Source: Candidatus Bathyarchaeota archaeon | GTDB lineage: Archaea; Thermoproteota; Bathyarchaeia; TCS64 | Assembly (NCBI GenBank): GCA_020346605.1 | Contig: CP070784.1 | Location: 1,287,221-1,340,574 of the forward strand | Length of the DNA stretch: 53,354 nt | Direction: 5' to 3' | Shown here: piece by piece, positions 1-53,354 of the stretch | Position numbering within the stretch: position 1 is the stretch's first letter | Layout of the letters: each line of letters begins with the position of its first letter | Position numbers and translations under genes: made by a program | Notes under the pieces: model-generated | The model's database searches: none | What the model saw: only the letters and a program-made list of their open reading frames with translations | What the model was told of the DNA's origin: nothing

Positions 1-1
1 G

Positions 2-416
2 TTCGGGGGAGGAGGCGGCGGAACGAGCTACGATCTGGAGATGGCTAGACTGAACGCCGAGACAAACTGGAGGGCCATGCAGATGAATATGCAGGCTCAG
101 CAGATGAGGCTTGAGCAGCAGGGAGAGATCGATAAGTACGAGCAGCTCGGGAGCTATCGCTGCTACCGCTGCTGCCGCTGCAGGTCCTGGCATAGCACAG
201 GCGGTCAGCAACTATGCAGCGGAACAGGCCAAGTCTCAAGGTAAGGCTCAGACTCCCCTGAAGCCAGCGGATAACATTCCAGGAGGAAGACTTCTTGAAA
301 CGCAGTGTCCTAACTGCGGAGTCGATTTCAGGGTGCCTCTTGCTCCAGGTCAGGCAGTACCTAAGCAGATCACGTGCCCCGGATGCCAAGCGGTGTTAGA
401 ACCCAATGTCGGATAG
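2..416 (+). pseudogene. C-terminal part of a zinc-ribbon protein, apparently frameshifted
   Basis: The gene runs in from the left edge. One frame gives a Gly run, then a Gln/Met-rich helical stretch up to about base 150; the next frame carries on with an Ala-rich stretch, a linker and a zinc ribbon (CPNCG near 309 and CPGC near 378), ending at 416. The two halves read as one protein only after a one-base shift close to a GCT/GCC-rich repeat (about 158-185). The order resembles the tail of SPFH-type proteins that end in a zinc ribbon, but the diagnostic domain is outside the window. It overlaps the start of the next gene, so the two are probably co-transcribed. The shift may be a real lesion or a consensus error in the repeat. 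Confidence 0.55.
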
Positions 417-690
417 ACCAGATGATCAGAAAAAGCCTCCTGTGGAATCGCCTCCCCTTCCCCACGAGGAGATAGACGTCGTCGACGTAAACGACATTCT
501 CAAGGAAGCAGATGCACAGCTTCCTCCTATCGAGGAGATCGAAACTCCTGAAGCCCCTCCTGAGGAGGATAAAGTTATTCGTCTCAGGTTCAGGAGGGTC
601 GAAGCGCCCATAGTGGATGACTATCTCGTGGGCGAAAGTATTCTCGATCCCTCGAGCGCGCGCACTTGTGTGAATGTTATTTTTCGTTAA
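406..690 (+). CDS. Small acidic hypothetical protein
   Basis: A 94-residue protein rich in Glu, Asp and Pro. Its ATG lies inside the last codons of the upstream zinc-ribbon gene (11-base overlap), which argues for translational coupling. The first 60 residues look disordered (PPLPHEE, PPIEEIE); a short basic stretch (IRLRFRR) follows near residue 58. There is no membrane segment and no family I recognise. Its position suggests a partner of the zinc-ribbon protein, but that is inference only. The coding call rests on the overlap and on codon use like its neighbours. Confidence 0.5.
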   Translation: MSDRPDDQKKPPVESPPLPHEEIDVVDVNDILKEADAQLPPIEEIETPEAPPEEDKVIRLRFRRVEAPIVDDYLVGESILDPSSARTCVNVIFR

Positions 691-880
691 GGATTTTTAT
701 AATGTCCGTTCGTAGGGTTTCACACTTATCCCGCCTCACCATTCCACTCTATCTGGGCGCCGTGTGCAGCGGAGATACGTCCACTTTAATTGTTTTCAAC
801 AAGGGTGCTGTCCTCGCTGCATGGCTCATGAGGACATTTTTTATACACTAAATGTAACGTGCAGCCCTGAGGCTAGGTAG

Positions 881-1192
881 ATGGCGAAAAAGATCAAGAT
901 CACCGTCGTGAAGGGATTCACGGCCGAGGAGGTGTTCGACGGGGAGGTGCCCGATCACTTCCCCGAGAATTTCGAGAGCCCGTGCCCGATGCACCCAGTA
1001 GGGCAGGAGTTCGTCATGGAGAACCCGAACTGCCCCGAGGGATTCTGCAACTGGGCCTATGCAGACATCCAGAAGGACCTGGTGCGTCTGTGGATCGGCG
1101 GCCCGACCGGGAAGGAGCGGAACCCCAACTACTACAGCTGCACGGATGGCATGAGGCCCGTGGTCTTCAAGGTGGAGCTGCTGGAGGAGTGA
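881..1192 (+). CDS. TIGR04076-type protein, paralogue 1
   Basis: This 103-residue protein opens with KIKITVVKGFTAEEVF and belongs to the small TIGR04076-type family, whose function is not known. Conserved features shared with three other copies here are an N-terminal beta strand followed by a [EF]-rich helix, a Cys near residue 35, the C-N-W-A-[YF]-A-D-I block near residue 58, and an S-C-T-D-G turn followed by a V-V-F-K strand at the end. The three conserved Cys could bind metal or be redox active; that is inference. A TATA-like TTTTTTATA lies at about 837-845, and the start is ATG at 881. The next paralogue starts 2 bases after this stop, so they form an operon. Confidence 0.8.
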   Translation: MAKKIKITVVKGFTAEEVFDGEVPDHFPENFESPCPMHPVGQEFVMENPNCPEGFCNWAYADIQKDLVRLWIGGPTGKERNPNYYSCTDGMRPVVFKVELLEE

Positions 1193-1194
1193 AG

Positions 1195-1506
1195 ATGACG
1201 AAGGTAAAGATCACCGTGGTCAAGGCGTTCTCGAAGGAGGACGTCTTCGGCGACGATGTCCCCGAGGACTTGTCGAGTACTCAAAGCCGATGTGGCAGGC
1301 ACAGACCCGGCGAAGTGTTCATCGCAGAGGGCAGGAACCCTCCCGAGGGGCTGTGCCCCTGGGCCTACGCGGACATCTTCAGGGACGTGGTGATCCTGTG
1401 GAGGGGCAGCGACTTCCCCTGGGTTGGGAAGCCAGGGGTCATGTACTCGGCCTGCACGGATGGGAGGACGCCGGTGGTCTTCAAGTTGGAGAGGATCGAG
1501 GACTGA
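1195..1506 (+). CDS. TIGR04076-type protein, paralogue 2
   Basis: A 103-residue second copy of the TIGR04076-type family, directly after paralogue 1. It shows the same order: KVKITVVKAF at the N-terminus, the G-D-D-V-P-E-D turn, Cys near 36, C-P-W-A-Y-A-D-I near residue 59, then S-A-C-T-D-G and V-V-F-K-L-E. The middle (VGKPG) is closer to paralogue 4 at 2863 than to its neighbour. The ATG at 1195 follows the previous stop by 2 bases and uses a GGAGG site inside the end of paralogue 1. Function is unknown. Confidence 0.8.
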   Translation: MTKVKITVVKAFSKEDVFGDDVPEDLSSTQSRCGRHRPGEVFIAEGRNPPEGLCPWAYADIFRDVVILWRGSDFPWVGKPGVMYSACTDGRTPVVFKLERIED

Positions 1507-1550
1507 GCTATGACTCGTGCGCAGAATGAGGAATATGAGAGTGAATCCCC

Positions 1551-1898
1551 ATGATCGCATACTGCGGGCTGGACTGCTCAGAGTGCGAAGCATACGCAGC
1601 AACTCAGGATAACGACTTCAAGGCCCTCGTGGCGCTGGCAAAAAAATGGGGAGAAAACCACGACACGTCCTATAAGCCCGAGGACATCGAGTGCGAGGGC
1701 TGCCAGAGCGACAGACTGAACAAGTACTGCATCACATGCGGGGTCAGGTGTTGCGGGGTGAACCATGGCTTCGAGACTTGCGCCGAGTGCCGGGACTACC
1801 CGTGTGACAAGCTCGGCAAAGAATGGAAGTCATGGAACATGGCAGATTGGACGAAGGTCAAGGTGGCCCTCGACGAAAGGAGCTCGGAGGGTGATTAG
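1551..1898 (+). CDS. DUF3795-type cysteine-rich protein
   Basis: A 115-residue protein starting MIAYCGLDCSECEAY, the typical opening of DUF3795 proteins. It holds twelve Cys, mainly C-x-x-C pairs: CSEC near residue 9, CEGC near 49, a CITCGVRCC cluster near 61 and CAEC..PC near 77. This suggests a metal or Fe-S cluster, but no cluster type can be assigned. It is 44 bases after the TIGR04076 pair and 2 bases before the NTF2-like gene, so all are probably one transcript. The family has no established function. Confidence 0.75.
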   Translation: MIAYCGLDCSECEAYAATQDNDFKALVALAKKWGENHDTSYKPEDIECEGCQSDRLNKYCITCGVRCCGVNHGFETCAECRDYPCDKLGKEWKSWNMADWTKVKVALDERSSEGD

Positions 1899-1900
1899 TT

Positions 1901-2332
1901 ATGCCCGGTTCAGATGAGACGAACGAAGAGTGCGAGATTTCAAAAGTGATCCACGATTCCTTCGGATGGGCCCTGACCAAAGATCGAGCACTCTTCGAAA
2001 GCATCTTTGCGAAAGACGATGACTTTTTCACATTTTATCCGGACTCCAAGAGCACCGTCGTAGGATGGAACCAGTTCGAAACATTCTTGGATAGGTGGAT
2101 AGACCCCCGAAACAAAGCCAAAGGATTTGACATAAGAGACCTGAGGGTTGTTATCTCGAAGACGGGAGAGGCAGCTTGGTTCTCGGCTGTAGTGGACGAT
2201 GAAGGAGAGTTCGATGGGGCGCCTTGGGGCCTCAAGGATGTCCGATGGACGGGAGTTCTGGAGAGACGCGGTGGGAGCTGGGTGATATGTCAACAGCACA
2301 TGTCAGAAGCGAACGATGGGGGCTCAAAATGA
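1901..2332 (+). CDS. NTF2/SnoaL-like domain protein
   Basis: A 143-residue soluble protein that fits the NTF2-like (SnoaL, ketosteroid isomerase-like) fold: an N-terminal helix (VIHDSFGWALTKD), F-F-T-F-Y-P near residue 43, the G-W-N-Q-F helix, then long beta strands (AAWFSAVVDDEG and VRWTGVLERRGGSWVICQQHMS). The final W-x-I-x-Q-x-H-x-S strand is characteristic of the fold. Members are enzymes or small-ligand binders; the substrate cannot be told. The ATG starts 2 bases after the DUF3795 stop, so the two genes are coupled. Confidence 0.7.
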   Translation: MPGSDETNEECEISKVIHDSFGWALTKDRALFESIFAKDDDFFTFYPDSKSTVVGWNQFETFLDRWIDPRNKAKGFDIRDLRVVISKTGEAAWFSAVVDDEGEFDGAPWGLKDVRWTGVLERRGGSWVICQQHMSEANDGGSK

Positions 2333-2526
2333 TGGCTGTAAGAACATCAGCACTCGTCGGAGGGCGATCTCCAAGTGGGTGCCTTCTTCCCATGACGCAT
2401 CCTGAGACAATGTCACTAAGAATCTCACAGCGAGGGATACAAAGACTGATTGAAAGATATACCCGCAGCGATTCCATGGTTATTTATGTTGGCTCTGTCC
2501 GCAGAATTTTGGAGGAGTGAAAAGAT

Positions 2527-2853
2527 TTGTCTAAGATCAAGATAACAGTGGTCAGGGGTCTGACGAGTAGGGAGATCTTCGGAGACGACATCCCGGAACA
2601 CCTACCTAATTCAAACCCGGACAGGAAGTGCGGCTACCACGTGGCGGGTCAGGAGTACGTCTCCGTCGACCACGGCTACCCCGAGCCGGTCAACGCCGAA
2701 CGGAGGTTCTGCCACTGGGCCTTCGCCGACATCCAGAAGTACCTCGTCTTCATGGACTTCGAGAACGAGCTCTACGGCCGGGGGAAGCCGGGCTACGCCG
2801 CCTGCACCGACGGGACGGCGACGGTGGTGTTCAGGCTGGAGAGGGTCAAGTAG
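2527..2853 (+). CDS. TIGR04076-type protein, paralogue 3
   Basis: A 108-residue third member of the TIGR04076-type family: KIKITVVRGLTSREIFGDD, a Cys near residue 37, C-H-W-A-F-A-D-I near residue 62 and A-C-T-D-G with V-V-F-R-L-E at the end. The start appears to be TTG at 2527, with GGAGGAG at 2511-2517 at suitable spacing and no ATG close by. A TATA-like TTATTTATG lies near 2480. It has a longer Pro/Asn-rich loop before the C-H-W-A-F block than the other copies. Paralogue 4 follows within 10 bases. Confidence 0.8.
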   Translation: MSKIKITVVRGLTSREIFGDDIPEHLPNSNPDRKCGYHVAGQEYVSVDHGYPEPVNAERRFCHWAFADIQKYLVFMDFENELYGRGKPGYAACTDGTATVVFRLERVK

Positions 2854-2862
2854 GTGATTGCT

Positions 2863-3174
2863 ATGAATAAGGTGAAAATAACCGTCTTGAAGTGCTTCAC
2901 TAAGGAGGAGATCTTCGGGGACGACGTCCCCGAGGACCTTGTCGATTCAGTCACCCCCTGCGAAGCGCTCTCGCCCGGCCAGGAGTTCGTCATGGAGAGC
3001 ATGGTCTGCCCACCGGGTTTCTGCAACTGGGCCTTCGGAGACATCTACAGGGACGTCGCCCAGCTCATGATGGGAGGAGACTTCCCCTTCATCGGGAAGC
3101 CCGGGACGATGTTCTCTTCGTGTACGGATGGGAAGAGGCCGGTGATTTTCAAGCTAGAGAGAATAGAGGGTTGA
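2863..3174 (+). CDS. TIGR04076-type protein, paralogue 4
   Basis: A 103-residue fourth copy: NKVKITVLKCFTKEEIFGDDVPEDL, Cys near 32, C-N-W-A-F-G-D-I near residue 58, S-S-C-T-D-G near 88 and V-I-F-K-L-E. I start it at ATG 2863, which has a GGTGA site at 2853-2857; a GTG at 2854 would add three residues and bury the site. It forms a tandem pair with paralogue 3. A T-tract follows directly after the stop, so transcription probably ends here. Confidence 0.8.
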   Translation: MNKVKITVLKCFTKEEIFGDDVPEDLVDSVTPCEALSPGQEFVMESMVCPPGFCNWAFGDIYRDVAQLMMGGDFPFIGKPGTMFSSCTDGKRPVIFKLERIEG

Positions 3175-3190
3175 CCCCTCATTTTTTCGG
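3174..3190 (+). terminator. T-tract terminator after TIGR04076 paralogue 4
   Basis: A CCCCTCATTTTTTCGGG run begins at the stop codon. It matches the C-run then T6 pattern seen after several other genes in this window (27321, 33408, 46427). Confidence 0.45.
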
Positions 3191-3378
3191 GATCTCTGGA
3201 TTCGCCGCTCCACATCAATGATTTCAACGCCTCCATCCTTTTCACGCAACTCCTGAGCAGTGATGACCCCCTCCCACAGTGCGGCTCCGAGGTTGGATCT
3301 GCAATGATTGAGCGGCCGCGCGCATTTTTTATAAGAAATTGTTAATAATACAGTTCTCTTCAACCTAGGTGTGTGGGC

Positions 3379-4257
3379 ATGGATAGTTCCCAGAGTCTTG
3401 AGCTGGAGTCGGGACGCCTCCTCGGGTACGCCGAGTACGGAGTCGAAGGGGGCTTCCCGGTGTTCTATTTCCACGGCTACCCCGGGAGCAGGCTCGAGGC
3501 CGCGTTGATGGAGGACCGGTGGGCCCAACAGGGCATTCACGTCATCTCGGTCGACCGCCCAGGCCTAGGACTGTCGGATTACTAGGCTGACCGCTCGATC
3601 CTTGACCACACTGAAGACGTGACGGAACTCGCCACCCACCTAGAGCTGGACAGGTTCGGGGTGCTCGGGGTCAGCGGGGGCGGGCCATACGCCCTGGCCT
3701 GTGCCTTCAAGATTCCCCGTGATCAGCTGTCTGGCTGTGCAGTAGTCTCAGGTTCGGGGCCCTACCATCTGACCCAGGAGGGCATGGGGAGGGGAGAGAG
3801 GAACATGCTGTCCATCGCCAGGAACATGCCCTGGGTCTTCCGGTTCTTGCTCTGGCTCCAGCTGGGCCGCAACGTGGGGCGCGACGCGTGGTGGGAGAGC
3901 AGCTATGCCGGGCTGGTCGCCGGCGCTCCCAAGCCGGATGAACGGGTACTGAGCGATCCAAGGGTGAAGGAGAACATCAAGGCGAAGACCGTCGAGGCGT
4001 TCCGCCAGGGCTCCAAGGGGCTGATCCACGACTTCAGGCTGTTCTCGGAGCACTGGGGGTTCGAACTGAGCGAGATACCAGCCGAGACGAGGGTCTCCCT
4101 CTTCCATGGCGAGCTGGACAGAAACGTCCCCGTCTCCATCGCCAAGACCGTCAGTGAACAGATCCCTCACTGCGAGGCCCATTTCTTCCCCGACGAGGGA
4201 CACATGTCACTCTACATGAACAGGTTCGAAGAGATAATTAATTCACTCAGAGGATGA
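3379..4257 (+). pseudogene. Alpha/beta hydrolase interrupted by an in-frame TAG
   Basis: Read through the stop, this is a typical 292-codon alpha/beta hydrolase: Y-F-H-G-Y-P-G-S oxyanion region near residue 33, D-R-P-G-L-G-L-S-D near residue 60, nucleophile elbow G-V-S-G-G-G near residue 97, an acidic D in G-E-L-D near 247 and the final His in D-E-G-H-M-S near residue 275. A TAG at 3583-3585 interrupts it in the same frame, right after L-S-D-Y, where relatives carry on with no break; both sides align to one domain and no base is missing. CAG to TAG is the simplest explanation. I start it at ATG 3379 rather than GTG 3373. The in-frame ATG or GTG codons after the stop would yield a piece without the oxyanion region. 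A TATA-like TTTTTTATAAG lies at about 3327-3337. Confidence 0.7.
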
Positions 4258-4372
4258 TTCTCCCCTCGACTTCATCAGCACGTGGTCACTCCCTGTCCCT
4301 CCAACCCGTCTCACACTCACACTTGCGACATTGCGCACGCTGCTTGGTGGGCAGCCCAACATGTCCATTTCG

Positions 4373-4380
4373 TTTTTATC
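4373..4380 (+). promoter_or_regulatory. TATA-like box of the flavoprotein gene
   Basis: TTTTTATC lies 41 bases before the chosen ATG at 4421, which places the expected transcription start near 4403 and gives a very short leader. This rules out the longer reading frame that opens at 4331. Confidence 0.45.
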
Positions 4381-4420
4381 TCATAAAAACGGCGTTTACC
4401 TATCAACACGGTGCATCATC

Positions 4421-6151
4421 ATGGTTAGAACGATCACGACGGACGTATTGGTCATCGGGGGTGGCCTCGGCGGCTGCATGGCCGCGATCAACGCCGCCGA
4501 CCACGGAGCCAGGGTGGCAATCATGGAGAAGAGCCACACGGAGAGGAGCGGCGCCGCAGGGACGGGGAACGACCACTTCTGGTTCTGGGACCCGGAGATC
4601 CATCCCAGGAGGGGCTGGACGATACCCGACATGGTGAGGGACATCAGCTTCGACGGGGAGTACGGCAAGACCAAGGGGGGCCTGATGGACCAGGAGCTGC
4701 TGGAGATAGTGGCAGCCGGCACCAAGGAGGCCGTCGACAACCTGGAGAGCTGGGGGGTCCAGTTCAGGTACGACGAGATCTACCCCTGGAACCTCCAGTA
4801 CGACGCTCCCGAGGGCGAGAAACGGTACAGGATCGTCCCCCAGTTCCAGAGCGAGTGGGACACCCTCAACTACGATGGCAGGGACATCAAGAAGAGGCTA
4901 ACAGAGCAGTGCCTCAAGCGGGGGGTGGAGATCTACAACAGGGTCTCGGGCACAGGGCTACTCACGAAGGATGGGACGGTCGTGGGAGCCACCGGGGTCC
5001 ACATGAGGACCGGTGAGTTCCACGTCTTCAAGGCTGAGGCGGTCATAATCGCCACCGGGATGGACCAGATGAGGCTGTTCAGGACCCAGAGCGGAGACTG
5101 GTTCAACAGCCAGAGCCCGCCCTACATCACCGGAGACGGCGAGGCCATGGCCCTGCGGGCGGGGGCCGAGGTCTTCATCATCCCGGCGGGGAAGACGGGG
5201 AACGCCGGCTTCCAGTACTTCAGGAACCTGAGCAGGAGCAGCGGCACCGCCACCACCTGCTACCCTGCTGGGCGCTTCGTCAACAGCGAAGGGGAGGTCA
5301 TGATCAGGCACCCCGCGGTTCGGGAGCCCCTGCGCAAGCGCAGGGAGAACGTCGAGCAGAGCATTCGCGAGGGCAAGACCCCCTTCTACTTGGACTGGAC
5401 CGACGCCACCGAGGAGGAGATAAGTTACGCGGAGTGGAGCTACGGGAACGAGGGGCTCTGCTGGATCATCCTCGAGATGATGAAGGACCTGGGGCTCGAC
5501 TTCAGGAGGGACGCCTTCGAGCTGGAGCTGGAGCCCGCGGGTATGTTCACCGGGGGGTTCCTCGCGCTCTTCATAGACACCGACTGCGCCACGAACCTGC
5601 CGGGGCTATATGCTTGCAGCCCCGTCCAGTTCGCTGGCGAGGTCGCCGCCCCGACCTACGTCGTGCTCGGCTGGAGGTCGGGTGAGAAGGCCGCCGAGTA
5701 CGCTCTGAAGGCTGAGGGGGCTTCGTTGGACGAGGTGCAGGTGGAGTCCGAGGAGAGGCGGGTCACCGCTCCCCTGACCGCCGACGGGGGCCACCCCTGG
5801 CAGGAGGTCAACAAGGAGCTCAACAACATCATGGAGGAGTACAAGGGCTACGTTGCCGGATGGAGCCTCCCAGGGGAGGAGGCGGAGGTCAGCCGGTCGG
5901 GGCTCAGGAACAGCATCACACAGTTGGAGGAGCTGAAGCAGGCGGAGATGGTGGCGGGGGACTCCCACGAGCTGGTCAGGTGCAACGAGGTGACGAATCT
6001 CATAGACATCGGCATCATGATGGTGACGGCTGCCTTGAAGCCCGATCAGTTTGAGAGGGGATTCTGGTTCCTGGGCAAGCTGGTGGACGGCGAGCCCGAG
6101 TTCAGGAAAACCCCGATAGTGGTCAAGTACCCATCCAAGGAGGGACCCTAG
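4421..6151 (+). CDS. FAD-binding protein, adenylylsulfate reductase alpha-like
   Basis: A 576-residue flavoprotein of the fumarate reductase/succinate dehydrogenase/AprA superfamily. An N-terminal dinucleotide-binding motif (VIGGGLGGCMAA near residue 11) is followed by an E-K-S-x-x-E-R-S-G-A block; a second FAD-contact region near residue 205 reads A-E-A-V-I-I-A-T-G, and Y-A-C-S-P-V-Q-F-A-G-E-V near 395 closes the FAD site. Pairing with a small ferredoxin just downstream is the AprAB arrangement, but true APS reduction is not shown: no sulfate adenylyltransferase or Dsr genes are present. The electron acceptor or substrate is therefore unknown. I chose ATG 4421 because the TATA box at 4373 would exclude the earlier in-frame start. 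It stops with TAG immediately before the ferredoxin, in the same frame. Confidence 0.8.
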   Translation: MVRTITTDVLVIGGGLGGCMAAINAADHGARVAIMEKSHTERSGAAGTGNDHFWFWDPEIHPRRGWTIPDMVRDISFDGEYGKTKGGLMDQELLEIVAAGTKEAVDNLESWGVQFRYDEIYPWNLQYDAPEGEKRYRIVPQFQSEWDTLNYDGRDIKKRLTEQCLKRGVEIYNRVSGTGLLTKDGTVVGATGVHMRTGEFHVFKAEAVIIATGMDQMRLFRTQSGDWFNSQSPPYITGDGEAMALRAGAEVFIIPAGKTGNAGFQYFRNLSRSSGTATTCYPAGRFVNSEGEVMIRHPAVREPLRKRRENVEQSIREGKTPFYLDWTDATEEEISYAEWSYGNEGLCWIILEMMKDLGLDFRRDAFELELEPAGMFTGGFLALFIDTDCATNLPGLYACSPVQFAGEVAAPTYVVLGWRSGEKAAEYALKAEGASLDEVQVESEERRVTAPLTADGGHPWQEVNKELNNIMEEYKGYVAGWSLPGEEAEVSRSGLRNSITQLEELKQAEMVAGDSHELVRCNEVTNLIDIGIMMVTAALKPDQFERGFWFLGKLVDGEPEFRKTPIVVKYPSKEGP

Positions 6152-6364
6152 ATACCGCCGGTCTTCAACGAGAGATGCACCGCCTGCTTCAAATGTGTCG
6201 AGATCTGTCCGTGCGATGTCCTCAGGGAGGGCGACGGGAAGCCTGAGGTAGCCTACCCCGATGAGTGCTGGTACTGCGGTGCCTGCATGATGGACTGCCC
6301 GGCGGATGCGGTGCGCCTAGACCTGCTCCTCTGGATGCGCCCGGTCACCAAGAGCGTAAAGTAG
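6152..6364 (+). CDS. Ferredoxin (AprB-like), ATA start or readthrough fusion
   Basis: A 70-residue ferredoxin with two cluster motifs: C-T-A-C-F-K-C-V-E-I-C-P near residue 9 and C-W-Y-C-G-A-C-M-M-D-C-P near residue 38, so two [4Fe-4S] clusters are expected. It begins x-P-P-V-F-N-E, which in related proteins is normally M-P-P-V. Here the first codon is ATA at 6152, right after the TAG of the flavoprotein, with AGGAGG at 6139-6144 at ideal spacing. It is also in frame with the flavoprotein, so stop readthrough would give a fusion. I favour an independent gene whose ATG has become ATA (or a base error). It probably passes electrons to or from the flavoprotein. Confidence 0.7.
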   Translation: MPPVFNERCTACFKCVEICPCDVLREGDGKPEVAYPDECWYCGACMMDCPADAVRLDLLLWMRPVTKSVK

Positions 6365-6529
6365 CAGGGTCAAAGGCGCGTCGCGACCCCAAAGCCACCG
6401 CGTGGGCAGCCCAGGATCTTAAGTTATAATTGATCATGAATTCCCAGCACGCTTCATTAAAAGGAGTTAAACCATCTCCCGGAGCCTTACGAAGTGGTTA
6501 CGGTGCCCTTGTAGCACTGGTGACGCTGC

Positions 6530-8692
6530 ATGAACAAATCCGCGGGCAACATGAAGATCGTCGGAGTAGTCATCGTCCTCTGCATAGCAATCGTCGCCAC
6601 TAAGACGTGGATGGACCATAGCCAACGGGTCGATGGCAACGTGGAGGCGACCCATGGCCAGCTGGATTCGTTGATCCATGAGGGGAAGTACTCAGAGGCC
6701 ATGGAGGTCGCCGAGCTCCTGCTGAATGATGAACCCGACGATCCCGAGCTGCATCGAATCCTGACCTATCTCCACTCGATGATGGGCGAGACGGAGAAGG
6801 CGCTGTATTCGCTGGAGGAGGCTATCGACAACGGATTCGACGACTACCTATGGATGTCCAGCAGCCCGGGCCTTGAAAGCATCCAGGATTACCCCCGCAC
6901 AGTGGAGCTGATTCAGGAGGCGTACAGCAGGCTCGAGGAGAGGATGGCAGTGCTCCAGGGTGAGAAGGAGATCCACCTGAGGGAGGGGGAGTGGACCGGT
7001 ATACGTCTAGGGAACGACGTCGAATATCCCTTCATAGATGCGTCGCTCAGCTTCGACACCAAAGCGTTAATGGTGAGGGCCACCGTGAGGGACCTACACT
7101 TCAGGGACGGCGAGAGGAGTTGGCGCTACGGCGACGGATTCCTGATCAACTTCGTGATCCCCGGGGAGGGCGAGACCGTCGACGCCGGCAGGTTCTACGA
7201 GCTCGGGTTCTCGCTGCAGAACGGCGTACCGGTGGGGGTCTTGGTGAACCTGCACGGGGTCGCCTACCTCGACAACATCCAGCCCCCCACCATCGAGGTG
7301 GACGAGGAGAGCCACACCGCAAACTACACGATCACTCTGCCCTGGACGTTCCTCCAGCCCTTCAGGCCACTGCTCGACGGGAGAGCCGGGATCAACATCC
7401 GCTACACCAGCGCCGGCGACGAGGGGGCCCGCAAACTGCTGACCTGGCTCCAAGATCCCCACATTGACTCCGAGCAAGTTGATCGGCGCAGGTTCGCACC
7501 CCTGTACTTCGACACCTCGGAAAGCTCGGAACTCCAGTTCTCCGGAGAGTTGGGGTCAAGACTCATCGACCAACCCGTCGTCGAAATCGCCTACACTATA
7601 TATTCACCGGTTGAGATGGCCACGACCTTCGAAATAACGGTGAGAGCCACGGACTACACAGTCGTCGCGGAGTCCTCCACTCCCCTGACCCTCCGCCAAG
7701 GCAGGAACGAACTCCGAGAAACCCTAGACCTCGGTGAATCTCCGGAGGGGTTCTTCACCGCCCGTGCCATATTGAACGATTCGCTCTCTTGGAGCGAGTC
7801 CTTCTACATGTGCTATTATGACTTGGTGACGAGTTTTGAGGAGGATATCAGCATCCTCCAGGAAACCGGGGACGGGCCTCTGCTCCGGAACAGCATTGAA
7901 TCGTTGAAGTACAGAATAGATACATTGAGGGGCTCACTCGCTTCGTATCGGCGAAGGGACAACCCCAGGCCCATCGTGGACACCTTTGTGGAGCTGACGT
8001 CCCTGATATCGCGCTGTGGGGCCGAGGGCTCCATCTTCAATGTAGGCGGCTACGTCCTCGCAGCCTTCGAGTCCCCCATCGACGGCTCCCTCCAGCCCTA
8101 CTCGCTGATGCTTCCGTCGGGATTCGATGAGTCTGAGACCTACGACCTCGTCGTGGTCCTCCACGGGAGCGGCGTGGACGAGATCGACTCCGTCCGGGAA
8201 GCCCAGTCCAAGTACAACGCCAGAGAACGCATAGTGGTCGGTCCCCGTGGCAGGGGGCTGAGCGATTTCTGGGTGGGGGACACGGAGAAGGACACCATCC
8301 ATCTCCTCGGCGTCCTCGACGACATGTTCCACATAGACAGGACCCTGCTGGCCGGGTTCTCCATGGGCGGGTACGGGTGCTGGAGGCTGAGCCTGCTCCA
8401 TCCAGAGTGCTTCGACGCCGTCATCGTCGGCTCCGGCATACCCTACAACGCGAGGATGAACCTCCCAGAGTACGACATGCGGGACAAGATCGGAGCCGGG
8501 AAGGACACGCCATACCTCGTCGTACATGGAACAGATGATCAGTCGATAGACATCGAGCACACCGACGAATTCGTCAACCTACTGGAGGAGTCGGGGTATG
8601 ATGTCACATACATCAGGGTCGAAGGGGGAGGCCACGCGGATCTCTCGGTCACCGCCGACGTCTACCAGTGGTTGAGAGAGAAATTCGATTAG
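6530..8692 (+). CDS. Membrane-anchored TPR / sugar-binding-like / esterase protein
   Basis: A 720-residue multidomain protein. Residues 8-24 are a hydrophobic N-terminal anchor or signal. Residues about 40-130 contain TPR-like repeats (G-K-Y-S-E-A-M-E-V-A, G-E-T-E-K-A-L-Y-S-L-E-E-A). Residues about 150-320 form a beta-rich domain similar in layout to CBM9/DOMON-type modules. The C-terminal 200 residues are an alpha/beta hydrolase of the esterase/PHB-depolymerase-like type: V-V-V-L-H-G-S-G near 542, nucleophile elbow G-F-S-M-G-G near residue 611, an Asp in H-G-T-D-D and a final His in G-G-G-H-A-D. It probably acts outside the cell on an ester or carbohydrate-linked substrate. A TATA-like element lies near 6421. 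The domain order is unusual and the true substrate is unknown. Confidence 0.75.
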   Translation: MNKSAGNMKIVGVVIVLCIAIVATKTWMDHSQRVDGNVEATHGQLDSLIHEGKYSEAMEVAELLLNDEPDDPELHRILTYLHSMMGETEKALYSLEEAIDNGFDDYLWMSSSPGLESIQDYPRTVELIQEAYSRLEERMAVLQGEKEIHLREGEWTGIRLGNDVEYPFIDASLSFDTKALMVRATVRDLHFRDGERSWRYGDGFLINFVIPGEGETVDAGRFYELGFSLQNGVPVGVLVNLHGVAYLDNIQPPTIEVDEESHTANYTITLPWTFLQPFRPLLDGRAGINIRYTSAGDEGARKLLTWLQDPHIDSEQVDRRRFAPLYFDTSESSELQFSGELGSRLIDQPVVEIAYTIYSPVEMATTFEITVRATDYTVVAESSTPLTLRQGRNELRETLDLGESPEGFFTARAILNDSLSWSESFYMCYYDLVTSFEEDISILQETGDGPLLRNSIESLKYRIDTLRGSLASYRRRDNPRPIVDTFVELTSLISRCGAEGSIFNVGGYVLAAFESPIDGSLQPYSLMLPSGFDESETYDLVVVLHGSGVDEIDSVREAQSKYNARERIVVGPRGRGLSDFWVGDTEKDTIHLLGVLDDMFHIDRTLLAGFSMGGYGCWRLSLLHPECFDAVIVGSGIPYNARMNLPEYDMRDKIGAGKDTPYLVVHGTDDQSIDIEHTDEFVNLLEESGYDVTYIRVEGGGHADLSVTADVYQWLREKFD

Positions 8693-8749
8693 AGCACTAC
8701 GAGTGAAGAGCTCGGAAAACCGGCTCTCTCAGGGAAAGGCGTGCGTCCG

Positions 8750-10585
8750 TCAGTTTTCGTCCTGTATCCGTTTTCTCTGGTACGTTGATCCATCCGGCAG
8801 GTGGAGCGTGAAGGACTCGATCCGACCGTCGCTGGACTCGTTGAAGCTCACCGCGATTGTGGGGTTGACCCTCATGTACCACTTCCCCCCTTCATCTGGA
8901 GGGTATAGATCGAGCGGGATGGGCTGCCCCGGGATGTCGAGGGCAAGCCTTCCTTCGACTATGACCATCTTCACCGTGACATTGGGGTCCTCGGTCTCGT
9001 AGGTCCCGACGTACTTCCCCATGTCAGCTGGGTATCCCTTGTCCTCCGCCGGTGCACCCTTGGGCATCTCGAAGATGTATTCGGCTTCGTGCAGCTTCAT
9101 CGCTACGACGTCACCGCTGTCATCGAGTTCGAACGAAACCGCGATCTCGTCGGTGATCCTGAAACGCCATTTCCCTTCATCGTCCGGCTCCTTGAGCTCG
9201 AACACCAACTGGTTGGGAATGTCGACAGCCAACCTGCCGTTCTGCACGGTGACGACGAACTCCGCGTTCCTGAAAGGCCCGAAGTTCGCCGTGTAGCTGC
9301 CCAGATAGCTCGCATACCGCTTACGCGCAAGGTTGTTCAACTCCTTCAGTTCGGGGTGGATGAGCAGCTCATCGATCTTGGGCTCCAGCTTGATCCCCGA
9401 AGTGGTCCCGCGGGACTGCGTGAAGTAGAAGATCATGAGATCCAGCTCCGGCCACGACCACGCGTAGGTGCCGTCTGAGCCGCTGTGACCGATCACCTCC
9501 ACCTCGGGGGGCATGGTGGTGCCGTTCGAGAAAAGGATCGCCATCTGCCCGTAGTAGGCCTCCAAGTCGTAGAAGCCCGTAGGGTAGGGCATGTCGGATC
9601 CGAGGGAGGACATCTTCGTCACCGGCGTGAGGGTGCGGCCGACCGCCTCCGAGGAAAGCAGCTGCCTGTCCCCAACCCTGCCGTCGTCCATCCACATCGC
9701 CATGAAGCGAGCGTAGTCGACCGGCGTGCAGTACAGCCCCTGGGAGCCGAAGGCGAACGGGTAGAGCGGCTCCTCAGGGGACCAGACCTTGACCCATTCG
9801 CCTATTCCGCCCACATAGAGATCGGGGATCCGATCCCGGCGGGTGTAGTTCCGGGTCGCCGGATGGTAGTAGAGGGATCCGTTCATACCCAGGGGCTCCA
9901 GTATGCTCTCCCTGACGTATTCGTCGAGGGGCACTCCGGTCTCTACCTCAACGATGGCGCCCAGAACCTCCGTGCCCGTGTCGCTGTACCAGAACTTGCT
10001 CCCGGGCGGAAACTGCGGACCACGTTGGCCTGCCTCGTTTGCCATGGAGAGGAGTGTCTCGTACTCGTCGGCGGCGGTGATTATCGATAGGGGCAGTCCG
10101 CTGCGGTGAGTTAGCAGCTGCTCGATAGTGATGTTACGCGAGTTCTCGTTGTCGAAGCCCGGCAGGTACTTCGCCGCTTTGTCGTCCAAGCTGAGGCGCC
10201 CCTCGTCTATCAGGATCTGTACGGCGGCGCCTGTGATCGGCTTCGTCATCGATCGGATGTTAAACAGCGTGCCTTTTTCCATCGGCACCTCTTCCTCTCG
10301 ATCACTCCAACCGACAACCTCGTGGAGCACGATCACGCGGTTCTTGATTACCACTAACTCTGCTCCGACGATCTGGTCCTCCAGGAAATAGCCCTGGATG
10401 ATCTCAACCAATTCCGAGAGGGTTACATTTGAGATTCCCTGGCTCTCGGGCGAGGCATAGGGGAATTCGTAGATCCCCGGAGTCGTGCCACTGTATCTCT
10501 CACTGACAAAATCGACGCCAATAATAATGATCAGCAGCATGGAGACGGCGATCACAGGTATTGGTATTCGATTGGTACCTGCCAT
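8750..10585 (-). CDS. Class C beta-lactamase-fold serine hydrolase with duplicated C-terminal domain
   Basis: A 611-residue protein. An N-terminal membrane segment (residues 9-25) points to an extracellular location. The beta-lactamase/transpeptidase domain has the Ser-x-x-Lys motif S-M-T-K near residue 112, Tyr-Ser-Asp near residue 200 in place of Tyr-x-Asn, and G-H-S-G near 365 as the third motif. Such proteins are usually esterases, D-aminopeptidases or peptidases rather than antibiotic-degrading enzymes. After about residue 430 come two similar beta-rich modules, one opening Y-L-G-S-Y-T and the other Y-V-G-T-Y-E, each with a G-R-L-A-[VL]-D-I-P strand. An inverted repeat lies in the upstream intergenic DNA (10654-10698). 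Confidence 0.85.
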   Translation of the reverse strand: MAGTNRIPIPVIAVSMLLIIIIGVDFVSERYSGTTPGIYEFPYASPESQGISNVTLSELVEIIQGYFLEDQIVGAELVVIKNRVIVLHEVVGWSDREEEVPMEKGTLFNIRSMTKPITGAAVQILIDEGRLSLDDKAAKYLPGFDNENSRNITIEQLLTHRSGLPLSIITAADEYETLLSMANEAGQRGPQFPPGSKFWYSDTGTEVLGAIVEVETGVPLDEYVRESILEPLGMNGSLYYHPATRNYTRRDRIPDLYVGGIGEWVKVWSPEEPLYPFAFGSQGLYCTPVDYARFMAMWMDDGRVGDRQLLSSEAVGRTLTPVTKMSSLGSDMPYPTGFYDLEAYYGQMAILFSNGTTMPPEVEVIGHSGSDGTYAWSWPELDLMIFYFTQSRGTTSGIKLEPKIDELLIHPELKELNNLARKRYASYLGSYTANFGPFRNAEFVVTVQNGRLAVDIPNQLVFELKEPDDEGKWRFRITDEIAVSFELDDSGDVVAMKLHEAEYIFEMPKGAPAEDKGYPADMGKYVGTYETEDPNVTVKMVIVEGRLALDIPGQPIPLDLYPPDEGGKWYMRVNPTIAVSFNESSDGRIESFTLHLPDGSTYQRKRIQDEN

Positions 10586-10653
10586 AATTCTTCCATCCCG
10601 GAGTTCCTAGACGTCTGCGTGCCTGTACAGTTAAATGTTTCCTCGGATTCGAC

Positions 10654-10698
10654 ATTTCACAGCTTTTGACTTAGGTAGACATGGAATCGCTGTGAAAT
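10654..10698. repeat. Perfect 10-bp inverted repeat between two minus-strand genes
   Basis: ATTTCACAGC at 10654-10663 is matched by GCTGTGAAAT at 10689-10698, with a 25-base spacer. It lies about 70 bases before the start of the serine hydrolase gene and just after the end of the M14 peptidase gene, so it could be a paired operator or an RNA hairpin. A smaller CCCC-ggaaaa-GGGG hairpin (10706-10719) is next to it. Confidence 0.5.
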
Positions 10699-10724
10699 CA
10701 TTTTTCCCCGGAAAAGGGGATGAG

Positions 10725-10736
10725 AAAAAATGCGGC
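10725..10736 (-). terminator. T-tract terminator of the M14 peptidase gene
   Basis: On the minus strand the stop codon is followed within 15 bases by a T6 run and then by a CCCC/GGGG hairpin, a plausible end of the peptidase transcript. Confidence 0.4.
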
Positions 10737-10743
10737 TCCCGCT

Positions 10744-13242
10744 TCAGACCAGCTCCGCCGTCGAGTATAGGAGCGCGTTGAATAGCACCTTGAAGGTCCC
10801 GTGGGTCTGGCTACGGAAGATCGGGGGGAAGCCGATGAGCACTGCCCTCCCCTCCCCCATGGGCAGGTCGGCCACCGCCGTCTTGCCCAGCAGGTGCTCC
10901 TCGCCCAGGATCCAGCCGCTGAGCAGCGAGCTCGCCTCCGGATATGTGGCGACGCTCTCCCCCTGCTTCACCTCGAAGACCGGCCCCCCCTTGAAGAACA
11001 CCCCCTCCTCCCTACTGAGGCCGTAGCCCACGGGGTGGGTGTTGTCGAACACCGCCCTGAGTATGGAGCCCGGGATGTATAACTCCGAGGGGGGCCTCCC
11101 GTCCAGGAGGTTCACCGCCGGCGCTGACAGGTCCTTGATGGCGAAGTCGCAGGAGCCGTTCACGGTGACGACCAGGCCCCCTGCCCCCAGAAACTTGAGC
11201 ACCTCCCCGACGCCCTGGCTGCCCAGCCCGGCCCGGTACTTGGGAGGGTACTTCTCCTTCCTGGTGTAGGTCTGCTCGGTGGACTCCATGCCATCCACGA
11301 TGAAGGATCTGTTGTACTCTGGGAAGACGACGACGTCGAACCTCTCCGCCAGTCCGCCCTGCCTCACGTCCTGTGGGCTCAGCGACTTAAAGGGGAACTC
11401 GAAGTTCTCCAGTACGAAGCGGGTCCAGCCCTCGTCGGCGGCAGAGGACCACGCCCTGTAGACACCGATGCGGGGTGCGCGGATCTTGTAAGCCACGTCA
11501 GGCAGCGCGTCGATACCGTAGAAGCTCAGCCCCAGCTCCTCGGCTGCCTTCTTGACTATCTCGTCGGCCGGGGAGGTTCCCTCGACCACGAAGGCCCCCG
11601 CCGGGAACGTGAAATCCCCGAGCTGTAGGGAGTCGCAAGACCTGTAGACGTTGACCCCCGCAGCCATGAACCTGTTTGCGATCTTGTAGGAGGCGTTCCA
11701 CTCCGGTGTGAAGACGAGGAACAGCTTGTCGCCGTCCACCACCCTCCCACTCCGGACCTTCACCTCCTCCACGGGCTCCAGCTCGGCCTCGAAGGGCTCC
11801 ATGACCTCGTATGCGTCCACGTGCATGGTCAGCGGCATCGTGTGCGCCGTCACGTCATAGGGGCGCTTCGGCGGCTGGCTGGTGTCGTCCCTGAGGTCGG
11901 GGTAGGTCTGCGTCTCCAACATCGTCTTGGCGAAGCGCCCGTAGGGCTGGGTTATCAGGACGACGAGGGTCTCTTCAGGATACTCCACGCCGTCGGCCTG
12001 GAAGGCCTCCTTGGCCACGTGGACCCTGACGTCTCCGAAGATCAGCGTGTTCAGCAGGACGGCGGCGGTCCCTGGGTCCTTCTGGCTCGGAGGGAACACG
12101 TATGCGTAGGGGCCACTCTTCGGGTCCAGCGCCCTCTTGTAGTACTCCAGGCTGCCTGAGAGCCAGCAGTCCCTGTACCGTGCGGCGTTCCTCAGCAGCG
12201 AGAGCGCCGCTGAATACTCGTATGAGACGATGTCCCCCAGCGTCCAGGAACCACCAGTCCACGGGTGGGGGTTGTTCCACCGCTGCACCAGGGGGTTGAG
12301 GCCCCGTCGGGACTTGATCTCCGAGCGCTCCACCTCGATGGGTGTGGCGATCTCGACGCTCGCTGCCTCCGAGAGGACGCGAACCCCGCCGTGGTAGCAC
12401 TGGTAGTGCCTCGCCGGCGTCCAGAGGTCGTACCCCGCGGAGCACCAGACCCCCTTCTTCCCCTCGGTGACCAGTTCGTTGAGCATCGAGGTGCCCAGGA
12501 ATGCGATCTGGGACTGGAGGACGGGGTCGATGTTGGGGTCTATTGGGTCTGTGAAGGGCGGGACGAAGAGCCTTGCGCCGGTGCTGCCCATCTGGTGGAG
12601 GTCGTAGACGATCTGGGGGTGCCACCTGTTGTGGATCTCCCTCACCGCCAGCCTCGTTTCCTTCTGTGTGAACATGAACCAGTCCCTGTTGTTGTCGTGC
12701 CCCACGTACTTGTGGTACATCCAGGGCGGGCTTCCCCCCTCGTACTTGGTGCCCAGGTTCTCCCTGTACCAGTCGACCACTATCTGGTGGCCGTCGGGGT
12801 TCAGGGATGGGACCAGCAGGAGGACGACGTTGTCCAGTATCTCCTCCACTTCGTCGCTCCCTCCACACGCGAGGAGATGCAGGAGCTCCAGAGACATCTG
12901 CGAGGCCGCGATCTCCGTCGAGTGGATGCTGCAGGTGATGAGCACGATGGTCTTGCCCTCCGCTACGAGCTTCCCCTCCTCCTGCGTCGGGTCGACGGGG
13001 TTGCAGATCCTCATCTGGGTCTTGCGGATCTCCTCGAGCCTTGACATGTTCCCAGCTGAGGTGACCACGGCCCTTATGAAGGGGTTGCCCTCGGTCGTCT
13101 CCCCGAGGACGTCGACCCTCACCCGGTCCGATGAGTCCGCAACCCTCTGGAAGTACTCGACTATCTGGGGCCAATCGGCGAGCTCCCTGTCCGTCCCGGG
13201 TAAGAACCCTAGAAATTCTTCAGGCGTGATTATCTTAGACAT
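10744..13242 (-). CDS. M14-family zinc carboxypeptidase
   Basis: An 832-residue peptidase of the M14 (carboxypeptidase A-like) family. Zinc ligands are expected in H-S-T-E (residues 107-110) and in D-L-H-Q-M-G near residue 217; substrate-binding landmarks are S-L-N-P-D-G-H near residue 147 and N-N-R-D-W near 185. The catalytic domain covers roughly the first 360 residues; the long C-terminal part, including a G-G-L-V-V-T-V-N-G-S strand-turn, resembles class I amidotransferase-like or ThuA-like extensions found in some M14 proteins. No signal peptide is seen, so it may work in the cytosol. A strong TATA element (TTATATATA on the minus strand) lies near 13270-13280. It would release C-terminal or modified residues from peptides. 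Confidence 0.85.
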   Translation of the reverse strand: MSKIITPEEFLGFLPGTDRELADWPQIVEYFQRVADSSDRVRVDVLGETTEGNPFIRAVVTSAGNMSRLEEIRKTQMRICNPVDPTQEEGKLVAEGKTIVLITCSIHSTEIAASQMSLELLHLLACGGSDEVEEILDNVVLLLVPSLNPDGHQIVVDWYRENLGTKYEGGSPPWMYHKYVGHDNNRDWFMFTQKETRLAVREIHNRWHPQIVYDLHQMGSTGARLFVPPFTDPIDPNIDPVLQSQIAFLGTSMLNELVTEGKKGVWCSAGYDLWTPARHYQCYHGGVRVLSEAASVEIATPIEVERSEIKSRRGLNPLVQRWNNPHPWTGGSWTLGDIVSYEYSAALSLLRNAARYRDCWLSGSLEYYKRALDPKSGPYAYVFPPSQKDPGTAAVLLNTLIFGDVRVHVAKEAFQADGVEYPEETLVVLITQPYGRFAKTMLETQTYPDLRDDTSQPPKRPYDVTAHTMPLTMHVDAYEVMEPFEAELEPVEEVKVRSGRVVDGDKLFLVFTPEWNASYKIANRFMAAGVNVYRSCDSLQLGDFTFPAGAFVVEGTSPADEIVKKAAEELGLSFYGIDALPDVAYKIRAPRIGVYRAWSSAADEGWTRFVLENFEFPFKSLSPQDVRQGGLAERFDVVVFPEYNRSFIVDGMESTEQTYTRKEKYPPKYRAGLGSQGVGEVLKFLGAGGLVVTVNGSCDFAIKDLSAPAVNLLDGRPPSELYIPGSILRAVFDNTHPVGYGLSREEGVFFKGGPVFEVKQGESVATYPEASSLLSGWILGEEHLLGKTAVADLPMGEGRAVLIGFPPIFRSQTHGTFKVLFNALLYSTAELV

Positions 13243-13339
13243 TGGATTCCCTGCTCAAGGATATGTCCTATATATAATATATTTCATGAGCCAAGGGGGG
13301 CTGATTCGTGGCTATTATCTGAGAAAGATGCTCTGCGCG

Positions 13340-13852
13340 CTACATGACGTATAGGTACACCTCGTCTTCCTCGTCCACCTTCGCGGGCTCCCACCCTTCT
13401 ATGGTGAAGGCGTAGCTGACGACTCTAGTCCCGGGCTCGAGCTCCCTCTTGAACTTTTCTCTCAACCTGCGATTGATATCCAAGCTCTGATAGACGGTGA
13501 CGACAGAAGCCTCTCCCAGGTCCCTCTTGAAGAAGTTCCCCCACAGGACTCTGACCTGGCCCCTCAGGCCCTTCACCCTGATCCAGACCAAAGTCCAAAG
13601 GACGCGCAGGGGGTCGGCCTCGATCCCCACAGCCCTAGCCCCGAACTCCTTCGCCGCCATGAAGATGATCCTTCCATCGCCCGAGCCCAGCTCGTACAGC
13701 GTGTCGCCGGGCTCGACTCTGGCCAGGCTCAGCATCTTCCTCACCACCTTCCTGGGCGTGGGCACCCATCCCGCCCCGATCAGCAAGGGCCAGAGCACCC
13801 ACACGACGATGGCGCCGAGGAACGCAAGGTATAACTCGATTGTGAGCCTCAT
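13340..13852 (-). CDS. Membrane-anchored class I SAM methyltransferase
   Basis: A 170-residue protein with one N-terminal membrane helix (I-E-L-Y-L-A-F-L-G-A-I-V-V-W-V-L-W) and a short class I methyltransferase domain: motif I E-L-G-S-G-D-G-R near residue 56, an acidic G-I-E-A-D near 75 and a post-motif V-T-V-Y-Q-S-L. It resembles the compact archaeal lysine methyltransferases (aKMT type), but here with an added anchor, so membrane-associated proteins may be its targets; that is inference. I start it at 13852; the earlier ATG at 13876 would fall before the transcription start predicted from the TTTTATCA box at 13887-13894. Confidence 0.7.
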   Translation of the reverse strand: MRLTIELYLAFLGAIVVWVLWPLLIGAGWVPTPRKVVRKMLSLARVEPGDTLYELGSGDGRIIFMAAKEFGARAVGIEADPLRVLWTLVWIRVKGLRGQVRVLWGNFFKRDLGEASVVTVYQSLDINRRLREKFKRELEPGTRVVSYAFTIEGWEPAKVDEEDEVYLYVM

Positions 13853-13934
13853 GTCGATTTCGACACAGGGATACATGGACGACTCTTGATAAAAGGTTGA
13901 ACCCCCTAGGATGATTCAGCTGAGTGCGCGGGCG

Positions 13935-15095
13935 TCAAGGCAGTGATTTTAAGAACGCGAGTAACAGCTTCGAATAAGAGATGTTGCGATAGATCTCTTT
14001 GAGCGAAGTTGACTCATCTGTCAGTTTCTTCATCAAAGAAGAGATGTACTCATCTTTTTCAACTAGTTTTATCGTCCTCCTGAATAAGGTCGGGTTGAAG
14101 AAGAACCTGTTGAATTTCACGTGATATTCGTTTATCTCCTCCATCAGCCCCTCGCTTGTAGACCTGTATTCCTCCTCCAGTGACGCGTTTCCCGAATTAT
14201 GTTTCTTGACCGCTTCTGCTGCATTGAACCCGCTCTCGACCGCGTATGGGATCCCTTCGCCTGCTATGCCCACGAAGCCCGCCGCGTCACCGATCAGGAT
14301 GATGTTGCCTTCCCCAAATCTGTCCACCGTGCCTTTGTATGGGATCAAGTAAGTGTGTGGCACTACTTTTTGATCGGACAGATCATGATTTCCAATGTAA
14401 TGCGAAAACATAGCTGAAAGGGGCTGGTCAAGTTTTTTTACGTCGTCCCTTGGGATCCATAGGCCTGCGTTAACTGTTCCACTTTTCGTTTTTGGAAAAA
14501 TCCATCCGTAGCCGTTTGGGACGTATCCGATGTCGTAGTGGTTCGTCTCTTTGAATTCTGTTATGGCCTCTGCCCCAACAGGTATCTCTGCCTCGACCGT
14601 GACCCCCAGATTGGAACGATCGTATTGGATGCCCAGATGTCTCCTAACAAAGGAATTGACTCCGTCGGCCCCTATGACAACGTCGCATTCTGCAGCCTTT
14701 TTCTCGCTCTGCACTAAATATTTTCCGTCTTCACCTCTTGATATGTCTACAACCCTTGAGGCGTCGACGATTTTTGCGCCGCTGTCTCTGGCGCGTCGAA
14801 TTAGATGCGAATCAAATTCGTCCCTTATGACGTTTCCAGCCAGACTCTCGAGTTTCAACTCCATCGTGGCGTCTCCGCATCGAATGTGGAGGCCCTTCAG
14901 CTCAGACAGGATATCCCTGATGTCGATATCGGTGGATTCCAGTAGCCTTATCGACTTTTGGGAAATGAAGCCCGCGCAATGTTTGTGCCGAGGAATCCTC
15001 TCCTTCTCAAACAGCGTTACATCGTATCCGTCGTCGGAGAGTTTTTTTGCAGCGACACCGCCAGCCGGGCCACCACCGACTATGACAACTTCCAT
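13935..15095 (-). CDS. Geranylgeranyl reductase family FAD-dependent oxidoreductase
   Basis: A 386-residue flavoprotein. It starts with the FAD motif V-I-V-G-G-G-P-A-G-G, has the C-A-G-F-I-S stretch near residue 40, the mid-protein G-A-D-G-V-N-S-F-V-R-R near residue 143 and the G-D-A-A-G-F-V motif near residue 268. This is the pattern of the geranylgeranyl reductase family. In archaea such enzymes saturate the isoprenoid chains of membrane lipids, though some members act on other polyprenyl substrates. Codon use here is less GC-rich than in the neighbouring genes. The AT-rich upstream DNA holds TATA-like TATATAAAA sequences near 15115. Confidence 0.85.
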   Translation of the reverse strand: MEVVIVGGGPAGGVAAKKLSDDGYDVTLFEKERIPRHKHCAGFISQKSIRLLESTDIDIRDILSELKGLHIRCGDATMELKLESLAGNVIRDEFDSHLIRRARDSGAKIVDASRVVDISRGEDGKYLVQSEKKAAECDVVIGADGVNSFVRRHLGIQYDRSNLGVTVEAEIPVGAEAITEFKETNHYDIGYVPNGYGWIFPKTKSGTVNAGLWIPRDDVKKLDQPLSAMFSHYIGNHDLSDQKVVPHTYLIPYKGTVDRFGEGNIILIGDAAGFVGIAGEGIPYAVESGFNAAEAVKKHNSGNASLEEEYRSTSEGLMEEINEYHVKFNRFFFNPTLFRRTIKLVEKDEYISSLMKKLTDESTSLKEIYRNISYSKLLLAFLKSLP

Positions 15096-15247
15096 CCAAA
15101 ATGATTTTTTCCATATGTATATAAAAAATACACGCAGCGCGCTCAGAAACCTGTTTTATCGATCTTTGCACGAGTCAGTTAGCGTTCTGAATAAAGACTG
15201 GTGAATTTGAAACATGTAATTAATGTGTAGTGCCTAGTACACATTGG

Positions 15248-15859
15248 ATGAAGGACGAATACCTGGTCTTCACCGGTCGGCCCAACTCCGGGAAGAGCAG
15301 CATTATCCGGGCGATCACCGGGCTGGACGTGGCATCGGGCAAGAGGCCGGGGACGACGCGCCGCATCTCGGAATACAGCCTGTCCAGGGGTCTCACCCTT
15401 GTTGATATGCCTGGATACGGTAGGATGACGGGGGCTTCGAGGAGCACTGAGGATAGGACCAAGGACGAGGTGCTGGAGTTCCTGGAGTCGAACGCAGGCA
15501 GGATAGCGCTGGCCGTCCACGTGCTGGACATTTTCACCTTCAGGGAGGTGACTCGGCGCCTGGAGAGGAAGGGGCTCATCTCCGTCGATGTCGAAATGAT
15601 ATTGTTCTTGGGGGAGCTGCTGGAAGAGGGTCCTATTGTGGCCGCGAACAAGGTGGACAAGGCGGATCAAGTTGAGCGGGAGGAGGCTTTGGCTGAGCTA
15701 AAGGTTCTGATAGGTGGAGAGAGCATCCTATTTTTTAACCGCATCTTCCCGGTCAGCGCTAGGACTGGCGAAGGACTGGGAGAGCTCAAAAGCGCAATAC
15801 ACGGCAGACTGGTTGAAAAGGGTTTCAGGACCCCCTTCAAATTATGGGTCGGATCGTAG
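15248..15859 (+). CDS. engB: EngB-type GTP-binding protein
   Basis: A 203-residue TRAFAC GTPase. Walker A is G-R-P-N-S-G-K-S (residues 10-17), the G2 region holds the conserved R-P-G-T-T-R, G3 is D-M-P-G-Y-G near residue 57, G4 is N-K-V-D near 134 and G5 is S-A-R-T-G near 169. Length and motif order fit the EngB/YsxC subgroup, which helps large-subunit ribosome assembly. I chose ATG 15248; GTG 15230 would add six residues. It is monocistronic, with the geranylgeranyl reductase gene diverging upstream. Confidence 0.85.
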   Translation: MKDEYLVFTGRPNSGKSSIIRAITGLDVASGKRPGTTRRISEYSLSRGLTLVDMPGYGRMTGASRSTEDRTKDEVLEFLESNAGRIALAVHVLDIFTFREVTRRLERKGLISVDVEMILFLGELLEEGPIVAANKVDKADQVEREEALAELKVLIGGESILFFNRIFPVSARTGEGLGELKSAIHGRLVEKGFRTPFKLWVGS

Positions 15860-15891
15860 CCTTTTCGGGGATGAGTTCCAGTTACGGTTCA

Positions 15892-16329
15892 TCATTTCGA
15901 CTCAAGTTTGACTATATCGGCCGTCCCCGGCTTCCTGTAGCTGTAACCCTTGGGGTGGAACTCCAGCAGGACGTAATCCGGATGGTCGGGCGTCGGGAAG
16001 TAGCTGCTGGCCCACTCGATCTCGCCGTGCAGCCTCACCTTGGTCTCCCCTTCGTCGACGATGGTGGCTGTGCCCTCCCCCCTGATGAAGCCGTTGGATC
16101 CCTCCCCCTTGACGGTCAGGTAGTACTCCACCTTGGGGTTGTTCCGTATCTGGGCGAGTTTGGCTGCGTTGACGCCACCACGGGCTCCCGTGATCACGTA
16201 GAACCTCCCATCAAGATGTATCAGGGTTACGGGACGGACTCGGGGCTGGTTGCCCTCTGCTGTCGCAAGATGGACCACCTGTTCTTTGGCGAAGTGGGAC
16301 TGGAGATCTGTCATAACCTCGTCGCTCAT
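15892..16329 (-). CDS. Pyridoxamine 5'-phosphate oxidase family protein
   Basis: A 145-residue flavin-binding split-barrel protein: V-V-H-L-A-T-A-E-G-N-Q-P-R-V-R-P-V near residue 18 is the usual flavin-phosphate region, followed by G-R-F-Y-V-I-T-G and N-P-K-V-E-Y-Y-L, as in PNPOx-family flavoproteins. Many such single-domain archaeal members bind FMN or F420 and are not involved in vitamin B6 synthesis, so the reaction is open. It converges with the EngB gene 32 bases away. Confidence 0.8.
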   Translation of the reverse strand: MSDEVMTDLQSHFAKEQVVHLATAEGNQPRVRPVTLIHLDGRFYVITGARGGVNAAKLAQIRNNPKVEYYLTVKGEGSNGFIRGEGTATIVDEGETKVRLHGEIEWASSYFPTPDHPDYVLLEFHPKGYSYRKPGTADIVKLESK

Positions 16330-16448
16330 GTCGATCGAGACTATCGTGCAAGGCGATGCTAAAAAACCGATCCTTGTTCTGTTAGTATCCTCGCGCGCAA
16401 TCAGGGAGAAGCGTCACTCAGCAACAAGGTGAAATAGGTGAAATATCG

Positions 16449-16751
16449 ATGAAATTCGTCTGGTTCTTCGAGTTCAACCCTGAGGACGCCGAGAAGGTCA
16501 GCGAAAGGAACAGGGCGTTGGACATGGACATCGAGAAGGATCCGGAGTTGTTTCCGAAACTCCACCCCTCACACATGATGGGGCTCTGCAAGGGCTTCAG
16601 GATAGTCGAGGCCGACAGCGAGGAGCTGCTGATACGCCTGGCGATTCACCTCTACCCCTACGAGAACTGGGAGTTCCAGCCCATCTTCGAGTTCGCCAAA
16701 GTCTCTCAGACGTGGCGCAAGATGAAGAAACTGGGGTTCTCCCGGTCCTGA
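16449..16751 (+). CDS. DUF3303-like small protein
   Basis: A 100-residue soluble protein starting M-K-F-V-W-F-F-E-F. The pattern, a first beta strand, an E-K-V-S-E-R-N helix, then strands ending in W-E-F-Q-P-I-F-E-F, matches dimeric alpha-beta barrel proteins such as DUF3303. No catalytic residues can be named. GGTGA at 16437-16441 precedes the ATG. Its role is not known. Confidence 0.65.
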   Translation: MKFVWFFEFNPEDAEKVSERNRALDMDIEKDPELFPKLHPSHMMGLCKGFRIVEADSEELLIRLAIHLYPYENWEFQPIFEFAKVSQTWRKMKKLGFSRS

Positions 16752-16847
16752 AATCGGTGGATCTCTGACGCGATCGCCGTCGTGGATGGTCGATCTACGC
16801 CCGTTCACGTTTTATCTGATGGATTGTAGGATATCCTAGGTCTGACT

Positions 16848-17849
16848 ATGTTCCTACCTGAAGGTCGTTCCTACGAGCTCTCCCAGAGGCTCCTCAGGGG
16901 AGCCATCGACATCCATGTCCACGCCGGCCCCCACATCACCAGCAGCCCCAGGAGGGTGGACCCCTTCCAGGCCGCAGTCCAGGCCAGGGATGCGGGGATG
17001 CGGGCCATCGTCTTCATGGACGTCTTCGAGATGAGTAACGGCACAGCGTGGCTGGTCAACAGGGTCGTACCAGACTTCAAGACATACGGCGGGATCATCC
17101 TGAACACAGTCTACGGGGGGATGAATCCCCGGGCCGTCAAGACCGCGATCCGCTACGGGGACGGCGCCAAGTACGTCAGCTTCGGTGCTCACTCCACATA
17201 CTACCAGGCCGTCAGGGAGGGCCGAGTCGTCGACGGGCGCTTCGTTTCCCTCAGCAAGCTCTACCCCAAGTTCGAGGAGGAGCTCGATCGCTGCATCAGG
17301 ATCCCCATCCAGGATGCCCCGGGACCGGAGCTCGACGAGATCCTAAGGCTCCTTGCGGAGAACGCGCACATCTACATGATCACTGGGCACGTCTCCGTGG
17401 AGGAAGCCATGCGCCTCGTAGAGCTAGCCACAGAGTACGGCATCGAGAGGGTCGTTGTCTCTAGCGCCGTAACTAAGATAGCTGACATGGATCAGCTGCA
17501 GTACTTCGCCGAGAAAGGAGCTTTCATAGAGTACACCTTGGCGGCGTACACGCACACAATGTCCGTCCCCAAGACCCATTACTACGTTGAGAGGGAGTAC
17601 GCATCCATCGACGAGGGCATGAGCGAGGGACCGGGCGGGGGCGTCAAGCTCGTGGTCGAGCAGATACGCGAGCTCGGCGCAGAACACTGCATAATCGCCA
17701 CCGACTTCGGCGTCTACACCCTCCCAGAGCCAGTGGAGGGACTCAGGGAGTTCATCGCCTGCCTCCTCGACCTGGGAGTGCCCGAGGAGGACATCGTCAG
17801 GCTCTCGAAGGAGAACCCGGAGAAGGTGCTCGGTCTGATGAACGTCTGA
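16848..17849 (+). CDS. DUF6282-type amidohydrolase-like protein
   Basis: A 333-residue protein. It has the metal-binding signature of the amidohydrolase/PHP superfamily: D-I-H-V-H-A-G-P-H near residue 21, D-A-G near 49, a central V-S-F-G-A-H-S near 108, I-T-G-H-V-S near residue 178, and near 279 I-A-T-D-F-G, where the last Asp could bind metal. This matches the DUF6282 group, whose substrate has not been established. A TATA-like TTTTATC lies at 16810-16816, 32 bases before the ATG. Likely a hydrolase of a small cyclic amide or similar compound; that is inference from the superfamily. Confidence 0.7.
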   Translation: MFLPEGRSYELSQRLLRGAIDIHVHAGPHITSSPRRVDPFQAAVQARDAGMRAIVFMDVFEMSNGTAWLVNRVVPDFKTYGGIILNTVYGGMNPRAVKTAIRYGDGAKYVSFGAHSTYYQAVREGRVVDGRFVSLSKLYPKFEEELDRCIRIPIQDAPGPELDEILRLLAENAHIYMITGHVSVEEAMRLVELATEYGIERVVVSSAVTKIADMDQLQYFAEKGAFIEYTLAAYTHTMSVPKTHYYVEREYASIDEGMSEGPGGGVKLVVEQIRELGAEHCIIATDFGVYTLPEPVEGLREFIACLLDLGVPEEDIVRLSKENPEKVLGLMNV

Positions 17850-18199
17850 CTGATGATCGGACTCATCTGCATATTCCGGGCCGCAGAATTCGACGCCGGG
17901 ATAGATGTATGGCTAGACGTCTTCGATATCTGTTATAACGTCTCTTACAGAGTCCATCATCGTGCTCCGCTCGATGTCCAGGATTAAAATTTTTTCCTCG
18001 ATATCCTTTATCTTGCGCAGCTCGATCAGCTCGAGTAATCGTCTTCTGGTAAGGCTACTCTGCCAGCTCATCTCCGTGGCACCTTGAACTAGTCCGTGAA
18101 TCCCTGATACTAAATACGGTTATGGATCTGAAATCTATCCACGCAGGGGAATCCGTCCAGAACTATTATTAGACGTCCGATGCGATGTACTTCTGAAGG
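17850..18199. other. 350-base stretch holding one possible small gene
   Basis: Between the DUF6282-type gene and the SDH-type protease gene. Apart from the short minus-strand reading frame (17913-18071) and a TATA-like TACTAAATAC near 18106-18115, I see no RNA gene or repeat here. Confidence 0.5.
17913..18071 (-). CDS. Possible small coiled-coil protein (52 residues)
   Basis: A minus-strand reading frame opening M-S-W-Q-S-S-L-T and ending V-I-T-D-I-E-D-V. Nearly the whole product would be one charged amphipathic helix or helical hairpin, with Leu/Ile repeats (L-L-E-L-I-E-L-R-K-I-K-D-I-E). CGGAG lies directly before the ATG, close for a ribosome binding site. Its AT content is above that of neighbouring genes. 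No known family; it might also be chance. Confidence 0.35.
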   Translation of the reverse strand: MSWQSSLTRRRLLELIELRKIKDIEEKILILDIERSTMMDSVRDVITDIEDV

Positions 18200-19048
18200 A
18201 TGATGAGCGCCCTCGACGCGATCTTCAACAACATCTGGGTCCTGTTTCTCTTTTTCACACTCCTCTATCCCAGGTTCCAGCAGTCTGCCCTCCAGAGGGC
18301 AAGGCGTAGGGAGCTGACGAACCTCGGGAACCGTAGGGGCTCCAACGTCATCACCCTGATCCACCGGCAGGAGACCATCTCCCTGCTGGGCGTCCCCATC
18401 AGCCGGTACATCGACATCGACGACAGTGAGGAGGTGCTCAGGGCGATCAGGCTCACCCCGGACGAGACGCCAATCGACATCATCATTCACACTCCGGGCG
18501 GGATCGCACTCGCAGCGACCCAGATCGCCCTCGCGCTGGAGGCTCACCCCGCCAAGAAGACGGTGATGATCCCCCACTACGCCATGAGCGGGGGCACCCT
18601 CATCGCCCTCGCCGCTGACGAGATAATGATGGACCCCCACGCAGTCCTCGGCCCTGTGGATCCCCAGCTCGGCGACCAGCAGGGGATGTACGCCGCCTCC
18701 TCCATCCTCAAGGTGGTGGAGACGAAAAAGACCGACGAGCTCGACGACAGGACGCTCTACCTCGCCGAGGAGTCCAGGAAGGCGCTGGCCCAGATTAAGA
18801 AGCTGGTGAGGACGTTGGTGAGGGACATCCGCGACGAGGAGGAGACCGAGAAGATAGTCGAGGAGCTGGTGAGCGGGAAGTACACCCATGACTTCCCCAT
18901 CACCGCGGAGGAGGCCTGCGAGCTCCTGGGGGCCTGCGTAAACAGGGAGCTCCCGCGGGAGGTGTACAGCCTGATGAGCCTCTACAAGATGGAGACCCGG
19001 CCCAGGAGGCCCAGCGTCGAGTTCGTCCCGGTCTCGAGCAGAGAGTGA
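18200..19048 (+). CDS. SDH-family Clp-fold serine protease
   Basis: A 282-residue protease of the serine dehydrogenase proteinase (SDH/SppA-like) family. An N-terminal membrane helix (I-F-N-N-I-W-V-L-F-L-F-F-T-L-L-Y) should anchor it. The Clp/crotonase fold is marked by I-I-H-T-P-G-G near residue 96; the nucleophile is probably Ser in M-S-G-G-T near residue 131, the Asp is in G-P-V-D-P-Q near 154 and the His in T-H-D-F-P-I near 231. The enzyme would cut membrane or signal peptides; natural substrates are unknown. Start is ATG 18200 or 18203. Confidence 0.85.
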   Translation: MMSALDAIFNNIWVLFLFFTLLYPRFQQSALQRARRRELTNLGNRRGSNVITLIHRQETISLLGVPISRYIDIDDSEEVLRAIRLTPDETPIDIIIHTPGGIALAATQIALALEAHPAKKTVMIPHYAMSGGTLIALAADEIMMDPHAVLGPVDPQLGDQQGMYAASSILKVVETKKTDELDDRTLYLAEESRKALAQIKKLVRTLVRDIRDEEETEKIVEELVSGKYTHDFPITAEEACELLGACVNRELPREVYSLMSLYKMETRPRRPSVEFVPVSSRE

Positions 19049-19126
19049 GATCTCTACGGTCAGCTGCTGACCCATAAACTGAAATCCCGAGGATAACATT
19101 CAGATCCATCCCCCAGAGGAGGCCTC

Positions 19127-19645
19127 ATGTTGCTGAACAAGGACGAGATCAGGGCGCTCATCGAGGAGCAGGGGCTCATCTCCAACTACAACGATCTGGA
19201 CACCCAGCTCCAGCCCGCGGGTTTCGACCTCACCCTTCGCGAGGTCTACTCCTTCGCTGGTAGCGGCAGCGTCGACTTCTCTAACCTGGAGAGGGTGATT
19301 GCGGGCACGGAGCCGTTTCTCTCGGACTTCGACGGCTGGTACTGGATGCCTGAGGGCAGCTACATCGTGGTCTACAACGAGGAGGTGAGGATGCCCCTCG
19401 ACGTTGCTGCACTGGCCAGGACCCGCTCGACGCTTCTGAGGAACGGGGCGGTCATCGAGACGGCGGTCTGGGACCCTGGCTACAAAGGGAGGAGCAGCTC
19501 CCTCCTCGTCGTCCACAACCCCTACGGGATCAGGTTCAAGAAGGACGCACGGATCGCACAGCTCATCTTCTTCAGGATACTAGAGGTCGGCGAAGGCTAT
19601 GGCGGCGCATACCAGAACGAGCGCCTCAAGAAGTCGTCCTCATAA
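19127..19645 (+). CDS. dUTPase/dCTP deaminase-family nucleotidohydrolase
   Basis: A 172-residue enzyme of the dCTP deaminase/dUTPase superfamily, which keeps uracil out of DNA. It shows Q-P-A-G-F-D-L-T-L near residue 26, R-T-R-S-T-L-L-R-N-G near 105, the W-D-P-G-Y-K-G strand near residue 123 and I-A-Q-L-I-F-F-R near 148, in the family order. The G-x-x-x-E-T-A-V-W-D-P-G-Y motif fits either activity; length and archaeal origin favour dUTPase or the bifunctional type. Thymidylate synthase at 32670 would use its product dUMP. Confidence 0.85.
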   Translation: MLLNKDEIRALIEEQGLISNYNDLDTQLQPAGFDLTLREVYSFAGSGSVDFSNLERVIAGTEPFLSDFDGWYWMPEGSYIVVYNEEVRMPLDVAALARTRSTLLRNGAVIETAVWDPGYKGRSSSLLVVHNPYGIRFKKDARIAQLIFFRILEVGEGYGGAYQNERLKKSSS

Positions 19646-19692
19646 CCCCGGAACACCTGACCAGAACGCCGATTGTCAGAAATGCGTCTGGC

Positions 19693-19709
19693 GCCGCCCT
19701 TTTTGCGGC
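19693..19709. terminator. Hairpin with T5 loop after the dUTPase gene
   Basis: GCCGC-CCTTTTT-GCGGC, a five-base-pair stem holding a C-C-T5 run, lies 48 bases after the stop of the dUTPase gene and before the TATA-like box of the next gene (about 19721-19731). Confidence 0.3.
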
Positions 19710-19766
19710 ATCCGTGTCGTTAAGTATTTAAACGCACCCCTGTTGAACCTAGGCATTGGTGAAGGT

Positions 19767-21263
19767 ATGAGCAGCCTGTTCAGGTCCCGGCTGGCGAAGG
19801 AGTTCGACGACAGGACGGCGCAGTTCCACACGTCCGTGGTGGAGGACCTGCGCATCTTCGAGGACGACATCAACGGCACCGAAGCACACGACATCATGCT
19901 CCACGAGCAGGGCATCATCCCGCAGGAGGCCCTCGGCAAGATCCTCGGAGCCCTGGAGGAGATCAGGGCGGAGTGGCGCAGGGGAGAGGTGGAGATCGGC
20001 ACCGAGTACGAGGACGTGCACGAGTACATAGAGGGCAGGGTCATAGAGAGCGTAGGCATCGAGGTCGGCGGCATGATCCACACGGGGAGAAGCAGGAACG
20101 ACCAGGTGGTCGTGGACATGCGCCTCAGGGTCAGGGAGGAGCTTCTCGCCATCACGGGGCAGCTCCTAGAACTCGTCTCCGCACTGCTCGGACGGGCAGG
20201 GGAGAACACCGAGACCACCATGATGCTCTACACGCACGGGCAACACGCCCAGGTAGGCACCTTCGCTCACTACCTGGTCTCCTACGCCGACGCCTTCATC
20301 AGGGACTCGGAGCGGCTCATGGAGTGCTACGGCAGGGTGAACCTGAACCCTCTGGGCTCTGGCCCCGTCGGCGGCACCAGCATCGGAGTCGACAGGCAGA
20401 TAACCAAGGAGCTCCTGGGTTTTGACGGCCTGGTCGAGAACAGCATCGACGCCACCAGCGGCAGGGACTGGGCGGTGGAGACCGCCTCCAGCTGCGCCAT
20501 ATTGATATCCAACCTGAGCCGGGCCGCCACTGACCTTCTGGAGTGGTCCTCCGTGGAGTTCGGGTATGTCGAGCTCGCCGACGAGTACGCCTCCTCGAGC
20601 AGCATCATGCCCCAGAAGAAGAACCCCTCCACGCTGGAGCTGATCAGGGGCAAGTCCGCTGAGGTCTACGGCTGCCTCACCGAGCTGCTCACCATGGTGA
20701 AGGGGGTCAACAGCGGCTACTACCAAGACCTCCAGCAGACGAAGATACCCCTATGGAGGTGCCTGGACACGACGAGGACCAGCCTTGAGGTTATGACGGG
20801 GATTGTCTCGACCCTGGCGGTGAGGCCGGAGAAGATGCGGGAGAGGCTGGAGGGGAGCCTTGTCGTTGCCGTGGAGCTCGTCGAGATGATGGTGATGGAG
20901 GCAGAGCTCTCCTTCCGGGAGGCGTATAGGCTCGTCGCGGCCCTCGTGAGGGACGCAGTCGAGAAGAGAAAAGCCCTGTCCGACCTCAGACCTGCAGATC
21001 TGGACAAGTTCGCGAGGGAGGTCCTCGGGAAGCCTCTGGAGGTCGACGAGGCCCTCATCAGGGAGGCGACCGACCCCGAGTCCTGCCTAATGCGGCGGAA
21101 ATCCGAGGGGAGTCCCCATCCTGTCCAGGTCGGGAAGATGCTGGAGGGGAGGGCGCGTGTCCTGGATGAGCTGAGGGTTCGCCTGAAGGCGAAGGACGAC
21201 GCAGTCTCCCGTGCCATGGAGAACCTGAGGCTAAAAGTAGAGGATTACGTGGTATCCGGCTAG
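19767..21263 (+). CDS. argH: Argininosuccinate lyase
   Basis: A 498-residue enzyme that splits argininosuccinate into arginine and fumarate, the last step of arginine synthesis. The fumarase/aspartase superfamily signature S-S-S-I-M-P-Q-K-K-N-P lies near residue 275; the H-T-G-R-S-R-N-D-Q block near residue 104 and T-H-G-Q-H-A-Q near 152 complete the active site. Length is near the usual 460-500. I start at ATG 19767 after GGTGA; an upstream in-frame extension has no such support and crosses the TATA-like element near 19725. No argG is beside it, so the rest of the pathway lies elsewhere. Confidence 0.95.
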   Translation: MSSLFRSRLAKEFDDRTAQFHTSVVEDLRIFEDDINGTEAHDIMLHEQGIIPQEALGKILGALEEIRAEWRRGEVEIGTEYEDVHEYIEGRVIESVGIEVGGMIHTGRSRNDQVVVDMRLRVREELLAITGQLLELVSALLGRAGENTETTMMLYTHGQHAQVGTFAHYLVSYADAFIRDSERLMECYGRVNLNPLGSGPVGGTSIGVDRQITKELLGFDGLVENSIDATSGRDWAVETASSCAILISNLSRAATDLLEWSSVEFGYVELADEYASSSSIMPQKKNPSTLELIRGKSAEVYGCLTELLTMVKGVNSGYYQDLQQTKIPLWRCLDTTRTSLEVMTGIVSTLAVRPEKMRERLEGSLVVAVELVEMMVMEAELSFREAYRLVAALVRDAVEKRKALSDLRPADLDKFAREVLGKPLEVDEALIREATDPESCLMRRKSEGSPHPVQVGKMLEGRARVLDELRVRLKAKDDAVSRAMENLRLKVEDYVVSG

Positions 21264-21361
21264 CCCCTTCATGTATCAGCCATCTGTCTCATCGATACGT
21301 ATCAGGGACAAGGTGCACGGCCTCATAACGTATAAGTAGAGACAAGAACCGCTGGATCCTT

Positions 21362-21391
21362 GTGCCCCCGAAACCTGTCCCATGGGGGCAC
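21362..21391. repeat. Perfect 8-bp stem in a GC-rich leader
   Basis: GTGCCCCC at 21362-21369 pairs with GGGGGCAC at 21384-21391 around a 14-base loop. It lies at the expected start of the transcript driven by a TATA-like AACGTATAAGTAG (about 21328-21338). A direct repeat ACGCAGG follows at 21390-21396 and 21411-21417. This could be a structured leader or a small RNA before the gene at 21513. Confidence 0.45.
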
Positions 21392-21512
21392 GCAGGCCTG
21401 GGGCCCGGGTACGCAGGACCTTCCGCTCAGGGGGTCTTGGAGGGCCCATCATTTTACATCAGAGCCACAGGAAACAGGTTTAAACCCGGCGGGGAGCCTA
21501 TTCTAGAACACT

Positions 21513-22259
21513 ATGAGGAGGGCCACCATCATCGTCCTCGTCGCCGTCATCCTCGGCGGCGTGGTGTTCTTCGAGTACTGGAGCTTCTCCCAGTTCCCCA
21601 AGATAGACTTCGAGCTCAGTCCTCTAGAGGATCTACTGGTCGATGTGAGCTGGGAGTACGATTATTTCAAGGAAGACGTCAAGGTTGGTTCCTACGTTTG
21701 GTGGGTAGAGTCGAAGGATACACGCGACGGTGAGACTGTATACGTCGCCCGTTCTAGGACCTCTGTCGAGCATGAAGGGAAGCCCGTGGAATTGGTCAGC
21801 GTCTACGTTTTCAGCAAGATGCTGGTTCCGCTGGAGTACCGGCTCAACGTGTCTTTGGAAGGCGAGGAGCAGTTCGTAGAGTGCTTCTTCGAAGGATGGA
21901 GCGTAATCGCATCACTGAGCATGGAGGGCCACCGCGTTGAGGAGCCTCTGACGCTGGAGGAGGGCACGGTGCTCGTCGACTACTTCATGCCCGGTCACTG
22001 GGACCTCTTCTTCAGAGCCTTCACACTCCCTCCGGGAAGGCGGGTAGCCTTCAACGCCTACATACCCCAGGTCCTAGCGGTAAACGACTTGGAACTCGTT
22101 GCGGACAAGGCGCCCAAGACCACAACCATCGACGGCACTGAGTACGAGTGCAATGTCGTGAGGGCGCCGGAGATAAACATCTGGTTCTACTTCTACGAGG
22201 GGGATCTAATCAAGATGGAGGACACGGAGCAGAATATAGTCCTCTCAAGGTCAAGCTGA
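21513..22259 (+). CDS. Signal-anchored hypothetical protein
   Basis: A 248-residue protein with an N-terminal hydrophobic helix (I-I-V-L-V-A-V-I-L-G-G-V-V-F-F) followed by a beta-rich extracytoplasmic part. The strands T-V-Y-V-A-R-S-R-T, V-E-L-V-S-V-Y-V-F and Y-R-L-N-V-S-L-E recall LolA/RseB-like half-barrel proteins that carry lipids, but I cannot place it in a named family. The ATG at 21513 lies after a long leader with possible RNA structure. Confidence 0.6.
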   Translation: MRRATIIVLVAVILGGVVFFEYWSFSQFPKIDFELSPLEDLLVDVSWEYDYFKEDVKVGSYVWWVESKDTRDGETVYVARSRTSVEHEGKPVELVSVYVFSKMLVPLEYRLNVSLEGEEQFVECFFEGWSVIASLSMEGHRVEEPLTLEEGTVLVDYFMPGHWDLFFRAFTLPPGRRVAFNAYIPQVLAVNDLELVADKAPKTTTIDGTEYECNVVRAPEINIWFYFYEGDLIKMEDTEQNIVLSRSS

Positions 22260-22287
22260 CGTGTGGCCTTTATCGCCCCAGTCGCAT

Positions 22288-23226
22288 CTATCTCGTCGAG
22301 CCCCTCGCAAGTGCCAGCGCGCCCATCAGGACGGCGTCGTCTCCCAGGGGGGTGATCACGATCTCTGGCTCCCTGTTGATGAGGTGTCTCCTGATGTTAC
22401 TCTTGATCGGCTCCAGGACCAGACCGGGGTTGTGGAGGGCTATCGAGCCGCCGACGGTGATGAGCTGCGGGTCGAAGACGTTGACGATATCTGCGAAGCC
22501 GACGGCGTTGACCTCCCCGATCTTCCGGACCACGTGGAGGGCCTGCGAGTTTCCCTTCCTGGCGGCGTCGAAGAGGTTCTCTGAAGTGATGTTCATTGGT
22601 TCCCATCCTGTTGTCTCGCCGAGGATCCCTTGCAGCCTCTCCCCTTGGAGCAGGAGCCGGGCGTAGTCGGGGATGTTGGCCCCGGAGCAGTAGGCCTCCC
22701 AGTGGCCCCTGCACCCGCATCCGCAGACCAGTGGAGAGTCTGGGTCTATGGTCAGGTGGCCCACCTCCACGGCGTTGCCGTCCTTCCCCACGAGGAGGTG
22801 CCCGTCAACGATGGCTCCTCCCCCGAGGCCGGTGCTCAGTGTCACGTAGACGAGGTTGTCTAAGCCCTTGCCTGCGCCGTACTCACTCTCGCCCAGCACC
22901 GCTGCGGAGCAGTCGTTGAGCATCGCAACGGGCACGCCGAAGGCTTCCCTCAGCGGCTCGGCGATGGGTATGACCTTGAAAGGGAGGTTGGGTGTGTCCT
23001 CGATGCTGCCGGTGCTCAGGTCGATGGGGCCGATGGAGCCCACGCCGATGGAGGCCGGCGCCGCACTGAGCCCTCCTATCATGCGTACAATCTGCCACGA
23101 GACCCCTGCGGCCCCGTTCTCCCTGTCCGTCCTCTCGGACCTCTTCTCCGCGAGCCCTTCCTTGTCCCCGAGGGCGACCCTTACGTTGGTGGCCCCGATG
23201 TCGACGGCAGCGTAGAATCTGCCCAT
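22288..23226 (-). CDS. ROK-family sugar kinase
   Basis: A 312-residue ASKHA kinase of the ROK family. The phosphate-binding start is A-V-D-I-G-A-T-N-V-R; V-T-L-S-T-G-L-G-G-G near residue 133 is the second; the ROK zinc site is visible as G-H-L-T-I then C-G-C-G-C-R-G-H-W-E near 163-176; and I-T-V-G-G-S near residue 263 is the adenosine motif. It should phosphorylate glucose or an N-acetylated hexose. A start at 23238 is possible, but the TATA-like run of T at 23258-23264 favours the second ATG, 23226. Confidence 0.85.
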   Translation of the reverse strand: MGRFYAAVDIGATNVRVALGDKEGLAEKRSERTDRENGAAGVSWQIVRMIGGLSAAPASIGVGSIGPIDLSTGSIEDTPNLPFKVIPIAEPLREAFGVPVAMLNDCSAAVLGESEYGAGKGLDNLVYVTLSTGLGGGAIVDGHLLVGKDGNAVEVGHLTIDPDSPLVCGCGCRGHWEAYCSGANIPDYARLLLQGERLQGILGETTGWEPMNITSENLFDAARKGNSQALHVVRKIGEVNAVGFADIVNVFDPQLITVGGSIALHNPGLVLEPIKSNIRRHLINREPEIVITPLGDDAVLMGALALARGSTR

Positions 23227-23257
23227 GGTGAATCCCATCTAGAAGGTGTACGAGGAT

Positions 23258-23269
23258 AAAAAAAGGGGT
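23258..23269 (-). terminator. C4-T7 terminator of the FAH-family gene
   Basis: On the minus strand the stop of the FAH gene runs straight into CCCCTTTTTTT. The same T run may serve as part of the TATA box of the ROK gene. Confidence 0.5.
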
Positions 23270-24309
23270 TACCCTTTGGCGACGACGGAGATGTTGAGGG
23301 TGCCGATCTTCTCGACCCAGGCCTCTATACTGTCCCCGGGTTTGAGGAACAGTTCCGGGCTCGGCTTGCGGTCCGCTCCCCGCGGCGATGTGTCGGCGGC
23401 GGTACCTGCGCAGGTGCCTCCGCAGATGATGTCTCCCGGATAGAGCGTCATGTCCCTGCTGACGTGGTTGATCCAGAAGGGGTATCCCCGTATCATGTCC
23501 TCATGGGAGCCGTCCTGCCGGACCTCCCCGTTTATCTTCAGCCCCATCCTGAGCCTGTGGGGGTCGCCCACCTCTTCCGCGGTCACCAGGCAGGGTCCCA
23601 TCGGCACCGAGGTGTCGAAGTTCTTGCTCAGGAATAGCCCGTCGTTGCTTCTCCGTCTCCCCGCCGGCGGCGGAGGGATCTGGCTCCTCTTGCTCATGTC
23701 GAGGACGCACGTGTACCCGTAGACATATCCCATGGCCTCGTTCTCGGGGATATCCTTCCCCTTCCTCCCGATCACCGCGCCGACCTCCACCTCGTAGTCC
23801 AGGCGGTCCGTCGAGGCCGGATAAATGACGCTGTCACCGGGGCCGATCACGTTCCTCGCGTGCTTCCAGAAGCCCCAGACGGCGGACTGGCCCTCCCCGT
23901 GCTGCTTCACAAGCTCCTCCCTGGTCACGGTGTTGCCCGTCATCATGGTGTACATCCCGGCGGAGTGGTCGAAGAAGTTGGCTCCCGCCATAGCCAATCG
24001 GGTGGCGAGGCTGGGGAGCGGGGCATGGATCTTCACCTCGTCTGGCTTGAAGACCAATCTCTCGCCTTTCGGCCCTTCCTTGGCGCCATTCTTGACAAGG
24101 GAGATGGCCTCCCCCGCTGCCCTCAGCCCTTCCCCTCCCTCCTCGATGAAGGCAAGCAGTTTGGTGGGGACCTCGGCATCGGCCTTTTCGTAGGGCTGCG
24201 GCACTCCCTTTCCCGTGTTATATGTTGCCCGGGCAAGGTTCAGGTCGACTATCGAGCCGTCCTCGAGGAGGGCTCCCAGTCTCTTGGCTCCGAAAATGAC
24301 TATCTTCAT
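23269..24309 (-). CDS. Fumarylacetoacetate hydrolase family protein
   Basis: A 346-residue protein. After an N-terminal domain, the FAH fold is shown by I-H-A-P-L-P near residue 92, H near 115 (F-F-D-H), the metal-binding E-V-E-V-G-A-V-I-G-R block near residue 173 and D near 198, and K-N-F-D-T near 232, with C-terminal G-D-I-I-C-G-G-T. The family includes hydrolases, decarboxylases and isomerases acting on 2-oxo acids, so the exact reaction is open. This member is monocistronic and about 70 residues longer than the smallest type. Confidence 0.8.
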   Translation of the reverse strand: MKIVIFGAKRLGALLEDGSIVDLNLARATYNTGKGVPQPYEKADAEVPTKLLAFIEEGGEGLRAAGEAISLVKNGAKEGPKGERLVFKPDEVKIHAPLPSLATRLAMAGANFFDHSAGMYTMMTGNTVTREELVKQHGEGQSAVWGFWKHARNVIGPGDSVIYPASTDRLDYEVEVGAVIGRKGKDIPENEAMGYVYGYTCVLDMSKRSQIPPPPAGRRRSNDGLFLSKNFDTSVPMGPCLVTAEEVGDPHRLRMGLKINGEVRQDGSHEDMIRGYPFWINHVSRDMTLYPGDIICGGTCAGTAADTSPRGADRKPSPELFLKPGDSIEAWVEKIGTLNISVVAKG

Positions 24310-24420
24310 GCCAATCGATGAGATATCCGGCTGAATGTATTTAAGCTGAGCCAGTCACTTGCGGAACGGATAGAGTTATAAATCTGGCTGGATGCGGTCT
24401 GGTCGTAGGAGTTTCAGTGA

Positions 24421-25224
24421 ATGATGGAGATTAGGTTCCACGGCAGGGGAGGACAGGGGGCTGTCACGGGCGTACGCGTCCTCGCCACTGCCCTCTACTA
24501 CGACGGCAAGTTCACTCAGGGCATCCCCATGTACGGTACGGAGCGCAGGGGTGCACCGGTAAGCTCCTTCCTCAGGGTGGGGGAGGAGAGGATCGACGAG
24601 AGGGACCTCGTCCACGAGCCCGACATGGTGGTCGTCCTTGACCCGCTGCTGGGGCAGACGGTGCCGGTCACCGACGGGCTGAAGAAGGGCGGGCTCGTCC
24701 TCATCAACCACCCCCGTGGCGGGCGTGAGACCGGCCTTGGTGGTGAGTTCAAGGTGGCGACCGTCGACGCCACGAGGATAGCGATGGAGACACTGGGCCG
24801 CCCGATCACCAACACGGCGATCTTGGGGGCCTTCGCGAAGGTGACGGGGTCTGTCACATTGGAGTCCCTTGAGAAGGCCGTGCTGAAGCAGTGGCCAGGT
24901 AGGATCGGCGAGGTGAATATCACGGCGGTGAGGAAGGCCTACGATGAGGCAAACATGCCCGTCGACGTCTCGGACATCGAGGGGATCGAGGTGAAGCCCG
25001 TGGGCATGATGGACAGGGACGTCTCCAGCTGGAGGATCTTCAGGCCGGAGATCGACGCGAAGAAGTGCATAGGCTGCAGGAGGTGCTACATCTTCTGCCC
25101 CGAGGTCGCCATCACGATGGCGGAGGACAAGGCTGAGATCAACTACAAGCACTGCAAGGGTTGCGGCATCTGCGTCGAGGAGTGCCTCGTCGAGGCGATT
25201 GAGTTTATTCAGGAGGAGATCTAG
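24421..25224 (+). CDS. porG: 2-oxoacid:ferredoxin oxidoreductase, fused gamma-delta subunit
   Basis: A 267-residue fusion. Residues 1-185 are the gamma domain: R-F-H-G-R-G-G-Q-G at the start, G-T-E-R-R-G near residue 40 and P-D-M-V-V-V-L-D near 69. Residues from about 200 are the delta ferredoxin with two [4Fe-4S] motifs, C-I-G-C-R-R-C-Y-I-F-C-P and C-K-G-C-G-I-C-V-E-E-C. Together with the next two genes it forms a complete oxidoreductase that turns a 2-oxo acid and CoA into acyl-CoA, CO2 and reduced ferredoxin. TATA-like GTTATAAATC lies at about 24374-24383. Start is ATG 24421 or 24424. Confidence 0.9.
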   Translation: MMEIRFHGRGGQGAVTGVRVLATALYYDGKFTQGIPMYGTERRGAPVSSFLRVGEERIDERDLVHEPDMVVVLDPLLGQTVPVTDGLKKGGLVLINHPRGGRETGLGGEFKVATVDATRIAMETLGRPITNTAILGAFAKVTGSVTLESLEKAVLKQWPGRIGEVNITAVRKAYDEANMPVDVSDIEGIEVKPVGMMDRDVSSWRIFRPEIDAKKCIGCRRCYIFCPEVAITMAEDKAEINYKHCKGCGICVEECLVEAIEFIQEEI

Positions 25225-25229
25225 GAGGG

Positions 25230-26411
25230 ATGACGATGGAACAGTGGGAAGTAATGGTAGGCAACAAGGCCGTCGCGTACTCCGCGATGCTTTCAAGGGT
25301 CCAGTACATCTCGGCGTTCCCCATAACGCCGCAGACCACGATTGTGCAGTACCTGTCGGATATGGTCGCCAACGGGATGATCGACGCCGAGTACGTCACC
25401 GTCGAGGGGGAGCTCACTGCCCAGGCGTCTGCGTTCACCGCCTCGGCGGCGGGATGTAGGGCCTTCACGGCGACAAGCGGGCCGGGCCTGCTCTACATGC
25501 ATCATCCGATGCACGTGACCGCTGGGGCGAGGCTCCCTGTGGTGATGGCCGTGGTCCACAGGGGCGTCAAGGGGATGCAGCCCGACCACTCGGACATGAT
25601 GGCACAGAGGGACACCAGCTGGATGATGTACGAGTGCGAGCATAGCCAGGAGCTGCTGGACACCGGCATTATGGCGTACAAGATCGCCGAGGACGAGAGG
25701 GTGAGGCTGCCAACGATCTTCGCCGGGGACGGCTACATACTGAGCTACACCGCCGAGCCCGTGGAGCTACCGCCCCAGGAGGAGGTGGACGACTTCCTTC
25801 CGCCCTACAAGAGCCAGTGGCCCCTGCTCCCTGAGCAGATGGACAAGGCCATGGAGTTCCTGATGAGGCAGTGGGGCTTCGGGAAGGACCCCCAGTGGCT
25901 CTGGCAGGTCCAGCACGAGGCGATGGAGAACGCCAAGACGGTCATCAAGGAGGTCAACGAGGAGTACGGCAAGCGCTTCGGGAGGAGCTACGGAAACGGA
26001 CTCGTCCAAAAGTACATGTGCGACGACGCCGAGGCTGTTATCGTCGCCATGGGGACCATCGCCAGCACCGCGAGGGCCGCCATCAGGAGCCTGAGGAAGC
26101 AGGGAAAGAAGGTGGGGCTGGTGAAGCTCAAGTCCTTCAAGCCCTTCCCCCGCGAGGAGTTCCAGCGGATAGCGGAGGAGGTCAAGGCGATAGGGGTCAT
26201 CGACAGGAACATCAGCTGCGGGACCGGTGGCATAGTCTTCGGGAACATCAGGGACAGCATCTACGACGTCGAGGAGCGCCCCAGGACGCTGCAGTTCCAC
26301 GCGGGGCTCAGCGGTAAGGAGGTCAAGGTAGGAGACCTGGAGAAGGTGGCGGAGAAGACGCTGAAGGCCGCACAGGGCGAGACGGTGTCTCCCCTGGTGG
26401 AGTGGGTCTAG
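25230..26411 (+). CDS. porA: 2-oxoacid:ferredoxin oxidoreductase alpha subunit
   Basis: A 393-residue alpha subunit. It has the A-F-P-I-T-P-Q-T-T near residue 30, E-G-E-L near 53, the T-S-G-P-G-L-L near residue 78 and, near the end, the domain II strands V-I-V-A-M-G-T near residue 271 and K-V-G-L-V-K-L-K. It follows the gamma-delta gene by 5 bases and precedes the beta gene by 13, so all three form one operon. Which 2-oxo acid is used (pyruvate, branched-chain or aromatic) cannot be told from sequence features alone. Confidence 0.92.
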   Translation: MTMEQWEVMVGNKAVAYSAMLSRVQYISAFPITPQTTIVQYLSDMVANGMIDAEYVTVEGELTAQASAFTASAAGCRAFTATSGPGLLYMHHPMHVTAGARLPVVMAVVHRGVKGMQPDHSDMMAQRDTSWMMYECEHSQELLDTGIMAYKIAEDERVRLPTIFAGDGYILSYTAEPVELPPQEEVDDFLPPYKSQWPLLPEQMDKAMEFLMRQWGFGKDPQWLWQVQHEAMENAKTVIKEVNEEYGKRFGRSYGNGLVQKYMCDDAEAVIVAMGTIASTARAAIRSLRKQGKKVGLVKLKSFKPFPREEFQRIAEEVKAIGVIDRNISCGTGGIVFGNIRDSIYDVEERPRTLQFHAGLSGKEVKVGDLEKVAEKTLKAAQGETVSPLVEWV

Positions 26412-26424
26412 GAGGTAGGATGAG

Positions 26425-27321
26425 ATGAGCAAGCCATTCCCGTTGAGAAATCTGGAGTACAAGGAACACATAATGCCGGCGAACCAGGCGTGCCAGGGCT
26501 GTGCTGGGAGTATCGTCGCCAGGATAGTGAGCAAAGTAATGGGGCCCAACATGGTGAGGCAGCAGGTCGCGTGCTGCGGTCCCGCCTTCATGAACGTCCG
26601 GACCCCTACCATCTACGGCGAGGTCTTCGAGGGCGCAGGGGCCATGATGACGGGCCTCTCCAGGGCCTTCAAGAGGCTGGGCAGGGACGACATCATCGTC
26701 ACAGGGATCATCGGAGATGGAGGCACCGTGGACATCGGGTTCCAAGGGCTCTCCGCTGCCGCCGAGCGCAACGAGGACTTGATCTGGATCGTCTACGACA
26801 ACGAGGCCTACATGAACACCGGCGGCCAGAGGAGCGGCGCGACCACGAGGTACGCCCGTACGACTACGACCCCCGTTGGCAGCCTGAGCCGGGGCAAGAA
26901 GGAGAGGAAGAAGAACGTTCCTCTCATGGTGGCGCTGCACAACGTGCCCTACGTTGCCACGGCGTCGGTCTCGTTCCCAGAGGACCTCATTGGCAAGCTG
27001 GCCTACGCCAGGGACTTGGAGGGCTTCAGGTACATCCACATCAGCGCCCCCTGCCCCACCGGCTGGGCCTTCGACCCCAGGAACTCAATCAAGGTGGGGC
27101 GTGAGATGGTCAACGCAGGGCTCTGGCCCCTCTATGAGGTGCTGGGCGGCGAGACGATGCAGCTCACGTACAAGCCCAAGGAGCTAAGGCCCGTGAAGGA
27201 GGTCCTGAAGATGCAGGGCAGGTTCCGCCACATCACCGACGACGAGGTGGAGGAGATACAGCAGGAGGTCTCCTACTTCTGGGAGCGCCTCAAGGCGAAG
27301 GACGGTAACTCCTTCTTCTAA
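26425..27321 (+). CDS. porB: 2-oxoacid:ferredoxin oxidoreductase beta subunit
   Basis: A 298-residue thiamine diphosphate subunit. C-Q-G-C near residue 23 and a further Cys pair near 50 (V-A-C-C-G-P) bind the proximal [4Fe-4S] cluster; the ThDP motif is G-D-G-G-T-V-D-I-G near residue 97, ending in Y-D-N-E-A-Y-M-N-T-G-G-Q-R-S near 131. The C-terminal part has the usual G-W-A-F-D block. GGTAGGATGAG before the start gives a ribosome binding site. A T6 terminator starts at the stop codon. Confidence 0.93.
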   Translation: MSKPFPLRNLEYKEHIMPANQACQGCAGSIVARIVSKVMGPNMVRQQVACCGPAFMNVRTPTIYGEVFEGAGAMMTGLSRAFKRLGRDDIIVTGIIGDGGTVDIGFQGLSAAAERNEDLIWIVYDNEAYMNTGGQRSGATTRYARTTTTPVGSLSRGKKERKKNVPLMVALHNVPYVATASVSFPEDLIGKLAYARDLEGFRYIHISAPCPTGWAFDPRNSIKVGREMVNAGLWPLYEVLGGETMQLTYKPKELRPVKEVLKMQGRFRHITDDEVEEIQQEVSYFWERLKAKDGNSFF

Positions 27322-27330
27322 CCCTTTTTT
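27321..27330 (+). terminator. ACCCTTTTTT terminator after porB
   Basis: The run begins on the last base of the stop codon. It has no hairpin, like other terminators in this window, and lies directly before the promoter of the next gene (AGCTTTTATCG near 27341). Confidence 0.55.
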
Positions 27331-27381
27331 CATAAAGTCAAGCTTTTATCGTTGGGGCTGGACGTCTTATCAGTGTCTGGG

Positions 27382-28179
27382 ATGCCTGTCATCACTCTTC
27401 TCACAGATTACGGGATCAAGGACTCATATGTCGCCGAGGTCAAGGGCGCCATACTGAAGATCCTGCCCGAGGCCACCATTGTGGACATCAGCCACGACGT
27501 GGGCAACTACAGCATCGACGAGGGGGCCTTCCACATCGCCAGGAGCGTCCCCTACTTCCCAGAGGGGACCGTCCACGTCGGCGTCGTGGATCCCACCGTG
27601 GGGAGCGACAGGAAGGCCATAATCATCAAGGCTAAAGGAGCCTACCTCGTTGGCCCCGACAACGGCCTCCTCGCACCGGCGGCCGAGCGGCTAGGCTTCG
27701 AGAAGGTGTACGAGATCGAAAACAGGGACCTCCTCCCCGAGAAGGTTTCAGACGTCTTCGACGGCAGGGACACCTTCGGCCCGACGGGCGCGCTTCTAGC
27801 CAAAGGGGTTCCCCCGGAGACTCTGGGATCCGAGCTTGATGAGTACGTCAGGCTGCCTGCCTTCGAGCCCAAGCTGGAGGGCGACTCCTTCGAGGCGACA
27901 GTCATCCACGTCGACGGCTTCGGGAACCTTGTGACGAACGTCACATACGACCACTTGGGGATGCTGGGTGTCGGGGACGCTTCGAGGTTTAGGGTTGAGG
28001 TCGGGGGCAGGGAGTACTTGTTGCCCTACGTCCGACGCTTCTCAGCCGTCCCCGAGGGGGAGCTGCTGCTCCTCGTGGCCGGCGGAGGCTACATGGAGTT
28101 CGCCGTGAACCAAGGGAACGCCGAGGAAAGGCTGGGGATCGGCAAGGGCGCCAAGGCCCTGATAAAGATGGAAAAGTAG
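27382..28179 (+). CDS. S-adenosyl-L-methionine hydrolase (DUF62 family)
   Basis: A 265-residue protein of the SAM hydroxide adenosyltransferase family, which hydrolyses SAM to adenosine and methionine. It opens I-T-L-L-T-D-Y-G-I-K-D-S-Y near residue 3 and has I-S-H-D-V near 37, the A-F-H-I-A-R-S near 49, V-V-D-P-T-V-G near residue 66 and V-G-P-D-N-G-L near residue 88; I-H-V-D-G-F-G-N-L near residue 173 closes the family pattern. The ATG 27382 is preferred over TTG 27352, which lies too close to the TATA-like box. Confidence 0.85.
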   Translation: MPVITLLTDYGIKDSYVAEVKGAILKILPEATIVDISHDVGNYSIDEGAFHIARSVPYFPEGTVHVGVVDPTVGSDRKAIIIKAKGAYLVGPDNGLLAPAAERLGFEKVYEIENRDLLPEKVSDVFDGRDTFGPTGALLAKGVPPETLGSELDEYVRLPAFEPKLEGDSFEATVIHVDGFGNLVTNVTYDHLGMLGVGDASRFRVEVGGREYLLPYVRRFSAVPEGELLLLVAGGGYMEFAVNQGNAEERLGIGKGAKALIKMEK

Positions 28180-28190
28180 GGCTGCGCCCT

Positions 28191-28910
28191 CTACGGGAAC
28201 CTGACATCCTTCAGCGGGGTCGGGAAGCTCCTCTTGCTGTGGGAAAGCCCTATCCCAATCAGCAGCTCCGCCATTCGGATGGCTGCCTTCCCGGGGTGGA
28301 TGACCACGACCCCCGGATGGGTCTTTTCCAGCTCCTCTGAGAGGGGGGCGGCGTGGTCGTTGAACGCCATGCAGCCGAAGCAGACGGCGTCGGCCCCCTC
28401 CTCCACGGACCTGATGGTAGTCTCCCGCACCATCTCGTAGTTCTCTGGCTTACGGAGTTCCAGCACCGGCAGGCCCACCGAGTAGATCCCCGAGCATCTC
28501 GCGTCCAGCCCCAGATCCCTTACCTGGCGCCTTGCGATACCCAGTACCTGGGGGAGTTGGACCAGGAGGCTGAACTCTTCTGCCAGCGCCGAGGCTAGGT
28601 ACATCGACGCCATCCCCGGGCCGATGACGGGTATCGAGACCAGCTCTCGGGCGGAGGTCAACGAGGGGTCGTGCCCGCCCCAGATCACTACCGCTTCGGC
28701 TCCCTCTCTCTCGCTGAGGACTGCTCTCTCGAGGATGCCTGGGGCCGCCAGCTCCATCTCGGCCTGTGACTCAACCGACGGCGGGGCGTTCCTGGTGAGG
28801 ACCAGATGGACCTCGGCTCCCGGAGAGGCGTAGGAGCTGACCTGCTCCTGCCTGCGTTTGAGCGCCTCCTCCTCCAGCCCCGAGATCAACATTACAACGT
28901 CGATCCGCAC
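28191..28910 (-). CDS. Asp/Glu/hydantoin racemase-like protein lacking the first active-site Cys
   Basis: A 239-residue protein of the aspartate/glutamate/hydantoin racemase superfamily. Two catalytic Cys are normal. The first would lie in the V-V-I-x-C-F-G-D-P-G-L-type stretch near residue 75, but here reads V-V-I-W-G-G-H-D-P-S-L, with Gly where Cys is expected. The second Cys is present in F-G-C-M-A-F near residue 184. It may therefore act in one direction only, or catalyse a different reaction. GTG 28910 is the probable start; a longer frame runs into the upstream gene. It lies 23 bases after the M19 dipeptidase, in the same operon. Confidence 0.65.
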   Translation of the reverse strand: MRIDVVMLISGLEEEALKRRQEQVSSYASPGAEVHLVLTRNAPPSVESQAEMELAAPGILERAVLSEREGAEAVVIWGGHDPSLTSARELVSIPVIGPGMASMYLASALAEEFSLLVQLPQVLGIARRQVRDLGLDARCSGIYSVGLPVLELRKPENYEMVRETTIRSVEEGADAVCFGCMAFNDHAAPLSEELEKTHPGVVVIHPGKAAIRMAELLIGIGLSHSKRSFPTPLKDVRFP

Positions 28911-28933
28911 TCCGTCTCCCCCCACAGGCGCCC

Positions 28934-30187
28934 CTACCAGACCTCCCTGAGGAGCCTGAGGCCGTTTCCGCCGACGATCTTGGCGATCTCCCCGTCCGAG
29001 TAGCCGTGTCCTATCATCCACCTCGCCACGTTTTGTAGGCACTCCGAGGGGTTCTCCATGCCCCTGACGTACCTGAGCTTCTTCAGCTGCTCAACGTCCA
29101 TATCTATTCCCAGGTATTTGCTCTCCCTCCCGCTGTCGGGCCGCGCGTAGTGGCCCAGCCCCTCCTTGGCGTGGCTCTCAAGGTTGTGCAGGTAGAGGCC
29201 GACGTGGTCGCCGTAGTTGGTGTCGGGGCCGCAGCCCACGTGGTCTATTCCGATGAAGTCGATGCAGTACTCGATGTGCTCCATGTAGGAGTCGATACCG
29301 TGCAGCGGGTGCTTCTCTGTGACCGTGAGGTTCGGCGCCGCCTCGATGGCCATGACGCCCCCGCTCTCGCCGAGGGCCTGGATGACCTCGTCCGGGAACA
29401 TTCTCGTGGTGGGGGTTAGTGCCCTGGCGCCGCTGTGGCTGACGATGATGGGCTTCTTGCTGAGTTCGATGGTGTCTAGGGCGGTCAGGTCGCTGACGTG
29501 GCTCACGTCTACGAGGATGCCGAGTTTGTTCATGCGGACCAGGGCGTCGTAGCCGAAGTCGGTTAGCCCCCCGTCTCCGCGCTCCTTGAGGCCTGAGCCC
29601 AGCATGTTAGACTCGCTGTAGTTGACTCCGATGGACCTGACTCCGAGGCCGTAGAGGATGTCCAGCCTGTCGACCTCGTTCTCGATGCAGGACGCCGACT
29701 CGATGACCGCCACCCACGCCACCCTGCCGTCCCTGTGGGCTTCGACTATGTCATCGACCTTCTTGCAGTGGACGAGGAAGTCCTGGTGGGCGATGTCCGC
29801 CAGCCTCATCCCCAGGTCGTGGACGGTGCTGTTCCAGTCCCACCCGTGCTTAGTGTTGATGAAGCACGAGCCGTCCATCATATTGTCGAAGACGCAGTCG
29901 AGGCCAGACATGCTCAGCGCCTCGTAGGCTAGGAAGTTCCTGCCCTCTCTGTCCAGCTCCCGCGCCTGGCTTATGTCGGCGGGGCTGATGTCGGCGTGGG
30001 CGTGAAGATCGATGACTATGCTCTTCTCCATGACTTCTAGGAAGCGCTCCTCCTCAGACTTAGAAAGGGGGACCGGTTTCCACCACTCATCTACGATGGC
30101 CGGCCTGAGCTTGAACTCCTTGTAGTCTGTACCGGGTTCTAGGTACTGGAACGCCTTGTATCCGGAGTACTTTTTGTTCCTTCCCAT
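28934..30187 (-). CDS. M19-family membrane dipeptidase-like protein
   Basis: A 417-residue zinc peptidase of the renal dipeptidase (M19) family. Metal ligands are expected in I-D-L-H-A-H-A-D near residue 59, V-A-V-I-E near residue 155, V-S-H-V-S near 227 and I-V-S-H-S-G-A-R near residue 248; D-H-V-G-C-G-P-D near 310 carries the last Asp. M19 enzymes cut dipeptides, often those with a D residue at the second position. The racemase-like gene directly downstream would fit the recycling of D-amino acids; that is inference. It is about 60 residues longer than the core family at the N-terminus, without a signal peptide. Confidence 0.85.
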   Translation of the reverse strand: MGRNKKYSGYKAFQYLEPGTDYKEFKLRPAIVDEWWKPVPLSKSEEERFLEVMEKSIVIDLHAHADISPADISQARELDREGRNFLAYEALSMSGLDCVFDNMMDGSCFINTKHGWDWNSTVHDLGMRLADIAHQDFLVHCKKVDDIVEAHRDGRVAWVAVIESASCIENEVDRLDILYGLGVRSIGVNYSESNMLGSGLKERGDGGLTDFGYDALVRMNKLGILVDVSHVSDLTALDTIELSKKPIIVSHSGARALTPTTRMFPDEVIQALGESGGVMAIEAAPNLTVTEKHPLHGIDSYMEHIEYCIDFIGIDHVGCGPDTNYGDHVGLYLHNLESHAKEGLGHYARPDSGRESKYLGIDMDVEQLKKLRYVRGMENPSECLQNVARWMIGHGYSDGEIAKIVGGNGLRLLREVW

Positions 30188-30288
30188 TTCGAACCGATGG
30201 AAAAATACACTTTTGATTATTTAACCGTGCATGCGTTAATTGAAATTAGAAAAAAAATAGGTGATAGCGTTCAGATCAGTTGAGACTT

Positions 30289-30798
30289 TTACCATTTTTC
30301 ACGGTGGACCCGGCTCTCTTCGTACTGGGTCCTCGACTCCTTCTCCTCGGCGGGGTGGCCTATAGATATCAGGTTCAACGGCGTCACGCCCTCAGGTATG
30401 CCGAGTATCTCCTTTACGTCGGAGACCCGATTCTCGCTGGGGTGGACCCCTATCCAGACAGCTCCTAGCCCCAGAGCCGTTGCCGCGAGGAGGATGTTCT
30501 CGGTGGCGGCGGAGCAGTCCTGCACCCAGAACCTGCTGGAGACCCCCTCGTCCCCGCAGACGGAGATGCAGAGGGGCGCCTCGAAGAGCATCTTGGCGTA
30601 TTGGTGGGCCTCGGCCAGTCTGTCCAGTTTCTCTCTTTCGGTGGTCACCGCGAAGTGCCATGGCTTCCTGTTAGACGCCGAGGGGGCCGCCATCGCCGCC
30701 TCCAGCAGGGTCTTGATGTCCTCGTCGCTGACCGACTTCTGCGTGTATTTGCGGATGCTGCGCCTCGAGAAGATCGTCTCTATCAATTTCTCGCTCAT
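30289..30798 (-). CDS. Nitroreductase family FMN protein
   Basis: A 169-residue nitroreductase-fold protein. The FMN phosphate-binding R-R-S-I-R-K-Y lies near residue 12, the A-P-S-A-S-N-R-K-P-W-H-F block near residue 38 is the typical second FMN contact, and G-L-G-A-V-W-I-G near 109 is the third. It would reduce quinones, nitro compounds or a cofactor with NAD(P)H. It is compact but full-length for the short subgroup. Its minus-strand 3' end is followed by a T7 run near 30250. Confidence 0.88.
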   Translation of the reverse strand: MSEKLIETIFSRRSIRKYTQKSVSDEDIKTLLEAAMAAPSASNRKPWHFAVTTEREKLDRLAEAHQYAKMLFEAPLCISVCGDEGVSSRFWVQDCSAATENILLAATALGLGAVWIGVHPSENRVSDVKEILGIPEGVTPLNLISIGHPAEEKESRTQYEESRVHREKW

Positions 30799-30911
30799 TT
30801 CGTGGTCGCGACATACATCGCGTTGGTCCTTTCTAAGAGTTACCGAGTCAAGTTCGTGTCGGGCACAACCCTGAACCCGTTAAATATGTGATGAGCGAAG
30901 ATGGTGAACTG

Positions 30912-31970
30912 ATGAGCCCCGGCTGGGGGGAGCTCTTTGACGTCGTGCTAAGGGAGTTCCCCGTCGATGTGTCACATACGGAGCCGGTCGATGTCGACGG
31001 CCTTGGGGGGCACTCCAAAGTGTACCGCGTTGATGCGAGCAGCTCCCCTCTGCTCCCGGAGAACGCTGGCATCGATGGTCTCTACATCATCGACTCCAAG
31101 TCCGGGATGGAGATCGCCTGCCACCCCCACATCGTGGGAGGGGCGCTGGAGGAGCTGAGCCTCGACTGCGCTGTCGATTTCATCAAAGCCGCCAAGGCAG
31201 TGGGGGTGCTAGAACTGGAGGGGCTGGCGCTTCTGCAGATTCTACGCGGCTCGCTAGGGTACATGCTTGAGAGGGTTCTGCCCAAGAGGGTCCCCACCGT
31301 CAGCATAAGGACCGAGTACGTGAAGGTGGGCTACCGGCAGCACGGGGAGTCCGAGCGTGTCGACGTGACCCATCGCGACTACTCGAGGCTTGTTCGGGAG
31401 GGTGGCGACACGACTTCGTTGCTGATCCCCGACACGCTAGCGACTGGAAGGTCCGCAGAGGCGGCGCTTAGGGACGTACTGGAATCCGAAGTTGGACTGG
31501 AGAGGGTAGTGACGTACGGCTTCACAGCTATCCCGGCGCTGATCAGGCTGGGCGGCATCTGCTACGGGAGGGGCATCGAGCTCTACGGGTTCTCCATATG
31601 CGACGTCTCCCAGCTAGCCAGCAACAACTACGACATGCCCGTCTACGGGCCGGACGAGGGGCTGTACGGAACGACCGGCGAGTTAAGGCAATTGGGGAGC
31701 ATCATCGACGCAGAGACGCTTGGTAGGTTCCTGCCCCGGTACGTCGCGGGTTTGGACCAGCCCGGGGACTGGTCTGAGAGGCAGGACCAACTGTTCAACG
31801 GTCAAGGCAACGAGAGCGGCGACATAGCGGGCCACCTGCGCAAGAGCATCGGGCTCATCGAGTCACTAAGGAACATAAATTCGGGGCGGCCTTGGTACGA
31901 CGATGTCCAGGACGGCGCTGCCCTGAGGGAACTGGAGAAGCTCAGGGAGAAGCTGGATCACTACTCGTAG
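30912..31970 (+). CDS. Phosphoribosyltransferase-like protein
   Basis: A 352-residue soluble protein I cannot place in a named family. The middle holds I-L-R-G-S-L-G-Y near residue 108 and L-L-I-P-D-T-L-A-T-G-R-S-A near residue 173; the second looks like a PRPP-binding loop (acidic pair then A-T-G-x-S). The N-terminal strand layout also fits a type I PRTase of the uracil type, with a C-terminal extension of about 100 residues. Function remains open. I start at ATG 30912 because GGTGA at 30901-30905 precedes it and the TATA-like TTAAATATG at 30880-30888 makes the ATG at 30891 unlikely to be on the transcript. Confidence 0.5.
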   Translation: MSPGWGELFDVVLREFPVDVSHTEPVDVDGLGGHSKVYRVDASSSPLLPENAGIDGLYIIDSKSGMEIACHPHIVGGALEELSLDCAVDFIKAAKAVGVLELEGLALLQILRGSLGYMLERVLPKRVPTVSIRTEYVKVGYRQHGESERVDVTHRDYSRLVREGGDTTSLLIPDTLATGRSAEAALRDVLESEVGLERVVTYGFTAIPALIRLGGICYGRGIELYGFSICDVSQLASNNYDMPVYGPDEGLYGTTGELRQLGSIIDAETLGRFLPRYVAGLDQPGDWSERQDQLFNGQGNESGDIAGHLRKSIGLIESLRNINSGRPWYDDVQDGAALRELEKLREKLDHYS

Positions 31971-31996
31971 TGCACCTGTGCCGTATGTGTGCCGCA

Positions 31997-32386
31997 TCAT
32001 ATGGAGAGGGCGCCCGGCAGGGACTCCTGGATCTCGATGACATATCCCTCCGGGTCCCTGAGCATAAACACCTTGATCTTCAGCCTCTCCGACTCCTTCG
32101 GCTGCTCCTCTATCTCCACTCCCCTCTCGACCAGCCTTCGGTACCACGCGTCGGCGTCGTGGACGTTGAGGCAGATGATCACCGGCTTCGTGTCGCTAGG
32201 CCTGTGGTACCCCTTCTCCCCGTCGACAAGCCCTAGGTATGCTCCCTCGCGTATCCTGTAGATCTTCGACCAGCCCTGGTCCACTACCATCTCGAAGCCC
32301 ATGACCTCCTCGTAGAACCGCATCGCCCCAGGCAGGTCCCTGTAGTAGAGCCAGGGGATCAGACCCTTTACATCGTACTCTCCCAT
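31997..32386 (-). CDS. VOC-family protein (glyoxalase/bleomycin resistance fold)
   Basis: A 129-residue protein with a paired beta-alpha-beta-beta-beta layout: I-P-W-L-Y-Y-R-D-L-P-G-A-M-R-F-Y-E near residue 10 and V-I-I-C-L-N-V-H-D-A-D-A-W near residue 69, ending in V-F-M-L-R-D-P-E-G-Y-V-I-E-I. The D-P-E-G-Y-V-I-E-I strand with its last Glu is the usual metal ligand. The reaction cannot be assigned. It converges with the PRTase-like gene. Confidence 0.82.
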   Translation of the reverse strand: MGEYDVKGLIPWLYYRDLPGAMRFYEEVMGFEMVVDQGWSKIYRIREGAYLGLVDGEKGYHRPSDTKPVIICLNVHDADAWYRRLVERGVEIEEQPKESERLKIKVFMLRDPEGYVIEIQESLPGALSI

Positions 32387-32478
32387 GTTATATCCCTCTC
32401 TTCATGCACTTGCAAGCCCAACTGTCTTTACACGCGCGCGTGAGCTACCCTCTGTGGCCCGTCCTGAAGTATATCCAG

Positions 32479-32495
32479 AGGTCTCTCAGAGACCT
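32479..32495. repeat. Perfect 17-bp palindrome between divergent genes
   Basis: AGGTCTCT-c-AGAGACCT lies between the VOC gene (leftward) and the thymidylate synthase gene (rightward), with eight-base arms and one central base. It is about 175 bases before the synthase ATG and about 95 before the VOC gene start, a position that would suit an operator. It is too tight to be a good RNA hairpin. Confidence 0.45.
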
Positions 32496-32669
32496 AGCGA
32501 ATCTCCTAAACAACGTACACAACTCCTGACTGCGACAACGCCTATCTTGCTTTAGGATTTTTCCTTAGGCGCCGCGCTGGAGGATTGGTCGAGCCGAAAG
32601 ATACTAATCGCAATATCGCTCTATCCTAGGATCTAGGTCAGAGGACTGTCGCTGACGGTGTGGTGCTGC

Positions 32670-33377
32670 ATGAAGTACGCTAACGTGAGGGCCTTCGACA
32701 TCCCGGGCGCCTGGTACAGGACCTTGGAGGAGATCTGGAGGAACGGCGACGAGTTCCAGGTGGGGTACGGCTCGGAGATAACGATGACCAAGAAGCTGAA
32801 CGTGAGCATCGAGATCACCCACCCGGAGCGGAGGCCCATCGTGGCGGACAAGGCGCCATGCGACATGAAGTACATCCTCTCCTACGCGCTGCAGTACCTT
32901 TGGGCGGGAGTCAAGGAGGAGGGGGAAACCTACACCTACGCCAGCAGGCTCAGGGAGCCCGTGGACCAGGTGGAGTACCTCATCGAGAGGTACGTGGAGG
33001 AACCCAACGACAGGCAGCTGACGATGGTGATCAGGCAACCCCAGGACATCTACAGGGAGCTGGACGGGATGAAGCACGAACCCCCCTGCCTCACCGTGAT
33101 GGACACCGAGCTCTACGAGGACCAGATGCACTTGACCTGTTACTTCAGGTCATGGGACGCCTACGCAGGCTTACCGGCGAATATCGCAGGGATCCAGATC
33201 TTCAACGAGGCATTGGTCAGCGAGATCAACGCCCGCGCGGGCACGGAGTACACCACTGGCAAGCTCCTGTTCCACTCCAAGAACTGCCACATCTACAGTA
33301 GGCTGTACGAGTACGTCGAGGAGCTGATCACGCCCGAGGAGGACTCGAGGCGCCAGCTGAGCAAGAAGAATGGGTAG
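32670..33377 (+). CDS. thyA: Thymidylate synthase, archaeal ThyA type
   Basis: A 235-residue enzyme, clearly shorter than bacterial ThyA, like the archaeal form. It lacks the long N-terminal folate part. The catalytic Cys is in H-E-P-P-C-L near residue 134; the dUMP-binding F-R-S-W-D-A-Y-A-G-L-P-A-N-I lies near residue 157, with the key Asp and Asn kept; H-I-Y near residue 207 matches the H-x-Y that binds the ribose. It makes dTMP from dUMP; the methyl donor in archaea may be a methanopterin or folate. ATG 32670 starts the conserved region; an upstream GTG at 32658 is less likely. Confidence 0.8.
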   Translation: MKYANVRAFDIPGAWYRTLEEIWRNGDEFQVGYGSEITMTKKLNVSIEITHPERRPIVADKAPCDMKYILSYALQYLWAGVKEEGETYTYASRLREPVDQVEYLIERYVEEPNDRQLTMVIRQPQDIYRELDGMKHEPPCLTVMDTELYEDQMHLTCYFRSWDAYAGLPANIAGIQIFNEALVSEINARAGTEYTTGKLLFHSKNCHIYSRLYEYVEELITPEEDSRRQLSKKNG

Positions 33378-33407
33378 TTCAGTAACCTATACTGCAATTG
33401 GTTTCCT

Positions 33408-33420
33408 AAACCCTTTTTTC
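33408..33420 (+). terminator. AAACCCTTTTTTC terminator after thymidylate synthase
   Basis: The C3-T6 run lies 30 bases after the stop codon, without a hairpin, and matches the other terminators in this window. Confidence 0.5.
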
Positions 33421-33513
33421 ATAACGTTTTATTGGCTGATATGGAACATCGTACCATAGTTTTATACCCACATATCCACTTTGACTTGCCCAGTATCTTT
33501 TGGAGGCAGTTCG

Positions 33514-34107
33514 ATGGATGAGAAGGGAAATGGTCATGCGGAAGAAGCAGAGGTGTATCTGCTCAAGGAGACGCATAGAGTCGATCTGGAGCCAATAGAA
33601 TCAGGGGGTTACATCCTTGACATAGGGGGTGGAGGAGAGGGGATCGTGGGCAAGCTGAACGGCCGCAGAGTGATCTCCATCGACAAGAACCGGAGGGAGC
33701 TTGAGGAGACCAAGAACGATAGCTTGAAGATCGTCATGGACGCGACCGACTTGAAGTTCCTCCCCTGTTCCTTCGAGGTCGTCACTTCATTCTTCACGAT
33801 GATGTACATTAAAACCGATGCCCACGCGAGGGTATTTGACGAGGCGTACAGAGTCCTTGTGGACGGTGGCAGGTTCCTCATATGGGATCTGAGGATCCCC
33901 GAGCGGTTCAGCGCGGAACGCTTCTTTGGTGTCATGATAAAGGTGTCGATCCCAGATGAGACCATCTCAACAGGATACGGCGTAAAGTGGGAGGGCAAGG
34001 TTCAGGACATGGAGCATTTCAGAGATCTTGCCGCAGAAAAAGGGTTTCAGGTCCTGAACGAGTGGAGCGAAGGCGAAATCTTCTTCCTAGAACTTCAGAA
34101 GAGCTAG
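33514..34107 (+). CDS. Class I SAM-dependent methyltransferase
   Basis: A 197-residue methyltransferase of the class I (methyltransferase 11-like) fold. Motif I is I-L-D-I-G-G-G-G-E-G near residue 31, motif II acidic D-K-N near 53, V-M-D-A-T-D-L-K-F-L near 71 and the post-motif stretch F-D-E-A-Y-R-V-L-V-D-G-G near residue 107. The substrate is not evident. GGAGG at 33502-33506 gives good spacing to ATG 33514; the reading frame could be opened earlier at TTG 33481 but without a site. Confidence 0.82.
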   Translation: MDEKGNGHAEEAEVYLLKETHRVDLEPIESGGYILDIGGGGEGIVGKLNGRRVISIDKNRRELEETKNDSLKIVMDATDLKFLPCSFEVVTSFFTMMYIKTDAHARVFDEAYRVLVDGGRFLIWDLRIPERFSAERFFGVMIKVSIPDETISTGYGVKWEGKVQDMEHFRDLAAEKGFQVLNEWSEGEIFFLELQKS

Positions 34108-34296
34108 CCTCGATCCTCATCAACTTCATCGAATCTCCATCGACAGGTCAGCACTCGTAATCCTTCACTCTTGTAGAGTCAGGCAGCTCATGTAAATGAT
34201 TTTTAATGTAGTGTTGGTGCACACGAAGATCGGTGCAACTCGCCGTGGACCCAAAATTTATCATGTAGTAGGGAAAACTCTCAGAGGTGAAACTTC

Positions 34297-35376
34297 ATGG
34301 GTAAGCGCGTCAGAGCTCGTGAGTTTGGCATAGAGATGGGGTTGCTGGAGACGGGCCGTCTCAACGCCATCACAGATGTAGAGGGGGTCGGCGTCGGCCA
34401 CTCGACGCTCATTGAGGGGGATAACATCAGGACAGGGGTCACGGCCATAGTGCCTCACCAGGGGAACCCCTTCGAAGAGAAGGTCACGGCGGCCGTCGAC
34501 ATATTCAACGCCTACGGGAAATCGACCGGCCTCCCCCAGATCCAGTTCGAGGGAGTCATCGAGGTCCCCATACTCCTTACGGAGACCCTGAACACGTGGC
34601 GCGTGGCGAACTCCGTTCTCGACTACATGAACGAGGGGTACGGCCTCGTCCCCCGCTCGCTGAACGTCGTGGTGGGGGAGACGAACGGCAGCTACCTCAC
34701 CGACAACTTCGGGAGACACGTGGGCAAGGAGCAGGTGTTCGAGGCAATAGACAAGGCGAGGACTCCGGAGGGTCGTGGGCCCGTCCCAGAGGGGAACGTT
34801 GGGGGTGGCACCCCGATGACCGGCTACGGCTTCAAGGGCGGGATAGGGACGGCGTCGAGGAAGTACGCCAATTTCACCGTGGGCATCCTGGTCCAGCTGA
34901 ACTGCGGGGCCAAGGATGAGCTCAGGATCGACGGCGTGCCTGTGGGAAGGGAAATAGAGCTCCCCAGGCCGCCTGAGAGGTCCCCCGGGAACTCGATCAT
35001 GATGATATGCGCCACAGATCTCGACATCGAATCCCGCCAACTCTGGAAGGTGGCCAAGAGGGTGGCCTTGGGGCTGGCTCGCACGGGATCTTACAGTGGA
35101 AACGGTAGCGGGGACTTCACCATCGCGTTTACGACGGGCAAGAAGAAAGTGGACGAGTTGAGGGAGATGGCTCAGGCCCGGAGGCGATCCTTCAGCGGCG
35201 ATAGCTTCTTGAGCCTCGTCTACCGTGCGACCGTCGAGGCGACTGAGGAGGCAATCATCAACGCCCTCTTCAAGGCAGAGACGTTGACCGGGAGAGAGGG
35301 TAACACCAGGTACGAGCTACCTTACGACCAAGTAGCAGAGGTCCTTGAGCGACAAGGGCGAAGTCTTAGAAAATAG
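34297..35376 (+). CDS. P1-family peptidase (DmpA/L-aminopeptidase D-esterase)
   Basis: A 359-residue N-terminal nucleophile hydrolase of the DmpA family, which cuts itself into two chains. N-A-I-T-D-V-E-G-V-x-V-G-H opens the domain near residue 23, G-N-V-G-G-G-T-P near residue 167 is conserved, and the self-cleavage site is likely the Asn-Ser in S-P-G-N-S-I-M near residue 229-233, which exposes Ser as the nucleophile. The enzyme releases N-terminal residues, in some members D-residues or beta-amino acids. TATA-like AAAATTTATC lies at about 34252-34261 and GGTGA before the ATG. Confidence 0.88.
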   Translation: MGKRVRAREFGIEMGLLETGRLNAITDVEGVGVGHSTLIEGDNIRTGVTAIVPHQGNPFEEKVTAAVDIFNAYGKSTGLPQIQFEGVIEVPILLTETLNTWRVANSVLDYMNEGYGLVPRSLNVVVGETNGSYLTDNFGRHVGKEQVFEAIDKARTPEGRGPVPEGNVGGGTPMTGYGFKGGIGTASRKYANFTVGILVQLNCGAKDELRIDGVPVGREIELPRPPERSPGNSIMMICATDLDIESRQLWKVAKRVALGLARTGSYSGNGSGDFTIAFTTGKKKVDELREMAQARRRSFSGDSFLSLVYRATVEATEEAIINALFKAETLTGREGNTRYELPYDQVAEVLERQGRSLRK

Positions 35377-35546
35377 AAGAGGCGCGGCGCGCGCAATGAG
35401 CCGCTGCACTCGAAGAAAGTTTCGTTGGCCTGCGCGTGCATTTACATGCCTTCTCTTTCTGATTTTTGTGAAAGTGGCTAACACTCAATATTTTTCTATA
35501 GATTTTTAATAATAATTCATTTAAAAAAATCAAAAATTATTTATAG

Positions 35547-35557
35547 TTTATATATAA
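35547..35557 (+). promoter_or_regulatory. TATA box of the DUF6754 operon
   Basis: TTTATATATAA in a strongly AT-rich 90-base stretch, 50 bases before the first start codon. The expected transcription start is near 35577. The AT-rich surroundings and near-ideal box suggest strong expression. Confidence 0.6.
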
Positions 35558-35566
35558 CGTTAAAAA

Positions 35567-35582
35567 TACGCTTTAAAGCGTA
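35567..35582. promoter_or_regulatory. Perfect 16-bp palindrome over the predicted start of transcription
   Basis: TACGCTTTAAAGCGTA covers the expected transcription start of the DUF6754 operon, 15 bases after the TATA box and 24 bases before the ATG. A dimeric repressor bound here would block polymerase. The same sequence was not seen upstream of the MutL-like operon. Confidence 0.55.
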
Positions 35583-35606
35583 AAAGGAAAAAAAGGAGTA
35601 AAAAAA

Positions 35607-36389
35607 ATGCCGATAATACAAGAAGGACGAATTATGGATCTTTTGCTCTTCATAGTGCTTTCAGCCGCAATGTACTACTACCTTGAAAGGATCCGATCGA
35701 ACAAGCCCCTGCCAAGGATCAGGCGTCTCGCCGCCTTCGAAGCGATAGAGGAGGGCGTAGGGCGAGCCGTCGAGACCGGGAAGATGGTGTTCATGGAAGC
35801 GGGGTTCGGTACACTGACTAGAGGCGCCTACGCCCCCATGACCATGGCTGGAATGAACGTGCTCAGGCACGTGGCGAAGCTGTGCGCGGAGCGTGACGCG
35901 AAGCTGCAGTTCGGTGCAACGGGCTACGAGATCCTGCCCCTGGCAGAGGGGATAGTTGAGGAGGCCTACAAGGTCGCAGGGAAATCGGACGAGTTCAGTG
36001 AAGACATGATACATTTCTTCGGAAGTGGTTTCGCAGGCAACATGTCCGAGGCCTCATACATGGTTGAGAACGGCTGTGCGTGTCTGGTGATGGTCGGCGC
36101 TTTCTCAACTTCCTGCTTGGTCCTCCTCGGAGCGTCTAGGAGGTCTGGGGCCATTACGATAGGAGGAACAGGTAGGTGGATCATGATGTATGCCTTCGGT
36201 ATTGCATCAGACTTCCTATTCATACTTGAGGACATCTATGCCGCAGGCGCGCTGGCGTCCGGGGACACAACAGTCATGACGACGTTGGCTGTCGAAGACA
36301 TCTTGAAATATCTGGTACTGGCTCTCTCGATAATCGGAGGTTTGCTCGCAATGATTGCAGTCGACTTCGTATCGTTCATAAAGATGTAG
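35607..36389 (+). CDS. DUF6754-type membrane protein (first gene of membrane operon)
   Basis: A 260-residue protein. Residues 10-26 form a membrane helix (L-L-L-F-I-V-L-S-A-A-M-Y-Y-Y-L). Then comes a DUF6754-type domain: A-F-E-A-I-E-E-G-V-G-R-A-V-E-T-G-K near residue 42, F-G-T-L-T-R-G near residue 70, G-F-A-G-N-M-S-E-A near 142, M-V-G-A-F-S-T-S near residue 163, G-G-T-G-R near 187. A last helix lies near 232-250. Function is not established. It is the head gene of four co-directional membrane genes with gaps of 11 bases or overlaps. The start at ATG 35607 follows AAGGAG (35592-35597). It probably forms the core of a membrane complex with the next three products; inference. Confidence 0.7.
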   Translation: MPIIQEGRIMDLLLFIVLSAAMYYYLERIRSNKPLPRIRRLAAFEAIEEGVGRAVETGKMVFMEAGFGTLTRGAYAPMTMAGMNVLRHVAKLCAERDAKLQFGATGYEILPLAEGIVEEAYKVAGKSDEFSEDMIHFFGSGFAGNMSEASYMVENGCACLVMVGAFSTSCLVLLGASRRSGAITIGGTGRWIMMYAFGIASDFLFILEDIYAAGALASGDTTVMTTLAVEDILKYLVLALSIIGGLLAMIAVDFVSFIKM

Positions 36390-36400
36390 GTGAATGCGAA

Positions 36401-37054
36401 ATGTCTAGAGAAGTTAGAAGGACAATTCCTCTCTACCTGATCATGGGATTGTGTGCCTTTTTCTTGTTAGAGTACTTTGCTGATATTTCAGCTATAACAG
36501 GGGTCAAGAGCGAGATAACCCGTTGGGGGACCATTGTTTCAGGATTTATGCTGATCTTCGGTGTGGTTCTGCTGATCCGACATCACTTCATGCAACTCGC
36601 TGTACGCAATGTCGGGCAGAGGGAGAAGATACTTAGCGTGGTCTTCTTCGTCTCCTTCCTCGCCTTCCTCCTCATAGGGTTCTCGACACCCGAGAGGACA
36701 GGCGGAACAAACTACCAGTGGATCTATCAGAACATGTACAGGCCGGCGGGCACAGCCATCACGGCTCTCTGTTTCTGGTGGTGTATCTATGGGGGCTACA
36801 AGACCTTCACGATCAGGTCGTGGGAGTCCGCCTCCATCGGTGCAGGTGCAGTGATATACATGCTGAGATTGCTGCCTATCGGACCAGTCTTCGTCCCACC
36901 ACTGGCCCCCTTGGCAGACTGGCTCTTGGCGACCATAAACGTCGGCGCGACGAGAGGCGGGACCCTCGCCGTTGGAGCCGGTTCTCTGGTTCTTGGAATG
37001 CGGACGTTGCTTGGTAAGGAAACAGGTGCCCTTGAGGCGGTTCAGGAGGGTTGA
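36401..37054 (+). CDS. Polytopic membrane protein of the DUF6754 operon
   Basis: A 217-residue integral membrane protein with about six membrane helices: residues 11-28, 42-60, 77-94, 115-132, 142-160 and a last weaker one near 187-203. Charged loops (R-N-V-G-Q-R-E-K near residue 68) lie between the second and third. I recognise no transporter or energy-coupling family. The ATG at 36401 uses GGTGA at 36389-36393. The gene begins 11 bases after the DUF6754 gene and ends within the start region of the next, so coupling is strong. A role as a membrane scaffold or channel for the DUF6754 protein is inference. Confidence 0.65.
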   Translation: MSREVRRTIPLYLIMGLCAFFLLEYFADISAITGVKSEITRWGTIVSGFMLIFGVVLLIRHHFMQLAVRNVGQREKILSVVFFVSFLAFLLIGFSTPERTGGTNYQWIYQNMYRPAGTAITALCFWWCIYGGYKTFTIRSWESASIGAGAVIYMLRLLPIGPVFVPPLAPLADWLLATINVGATRGGTLAVGAGSLVLGMRTLLGKETGALEAVQEG

Positions 37055-37056
37055 GA

Positions 37057-37893
37057 GTGAGCATCTACAAGAAGCTTAGGGAGATCCCCGATGGATACCT
37101 CGGTGTGCTCTCCATAGTATTCATGCTGATACCCATTCTCTACCCCATGGGGCTACCCCTACAGATCTCAGACCCCACCAAGGGATACTACAACACTCTG
37201 AGAAACCTGCCAGAAGGATCACTCGTTTGCATCGATGGAGGTGGAGGCTTCGCCTCATTGGACGAGTTCGAATCATCGATAACTGCGACGATGAAGGTGA
37301 TGCTGTCCCTCCCGATCAAATGGTTTTCCTGGGGATATGGCTATGACGGACCCATACTGATGGACATGGTGCTGGACAACATCAACCCAGAGGGCTTTGG
37401 GAAGGTATATGGGGAGGACTACCTTGTCCTGCCCTATATCGCTGGGGGAGAGATGGCCGTCGCCTCGGTTGCATCGGACACCCAAGCCGTGGCGACGAAC
37501 GATTTCTACGGCAACGCCCTATCCCAGTACCCACTGTGGGACGAGATCACAGGGGCTGAAGACTTCGCACTGGTGATAACCATTAGCGGCAGCTGCCTCA
37601 ACATGGACCAGGAGACGCGCCAGTGGTACACCATCTATGGTATACAGCTGCTGGAGATTAACATGGCTTGCTGTTCACCAATGTCCATGAACTACTTCCC
37701 CGACGTCATGCCGGGGGGACTGTGGGGCGTCAAGGGTGGTACGGAGCTGGAAGTCCTTTCCGGGTTCCCTGGTCCGGGGGCCCGTCTGTCTGACTCTCAA
37801 AACCTGGCCCTCATGCCGTTTCTGGTCTTCCTGATACTGGGCAACATTGGCTATTTCGGTACTCTGTACCTGACGAAGGAGGAGGATAGTTGA
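37057..37893 (+). CDS. Two-helix membrane protein with large external domain (DUF6754 operon)
   Basis: A 278-residue protein with one hydrophobic helix near residue 14-32 (L-G-V-L-S-I-V-F-M-L-I-P-I-L-Y) and another near 245-268, and a domain of about 210 residues between them. This domain has glycine-rich turns (I-D-G-G-G-G-F) and several Cys (C-L-N-M-D near 189, A-C-C-S near 213) that look conserved-type but carry no known motif. It could be DUF6754-related but I cannot show it. I start it at GTG 37057, with AGGAGGG at 37044-37050; TTG 37051 would overlap the previous stop. It ends within the TGATG junction with the fourth gene. Confidence 0.6.
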   Translation: MSIYKKLREIPDGYLGVLSIVFMLIPILYPMGLPLQISDPTKGYYNTLRNLPEGSLVCIDGGGGFASLDEFESSITATMKVMLSLPIKWFSWGYGYDGPILMDMVLDNINPEGFGKVYGEDYLVLPYIAGGEMAVASVASDTQAVATNDFYGNALSQYPLWDEITGAEDFALVITISGSCLNMDQETRQWYTIYGIQLLEINMACCSPMSMNYFPDVMPGGLWGVKGGTELEVLSGFPGPGARLSDSQNLALMPFLVFLILGNIGYFGTLYLTKEEDS

Positions 37894-38516
37894 TGACATT
37901 CGGTGACATGATGGCTGCCTGGACCTTCGCTATATTCAGCCTCGCGATACTATCGTATCTCTGGAAGCTGAACTATGTCTACAAGATCGCCGAGACCTTC
38001 GCGGTAGGGTCACTGCTGGCACACACATTCGTCAATACCTGGACAGGGTCGATCGAGGGGATCTGTCTTAACCCCCTCATGGCTGGCGATGTAATTCGCA
38101 TTATACCTCTGATCTTCGGGCTGCTGGCTTTCACAAGGCTGTCACGCCGGTACGCTTGGATTTCCAGGTACCCCACAGCTTTGCTGGCTGGGGTAGGTAC
38201 CGGTGTCATGTTCGGAGCTACTTTCGACGCTCAAATACTAACTCAGCTGGCAATGACCGCTCAGGGCTTCATCGACAGGGACTTCTTCAGTGCCGCTGTC
38301 ATACTGGTCGGTGTCTTCGCGACACTCACGTACTTCATATACACTCAGGAGCACACCGGAGCCCTTGGGATATCCGCAAGGCTGGGCCGCATCTTCGCCA
38401 TGTTCTCTTTCGGGATGAACTACGCGGCGGAGCTTATCTGGTACGTAACCCTAGTAGTAGGGATAATGATCCGTCTTGTAGACCTCTGGATAAAAGGCGC
38501 TATCCTAGGTATGTAG
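37893..38516 (+). CDS. Polytopic membrane protein, last gene of the DUF6754 operon
   Basis: A 207-residue protein with about six membrane helices (residues 11-27, 32-50, 68-84, 95-112, 132-151 and 168-200, the last perhaps two). ATG 37893 overlaps the stop of the previous gene by one base (TGATG), and GGAGG at 37878-37884 gives the site. Small residues cluster in the fourth helix (L-L-A-G-V-G-T-G-V-M-F-G-A). No family is recognised. Its tight linkage to the other three suggests a stoichiometric partner. A C4-T6 terminator follows the gene. Confidence 0.65.
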   Translation: MTFGDMMAAWTFAIFSLAILSYLWKLNYVYKIAETFAVGSLLAHTFVNTWTGSIEGICLNPLMAGDVIRIIPLIFGLLAFTRLSRRYAWISRYPTALLAGVGTGVMFGATFDAQILTQLAMTAQGFIDRDFFSAAVILVGVFATLTYFIYTQEHTGALGISARLGRIFAMFSFGMNYAAELIWYVTLVVGIMIRLVDLWIKGAILGM

Positions 38517-38527
38517 AAAAACATAAT

Positions 38528-38537
38528 CCCCTTTTTT
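38528..38537 (+). terminator. CCCCTTTTTT terminator of the DUF6754 operon
   Basis: The run lies 12 bases after the stop of the fourth gene and no hairpin precedes it. It marks the operon as a four-gene unit, separate from the peptidase gene that has its own TATA-like box near 38612. Confidence 0.5.
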
Positions 38538-38649
38538 ATCTTAATTCAGCTGGGATCCAGATTGGATTCCGTGTCGAGCCAATAAATCCGGCAAGATCAT
38601 GGATTGGAAAGTTATAAATGAAAATTATAACACCACTCTTTGATTCATA

Positions 38650-40740
38650 ATGAATTCTGCATATAGCCGCCTCATGGAGGAAGCTCTCTCCGGGGAGGAG
38701 GCGAAGAACTTCGCCAAGGAGATCTCGCTCCATCACAGAGTCTCCGGGAGCTCAGGTTTCCACGAGGCCATCGAGTACGTGAAGTGGATGCTCAAGAACT
38801 TTGGCCTCGAGGTCAGCATAGACACCCGTCCCATGGACGGGGAGTTCAAGATATGGACCTGGACCTTCCCCAGGGCATGGGACATCGTGTCGGCGGAGCT
38901 CGAGGTAATAGAACCCGAGCCGGAGACGATAACCACTTTCGACGAGACACCCGTCTCCGTCTACAAGTACTCGGCTCCGACGCCTCCCGGGGGGATTGAG
39001 GCAGAACTTGTATATGTCGGGGAGGGAACCGAGGAGTCGTGCTACGAAGGCAAGGACGTCGAGGGGAAGATCGTCCTCGCCCGGGGATCTGGCCAGGATG
39101 TCGCGACGCTCTCCATGAGGCAGTACGGCGCCGTCTGCGTCATAACAGACTACCTCCGCCCACATCCCCCCGTCAAGACCAGGCTGGGGACGCCCGATCT
39201 CGTGCAGGACGCCTCCATAAGGGGCGGCGACAAGGACCTGAGGGCCTACTCCATCTCGTACAACCAGTTCAAGCGCCTCAAGGAGCTGCTGGATAGAGGC
39301 CCAGTCAGGGTCAGGGCCAAGATCAACGCCTTCTTCATCGAGCCTGGGGTTCTGGAGACTGTGATCGCGAAGATCCCGGGCTCCACCCTGCCCAACGAGG
39401 AGGTGGTGGTCATACCTCACATCTGCCACTACAGGCCCGGAGCCAACGACAACGCCGCCGGCGTGGGCCTCGTCATGGAGGTCGCCAAGGTGATACAGCG
39501 GGCGATAGAGAGCGGCAGGATCGAGCGGCCCAAGAGGACCATCACCTTCATCATCGGGGCGGAGATGTACGGCTCCCTCTCCTACCTGGAGAGGAACTGG
39601 GAGAGGAGGTATGAGATCGTGGGGGGCTTCTGCCTCGACATGCTGGGGGAGGACCAGGAGAAGACGAAGGCCGGCGTGGAGGTCTCGTCGGTCCCTGACT
39701 CGCTCCCGACGTTCCTCAACGACCATATCGCATCTCTCTTCGAGGGTGTGAAGCGTAAGACCCTCTACCGTTGGCACAACGCCAACAGGTGTTACAAGTA
39801 CGACTCCCTCACAGTCAACTTCCGCTACAACATCTCCCAGTTCTCCCCCGGGAGCGACCACCTAATCTTCGACGACTCCAGCGTAGGGGTGCCCGTCATC
39901 CAGTTCGGCCACTGGCCTGACATCTACTACCATAGCAGCGGCGACGTCATCGAGATGGTCGACCCTGAAGAGCTGAAGAGGAACGGCCTCGTCTTCGGCA
40001 CGGCGCTGCTCAATCTGGCGAACACGGGTCCCGAGCAAGCGAACACCCTGATGAACCACGTGTACACCCAGTCGATCAAGAGGATAGCCGACAACGGCGG
40101 CAGGGCCAGGGACGAAGCGATCGAGGTCTACGAAAGCTGCAATCTGGAGGGCGTGGACAACGATGAGCTGGCGGGAAAGATTTCCGACCTGGTCGAGCTG
40201 GAGTCCAAGAGGCTCGACTTCCTCGCAGACAGGGACAGGAAGGGCCTCAGGTCAGCCCTGCGATTGATAAAAGACGAAGACGCGAAATCGCAGGACAAGT
40301 CGAGGGAGCTGGCTGAGTCTCTCTGCGGAGCGATTGAAGGAGCCCTGAGGTCCGAGAAGGAGACCCTGGTGACCTTCACATCGTCTCTTCTAGGTGAAAC
40401 TGGGCACGGGGCAGAGGGCACGCTGAGTGAAGTTGAGGAGGCGTACGAGGCGACCGTGCCAAAGCGCAACTTCATCGGATCTCTGTCGGGCAGTGACTTC
40501 ATGCGACGGCTCACACCCGAGAGGAGGAAGCAGTACATAGAGTGGGTGACATCGGGGAGGGAGCTCGTGTTCGGCAACCTGAACGCCAAGATCGTGGAGA
40601 TGTGGAGCTTCGCCGACGGCGAGAGGAACATCGCCCAGATCGCTGAGGCTGTCACCTTTGAGTACGGGCCCACGGATCACAAGCTCGTAATGGAGATCTT
40701 CAGCGACCTGGAGAAGATCGGCTACGTCGAACTCGCCTAG
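38650..40740 (+). CDS. M28-family peptidase-like protein with long C-terminal extension
   Basis: A 696-residue protein. The N-terminal region has an M28-type prodomain with an inserted PA-like domain (E-G-K-D-V-E-G-K-I-V-L-A near residue 130). The zinc site is visible: C-H-Y-R-P-G-A-N-D-N-A-A-G near residue 259 (His and Asp), G-A-E-M-Y-G near residue 301, S-D-H near 402, and Y-Y-H-S-S-G-D near residue 425. The last 200 residues are charged and helical and end in a winged-helix-like stretch (W-S-F-A-D-G-E-R-N-I-A-Q-I-A-E), which is unusual in this family. It should be a cytosolic or peripheral aminopeptidase. It follows the DUF6754 operon but has its own promoter. Confidence 0.78.
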   Translation: MNSAYSRLMEEALSGEEAKNFAKEISLHHRVSGSSGFHEAIEYVKWMLKNFGLEVSIDTRPMDGEFKIWTWTFPRAWDIVSAELEVIEPEPETITTFDETPVSVYKYSAPTPPGGIEAELVYVGEGTEESCYEGKDVEGKIVLARGSGQDVATLSMRQYGAVCVITDYLRPHPPVKTRLGTPDLVQDASIRGGDKDLRAYSISYNQFKRLKELLDRGPVRVRAKINAFFIEPGVLETVIAKIPGSTLPNEEVVVIPHICHYRPGANDNAAGVGLVMEVAKVIQRAIESGRIERPKRTITFIIGAEMYGSLSYLERNWERRYEIVGGFCLDMLGEDQEKTKAGVEVSSVPDSLPTFLNDHIASLFEGVKRKTLYRWHNANRCYKYDSLTVNFRYNISQFSPGSDHLIFDDSSVGVPVIQFGHWPDIYYHSSGDVIEMVDPEELKRNGLVFGTALLNLANTGPEQANTLMNHVYTQSIKRIADNGGRARDEAIEVYESCNLEGVDNDELAGKISDLVELESKRLDFLADRDRKGLRSALRLIKDEDAKSQDKSRELAESLCGAIEGALRSEKETLVTFTSSLLGETGHGAEGTLSEVEEAYEATVPKRNFIGSLSGSDFMRRLTPERRKQYIEWVTSGRELVFGNLNAKIVEMWSFADGERNIAQIAEAVTFEYGPTDHKLVMEIFSDLEKIGYVELA

Positions 40741-40757
40741 AACTGCTCTAAGCTCTC

Positions 40758-41219
40758 CTATTCGTTTCGGGGCCGGTTAAGAGGGGCACCGGGGAGGCTC
40801 AGCTTTAGCTCTCCCCTTTCTCCCAACCTCCCGCCCAGGAGCCCGCCGAGGAGGTAACCGAGGAACACCCACATCTCCTCGAACTGGTTAGTGACGCCCA
40901 GTAAGGACAGGGCCACGTAAACGATGTAGGAGTACAATCCGATGACTGCTCCTGTGAGCAGGTGGTTCTCTACCCTGTTCTTCGTCAATAGGTAGCCCGA
41001 GGCGGCTCCAGAGAGCATCGTCATTGCCCAGGAGCCGAGTATCTGGTACAGCGTCGAAAACATCCTGAGGTAGGGCGAAAGGAAAAAAGACAGGACAATC
41101 CTGATCCCGTTGGCGAAAAAGGCTCCCGACAGGTACTGGGTTATGGTCATCTTCTTCGACAACGGAGGCACAGTCCCCTTGTGTCGTAGATAATTGTGGT
41201 ATCCTCCTATAACATTCAC
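40758..41219 (-). CDS. Small polytopic membrane protein
   Basis: A 153-residue protein with about four membrane helices, at residues near 30-50 (F-A-N-G-I-R-I-V-L-S-F-F-L), 55-75, 88-106 and 117-132. The last contains a glycine zipper (L-G-Y-L-L-G-G-L-L-G-G-R-L-G), a shape seen in DUF5518-like and other small archaeal membrane proteins. No function can be assigned. The start is ATG 41219; a TATA-like TTTTAATT lies near 41255. It converges with the M28-like gene. Confidence 0.6.
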   Translation of the reverse strand: MNVIGGYHNYLRHKGTVPPLSKKMTITQYLSGAFFANGIRIVLSFFLSPYLRMFSTLYQILGSWAMTMLSGAASGYLLTKNRVENHLLTGAVIGLYSYIVYVALSLLGVTNQFEEMWVFLGYLLGGLLGGRLGERGELKLSLPGAPLNRPRNE

Positions 41220-41388
41220 CCTTTCCTTTTCCTGCTTCGTTCAACACTGCGCCAATTAAAAGCATGAAGCCATCATTTTTTACTACCGCCAAACAAGTGC
41301 TCCAATATGCGGTCATACGGCTCCTTTTTGACAACATTGCACTTGAAAAAAGGCTTAAATTCGCTGAAAAATATAGGAACAAGGGATA

Positions 41389-41730
41389 ATGGGTATTAGA
41401 GATAGATTAGCGAGAATGTTTCAGAGTCTAAAAGAGAGTGATGAAAGTAGTAGTTATATTCCCACTATGGAGTTGAGCCCTGAAAAGGAAGACGAAATTA
41501 TAGATAAAATAGTGGACAAGGTAGTTAACTATAAAATGAAGTCGGCGGCTCTCCTCTTCTTCCGTTCCTACAAGCCGATGAGTTCCTACGGCTCGCAGGT
41601 CGCGCCGGCGATGCTTGGTCCCTTCTTCTTCCTGCTGGATCTCTTCGACATTGAGGGGTTCAACTTCAACGCCTTCTTCATGAAGAGGGAGAACCTGGAT
41701 AAATTAATAGAAAAGATAGAAGCGATCTGA
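41389..41730 (+). CDS. Small hypothetical protein beside the MutL-like operon
   Basis: A 113-residue protein. Residues 1-45 are charged and helical; residues 50-95 are rich in Phe and Leu (A-A-L-L-F-F-R-S-Y-K-P, A-M-L-G-P-F-F-F-L-L-D-L-F-D) and the C-terminus is a helix (E-N-L-D-K-L-I-E-K-I-E). The middle may be an amphipathic or membrane-peripheral segment. The family is not one I can name. Its stop lies 2 bases from the converging BSH/KOW-like gene, and a TATA-like AAATATAGG near 41368-41376 drives it. It might work with the neighbouring MutL-like operon, but this is only from position. Confidence 0.6.
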   Translation: MGIRDRLARMFQSLKESDESSSYIPTMELSPEKEDEIIDKIVDKVVNYKMKSAALLFFRSYKPMSSYGSQVAPAMLGPFFFLLDLFDIEGFNFNAFFMKRENLDKLIEKIEAI

Positions 41731-41732
41731 CG

Positions 41733-42878
41733 CTATTCCTCGATTATCTCCACGTTGGCCCTTGGTACAAGGACTCGGTCTCCGTCCTCGAGTTCTATCT
41801 CGACGATCCTCACGCTCGACTCGGTCTCCACCCTCGCCAGTTCAGGCGGCAGGGAACGGACGTGTCCCACAACGCCAAAGAATGGTTCCTGGATGATCCT
41901 CACCAGGGTTCCCGCTGCCATGCCGTTGGTGCGCTCATCCTCTGCGGCGCCCGGCGCCGTCGAGACCTCTTCCTCCTGCAAAAGGGGGATTATCACCTCA
42001 GGTCTTATGACACCCGCCCTGATCTGCGTCGTGCCGTTGATGCACGCCATCCTTCCTTCATTCTCCTTCAGGATGCTGAACGTCTTCTCCAGCATGTTCA
42101 TCATGCCGAATCCCTCCGTCGCGACCAGGGTCAGCCCTATGTCCTCGTGTCCGGTTATAGCCACACCTATTCGGTAGCCTAGGAAGTCGGTGAGGTCCTT
42201 GTCCATGATCCCGCCCACCAGGATGCCCCTGACGCCAGTATCGATCGCTTTCTTCAGGGCCGCCGCTGTGACCATCGACCCTCCGATGAGGACCTTGCCC
42301 TTGCACTCCGGCGTGATCTGTTCCTCTGTCAGGATGTCGCGGGGCGTCTCCGATGCCATCTTTATCTCGCCGTGGTTCTCCCCGCCTATGCCGAAGGCCC
42401 CCTGAATAAACGCGGCGTAGGTTTCTATGATCACGCCTTCGTTCTGAATGATCTCGACCACTTTGCCCGGTATGTAAGCGTTTATGTTGATGGGCGTGGG
42501 GTGGCGCCTTATGATCGCTTGCCCCGTTATTGGTGACACGCTCTCCACAGTTCCGTCGATGGGAGCTGTGCAGTCGGATTTTATCAAGCCGAAGAGGGCT
42601 CGGTAGCTGGCGATGATCTCGTCGGCCTTGACACTGTCGCCCTCCTTCTTGGTCATGTACTTCCTGATCTCTTCCGGATCGACTCCCAGCAGTGCGCAGA
42701 CCTTCAATATCTCGGGTTCTCCAGGCGTATCCGCCCTGGCTACTATCGTGTCCATGGCGACGGTGTCCCCGGCTTTCACGATGAGCTCCCCCGGTATGGG
42801 TAGCATCCTCGTTTTTCTGATGAGCAGGGACTCCTTCCTCTTTAGGCCCGGTGTGTACGCTTGTGACATGTACTTCAC
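41733..42878 (-). CDS. Barrel-sandwich (RnfC-like) and KOW-like domain protein
   Basis: A 381-residue protein. The N-terminal 150 residues look like a barrel-sandwich hybrid fold as in RnfC or lipoyl-like carriers: L-P-I-P-G-E-L-I-V-K-A-G-D-T-V near residue 27 and I-D-G-T-V-E-S-V-S near 105; but there is no modified-lysine motif. The middle (near 180-290) has repeated glycine-rich turns (V-L-I-G-G-S-M-V and I-L-V-G-G-I-M-D). The last 60 residues fit a KOW/SH3-like domain (G-T-L-V-R-I-I-Q-E-P-F-F-G-V-V-G near residue 322). The GTG start at 42878 overlaps the end of the MutL-like gene by four bases, so the two are coupled. Function unknown. Confidence 0.65.
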   Translation of the reverse strand: MKYMSQAYTPGLKRKESLLIRKTRMLPIPGELIVKAGDTVAMDTIVARADTPGEPEILKVCALLGVDPEEIRKYMTKKEGDSVKADEIIASYRALFGLIKSDCTAPIDGTVESVSPITGQAIIRRHPTPININAYIPGKVVEIIQNEGVIIETYAAFIQGAFGIGGENHGEIKMASETPRDILTEEQITPECKGKVLIGGSMVTAAALKKAIDTGVRGILVGGIMDKDLTDFLGYRIGVAITGHEDIGLTLVATEGFGMMNMLEKTFSILKENEGRMACINGTTQIRAGVIRPEVIIPLLQEEEVSTAPGAAEDERTNGMAAGTLVRIIQEPFFGVVGHVRSLPPELARVETESSVRIVEIELEDGDRVLVPRANVEIIEE

Positions 42879-44695
42879 CCCTTCCTCTTATAGACTTGAT
42901 CTGGATACGCGTCCAGGGCCCTATTCCATTCCCGTAGCTTGGCGATTCTCACCTCTACGTCCTCAGGGAGGACCAACGGTTTTCCCCGAGCATCCAGGAT
43001 TATGCCGACGACCCCGCCCTCGACCTCCGTGTCCAGTCCCCGTCCGAGCCCGGCTCCGATGTCGAACCCTTTCTCTGGTGAGATAGAGACCTTGGCGGTC
43101 TGGCGTTCCCTCAGAGTGATGACCTTGATGGTGCCAGCCGGCATGTTCTCCTCTATCGTCGTCCCGTCATCCATCTTTATGTCGACCGTCATCACCGTGC
43201 TGCCCGATTCCATGTCGACCTCTCCCCTGGGTGCTATGCTGGTTCCCAAGCGGACTAGGCAGTCCTTGTCGAATATCTCCAGCGCGGCCTTGGGTCGGAC
43301 CGTGGAGAGTACCCCGAGGTGGGGCATCATAAAGACGCTGTCCTGAGCGAGCCTGGTGACCCCCTCGATGCTGAAACCGTCCATCAACATCAGCGCCGAC
43401 TGCACCCTTCGGGGCGCGTGCGAAAGTAGGCCCCCTGTACCCCCGATCCATTTTATCTTGAGCATGTCCAGGTAGGTCTCCTCGAAGGACATCTGCTTAA
43501 ACATATCTCCGATGTCCCTCCCTTTGACCTGGACCCCCCTCAGGGGCCTCGCGAGGAACTTGTGGTGCAGGAACGCCAGCCTCAGCGCTTCCCTGGCGAC
43601 GGCGTGCTCTATCATGAGGTTCTCAAGAGTCTGGGGGATGGCTGTGGGGCGCGTCATCTTGTTCCTGAGCCTGTTGATCACGTCGAAGGGATCTATCTCT
43701 ATGGGGAGCCAGCGGACGATGTTCTCTATCCCCGTCTCCTTCAGGACGTTGCAGATGCTGTAGCTCATCCCGAGGTTGGCGCTCACGGTCCTGACGAACC
43801 TGCCGTCGAAGACCGAGTAGACGTTTGTCGTGGCCCCTCCCAGACCGACGCCGAGGACGTTCTCGTTGTACAGCTGGCTGAGCTGCTGGAACATCATCCC
43901 CTCGGCCCCCGGCGTCGGCATGATGGGTACCTCGGTCCACGTCATCAGCTTGTCGTAGCCAGGCGCGTGGGACATTACGTGCTCCATGAAGCACTTGTGG
44001 ATGGCGTCCCTGGCCGGCCCCGGGTTCTCCATCTCCAGCTCGGGGCGGATGTTGTCCACCATCTCCATGGCGAACTGGCCCCCGAAGAACTCCTTTACGG
44101 GCTCCCTGGCTTCGACGTTTCCGGCGAACACGAGGGGAAGCCTGAACTGCCTTCCCAGCCTAGCCGTGGGGTTGGCGCTTGAGATTATCTCGGCCATCTT
44201 CATCACGTGCCTTATTGTGCCGCCGTCCGTACCACCGGCCAGCAGGATCATGTCAGGCCTGAGGTAACGTATCCTCTGTATCTGCTCGAAGACCTTCCTC
44301 TTGTCGTCCGTTGCGAGGGTGTCCATGACTATGGCGCCTGCTCCAAGTGCGACCCTCTCGGCGCTCTCGGCGGTCATCGTCTTTATGACCCCGGCGACCG
44401 TCATCTGGAGGCCCCCGCCCGCACTGCTGGTTGTCACGTACAGATCCACACCCTCACCGTTCCTGGATGGGGTGATGATGCCGCTCTCCGAGAGCAGGCG
44501 CAGCCCCGTCAGCTCCTCGATCTCGCCGACAGCGTTCCTGACGCCCATGGTTACGTCCTCGAACGGGGCCTCGACCGTCGTGGGCGCCTCACCGCTGATC
44601 AAGAACCTCCACTCGTCGTTCTCCATAAGCTTGAATAGCCTGGCCTTGGTCGTTGTACTCCCCACATCGGTGGCTAGGATCAAGGACAAACGCAT
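42875..44695 (-). CDS. Glutamate mutase L (MutL)-like ASKHA ATPase
   Basis: A 606-residue protein of the MutL/GlmL family. The N-terminal L-A-T-D-V-G-S-T-T-T-K-A-R near residue 6 is the ASKHA phosphate-binding motif; I-L-L-A-G-G-T-D-G-G-T near residue 148 and G-V-G-L-G-G-A-T-T-N-V near residue 281 are the others. Named members are linked to B12-dependent glutamate mutase, probably as a repair chaperone. No mutS or mutE lies in the window, so this copy probably acts on another partner. I start at ATG 44695, with GAGGAGAG directly before; an extension to 44773 has no such support. The gene overlaps the barrel-sandwich gene by four bases. Confidence 0.8.
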   Translation of the reverse strand: MRLSLILATDVGSTTTKARLFKLMENDEWRFLISGEAPTTVEAPFEDVTMGVRNAVGEIEELTGLRLLSESGIITPSRNGEGVDLYVTTSSAGGGLQMTVAGVIKTMTAESAERVALGAGAIVMDTLATDDKRKVFEQIQRIRYLRPDMILLAGGTDGGTIRHVMKMAEIISSANPTARLGRQFRLPLVFAGNVEAREPVKEFFGGQFAMEMVDNIRPELEMENPGPARDAIHKCFMEHVMSHAPGYDKLMTWTEVPIMPTPGAEGMMFQQLSQLYNENVLGVGLGGATTNVYSVFDGRFVRTVSANLGMSYSICNVLKETGIENIVRWLPIEIDPFDVINRLRNKMTRPTAIPQTLENLMIEHAVAREALRLAFLHHKFLARPLRGVQVKGRDIGDMFKQMSFEETYLDMLKIKWIGGTGGLLSHAPRRVQSALMLMDGFSIEGVTRLAQDSVFMMPHLGVLSTVRPKAALEIFDKDCLVRLGTSIAPRGEVDMESGSTVMTVDIKMDDGTTIEENMPAGTIKVITLRERQTAKVSISPEKGFDIGAGLGRGLDTEVEGGVVGIILDARGKPLVLPEDVEVRIAKLREWNRALDAYPDQVYKRKG

Positions 44696-44873
44696 CTCTC
44701 CTCGACCGACATATGGATCCAATAATGAAGCATGGAAACTATTTTTAAGACTTGATATGCCAGCGCGTTGCATAATTCAGAAATTAGTGTCAAAACCCAT
44801 CTGTTGGGCTAAAATCTACGCCTCGATCAGTAGCTAGAACACATGGCTGTTGAAAACTGATTTGCTGTTCCCG

Positions 44874-44883
44874 AAAAAAGGGT
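44874..44883 (-). terminator. CCCTTTTTT terminator of the M42 peptidase gene
   Basis: On the minus strand the stop TAA is followed immediately by CCCTTTTTTCGGG, which separates the peptidase from the MutL-like operon downstream. Confidence 0.55.
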
Positions 44884-45920
44884 TAGATGGAGGAGATCCT
44901 CCTCACGAAGGCCTCCACCAGGCGAACGGAGTTGTCTATGTCTTCTGCGTGGGCGACCGACGCCGGCCCGTGGATGTAGCGGCAGGGCACGGACACGACC
45001 CCAGTCGGGGTCCCGCCCTTCACGAGGTGGATGGCCGAGGCGTCTGTGCCCCCCATCAGGGGCTTCTTGAACTGGTACTGGATGGACTCGGCCTCGGCTG
45101 CGTCCATCAGGGCCTGCAGCACCCCCTGGTCAACGATGATGCCCCTGTCGGCGATCGTCAGTATCGGGCCCTTCCTGAGCTGCGTCACCACGTCGGCTGG
45201 ACCCACTCCGGGCATGTCGACCGCGAAGGTCCCCTCCAGCGCCAGGGCGTAGTCGGGGTCGACCTGCCACGTCGCCGTCCTGGTCCCCCGCAGGCCCACC
45301 TCCTCCTGGACTGCGCCCACGGCGACGATGTTGCAGGGCGAGTCCTTGAGGGCTTTGAAGGCCTCGGCCATGACGTAGCACCCGGCCCTATCGTCGAAGG
45401 CTTTCCCTCTGATGTATCCGTCTCCCAGCTCGACGAACTCCACGTCGAAGACCCCCATCGTGCCGACCCTGCAGCCCTTCTCCTTGGTCTTCTCAAGGCT
45501 GTCGGAGCCTATATCGATGAAGAGCTTGTCCACCGGGACCACGCTCTTCCGCTCCTCATCCGTCATGACGTGGGGCGGCTTGACGCCTATCACTCCCCTC
45601 AGCGGGCCCTTGCTGCCCTTCAGCCGTATCCTCTGCCCGGGCATGACGCCCGGAACGATGCCGCCGATGTTACTGAATCTAAGGAACCCGGTGCTCTCGA
45701 TGTAGGTGACGATGAATCCGACCTCGTCGGTGTGGGCGTCGATGAGTACCCTGGGGCGCCCCTTCTCTCCGTTGTGGTGGAAGAAGATATTGCCCATGCG
45801 GTCCACCCTCACCTCGTCGGCGAAGTCCTCCAGCTCGGCTCTCAAGACCTCCCTGGGTTCACCCTCATTCCCCGGAGGCCCGAAGGCGTTCGAGAGCCTC
45901 CCGAACAGATCAACGTTCAT
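44883..45920 (-). CDS. M42-family aminopeptidase (TET type)
   Basis: A 345-residue metallopeptidase of the M42 family, whose members form large tetrahedral complexes that trim peptides in archaea. Metal ligands are in D-A-H-T-D-E near residue 61, F-D-D-R-A-G near residue 173 and V-Q-E-E-V-G near residue 206 (the catalytic Glu pair), with G-G-T-D-A near 289 and I-H-G near 316. I start at ATG 45920, which follows GGTGA; a GTG three codons earlier overlaps that site. A T-tract follows the stop. Peptide digestion here would feed the other peptidases in the window. Confidence 0.92.
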   Translation of the reverse strand: MNVDLFGRLSNAFGPPGNEGEPREVLRAELEDFADEVRVDRMGNIFFHHNGEKGRPRVLIDAHTDEVGFIVTYIESTGFLRFSNIGGIVPGVMPGQRIRLKGSKGPLRGVIGVKPPHVMTDEERKSVVPVDKLFIDIGSDSLEKTKEKGCRVGTMGVFDVEFVELGDGYIRGKAFDDRAGCYVMAEAFKALKDSPCNIVAVGAVQEEVGLRGTRTATWQVDPDYALALEGTFAVDMPGVGPADVVTQLRKGPILTIADRGIIVDQGVLQALMDAAEAESIQYQFKKPLMGGTDASAIHLVKGGTPTGVVSVPCRYIHGPASVAHAEDIDNSVRLVEAFVRRISSI

Positions 45921-46001
45921 TGCGATCACCGTTTCTAGGATTTTTATTTATAAAAGGATGCACCATGGGTGACAAGGGCTCTGCCCGCCCGATAGCAAGC
46001 A

Positions 46002-46020
46002 ATAGTTTATAAAAAACTAT
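46002..46020. promoter_or_regulatory. Inverted repeat overlapping a TATA-like box
   Basis: ATAGTTT-ATAAA-AAACTAT, with perfect seven-base arms, contains the likely TATA element (TTTATAAAAA) of the gene at 46052 and lies between it and the divergent M42 peptidase. It could be an operator or simply a symmetric promoter. Confidence 0.4.
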
Positions 46021-46051
46021 AACAAAACTTATCCTAGAGAGGTTTTTAGGG

Positions 46052-46414
46052 ATGAAGAGCTACGTAAAGATATACGGCCCTCCTGTTCTCAAGGCGATCA
46101 AGGAGCTGGAGAAGCTCTCGATCGGCATGCCCGAAGTCTGCATCATGGACACGGTCATCGCCAGCACCGGCGCAGAATATACCAGCAGCGCGCGAGAGTT
46201 CTCGACACAGGAGTACTTCAGCCCCCTGGGGGAGATAACCTTGGAGCGCTGCGACACCATCATCAGCAAGTCCGGGGAGAGCCTCGGCGAGTACAACTTC
46301 TACTTCGAGTGGTTCGCCGAGCCGACGATGAACCAGATCAACGATTTCATAGGGAAGATCGACGCCGTCATGTCGAAGGTTGGCTGCAGGTACTCCATCA
46401 AGACGGAAAAATGA
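46052..46414 (+). CDS. Hypothetical protein (120 residues)
   Basis: A soluble 120-residue protein: M-K-S-Y-V-K-I-Y-G-P-P-V-L-K-A-I at the N-terminus, followed by an alpha/beta pattern with T-L-E-R-C-D-T-I-I near residue 72 and a C-terminal helix. Three Cys are scattered, without a metal motif. It is not in a family I recognise. The ATG lies 30-40 bases after a TATA-like box, and the gene ends in a T6 terminator shared with the converging CcdA-like gene. Confidence 0.6.
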   Translation: MKSYVKIYGPPVLKAIKELEKLSIGMPEVCIMDTVIASTGAEYTSSAREFSTQEYFSPLGEITLERCDTIISKSGESLGEYNFYFEWFAEPTMNQINDFIGKIDAVMSKVGCRYSIKTEK

Positions 46415-46426
46415 GGCGGAACCCCT

Positions 46427-46437
46427 ACCCTTTTTTC
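46427..46437 (+). terminator. ACCCTTTTTTC terminator between converging genes
   Basis: The C3-T6 run lies 13 bases after the stop of the 120-residue gene and right before the end of the CcdA-like gene. Confidence 0.5.
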
Positions 46438-46440
46438 AAA

Positions 46441-47571
46441 TCAGGCGTACCCAGCCCAGATAATCAGGCTCAGCAGCACCAGTGCTAGACCGAGCAGCAG
46501 GTTGATCCACAGCTTCTTCTCCGTCATCCACAGCTTGAGCTCCATCGTCTGGACGCCTATGAAGTGGATCATGAACGTGATGGCGAGGAGGGGGGCCACG
46601 ATCACCAGGTTGTAGTACCCAAGCAGCAGAACGCCCCCCACGACAGCGGCTCTCTCCGAGAGCAAGTTTACCGCCAGGAAGTACGGCGCGGAGCTGCATG
46701 GGAGGATTAGCGCGGCGGTCACGACGCCCGCGACGAAGGCGGTCTTGGGGTCTGAGACCGCCTCAAGCCGCTCCGTGATCCGGCTTATGAATGAGCCCGG
46801 CAGGTGCTTACGTTCCCCGGTGAAGAACTCCGCCACCCTCAGCGAGCCCAGGATGAATGCGAAGGCAACCGTGGCGTACCTCATGTACTCGACTTGGGCG
46901 AACACCCGTATCAGCCCGATCCCTATCAGGAAGTAGGTGGCGAAGACGGCGGAACAGAAGGCGAGACCAGTCTTGAGCACGGCCCGGCGCTCCACGCCGT
47001 AGAAAACGAGCGTGAGCATCACCAGCAGCACGCCGATGGCACATGGGTTGACCGCGTCAATTACGGCGGCGAAGGTGATCGGCAGGAAGAGCTCTCTCCA
47101 GTCCCTAGGTGTGCCCTCCACGTTCTCCGCTGTGAAGAGAAACGCCAGGCGGGAAATCTCAGCTGGCTCGGATATAGTCTTCTGGAGCTTCGCCCGCACG
47201 TCCACGTCCTCGACGTAGAGGGGGACTCCGTCGGGGCTAGCATGGAGTATGCCCTCCCAGTCTTCAGGGGATTGCCCACCGGCCACTATCACGACCAGCT
47301 TATCGTCCCTGAAGACGGCGAAAAGGGGCATCGGCAGATAGGGCTCTCCGATGACTTCGTCTATCTCGTCGAATCTGCTCCTGGTCTCCCCCTCGGATAG
47401 CTCGTACTCCGTGAACGGGCTACCGGGGAAGATGGCCTTGACCGCCTGCAGCTTCTCGGTGCAGGGTTCGCAGTCCCTGTTGGTTATGGCGTAGAAAGAG
47501 TAGGTTCCGTTGTAGAGCAGCGAGAGGATGGCCAGCGCCTGCAACGCCGAGAGGATGTTAGACCTCACCAA
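46441..47571 (-). CDS. Thioredoxin-like domain fused to CcdA-type membrane protein
   Basis: A 376-residue protein. Residues 1-140 form a thioredoxin-like N-terminal domain with C-E-P-C at 34-37, just after a hydrophobic stretch (L-A-I-L-S-L-L-Y), then P-M-P-L-F-A-V-F near 80 as the cis-Pro region. From residue 165 there are about six membrane helices of the CcdA/DsbD type, with the redox Cys in A-V-N-P-C-A-I-G near residue 177 and L-I-L-P-C-S-S-A-P near 289. It would carry reducing power across the membrane. Fusion of the thioredoxin part at the N-terminus is unusual. The start is TTG 47571 or GTG 47568. Confidence 0.8.
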   Translation of the reverse strand: MVRSNILSALQALAILSLLYNGTYSFYAITNRDCEPCTEKLQAVKAIFPGSPFTEYELSEGETRSRFDEIDEVIGEPYLPMPLFAVFRDDKLVVIVAGGQSPEDWEGILHASPDGVPLYVEDVDVRAKLQKTISEPAEISRLAFLFTAENVEGTPRDWRELFLPITFAAVIDAVNPCAIGVLLVMLTLVFYGVERRAVLKTGLAFCSAVFATYFLIGIGLIRVFAQVEYMRYATVAFAFILGSLRVAEFFTGERKHLPGSFISRITERLEAVSDPKTAFVAGVVTAALILPCSSAPYFLAVNLLSERAAVVGGVLLLGYYNLVIVAPLLAITFMIHFIGVQTMELKLWMTEKKLWINLLLGLALVLLSLIIWAGYA

Positions 47572-47704
47572 GTGTCAGCGATCCCCCTCAAGGAGGCTCC
47601 GTCTCTATCTGAGTGTTTCCTCTTAATACTTGATCGCTCTTCCCTCATACCGGAGATGCCAAAGCAAGGTCGCTTGGTACCTAGAAACCCGAGAGGGGGG
47701 AGGC

Positions 47705-48805
47705 TCAACGGCTCTCTCTCAGGGCGGCCTTGAAGGCCTCGAGAATCTCGTCATTCGACTGCCTGAGGAGGGTCGTGTTGACGGTGAGGTGGAAGCGCTT
47801 GGGGTCGCCCTCGTCGTACACGAAGACCCAGTGCCGTTGGAGTGCCGACGTGAATCTTTCGATGTCGACACCTGAGCCCAGCTCCGCGGGAAAGATGTTG
47901 GATCCGTGTTTGAATTTCCCAACCTCTATGCCGTCGAGATCGCTGATACGGGGGAACAGGTCCGTTGCCTTTTCCATCGCGTCGTTGAATCTCTCCTCGA
48001 AGCCCTCTGAGCCTATAAGGGCCAGGCTTGCCTGCATGTACACCGATGCGAGGCCTCCGCCGAACATACGCCTGTCGTGGTAGAGGTCGTCAATGAAGTC
48101 GGAGGGACCGGCCAATATGGCGCCGAAGGTTGACCCGAGGTACTTGTACAGAGAGACGTATACGGTGTCGAATTTGTCGGCGTACTCCCGCGGCTTGACG
48201 CCTGTGGCAGCCGACATCATATAGAGCCGCGCCCCGTCAAGGTGAGTCGGGATGCCTTGCTCCCTGCAGTATGCTGTTGTCTCCTCCATCACTTCGAAGG
48301 GTGCTACCTGGCCCCGCTGGCGGCGAACCGGACTCTCTATCATCACGGCACCTATCGGGTTGGCAACCCTCCCCTTGTTGGATAGGTCCACGGCTGCTTT
48401 CAGCTCTTCGAGGGTATAGTAGGGACGCCCCTTCGCGAGGGGGATGAGGCTAATGCCGCTGAGGCGGCTGACGCAGTCGCCGGTGTCATTGAATAGATGA
48501 CTTTGCTCTTGGAGGACGACCCTAGGATTCAGACCGCAGTGCTTTCTGATTGCTAGATGATTGGCCAAGGTGCCTGTGGGAACGAAGGCCGCACCCTCCT
48601 TGCCCAGTGTACTGGCGAACTTTTCCTCAAGCTTCCCCAATGTACCCCCGAGCGAGTATCGATCCGTCTCGATACCATATCTTTCTTCGAATTCAACGAG
48701 CATACGGATCACGTCGCGGGGTGTCCTGGGCTCTCCGTCGCCCCTGAATACGACCGATCTCTGAGAGTCCGTAGGTCTTCGAGCTGTACTCGACTTCTTT
48801 GTCAT
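47705..48805 (-). CDS. Threonine aldolase / beta-eliminating lyase family
   Basis: A 366-residue PLP enzyme of fold type I. The aldolase features are G-R-G-type R-Y-S-L-G-G-T near residue 48, a P-T-G-T-L-A-N-H stretch near residue 76, H-L-D-G-A-R-L near residue 194 and the PLP lysine in S-L-Y-K-Y-L-G-S near 223. It would cut threonine (or allo-threonine) to glycine and acetaldehyde, or have a related beta-elimination activity; sequence alone does not choose. It is monocistronic, with ADH divergent upstream. TATA-like ATTTATATC lies near 48870 on the minus strand. Confidence 0.85.
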   Translation of the reverse strand: MTKKSSTARRPTDSQRSVVFRGDGEPRTPRDVIRMLVEFEERYGIETDRYSLGGTLGKLEEKFASTLGKEGAAFVPTGTLANHLAIRKHCGLNPRVVLQEQSHLFNDTGDCVSRLSGISLIPLAKGRPYYTLEELKAAVDLSNKGRVANPIGAVMIESPVRRQRGQVAPFEVMEETTAYCREQGIPTHLDGARLYMMSAATGVKPREYADKFDTVYVSLYKYLGSTFGAILAGPSDFIDDLYHDRRMFGGGLASVYMQASLALIGSEGFEERFNDAMEKATDLFPRISDLDGIEVGKFKHGSNIFPAELGSGVDIERFTSALQRHWVFVYDEGDPKRFHLTVNTTLLRQSNDEILEAFKAALRESR

Positions 48806-49086
48806 GTAATCCCAGCCGGTTATCCGTGTTGGATTTCTTATTTTTCTCCTCGTTATACTTCAGATATAAATCCCTTGACGATACTGATGGGTTGGTTTTG
48901 AGGCGCCAAAGACTATGACACCGGATTGTTATTGGAGTCATCTCGTGCTCAATAACACACCAGTGGTAGCCCCCACACCTGCCTGGAACAGGAGTGTGAT
49001 GGGCACACATCCCGACACCAACTAATTTTAAATACATTTCTCAGAGCTTTTATTTCGAGCTGTTAACTCAGTTGAGAGGAACTGTT
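48806..49086. other. Divergent intergenic region
   Basis: It holds TATA-like boxes for both neighbours: TTTAAATAC at 49026-49034 for the dehydrogenase, and ATTTATATC near 48870 (minus strand) for the aldolase. I see no gene or strong structure in the rest. Confidence 0.4.
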
Positions 49087-50109
49087 TTGAAGGCTTTGGT
49101 GAAAGTCGAGGGCGTGGCTGGCGTGCTCAAGGTCCGTGAGGTCGAGGATCCCGTGGCCGCTTCTGATCAGGTCCTGATTGAGGTTAAGGCCGGGGGGATC
49201 TGCGGCTCGGATGTGAAGCACCTGCAACGCGTCAGGGAGACTCCGGTGATCCTGGGCCACGAGTTCTCGGGGGAGATCATAGACGTGGGCTCCGAAGTCG
49301 AGGGCTGGGAGGTCGGGGACAGGATCGCCTCGGAGACGAGCGGCCACACGTGCGGCCACTGCTATTTCTGCGCCACAGGAGACTACCATCTCTGCCGGGA
49401 GAGGAAGGGACTGGGCTCTCGCATGGACGGCGCCTTCGCCAGGTACATTGCTGTCCCATCCAGGCTCCTCCACTCGATACCCGATGAGATGGGCTACGAT
49501 GAGGCTGCCCTCGTCCAGCCCTGCGCCGACATCGTGAACGCGGTCACCAGGAAGGCTGAGATCCACGGTGGCGACACGGTCGTCGTCCACGGACCAGGCC
49601 CCATGGGCCTGCTCACCACCCAGGTCGCGAAAGCGTGCGGCGCCTCGCTCGTCATCCAGACGGGGCACAGGGGGGTGAGGCTGGACATAGCTAAGGAGAT
49701 CGGGGCGGACGTGACCATCCCCGTCGAGGAGGAGGATCCCGTGGAGAGGATAAAGGAGATCACAGGGGGCATAGGGGCAGACGTGGTCTTCGAGGTCTCA
49801 GGTGCGGCCTCGGCGGCCCTCCAGGCCTTCGACGAGGTGAGGAGGAAAGGGCAGGTAATCTTCATAGCTGGACCACCGGATCCCGTCGAGTTTAGCTTCA
49901 GGAAGATCCTAGGCGGAGGCCTCACAGTGAAGGGCTCCATCATGAGCAAGTGGATAGACTACGAGAGGGCAGTGAAGTTGATGTCTAGGGGGTTCGTGAG
50001 GGCAGAGCCCCTCATTACGCACAGGCTGCCCATTACGGAGTGGCGTGAGGCATTCGACGCGATAATGGTGGCGAAGACCGCTGGGAAGGTCATTCTCACA
50101 CCGGTGTGA
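49087..50109 (+). CDS. Zinc-dependent medium-chain dehydrogenase (threonine/sorbitol DH-like)
   Basis: A 340-residue MDR-superfamily dehydrogenase. The catalytic zinc ligands are in G-I-C-G-S-D near residue 35 and G-H-E-F near residue 57; the structural zinc site is C-G-H-C-Y-F-C-A-T-G-D-Y-H-L-C near 88. The NAD(P) site is G-P-G-P-M-G-L near residue 167. Close relatives are threonine 3-dehydrogenase and polyol dehydrogenases. Location beside a threonine aldolase gene suggests threonine degradation, by inference. I start at TTG 49087, after GAGGAA (49076-49081); TTG 49072 would include that site. Confidence 0.85.
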   Translation: MKALVKVEGVAGVLKVREVEDPVAASDQVLIEVKAGGICGSDVKHLQRVRETPVILGHEFSGEIIDVGSEVEGWEVGDRIASETSGHTCGHCYFCATGDYHLCRERKGLGSRMDGAFARYIAVPSRLLHSIPDEMGYDEAALVQPCADIVNAVTRKAEIHGGDTVVVHGPGPMGLLTTQVAKACGASLVIQTGHRGVRLDIAKEIGADVTIPVEEEDPVERIKEITGGIGADVVFEVSGAASAALQAFDEVRRKGQVIFIAGPPDPVEFSFRKILGGGLTVKGSIMSKWIDYERAVKLMSRGFVRAEPLITHRLPITEWREAFDAIMVAKTAGKVILTPV

Positions 50110-50171
50110 CGTCCTCTTCCCTTAAACGACTCGCCAAACCTGTTCGGCAGACGGGAAAAAGTGGGTGATGG

Positions 50172-51485
50172 TCAGGGGGTGAGGAGGTGCTGTGCGTGCT
50201 CCTTTACGAGGGGCTTCAACTCCTCTAGAGTCCCCCGGGCGGCTTCTATCAGCGAATCAGCCTCGTCCTCTGTGGTGATAGCCGAGACGTTCGTGTGCCC
50301 CAGGTAGAAGAATCCCCTGTTCATCATCCCGAGTGTGAAGTATCTGGCGAGGACCCTGTTCCCTGTTGCTGACGTCTCGAAGTCGAAGACCTCCTCGTCG
50401 GTCCAGATTATATGGAAGAAGGAGCCAGCTCCCCCCACGTGCGCTGTGACACCCCCTTTGTCGAGGACGGACTTGAGCCCTTCCCTGACTCTGGCTCCCA
50501 GGGCGCTCATCCGGTCGTAGACGCCCGGCTGCATCACTTTCATCACCTCCATTCCAGCGGTCATGGAGGTGGGGTGGGCGTTGAATGTTCCCGAGAAGCC
50601 CAGCTTGGGCCCCGCCATCTCGGGCAGCTTCGACTCGGGGATTATGAGGGGCTCCATGATCTCCTCGGTGGAGGCGTATGCGCCGACCGGGTAGCCCCCT
50701 CCTATTATCTTCCCCATACAGGTGATGTCGGGTGTGACACCGTAGTACTCTTGCGCCCCCCCATGGCTCAGCCTGAAAGATATCACCTCGTCGAAGATGA
50801 GAGGGACGCCGTGCTGCTCTGTGACCTCCCTCACAGCCTGTAGGAAGCCGGGTCTGGGGGTCATGTCTCTCTGTGTCGGCTCGACGACGACTGCAGCCAG
50901 CTCGTTCTTGTGCCTCTTAACGAGCGCCTCGGCGGCCTCAGCGTCGTTGTAGGGGAAGAACAGCGCGTTCTCCAAAACCTCGTCGGGGATGCCTGTCCTC
51001 GCCTTCGGTGTGGTTGCTACGGCGTCGTATGAGCCATGGTAGGCCCCCAGACACTTTGCTAACTTGTTCTTCCCGGTGTAGCTTCGTGCAAGCCTGATCG
51101 CCTGCATGTTCGCCTCGGTCCCTGAGGGGGTGAACCTGATCAGATCGGCCCCCTTCAGCCTTCCCACGAGCTCCTCCGCTAGCTTTGGTTCCAGCTCCGT
51201 GGGGGAGCCCAGGGTGAACCCCTTCTCGAGCAGCCCTCGGATCGCTGAGACGACTTTGGGGTGGTTGTGGCCCAGGATCAGGGAGGTGTTGTTGAAGTTG
51301 AAGTCGATCCTCTCGTTGCCGTCCACGTCCCAGAGCCTCGTGCCCTTTCCCCTGTCCATGTACAGCGGGAAGGGGGGCCAGTAGAGGGCGCTCCTGGTGC
51401 TGCCCCCGGGGAGGCTTCTCGCAGCCTCCTTGAAGTCTCTCTCGGAGCCCAGGTTCTGTCTAATATATTTGATCACTATCCCCAT
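50172..51485 (-). CDS. Class III aminotransferase, glutamate-1-semialdehyde aminomutase-like
   Basis: A 437-residue PLP enzyme. A-A-R-S-L-P-G-G-S-T-R near residue 21, the T-P-S-G-T-E-A-N near residue 119, I-F-D-E-V-I-S-F near residue 222, and the PLP lysine in C-M-G-K-I-I-G-G-G-Y-P near 251 fit the GSAM (HemL) type. Real HemL sits in heme operons; none is near here, so a different transaminase or aminomutase is likely. It lies downstream of the acetolactate-synthase-like gene on the same strand, which could give a common pathway. Confidence 0.85.
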   Translation of the reverse strand: MGIVIKYIRQNLGSERDFKEAARSLPGGSTRSALYWPPFPLYMDRGKGTRLWDVDGNERIDFNFNNTSLILGHNHPKVVSAIRGLLEKGFTLGSPTELEPKLAEELVGRLKGADLIRFTPSGTEANMQAIRLARSYTGKNKLAKCLGAYHGSYDAVATTPKARTGIPDEVLENALFFPYNDAEAAEALVKRHKNELAAVVVEPTQRDMTPRPGFLQAVREVTEQHGVPLIFDEVISFRLSHGGAQEYYGVTPDITCMGKIIGGGYPVGAYASTEEIMEPLIIPESKLPEMAGPKLGFSGTFNAHPTSMTAGMEVMKVMQPGVYDRMSALGARVREGLKSVLDKGGVTAHVGGAGSFFHIIWTDEEVFDFETSATGNRVLARYFTLGMMNRGFFYLGHTNVSAITTEDEADSLIEAARGTLEELKPLVKEHAQHLLTP

Positions 51486-51562
51486 GAAGCATCGATAGGA
51501 ACTGTTCCTCAGATTATTAATGTTTTTTTCATCGACAAATGGAACATGGAAGCTGTCAAATC

Positions 51563-51598
51563 GGGGCTTCGTGGCGTAGCCCCAGTGGAGGCTATGCC
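51563..51598. repeat. Two overlapping hairpins between minus-strand genes
   Basis: GGGGCT (51563-51568) can pair with AGCCCC (51578-51583), while GGCGTAGCC (51573-51581) can pair instead with GGCTATGCC (51590-51598, one G-U pair). The two stems share bases and exclude each other. They lie 19 bases past the stop of the ThDP gene, before the aminotransferase. Confidence 0.35.
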
Positions 51599-51616
51599 CA
51601 CGCGTTGGTGTGTGCC

Positions 51617-53308
51617 CTAGAGGTTCCGGCTACCTGGTAATTTCCGGTAAAACGACATGGGAGACAGCTCGTGGAGGTCAACTACGACGTCGATGACGGC
51701 CGGCTTCCCCGAGTCGAAGGCGGATCTTAAGGCCCCGCGTAGATCGCTGGGGTCTACCACCCTCTCGCCGTGGGCGCCGAAGCTCCGGGCCACCTTCCCG
51801 TAGTCGACGTCTAGGAAATCTGAGGATTTTAGTGCCTTCCGTCCGTAGCTCCTCTCCAGTGAGAGGTGGATCATCCCGAGGGCTCCGTTGTTGAGCACCA
51901 CGGTCACGAAGGGCTTTTCCCACCTGAGAGCTGTCTCGATCTCGCCGATGTGGTAGAGCACGCCGCCGTCCCCTATCACGGCGAGGACGTTGCTCTCAGG
52001 TGCCGCGAACTTGGCTCCGATGGCCGAGGCGAGGCTCCATCCGAGCGTTCCGGCGGCCCGTATGTATCTCCTGCCCGGCGCCAGTGTCTCGTACATGACT
52101 CCGGTCCACGCCCCCATCTGGCCTGTATCCGAGACCAGGATGTCCTCCTTCTCCAGAGCTTCCCTTATCTCCTTGATGACGCGATGGGGCTTGATGGGGA
52201 CCTCCTCCGAGGACATCACGGGGGCGGCCTCCTTCTCCCACTCTTCCTTAGCCTCCCTGATCATCCTGAGGTACTCTGTCTTGGGGGCGGGGTTGGCCAG
52301 CCTCTCATTTATGGCCCTCGTCAGATCCTGCAGCCCGAGCTTGACGTCGCAGACCATGCTGGCCCGGGTGTCGTAGTTCCTGCCGATGGCCTTGGGCTCT
52401 ATGTCGAGCTGGACTATCTCGGCGTCCTGCCCTGGCGTGCTCCAGTTGTCGGTGCTCATTCCGCCGGCCCTGGTGCCCACGAAGAAGACCACGTCCGCCT
52501 CGTCCACGATCCTGTTCGCCGTGGACTTGGAGTATCGCCCCACGACGCCGATGGAGAGTGGATGAGCATCGGGGATGGCGCCCTTGCCGTTGAGGGTCGT
52601 GGCCACTGGTGCAGCCAGCGTCTCGGCGAACCGGATCACCTCGTCCCACGCGCGCGATATAGTCACGCCCCCTCCGGCCACTATCACAGGCCTCTGAGCC
52701 TGGGAGATCACATCCAGGACGGCATTGACGTCTTCCGTGCTTGGCCTATACCTCTTCGCAGGATACCCCATGTACGTCGGATCGACGTGCAGCTCGGATG
52801 CCTCGGCCTCCCCCCTGGAGGCGTCGTACCTCAGGTTGACGTGCACCGGCCCCGGGCACCCGCTCGTGGCGACCTGGAAGGCGTCGCGCATTATCTCAGC
52901 GGCCCTGTCTGATCGATTTATCTCGACGTTCCACTTCGTCGTTGGCGCGAACAGCGGCATCTCGTCGAGCTCCTGGTACTGGTACTTGTAGACGTGGCCC
53001 GTGCCCGTTGAGCCCGTCAGGGCGATGACGGGTGTGCAGGTCCAGAAGGGCTCGGACAGCCCCGCCGCGAGGTTAATGGCGCCGGGCCCTGCCTGCCCGA
53101 AGCACACGCTCGGCTTGAAGCTTATCCTCGAGTATCCGTCGGCCATGTAGGCAGCACCCTTCTCGCTCCTGGCCATCACGAGGTCGATGCCCACGTCCTC
53201 TATCGCCGGAAAGAGCCCCGTTATCCCGCCAGGGACATGGAAGAAGTGCTCTACGCCGTGCTTACTCAGCATCCTCGCAATCGCGTCTGCCCCAGTCATC
53301 CGTTCCAC
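51617..53308 (-). CDS. Acetolactate synthase large-subunit-like ThDP enzyme
   Basis: A 563-residue ThDP enzyme. In the N-terminal domain H-F-F-H-V-P-G-G and A-R-S-E-K-G-A-A-Y-M-A-D-G-Y near residue 50 hold the catalytic Glu; the middle domain has V-I-V-A-G-G-G-V near residue 205; the ThDP motif is I-G-D-G-G-V-L-Y near residue 445 with N-N-G-A-L-G-M near 476. Relatives are acetolactate synthases, benzoylformate-type decarboxylases and related carboligases. No regulatory subunit is beside it. I start at GTG 53308 because GGAGGT (53316-53321, minus strand) lies seven bases before; GTG 53323 would put it inside the frame. Confidence 0.85.
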   Translation of the reverse strand: MERMTGADAIARMLSKHGVEHFFHVPGGITGLFPAIEDVGIDLVMARSEKGAAYMADGYSRISFKPSVCFGQAGPGAINLAAGLSEPFWTCTPVIALTGSTGTGHVYKYQYQELDEMPLFAPTTKWNVEINRSDRAAEIMRDAFQVATSGCPGPVHVNLRYDASRGEAEASELHVDPTYMGYPAKRYRPSTEDVNAVLDVISQAQRPVIVAGGGVTISRAWDEVIRFAETLAAPVATTLNGKGAIPDAHPLSIGVVGRYSKSTANRIVDEADVVFFVGTRAGGMSTDNWSTPGQDAEIVQLDIEPKAIGRNYDTRASMVCDVKLGLQDLTRAINERLANPAPKTEYLRMIREAKEEWEKEAAPVMSSEEVPIKPHRVIKEIREALEKEDILVSDTGQMGAWTGVMYETLAPGRRYIRAAGTLGWSLASAIGAKFAAPESNVLAVIGDGGVLYHIGEIETALRWEKPFVTVVLNNGALGMIHLSLERSYGRKALKSSDFLDVDYGKVARSFGAHGERVVDPSDLRGALRSAFDSGKPAVIDVVVDLHELSPMSFYRKLPGSRNL

Positions 53309-53354
53309 TGTCGATACCTCCACTGTTAATTACCTTATTACGGTTAATTCTTTT

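Follow-up and report, generated by a model that had tools for sequence, protein, structure and literature searches.

A conserved seven-gene membrane module combining DUF6754 membrane proteins with a MutL-family ATPase in Bathyarchaeota and bacteria

Within a stretch of 53,354 nucleotides from a Candidatus Bathyarchaeota archaeon (contig CP070784.1; "the window" hereafter means this whole stretch), four membrane protein genes (A to D) on the plus strand lie close to a minus-strand pair encoding a MutL-family ATPase (M) and a barrel-sandwich/KOW protein (K), with a small gene (S) in between, and the question arises whether these genes form one system and, if so, what that system does. A sequence-only reading had named all seven genes, and each was confirmed at the place given to it (Table 1). 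Genes A and B are separated by 11 bp, and overlaps of 4 bp are present at B-C, C-D and K-M. The segment between D and S carries an M28 peptidase gene and a gene for a TIGR04086/DUF3792-like membrane protein, the latter of which looks incidental to the module. According to the alignment, M probably has its conserved start at position 44695, matching the end coordinate of the first reading.

Table 1. Coordinates of the module genes and context genes in the window
Feature	Position	Strand	Basis
A, DUF6754 membrane protein	35607-36389	+	PF20539 140.6 bits, cut-off 27
B, six-helix membrane protein, predicted N-in	36401-37054	+	Order between A and C, topology, alignment
C, TM, external Rossmann-like domain (predicted outside), TM	37051-37893	+	AlphaFold2 model, alignment
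D, six-helix membrane protein, predicted N-out	37890-38516	+	Place after C, topology, alignment
M28-family peptidase, context gene	38650-40740	+	PF04389 61.7 bits
TIGR04086/DUF3792-like membrane protein	40758-41219		
S, small conserved protein	41389-41730	+	Alignment; elsewhere often directly upstream of M
K, putative adaptor: barrel-sandwich (14-180), alpha/beta (184-300), KOW (323-378)	41733-42878	-	AlphaFold2 model
M, MutL-family ASKHA ATPase, ~610 aa	42875-44773	-	PF13941 (MutL) 389 bits, cut-off 27; alignment
M42 aminopeptidase, context gene	44883-45929	-	PF05343 322 bits

The archaeal genome from which the window comes (2.30 Mb), in which genes for a clamp loader and FtsZ were noted, contains five DUF6754 genes and five MutL genes, four of each being co-located (in the window and at loci L011, L012 and L013). 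At L011 the genes S-M-K-A-B-C-D are contiguous on a single strand; L014 has an ABCD set adjoining an M28 peptidase gene with no M nearby, and L015 has M and a K lacking the KOW domain with no membrane genes nearby. Among the four linked copies, the soluble proteins share 50-69% identity (M 58-69%, K 50-57%), whereas the membrane parts share 19-36% (A 26-36%; B, C and D 19-30%).

We found the same association in a class-wide sample of 189 genomes, each at least 80% complete, in which DUF6754 was present in 33 genomes, K in 31 and both in 30 (Fisher p 2.5e-30); the four genomes with one but not the other are assemblies estimated to be 81-94% complete. A count by genus, which bears on this p value and controls for relatedness in part only, gave 19 genera with both A and K, one with A only and 67 with neither, so that 19 of the 20 carrier genera have both. 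MutL scored above the cut-off in 34 genomes of this sample, three of which encode short, high-scoring GlmL-like proteins and have neither A nor K. As to linkage, DUF6754 lies within 10 kb of 30 of the 47 full-length K genes, and 58 of the 93 A genes have no K within 10 kb, which fits a shared engine but also a looser association. When 84,980 species were scanned for K, at least 521 confirmed relatives emerged; the best 80 belong to Bathyarchaeota, Zixibacteria, WOR-3, Poribacteria, Firmicutes, Planctomycetes (with Brocadiaceae and Scalindua), Acidobacteria and others, and the closest named homologues among the matches listed are Bathyarchaeota MAGs and an unclassified archaeon. In bacterial genomes picked by K alone, DUF6754 was found in 45 of 46 and MutL above the cut-off in 44 of 46; DUF6754 was absent from all 14 control genomes. 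The seven genes are a conserved membrane machine across archaea and many bacterial phyla, and the proposal that the two operons belong together, made at first from one locus, is upheld by near-complete co-occurrence, well above chance in the very test then named, and by recurrent linkage both within the genome and across phyla.

Gene order is also conserved. In several unrelated phyla the genes run contiguously as S-M-K-A-B-C-D or M-K-A-B-C-D, and in the gene-called loci, whose selection was based in part on A or K, the exact order ABCD surrounds 65 of the 83 A genes, the rest being partial, with no other order among them; K follows 85 of the 95 M genes, and S-M-K was seen in 28 places. In addition, six bacterial loci (L171-L175 and L177), from WOR-3 and Fermentibacteria-type genomes, encode M and K as one protein of 843-1091 aa, in which the M part is followed by two K stretches, the barrel-sandwich and alpha/beta parts, supporting the pairing of the ATPase with the barrel-sandwich protein. 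ABCD is one conserved unit and M-K one conserved soluble pair that is genetically inseparable from it. Zixibacteria and related bacteria also have two or three ABCD sets in a row, with or without an adjacent M-K (L025, L035, L077, L091 and L170). ABCD sets often outnumber M and K: genome G176 has 13 A and 3 full-length K, G177 has 8 and 2, and the bacterial genome G214 has six A genes and one M.

M belongs by sequence to the MutL/GlmL family (PF13941, methylaspartate (glutamate) mutase accessory ATPase), with the first phosphate motif DxGSTTTK, and it matches the GlmL and Or-4 equivalog models with scores far below their cut-offs. Unlike the family's typical members of ~460 aa, however, it is ~610 aa long, is always paired with K and travels with a membrane unit. 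The remark that M had no mutase to serve was borne out for glutamate mutase: PF06368, the E subunit, is absent from the window's genome, from the other carriers tested and also from the three GlmL-type genomes, in a test that has no positive control and covers, of the B12 mutases, glutamate mutase. Reactivation of glutamate mutase by M was rejected on the absence of this subunit from the window's genome. In bacterial M both phosphate motifs, DxGSTTTK and DIGGATTD, are canonical, whereas the second motif of archaeal M, GLGGATTN, lacks the aspartates of the bacterial one. A second archaeal type of M, of ~575-596 aa and with a degenerate first phosphate motif, occurs at L015 and L119-L125; the K that follows it has 287-310 aa and no KOW domain (at L125 the contig ends within K), and the pair lies away from ABCD. 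A heterodimer of the two types with complementary degenerate motifs, an idea prompted by L015, was rejected since GLGGATTN is the form seen in each of the three M genes of G176 and no second type was found in that genome. For K, the AlphaFold2 model (pLDDT 88.9, pTM 0.74) contains barrel-sandwich, alpha/beta and KOW domains; family matches to the RnfC_N/NqrA_N barrel-sandwich, which scored below the cut-offs, and to SPT5-KOW were weak. The fold search recognised the KOW domain alone, as a NusG/SPT5 KOW, and neither RnfC nor NqrA appeared in its best 50 matches.

The AlphaFold2 model of C (pLDDT 93, pTM 0.87) has a six-strand Rossmann-like domain between two TM helices, the domain being predicted to lie outside; a search of the PDB gave no fold match at E<0.001, only generic Rossmann folds. 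From hydropathy and positive charges, A is predicted to have an N-out TM, a cytosolic domain and a C-terminal TM, and B (N-in) and D (N-out) are predicted to be six-helix proteins of opposite topology. Ahead of TM1, bacterial A proteins have a leader, joined in the one case tested by a detectable FnIII domain, and such extracellular N-terminal extensions support an N-out orientation of A. The six helices of B and D and the external domain and two anchors of C, as first read, agree with hydropathy and with the C model. No family above the cut-off was found for B, C or D in Pfam or NCBIfam, the PDB sequence search returned no useful relative for A, C, D or M (with an alignment of five rows for M), and no known transporter, phage or defence family matched the membrane parts, so the early impression that they belong to no known transporter family stands for Pfam and NCBIfam, and for PDB sequences in the case of C and D. 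Profile comparison detected no homology between B and D; for the idea that A and C are homologues in inverted orientation it gave a weak match (probability 19%, E 0.0012), which is a hint only.

Several known systems share features with the module. To judge from the copy numbers, the module would be laid out like the group II ECF-type ABC transporters, in which a single energising module is shared by several substrate-specific membrane parts, but it has an ASKHA rather than an ABC ATPase, no EcfT or S-component match and four conserved membrane subunits per set. Opp/Dpp oligopeptide ABC importers have similar catabolic neighbours (peptidases, D-aminoacylases, MlrC and creatininase), but the module lacks a permease and SBP_bac_5, and none of its seven conserved genes encodes an ABC ATPase. 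RNF/NQR ion-pumping complexes likewise have a soluble barrel-sandwich subunit (compare the weak RnfC_N/NqrA_N match of K) and six-helix subunits of opposite topology, but the module contains no Fe-S or flavin subunit; membership was rejected on the sub-threshold scores and fold matches of K. The composition of the system matches no known kind of system named or found, and in the open-access library searched no paper names DUF6754 or PF20539.

We consider it about an even chance that the module is a multi-subunit importer, mainly of peptides or acylated amino acids, in which exchangeable ABCD units share an M-K pair. The linkage, order, fusion and copy-number pattern of the genes are observed; complex formation, transport, the substrate, the direction of coupling and the powering of transport by M are what we infer here, as follows: C would receive the solute, B and D would form the translocation path, A with K would couple the membrane part to M, and M would drive or reset the cycle with ATP. 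The ABCD sets would each differ in substrate, with peptides, D- or acyl-amino acids and related amides predominating, and one or a few M-K pairs would serve several sets. The presence of several ABCD sets per M-K, with M and K conserved and A to D divergent, is what one would expect if a shared engine served membrane units that differ in substrate specificity. The more specific proposal, a new class of primary active importers powered by an ATPase of the ASKHA (actin/Hsp70/sugar-kinase) fold, with a shared motor-adaptor and interchangeable four-subunit units, and widespread among uncultured archaea and bacteria, is put forward tentatively, its chances lying below even; to our knowledge, no solute transporter is known to be driven by an ASKHA ATPase.

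The neighbours of ABCD, together with the external domain of C, count in favour of import. Around the window's module, M28 and M42 peptidase genes are joined, as judged by eye, by an S58-type and an M19-type gene. The 54 ABCD neighbours in G176 include five M20-superfamily matches (one of them M42), three D-aminoacylases, and M19, M81, creatininase and others, and none of these families had more than one member among 83 control proteins. Counting M20 and D-aminoacylases only, 7 of the 54 neighbours versus 5 of 207 control genes matched (p 0.004, an optimistic value since the families were chosen after inspecting archaeal neighbours); in two Firmicutes genomes the counts were 10 of 63 versus 11 of 212 (p 0.008), and p was 0.19 when all archaeal neighbour families were counted, in part owing to M42 and S58 genes close to the M-K loci that served as control. 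TonB-dependent receptors are encoded one or two genes after D at L064, L082, L088 and L093, with ExbB at L082 and L088 and ExbD at L082; L082, L088 and L093 are from Fermentibacteria or Aegiribacteria and are not independent cases. The enrichment of peptidase-type neighbours is modest, and this, the choice of families after looking, the Firmicutes value and the lack of a significant anticorrelation between A-copy number and SBP_bac_5 importers (Spearman -0.29, p 0.25) weaken the importer reading, as do the failure to recognise a transport fold and the missing aspartates of archaeal M. Replacement of Opp/Dpp importers by ABCD was rejected on the same correlation. At L099 (G176) and L113 (G177), ABCD directly adjoins genes for CO dehydrogenase/acetyl-CoA synthase delta and related genes, neighbours that would be unexpected for a peptide importer.

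Diverged M-K pairs without ABCD were found in Firmicutes genomes (L179, L180, L182 and L184; G198, G201 and G203), adjoining FtsX-type ABC permeases at L180, L182 and L184 (L184 by synteny) and an MFS protein at L179. This suggests that other membrane systems are also served by M-K pairs, with a wider role at membranes; another energy source exists there, and a pure-motor role and the importer reading are weakened in consequence. The main rival, which we hold to be possible but unlikely, is that M-K would use ATP to assemble, repair or reactivate ABCD, whose transport would draw on another energy source. EutA and PduG-type ASKHA proteins have such a role for B12 enzymes, and M comes from a family whose ATPases are accessory to mutases; the genes of M-K are often sub-stoichiometric (3 for 13 A, 1 for 6 A), its paralogues lie beside other membrane transporters, and the degenerate second phosphate motif of archaeal M may fit a slow switch better than a fast motor. 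However, A to D have no recognised cofactor or damage-prone centre, and the contiguous M-K-A-B-C-D operons look stoichiometric. It is improbable that the proteins instead form a signalling, export, envelope or membrane-enzyme complex under M-K control: the domains of C and A, Rossmann-like or of unknown type and on opposite sides, are compatible with a sensor or enzyme, and no transporter fold was found, but many divergent copies per genome and the nearby peptidases, D-aminoacylases and TonB receptors fit uptake better. Finally, the view that the two operons are adjacent but unrelated and that M is an ordinary accessory protein of glutamate mutase, as its MutL annotation and the GlmL-length proteins of some relatives might suggest, is contradicted by the co-occurrence and linkage data and by the lack of Met_asp_mut_E in the window's genome, and is very improbable indeed.

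If M powers ABCD, as the importer proposal in its specific form would have it, the module would represent a new transport mechanism in lineages that include Bathyarchaeota, Zixibacteria, WOR-3, Poribacteria and anammox relatives, and may help to explain how the organisms with these peptidase-rich genomes obtain nutrients; even with the role of M confined to assembly or repair of the complex, the seven genes are a conserved, multi-copy membrane machine spanning two domains of life. Elsewhere in the window, positions 881-3174 encode a local family of small proteins (103-108 aa), four similar members arranged as two pairs, with the starts KITVVKGFT, KITVVKAFS, KITVVRGLT and KITVLKCFT.
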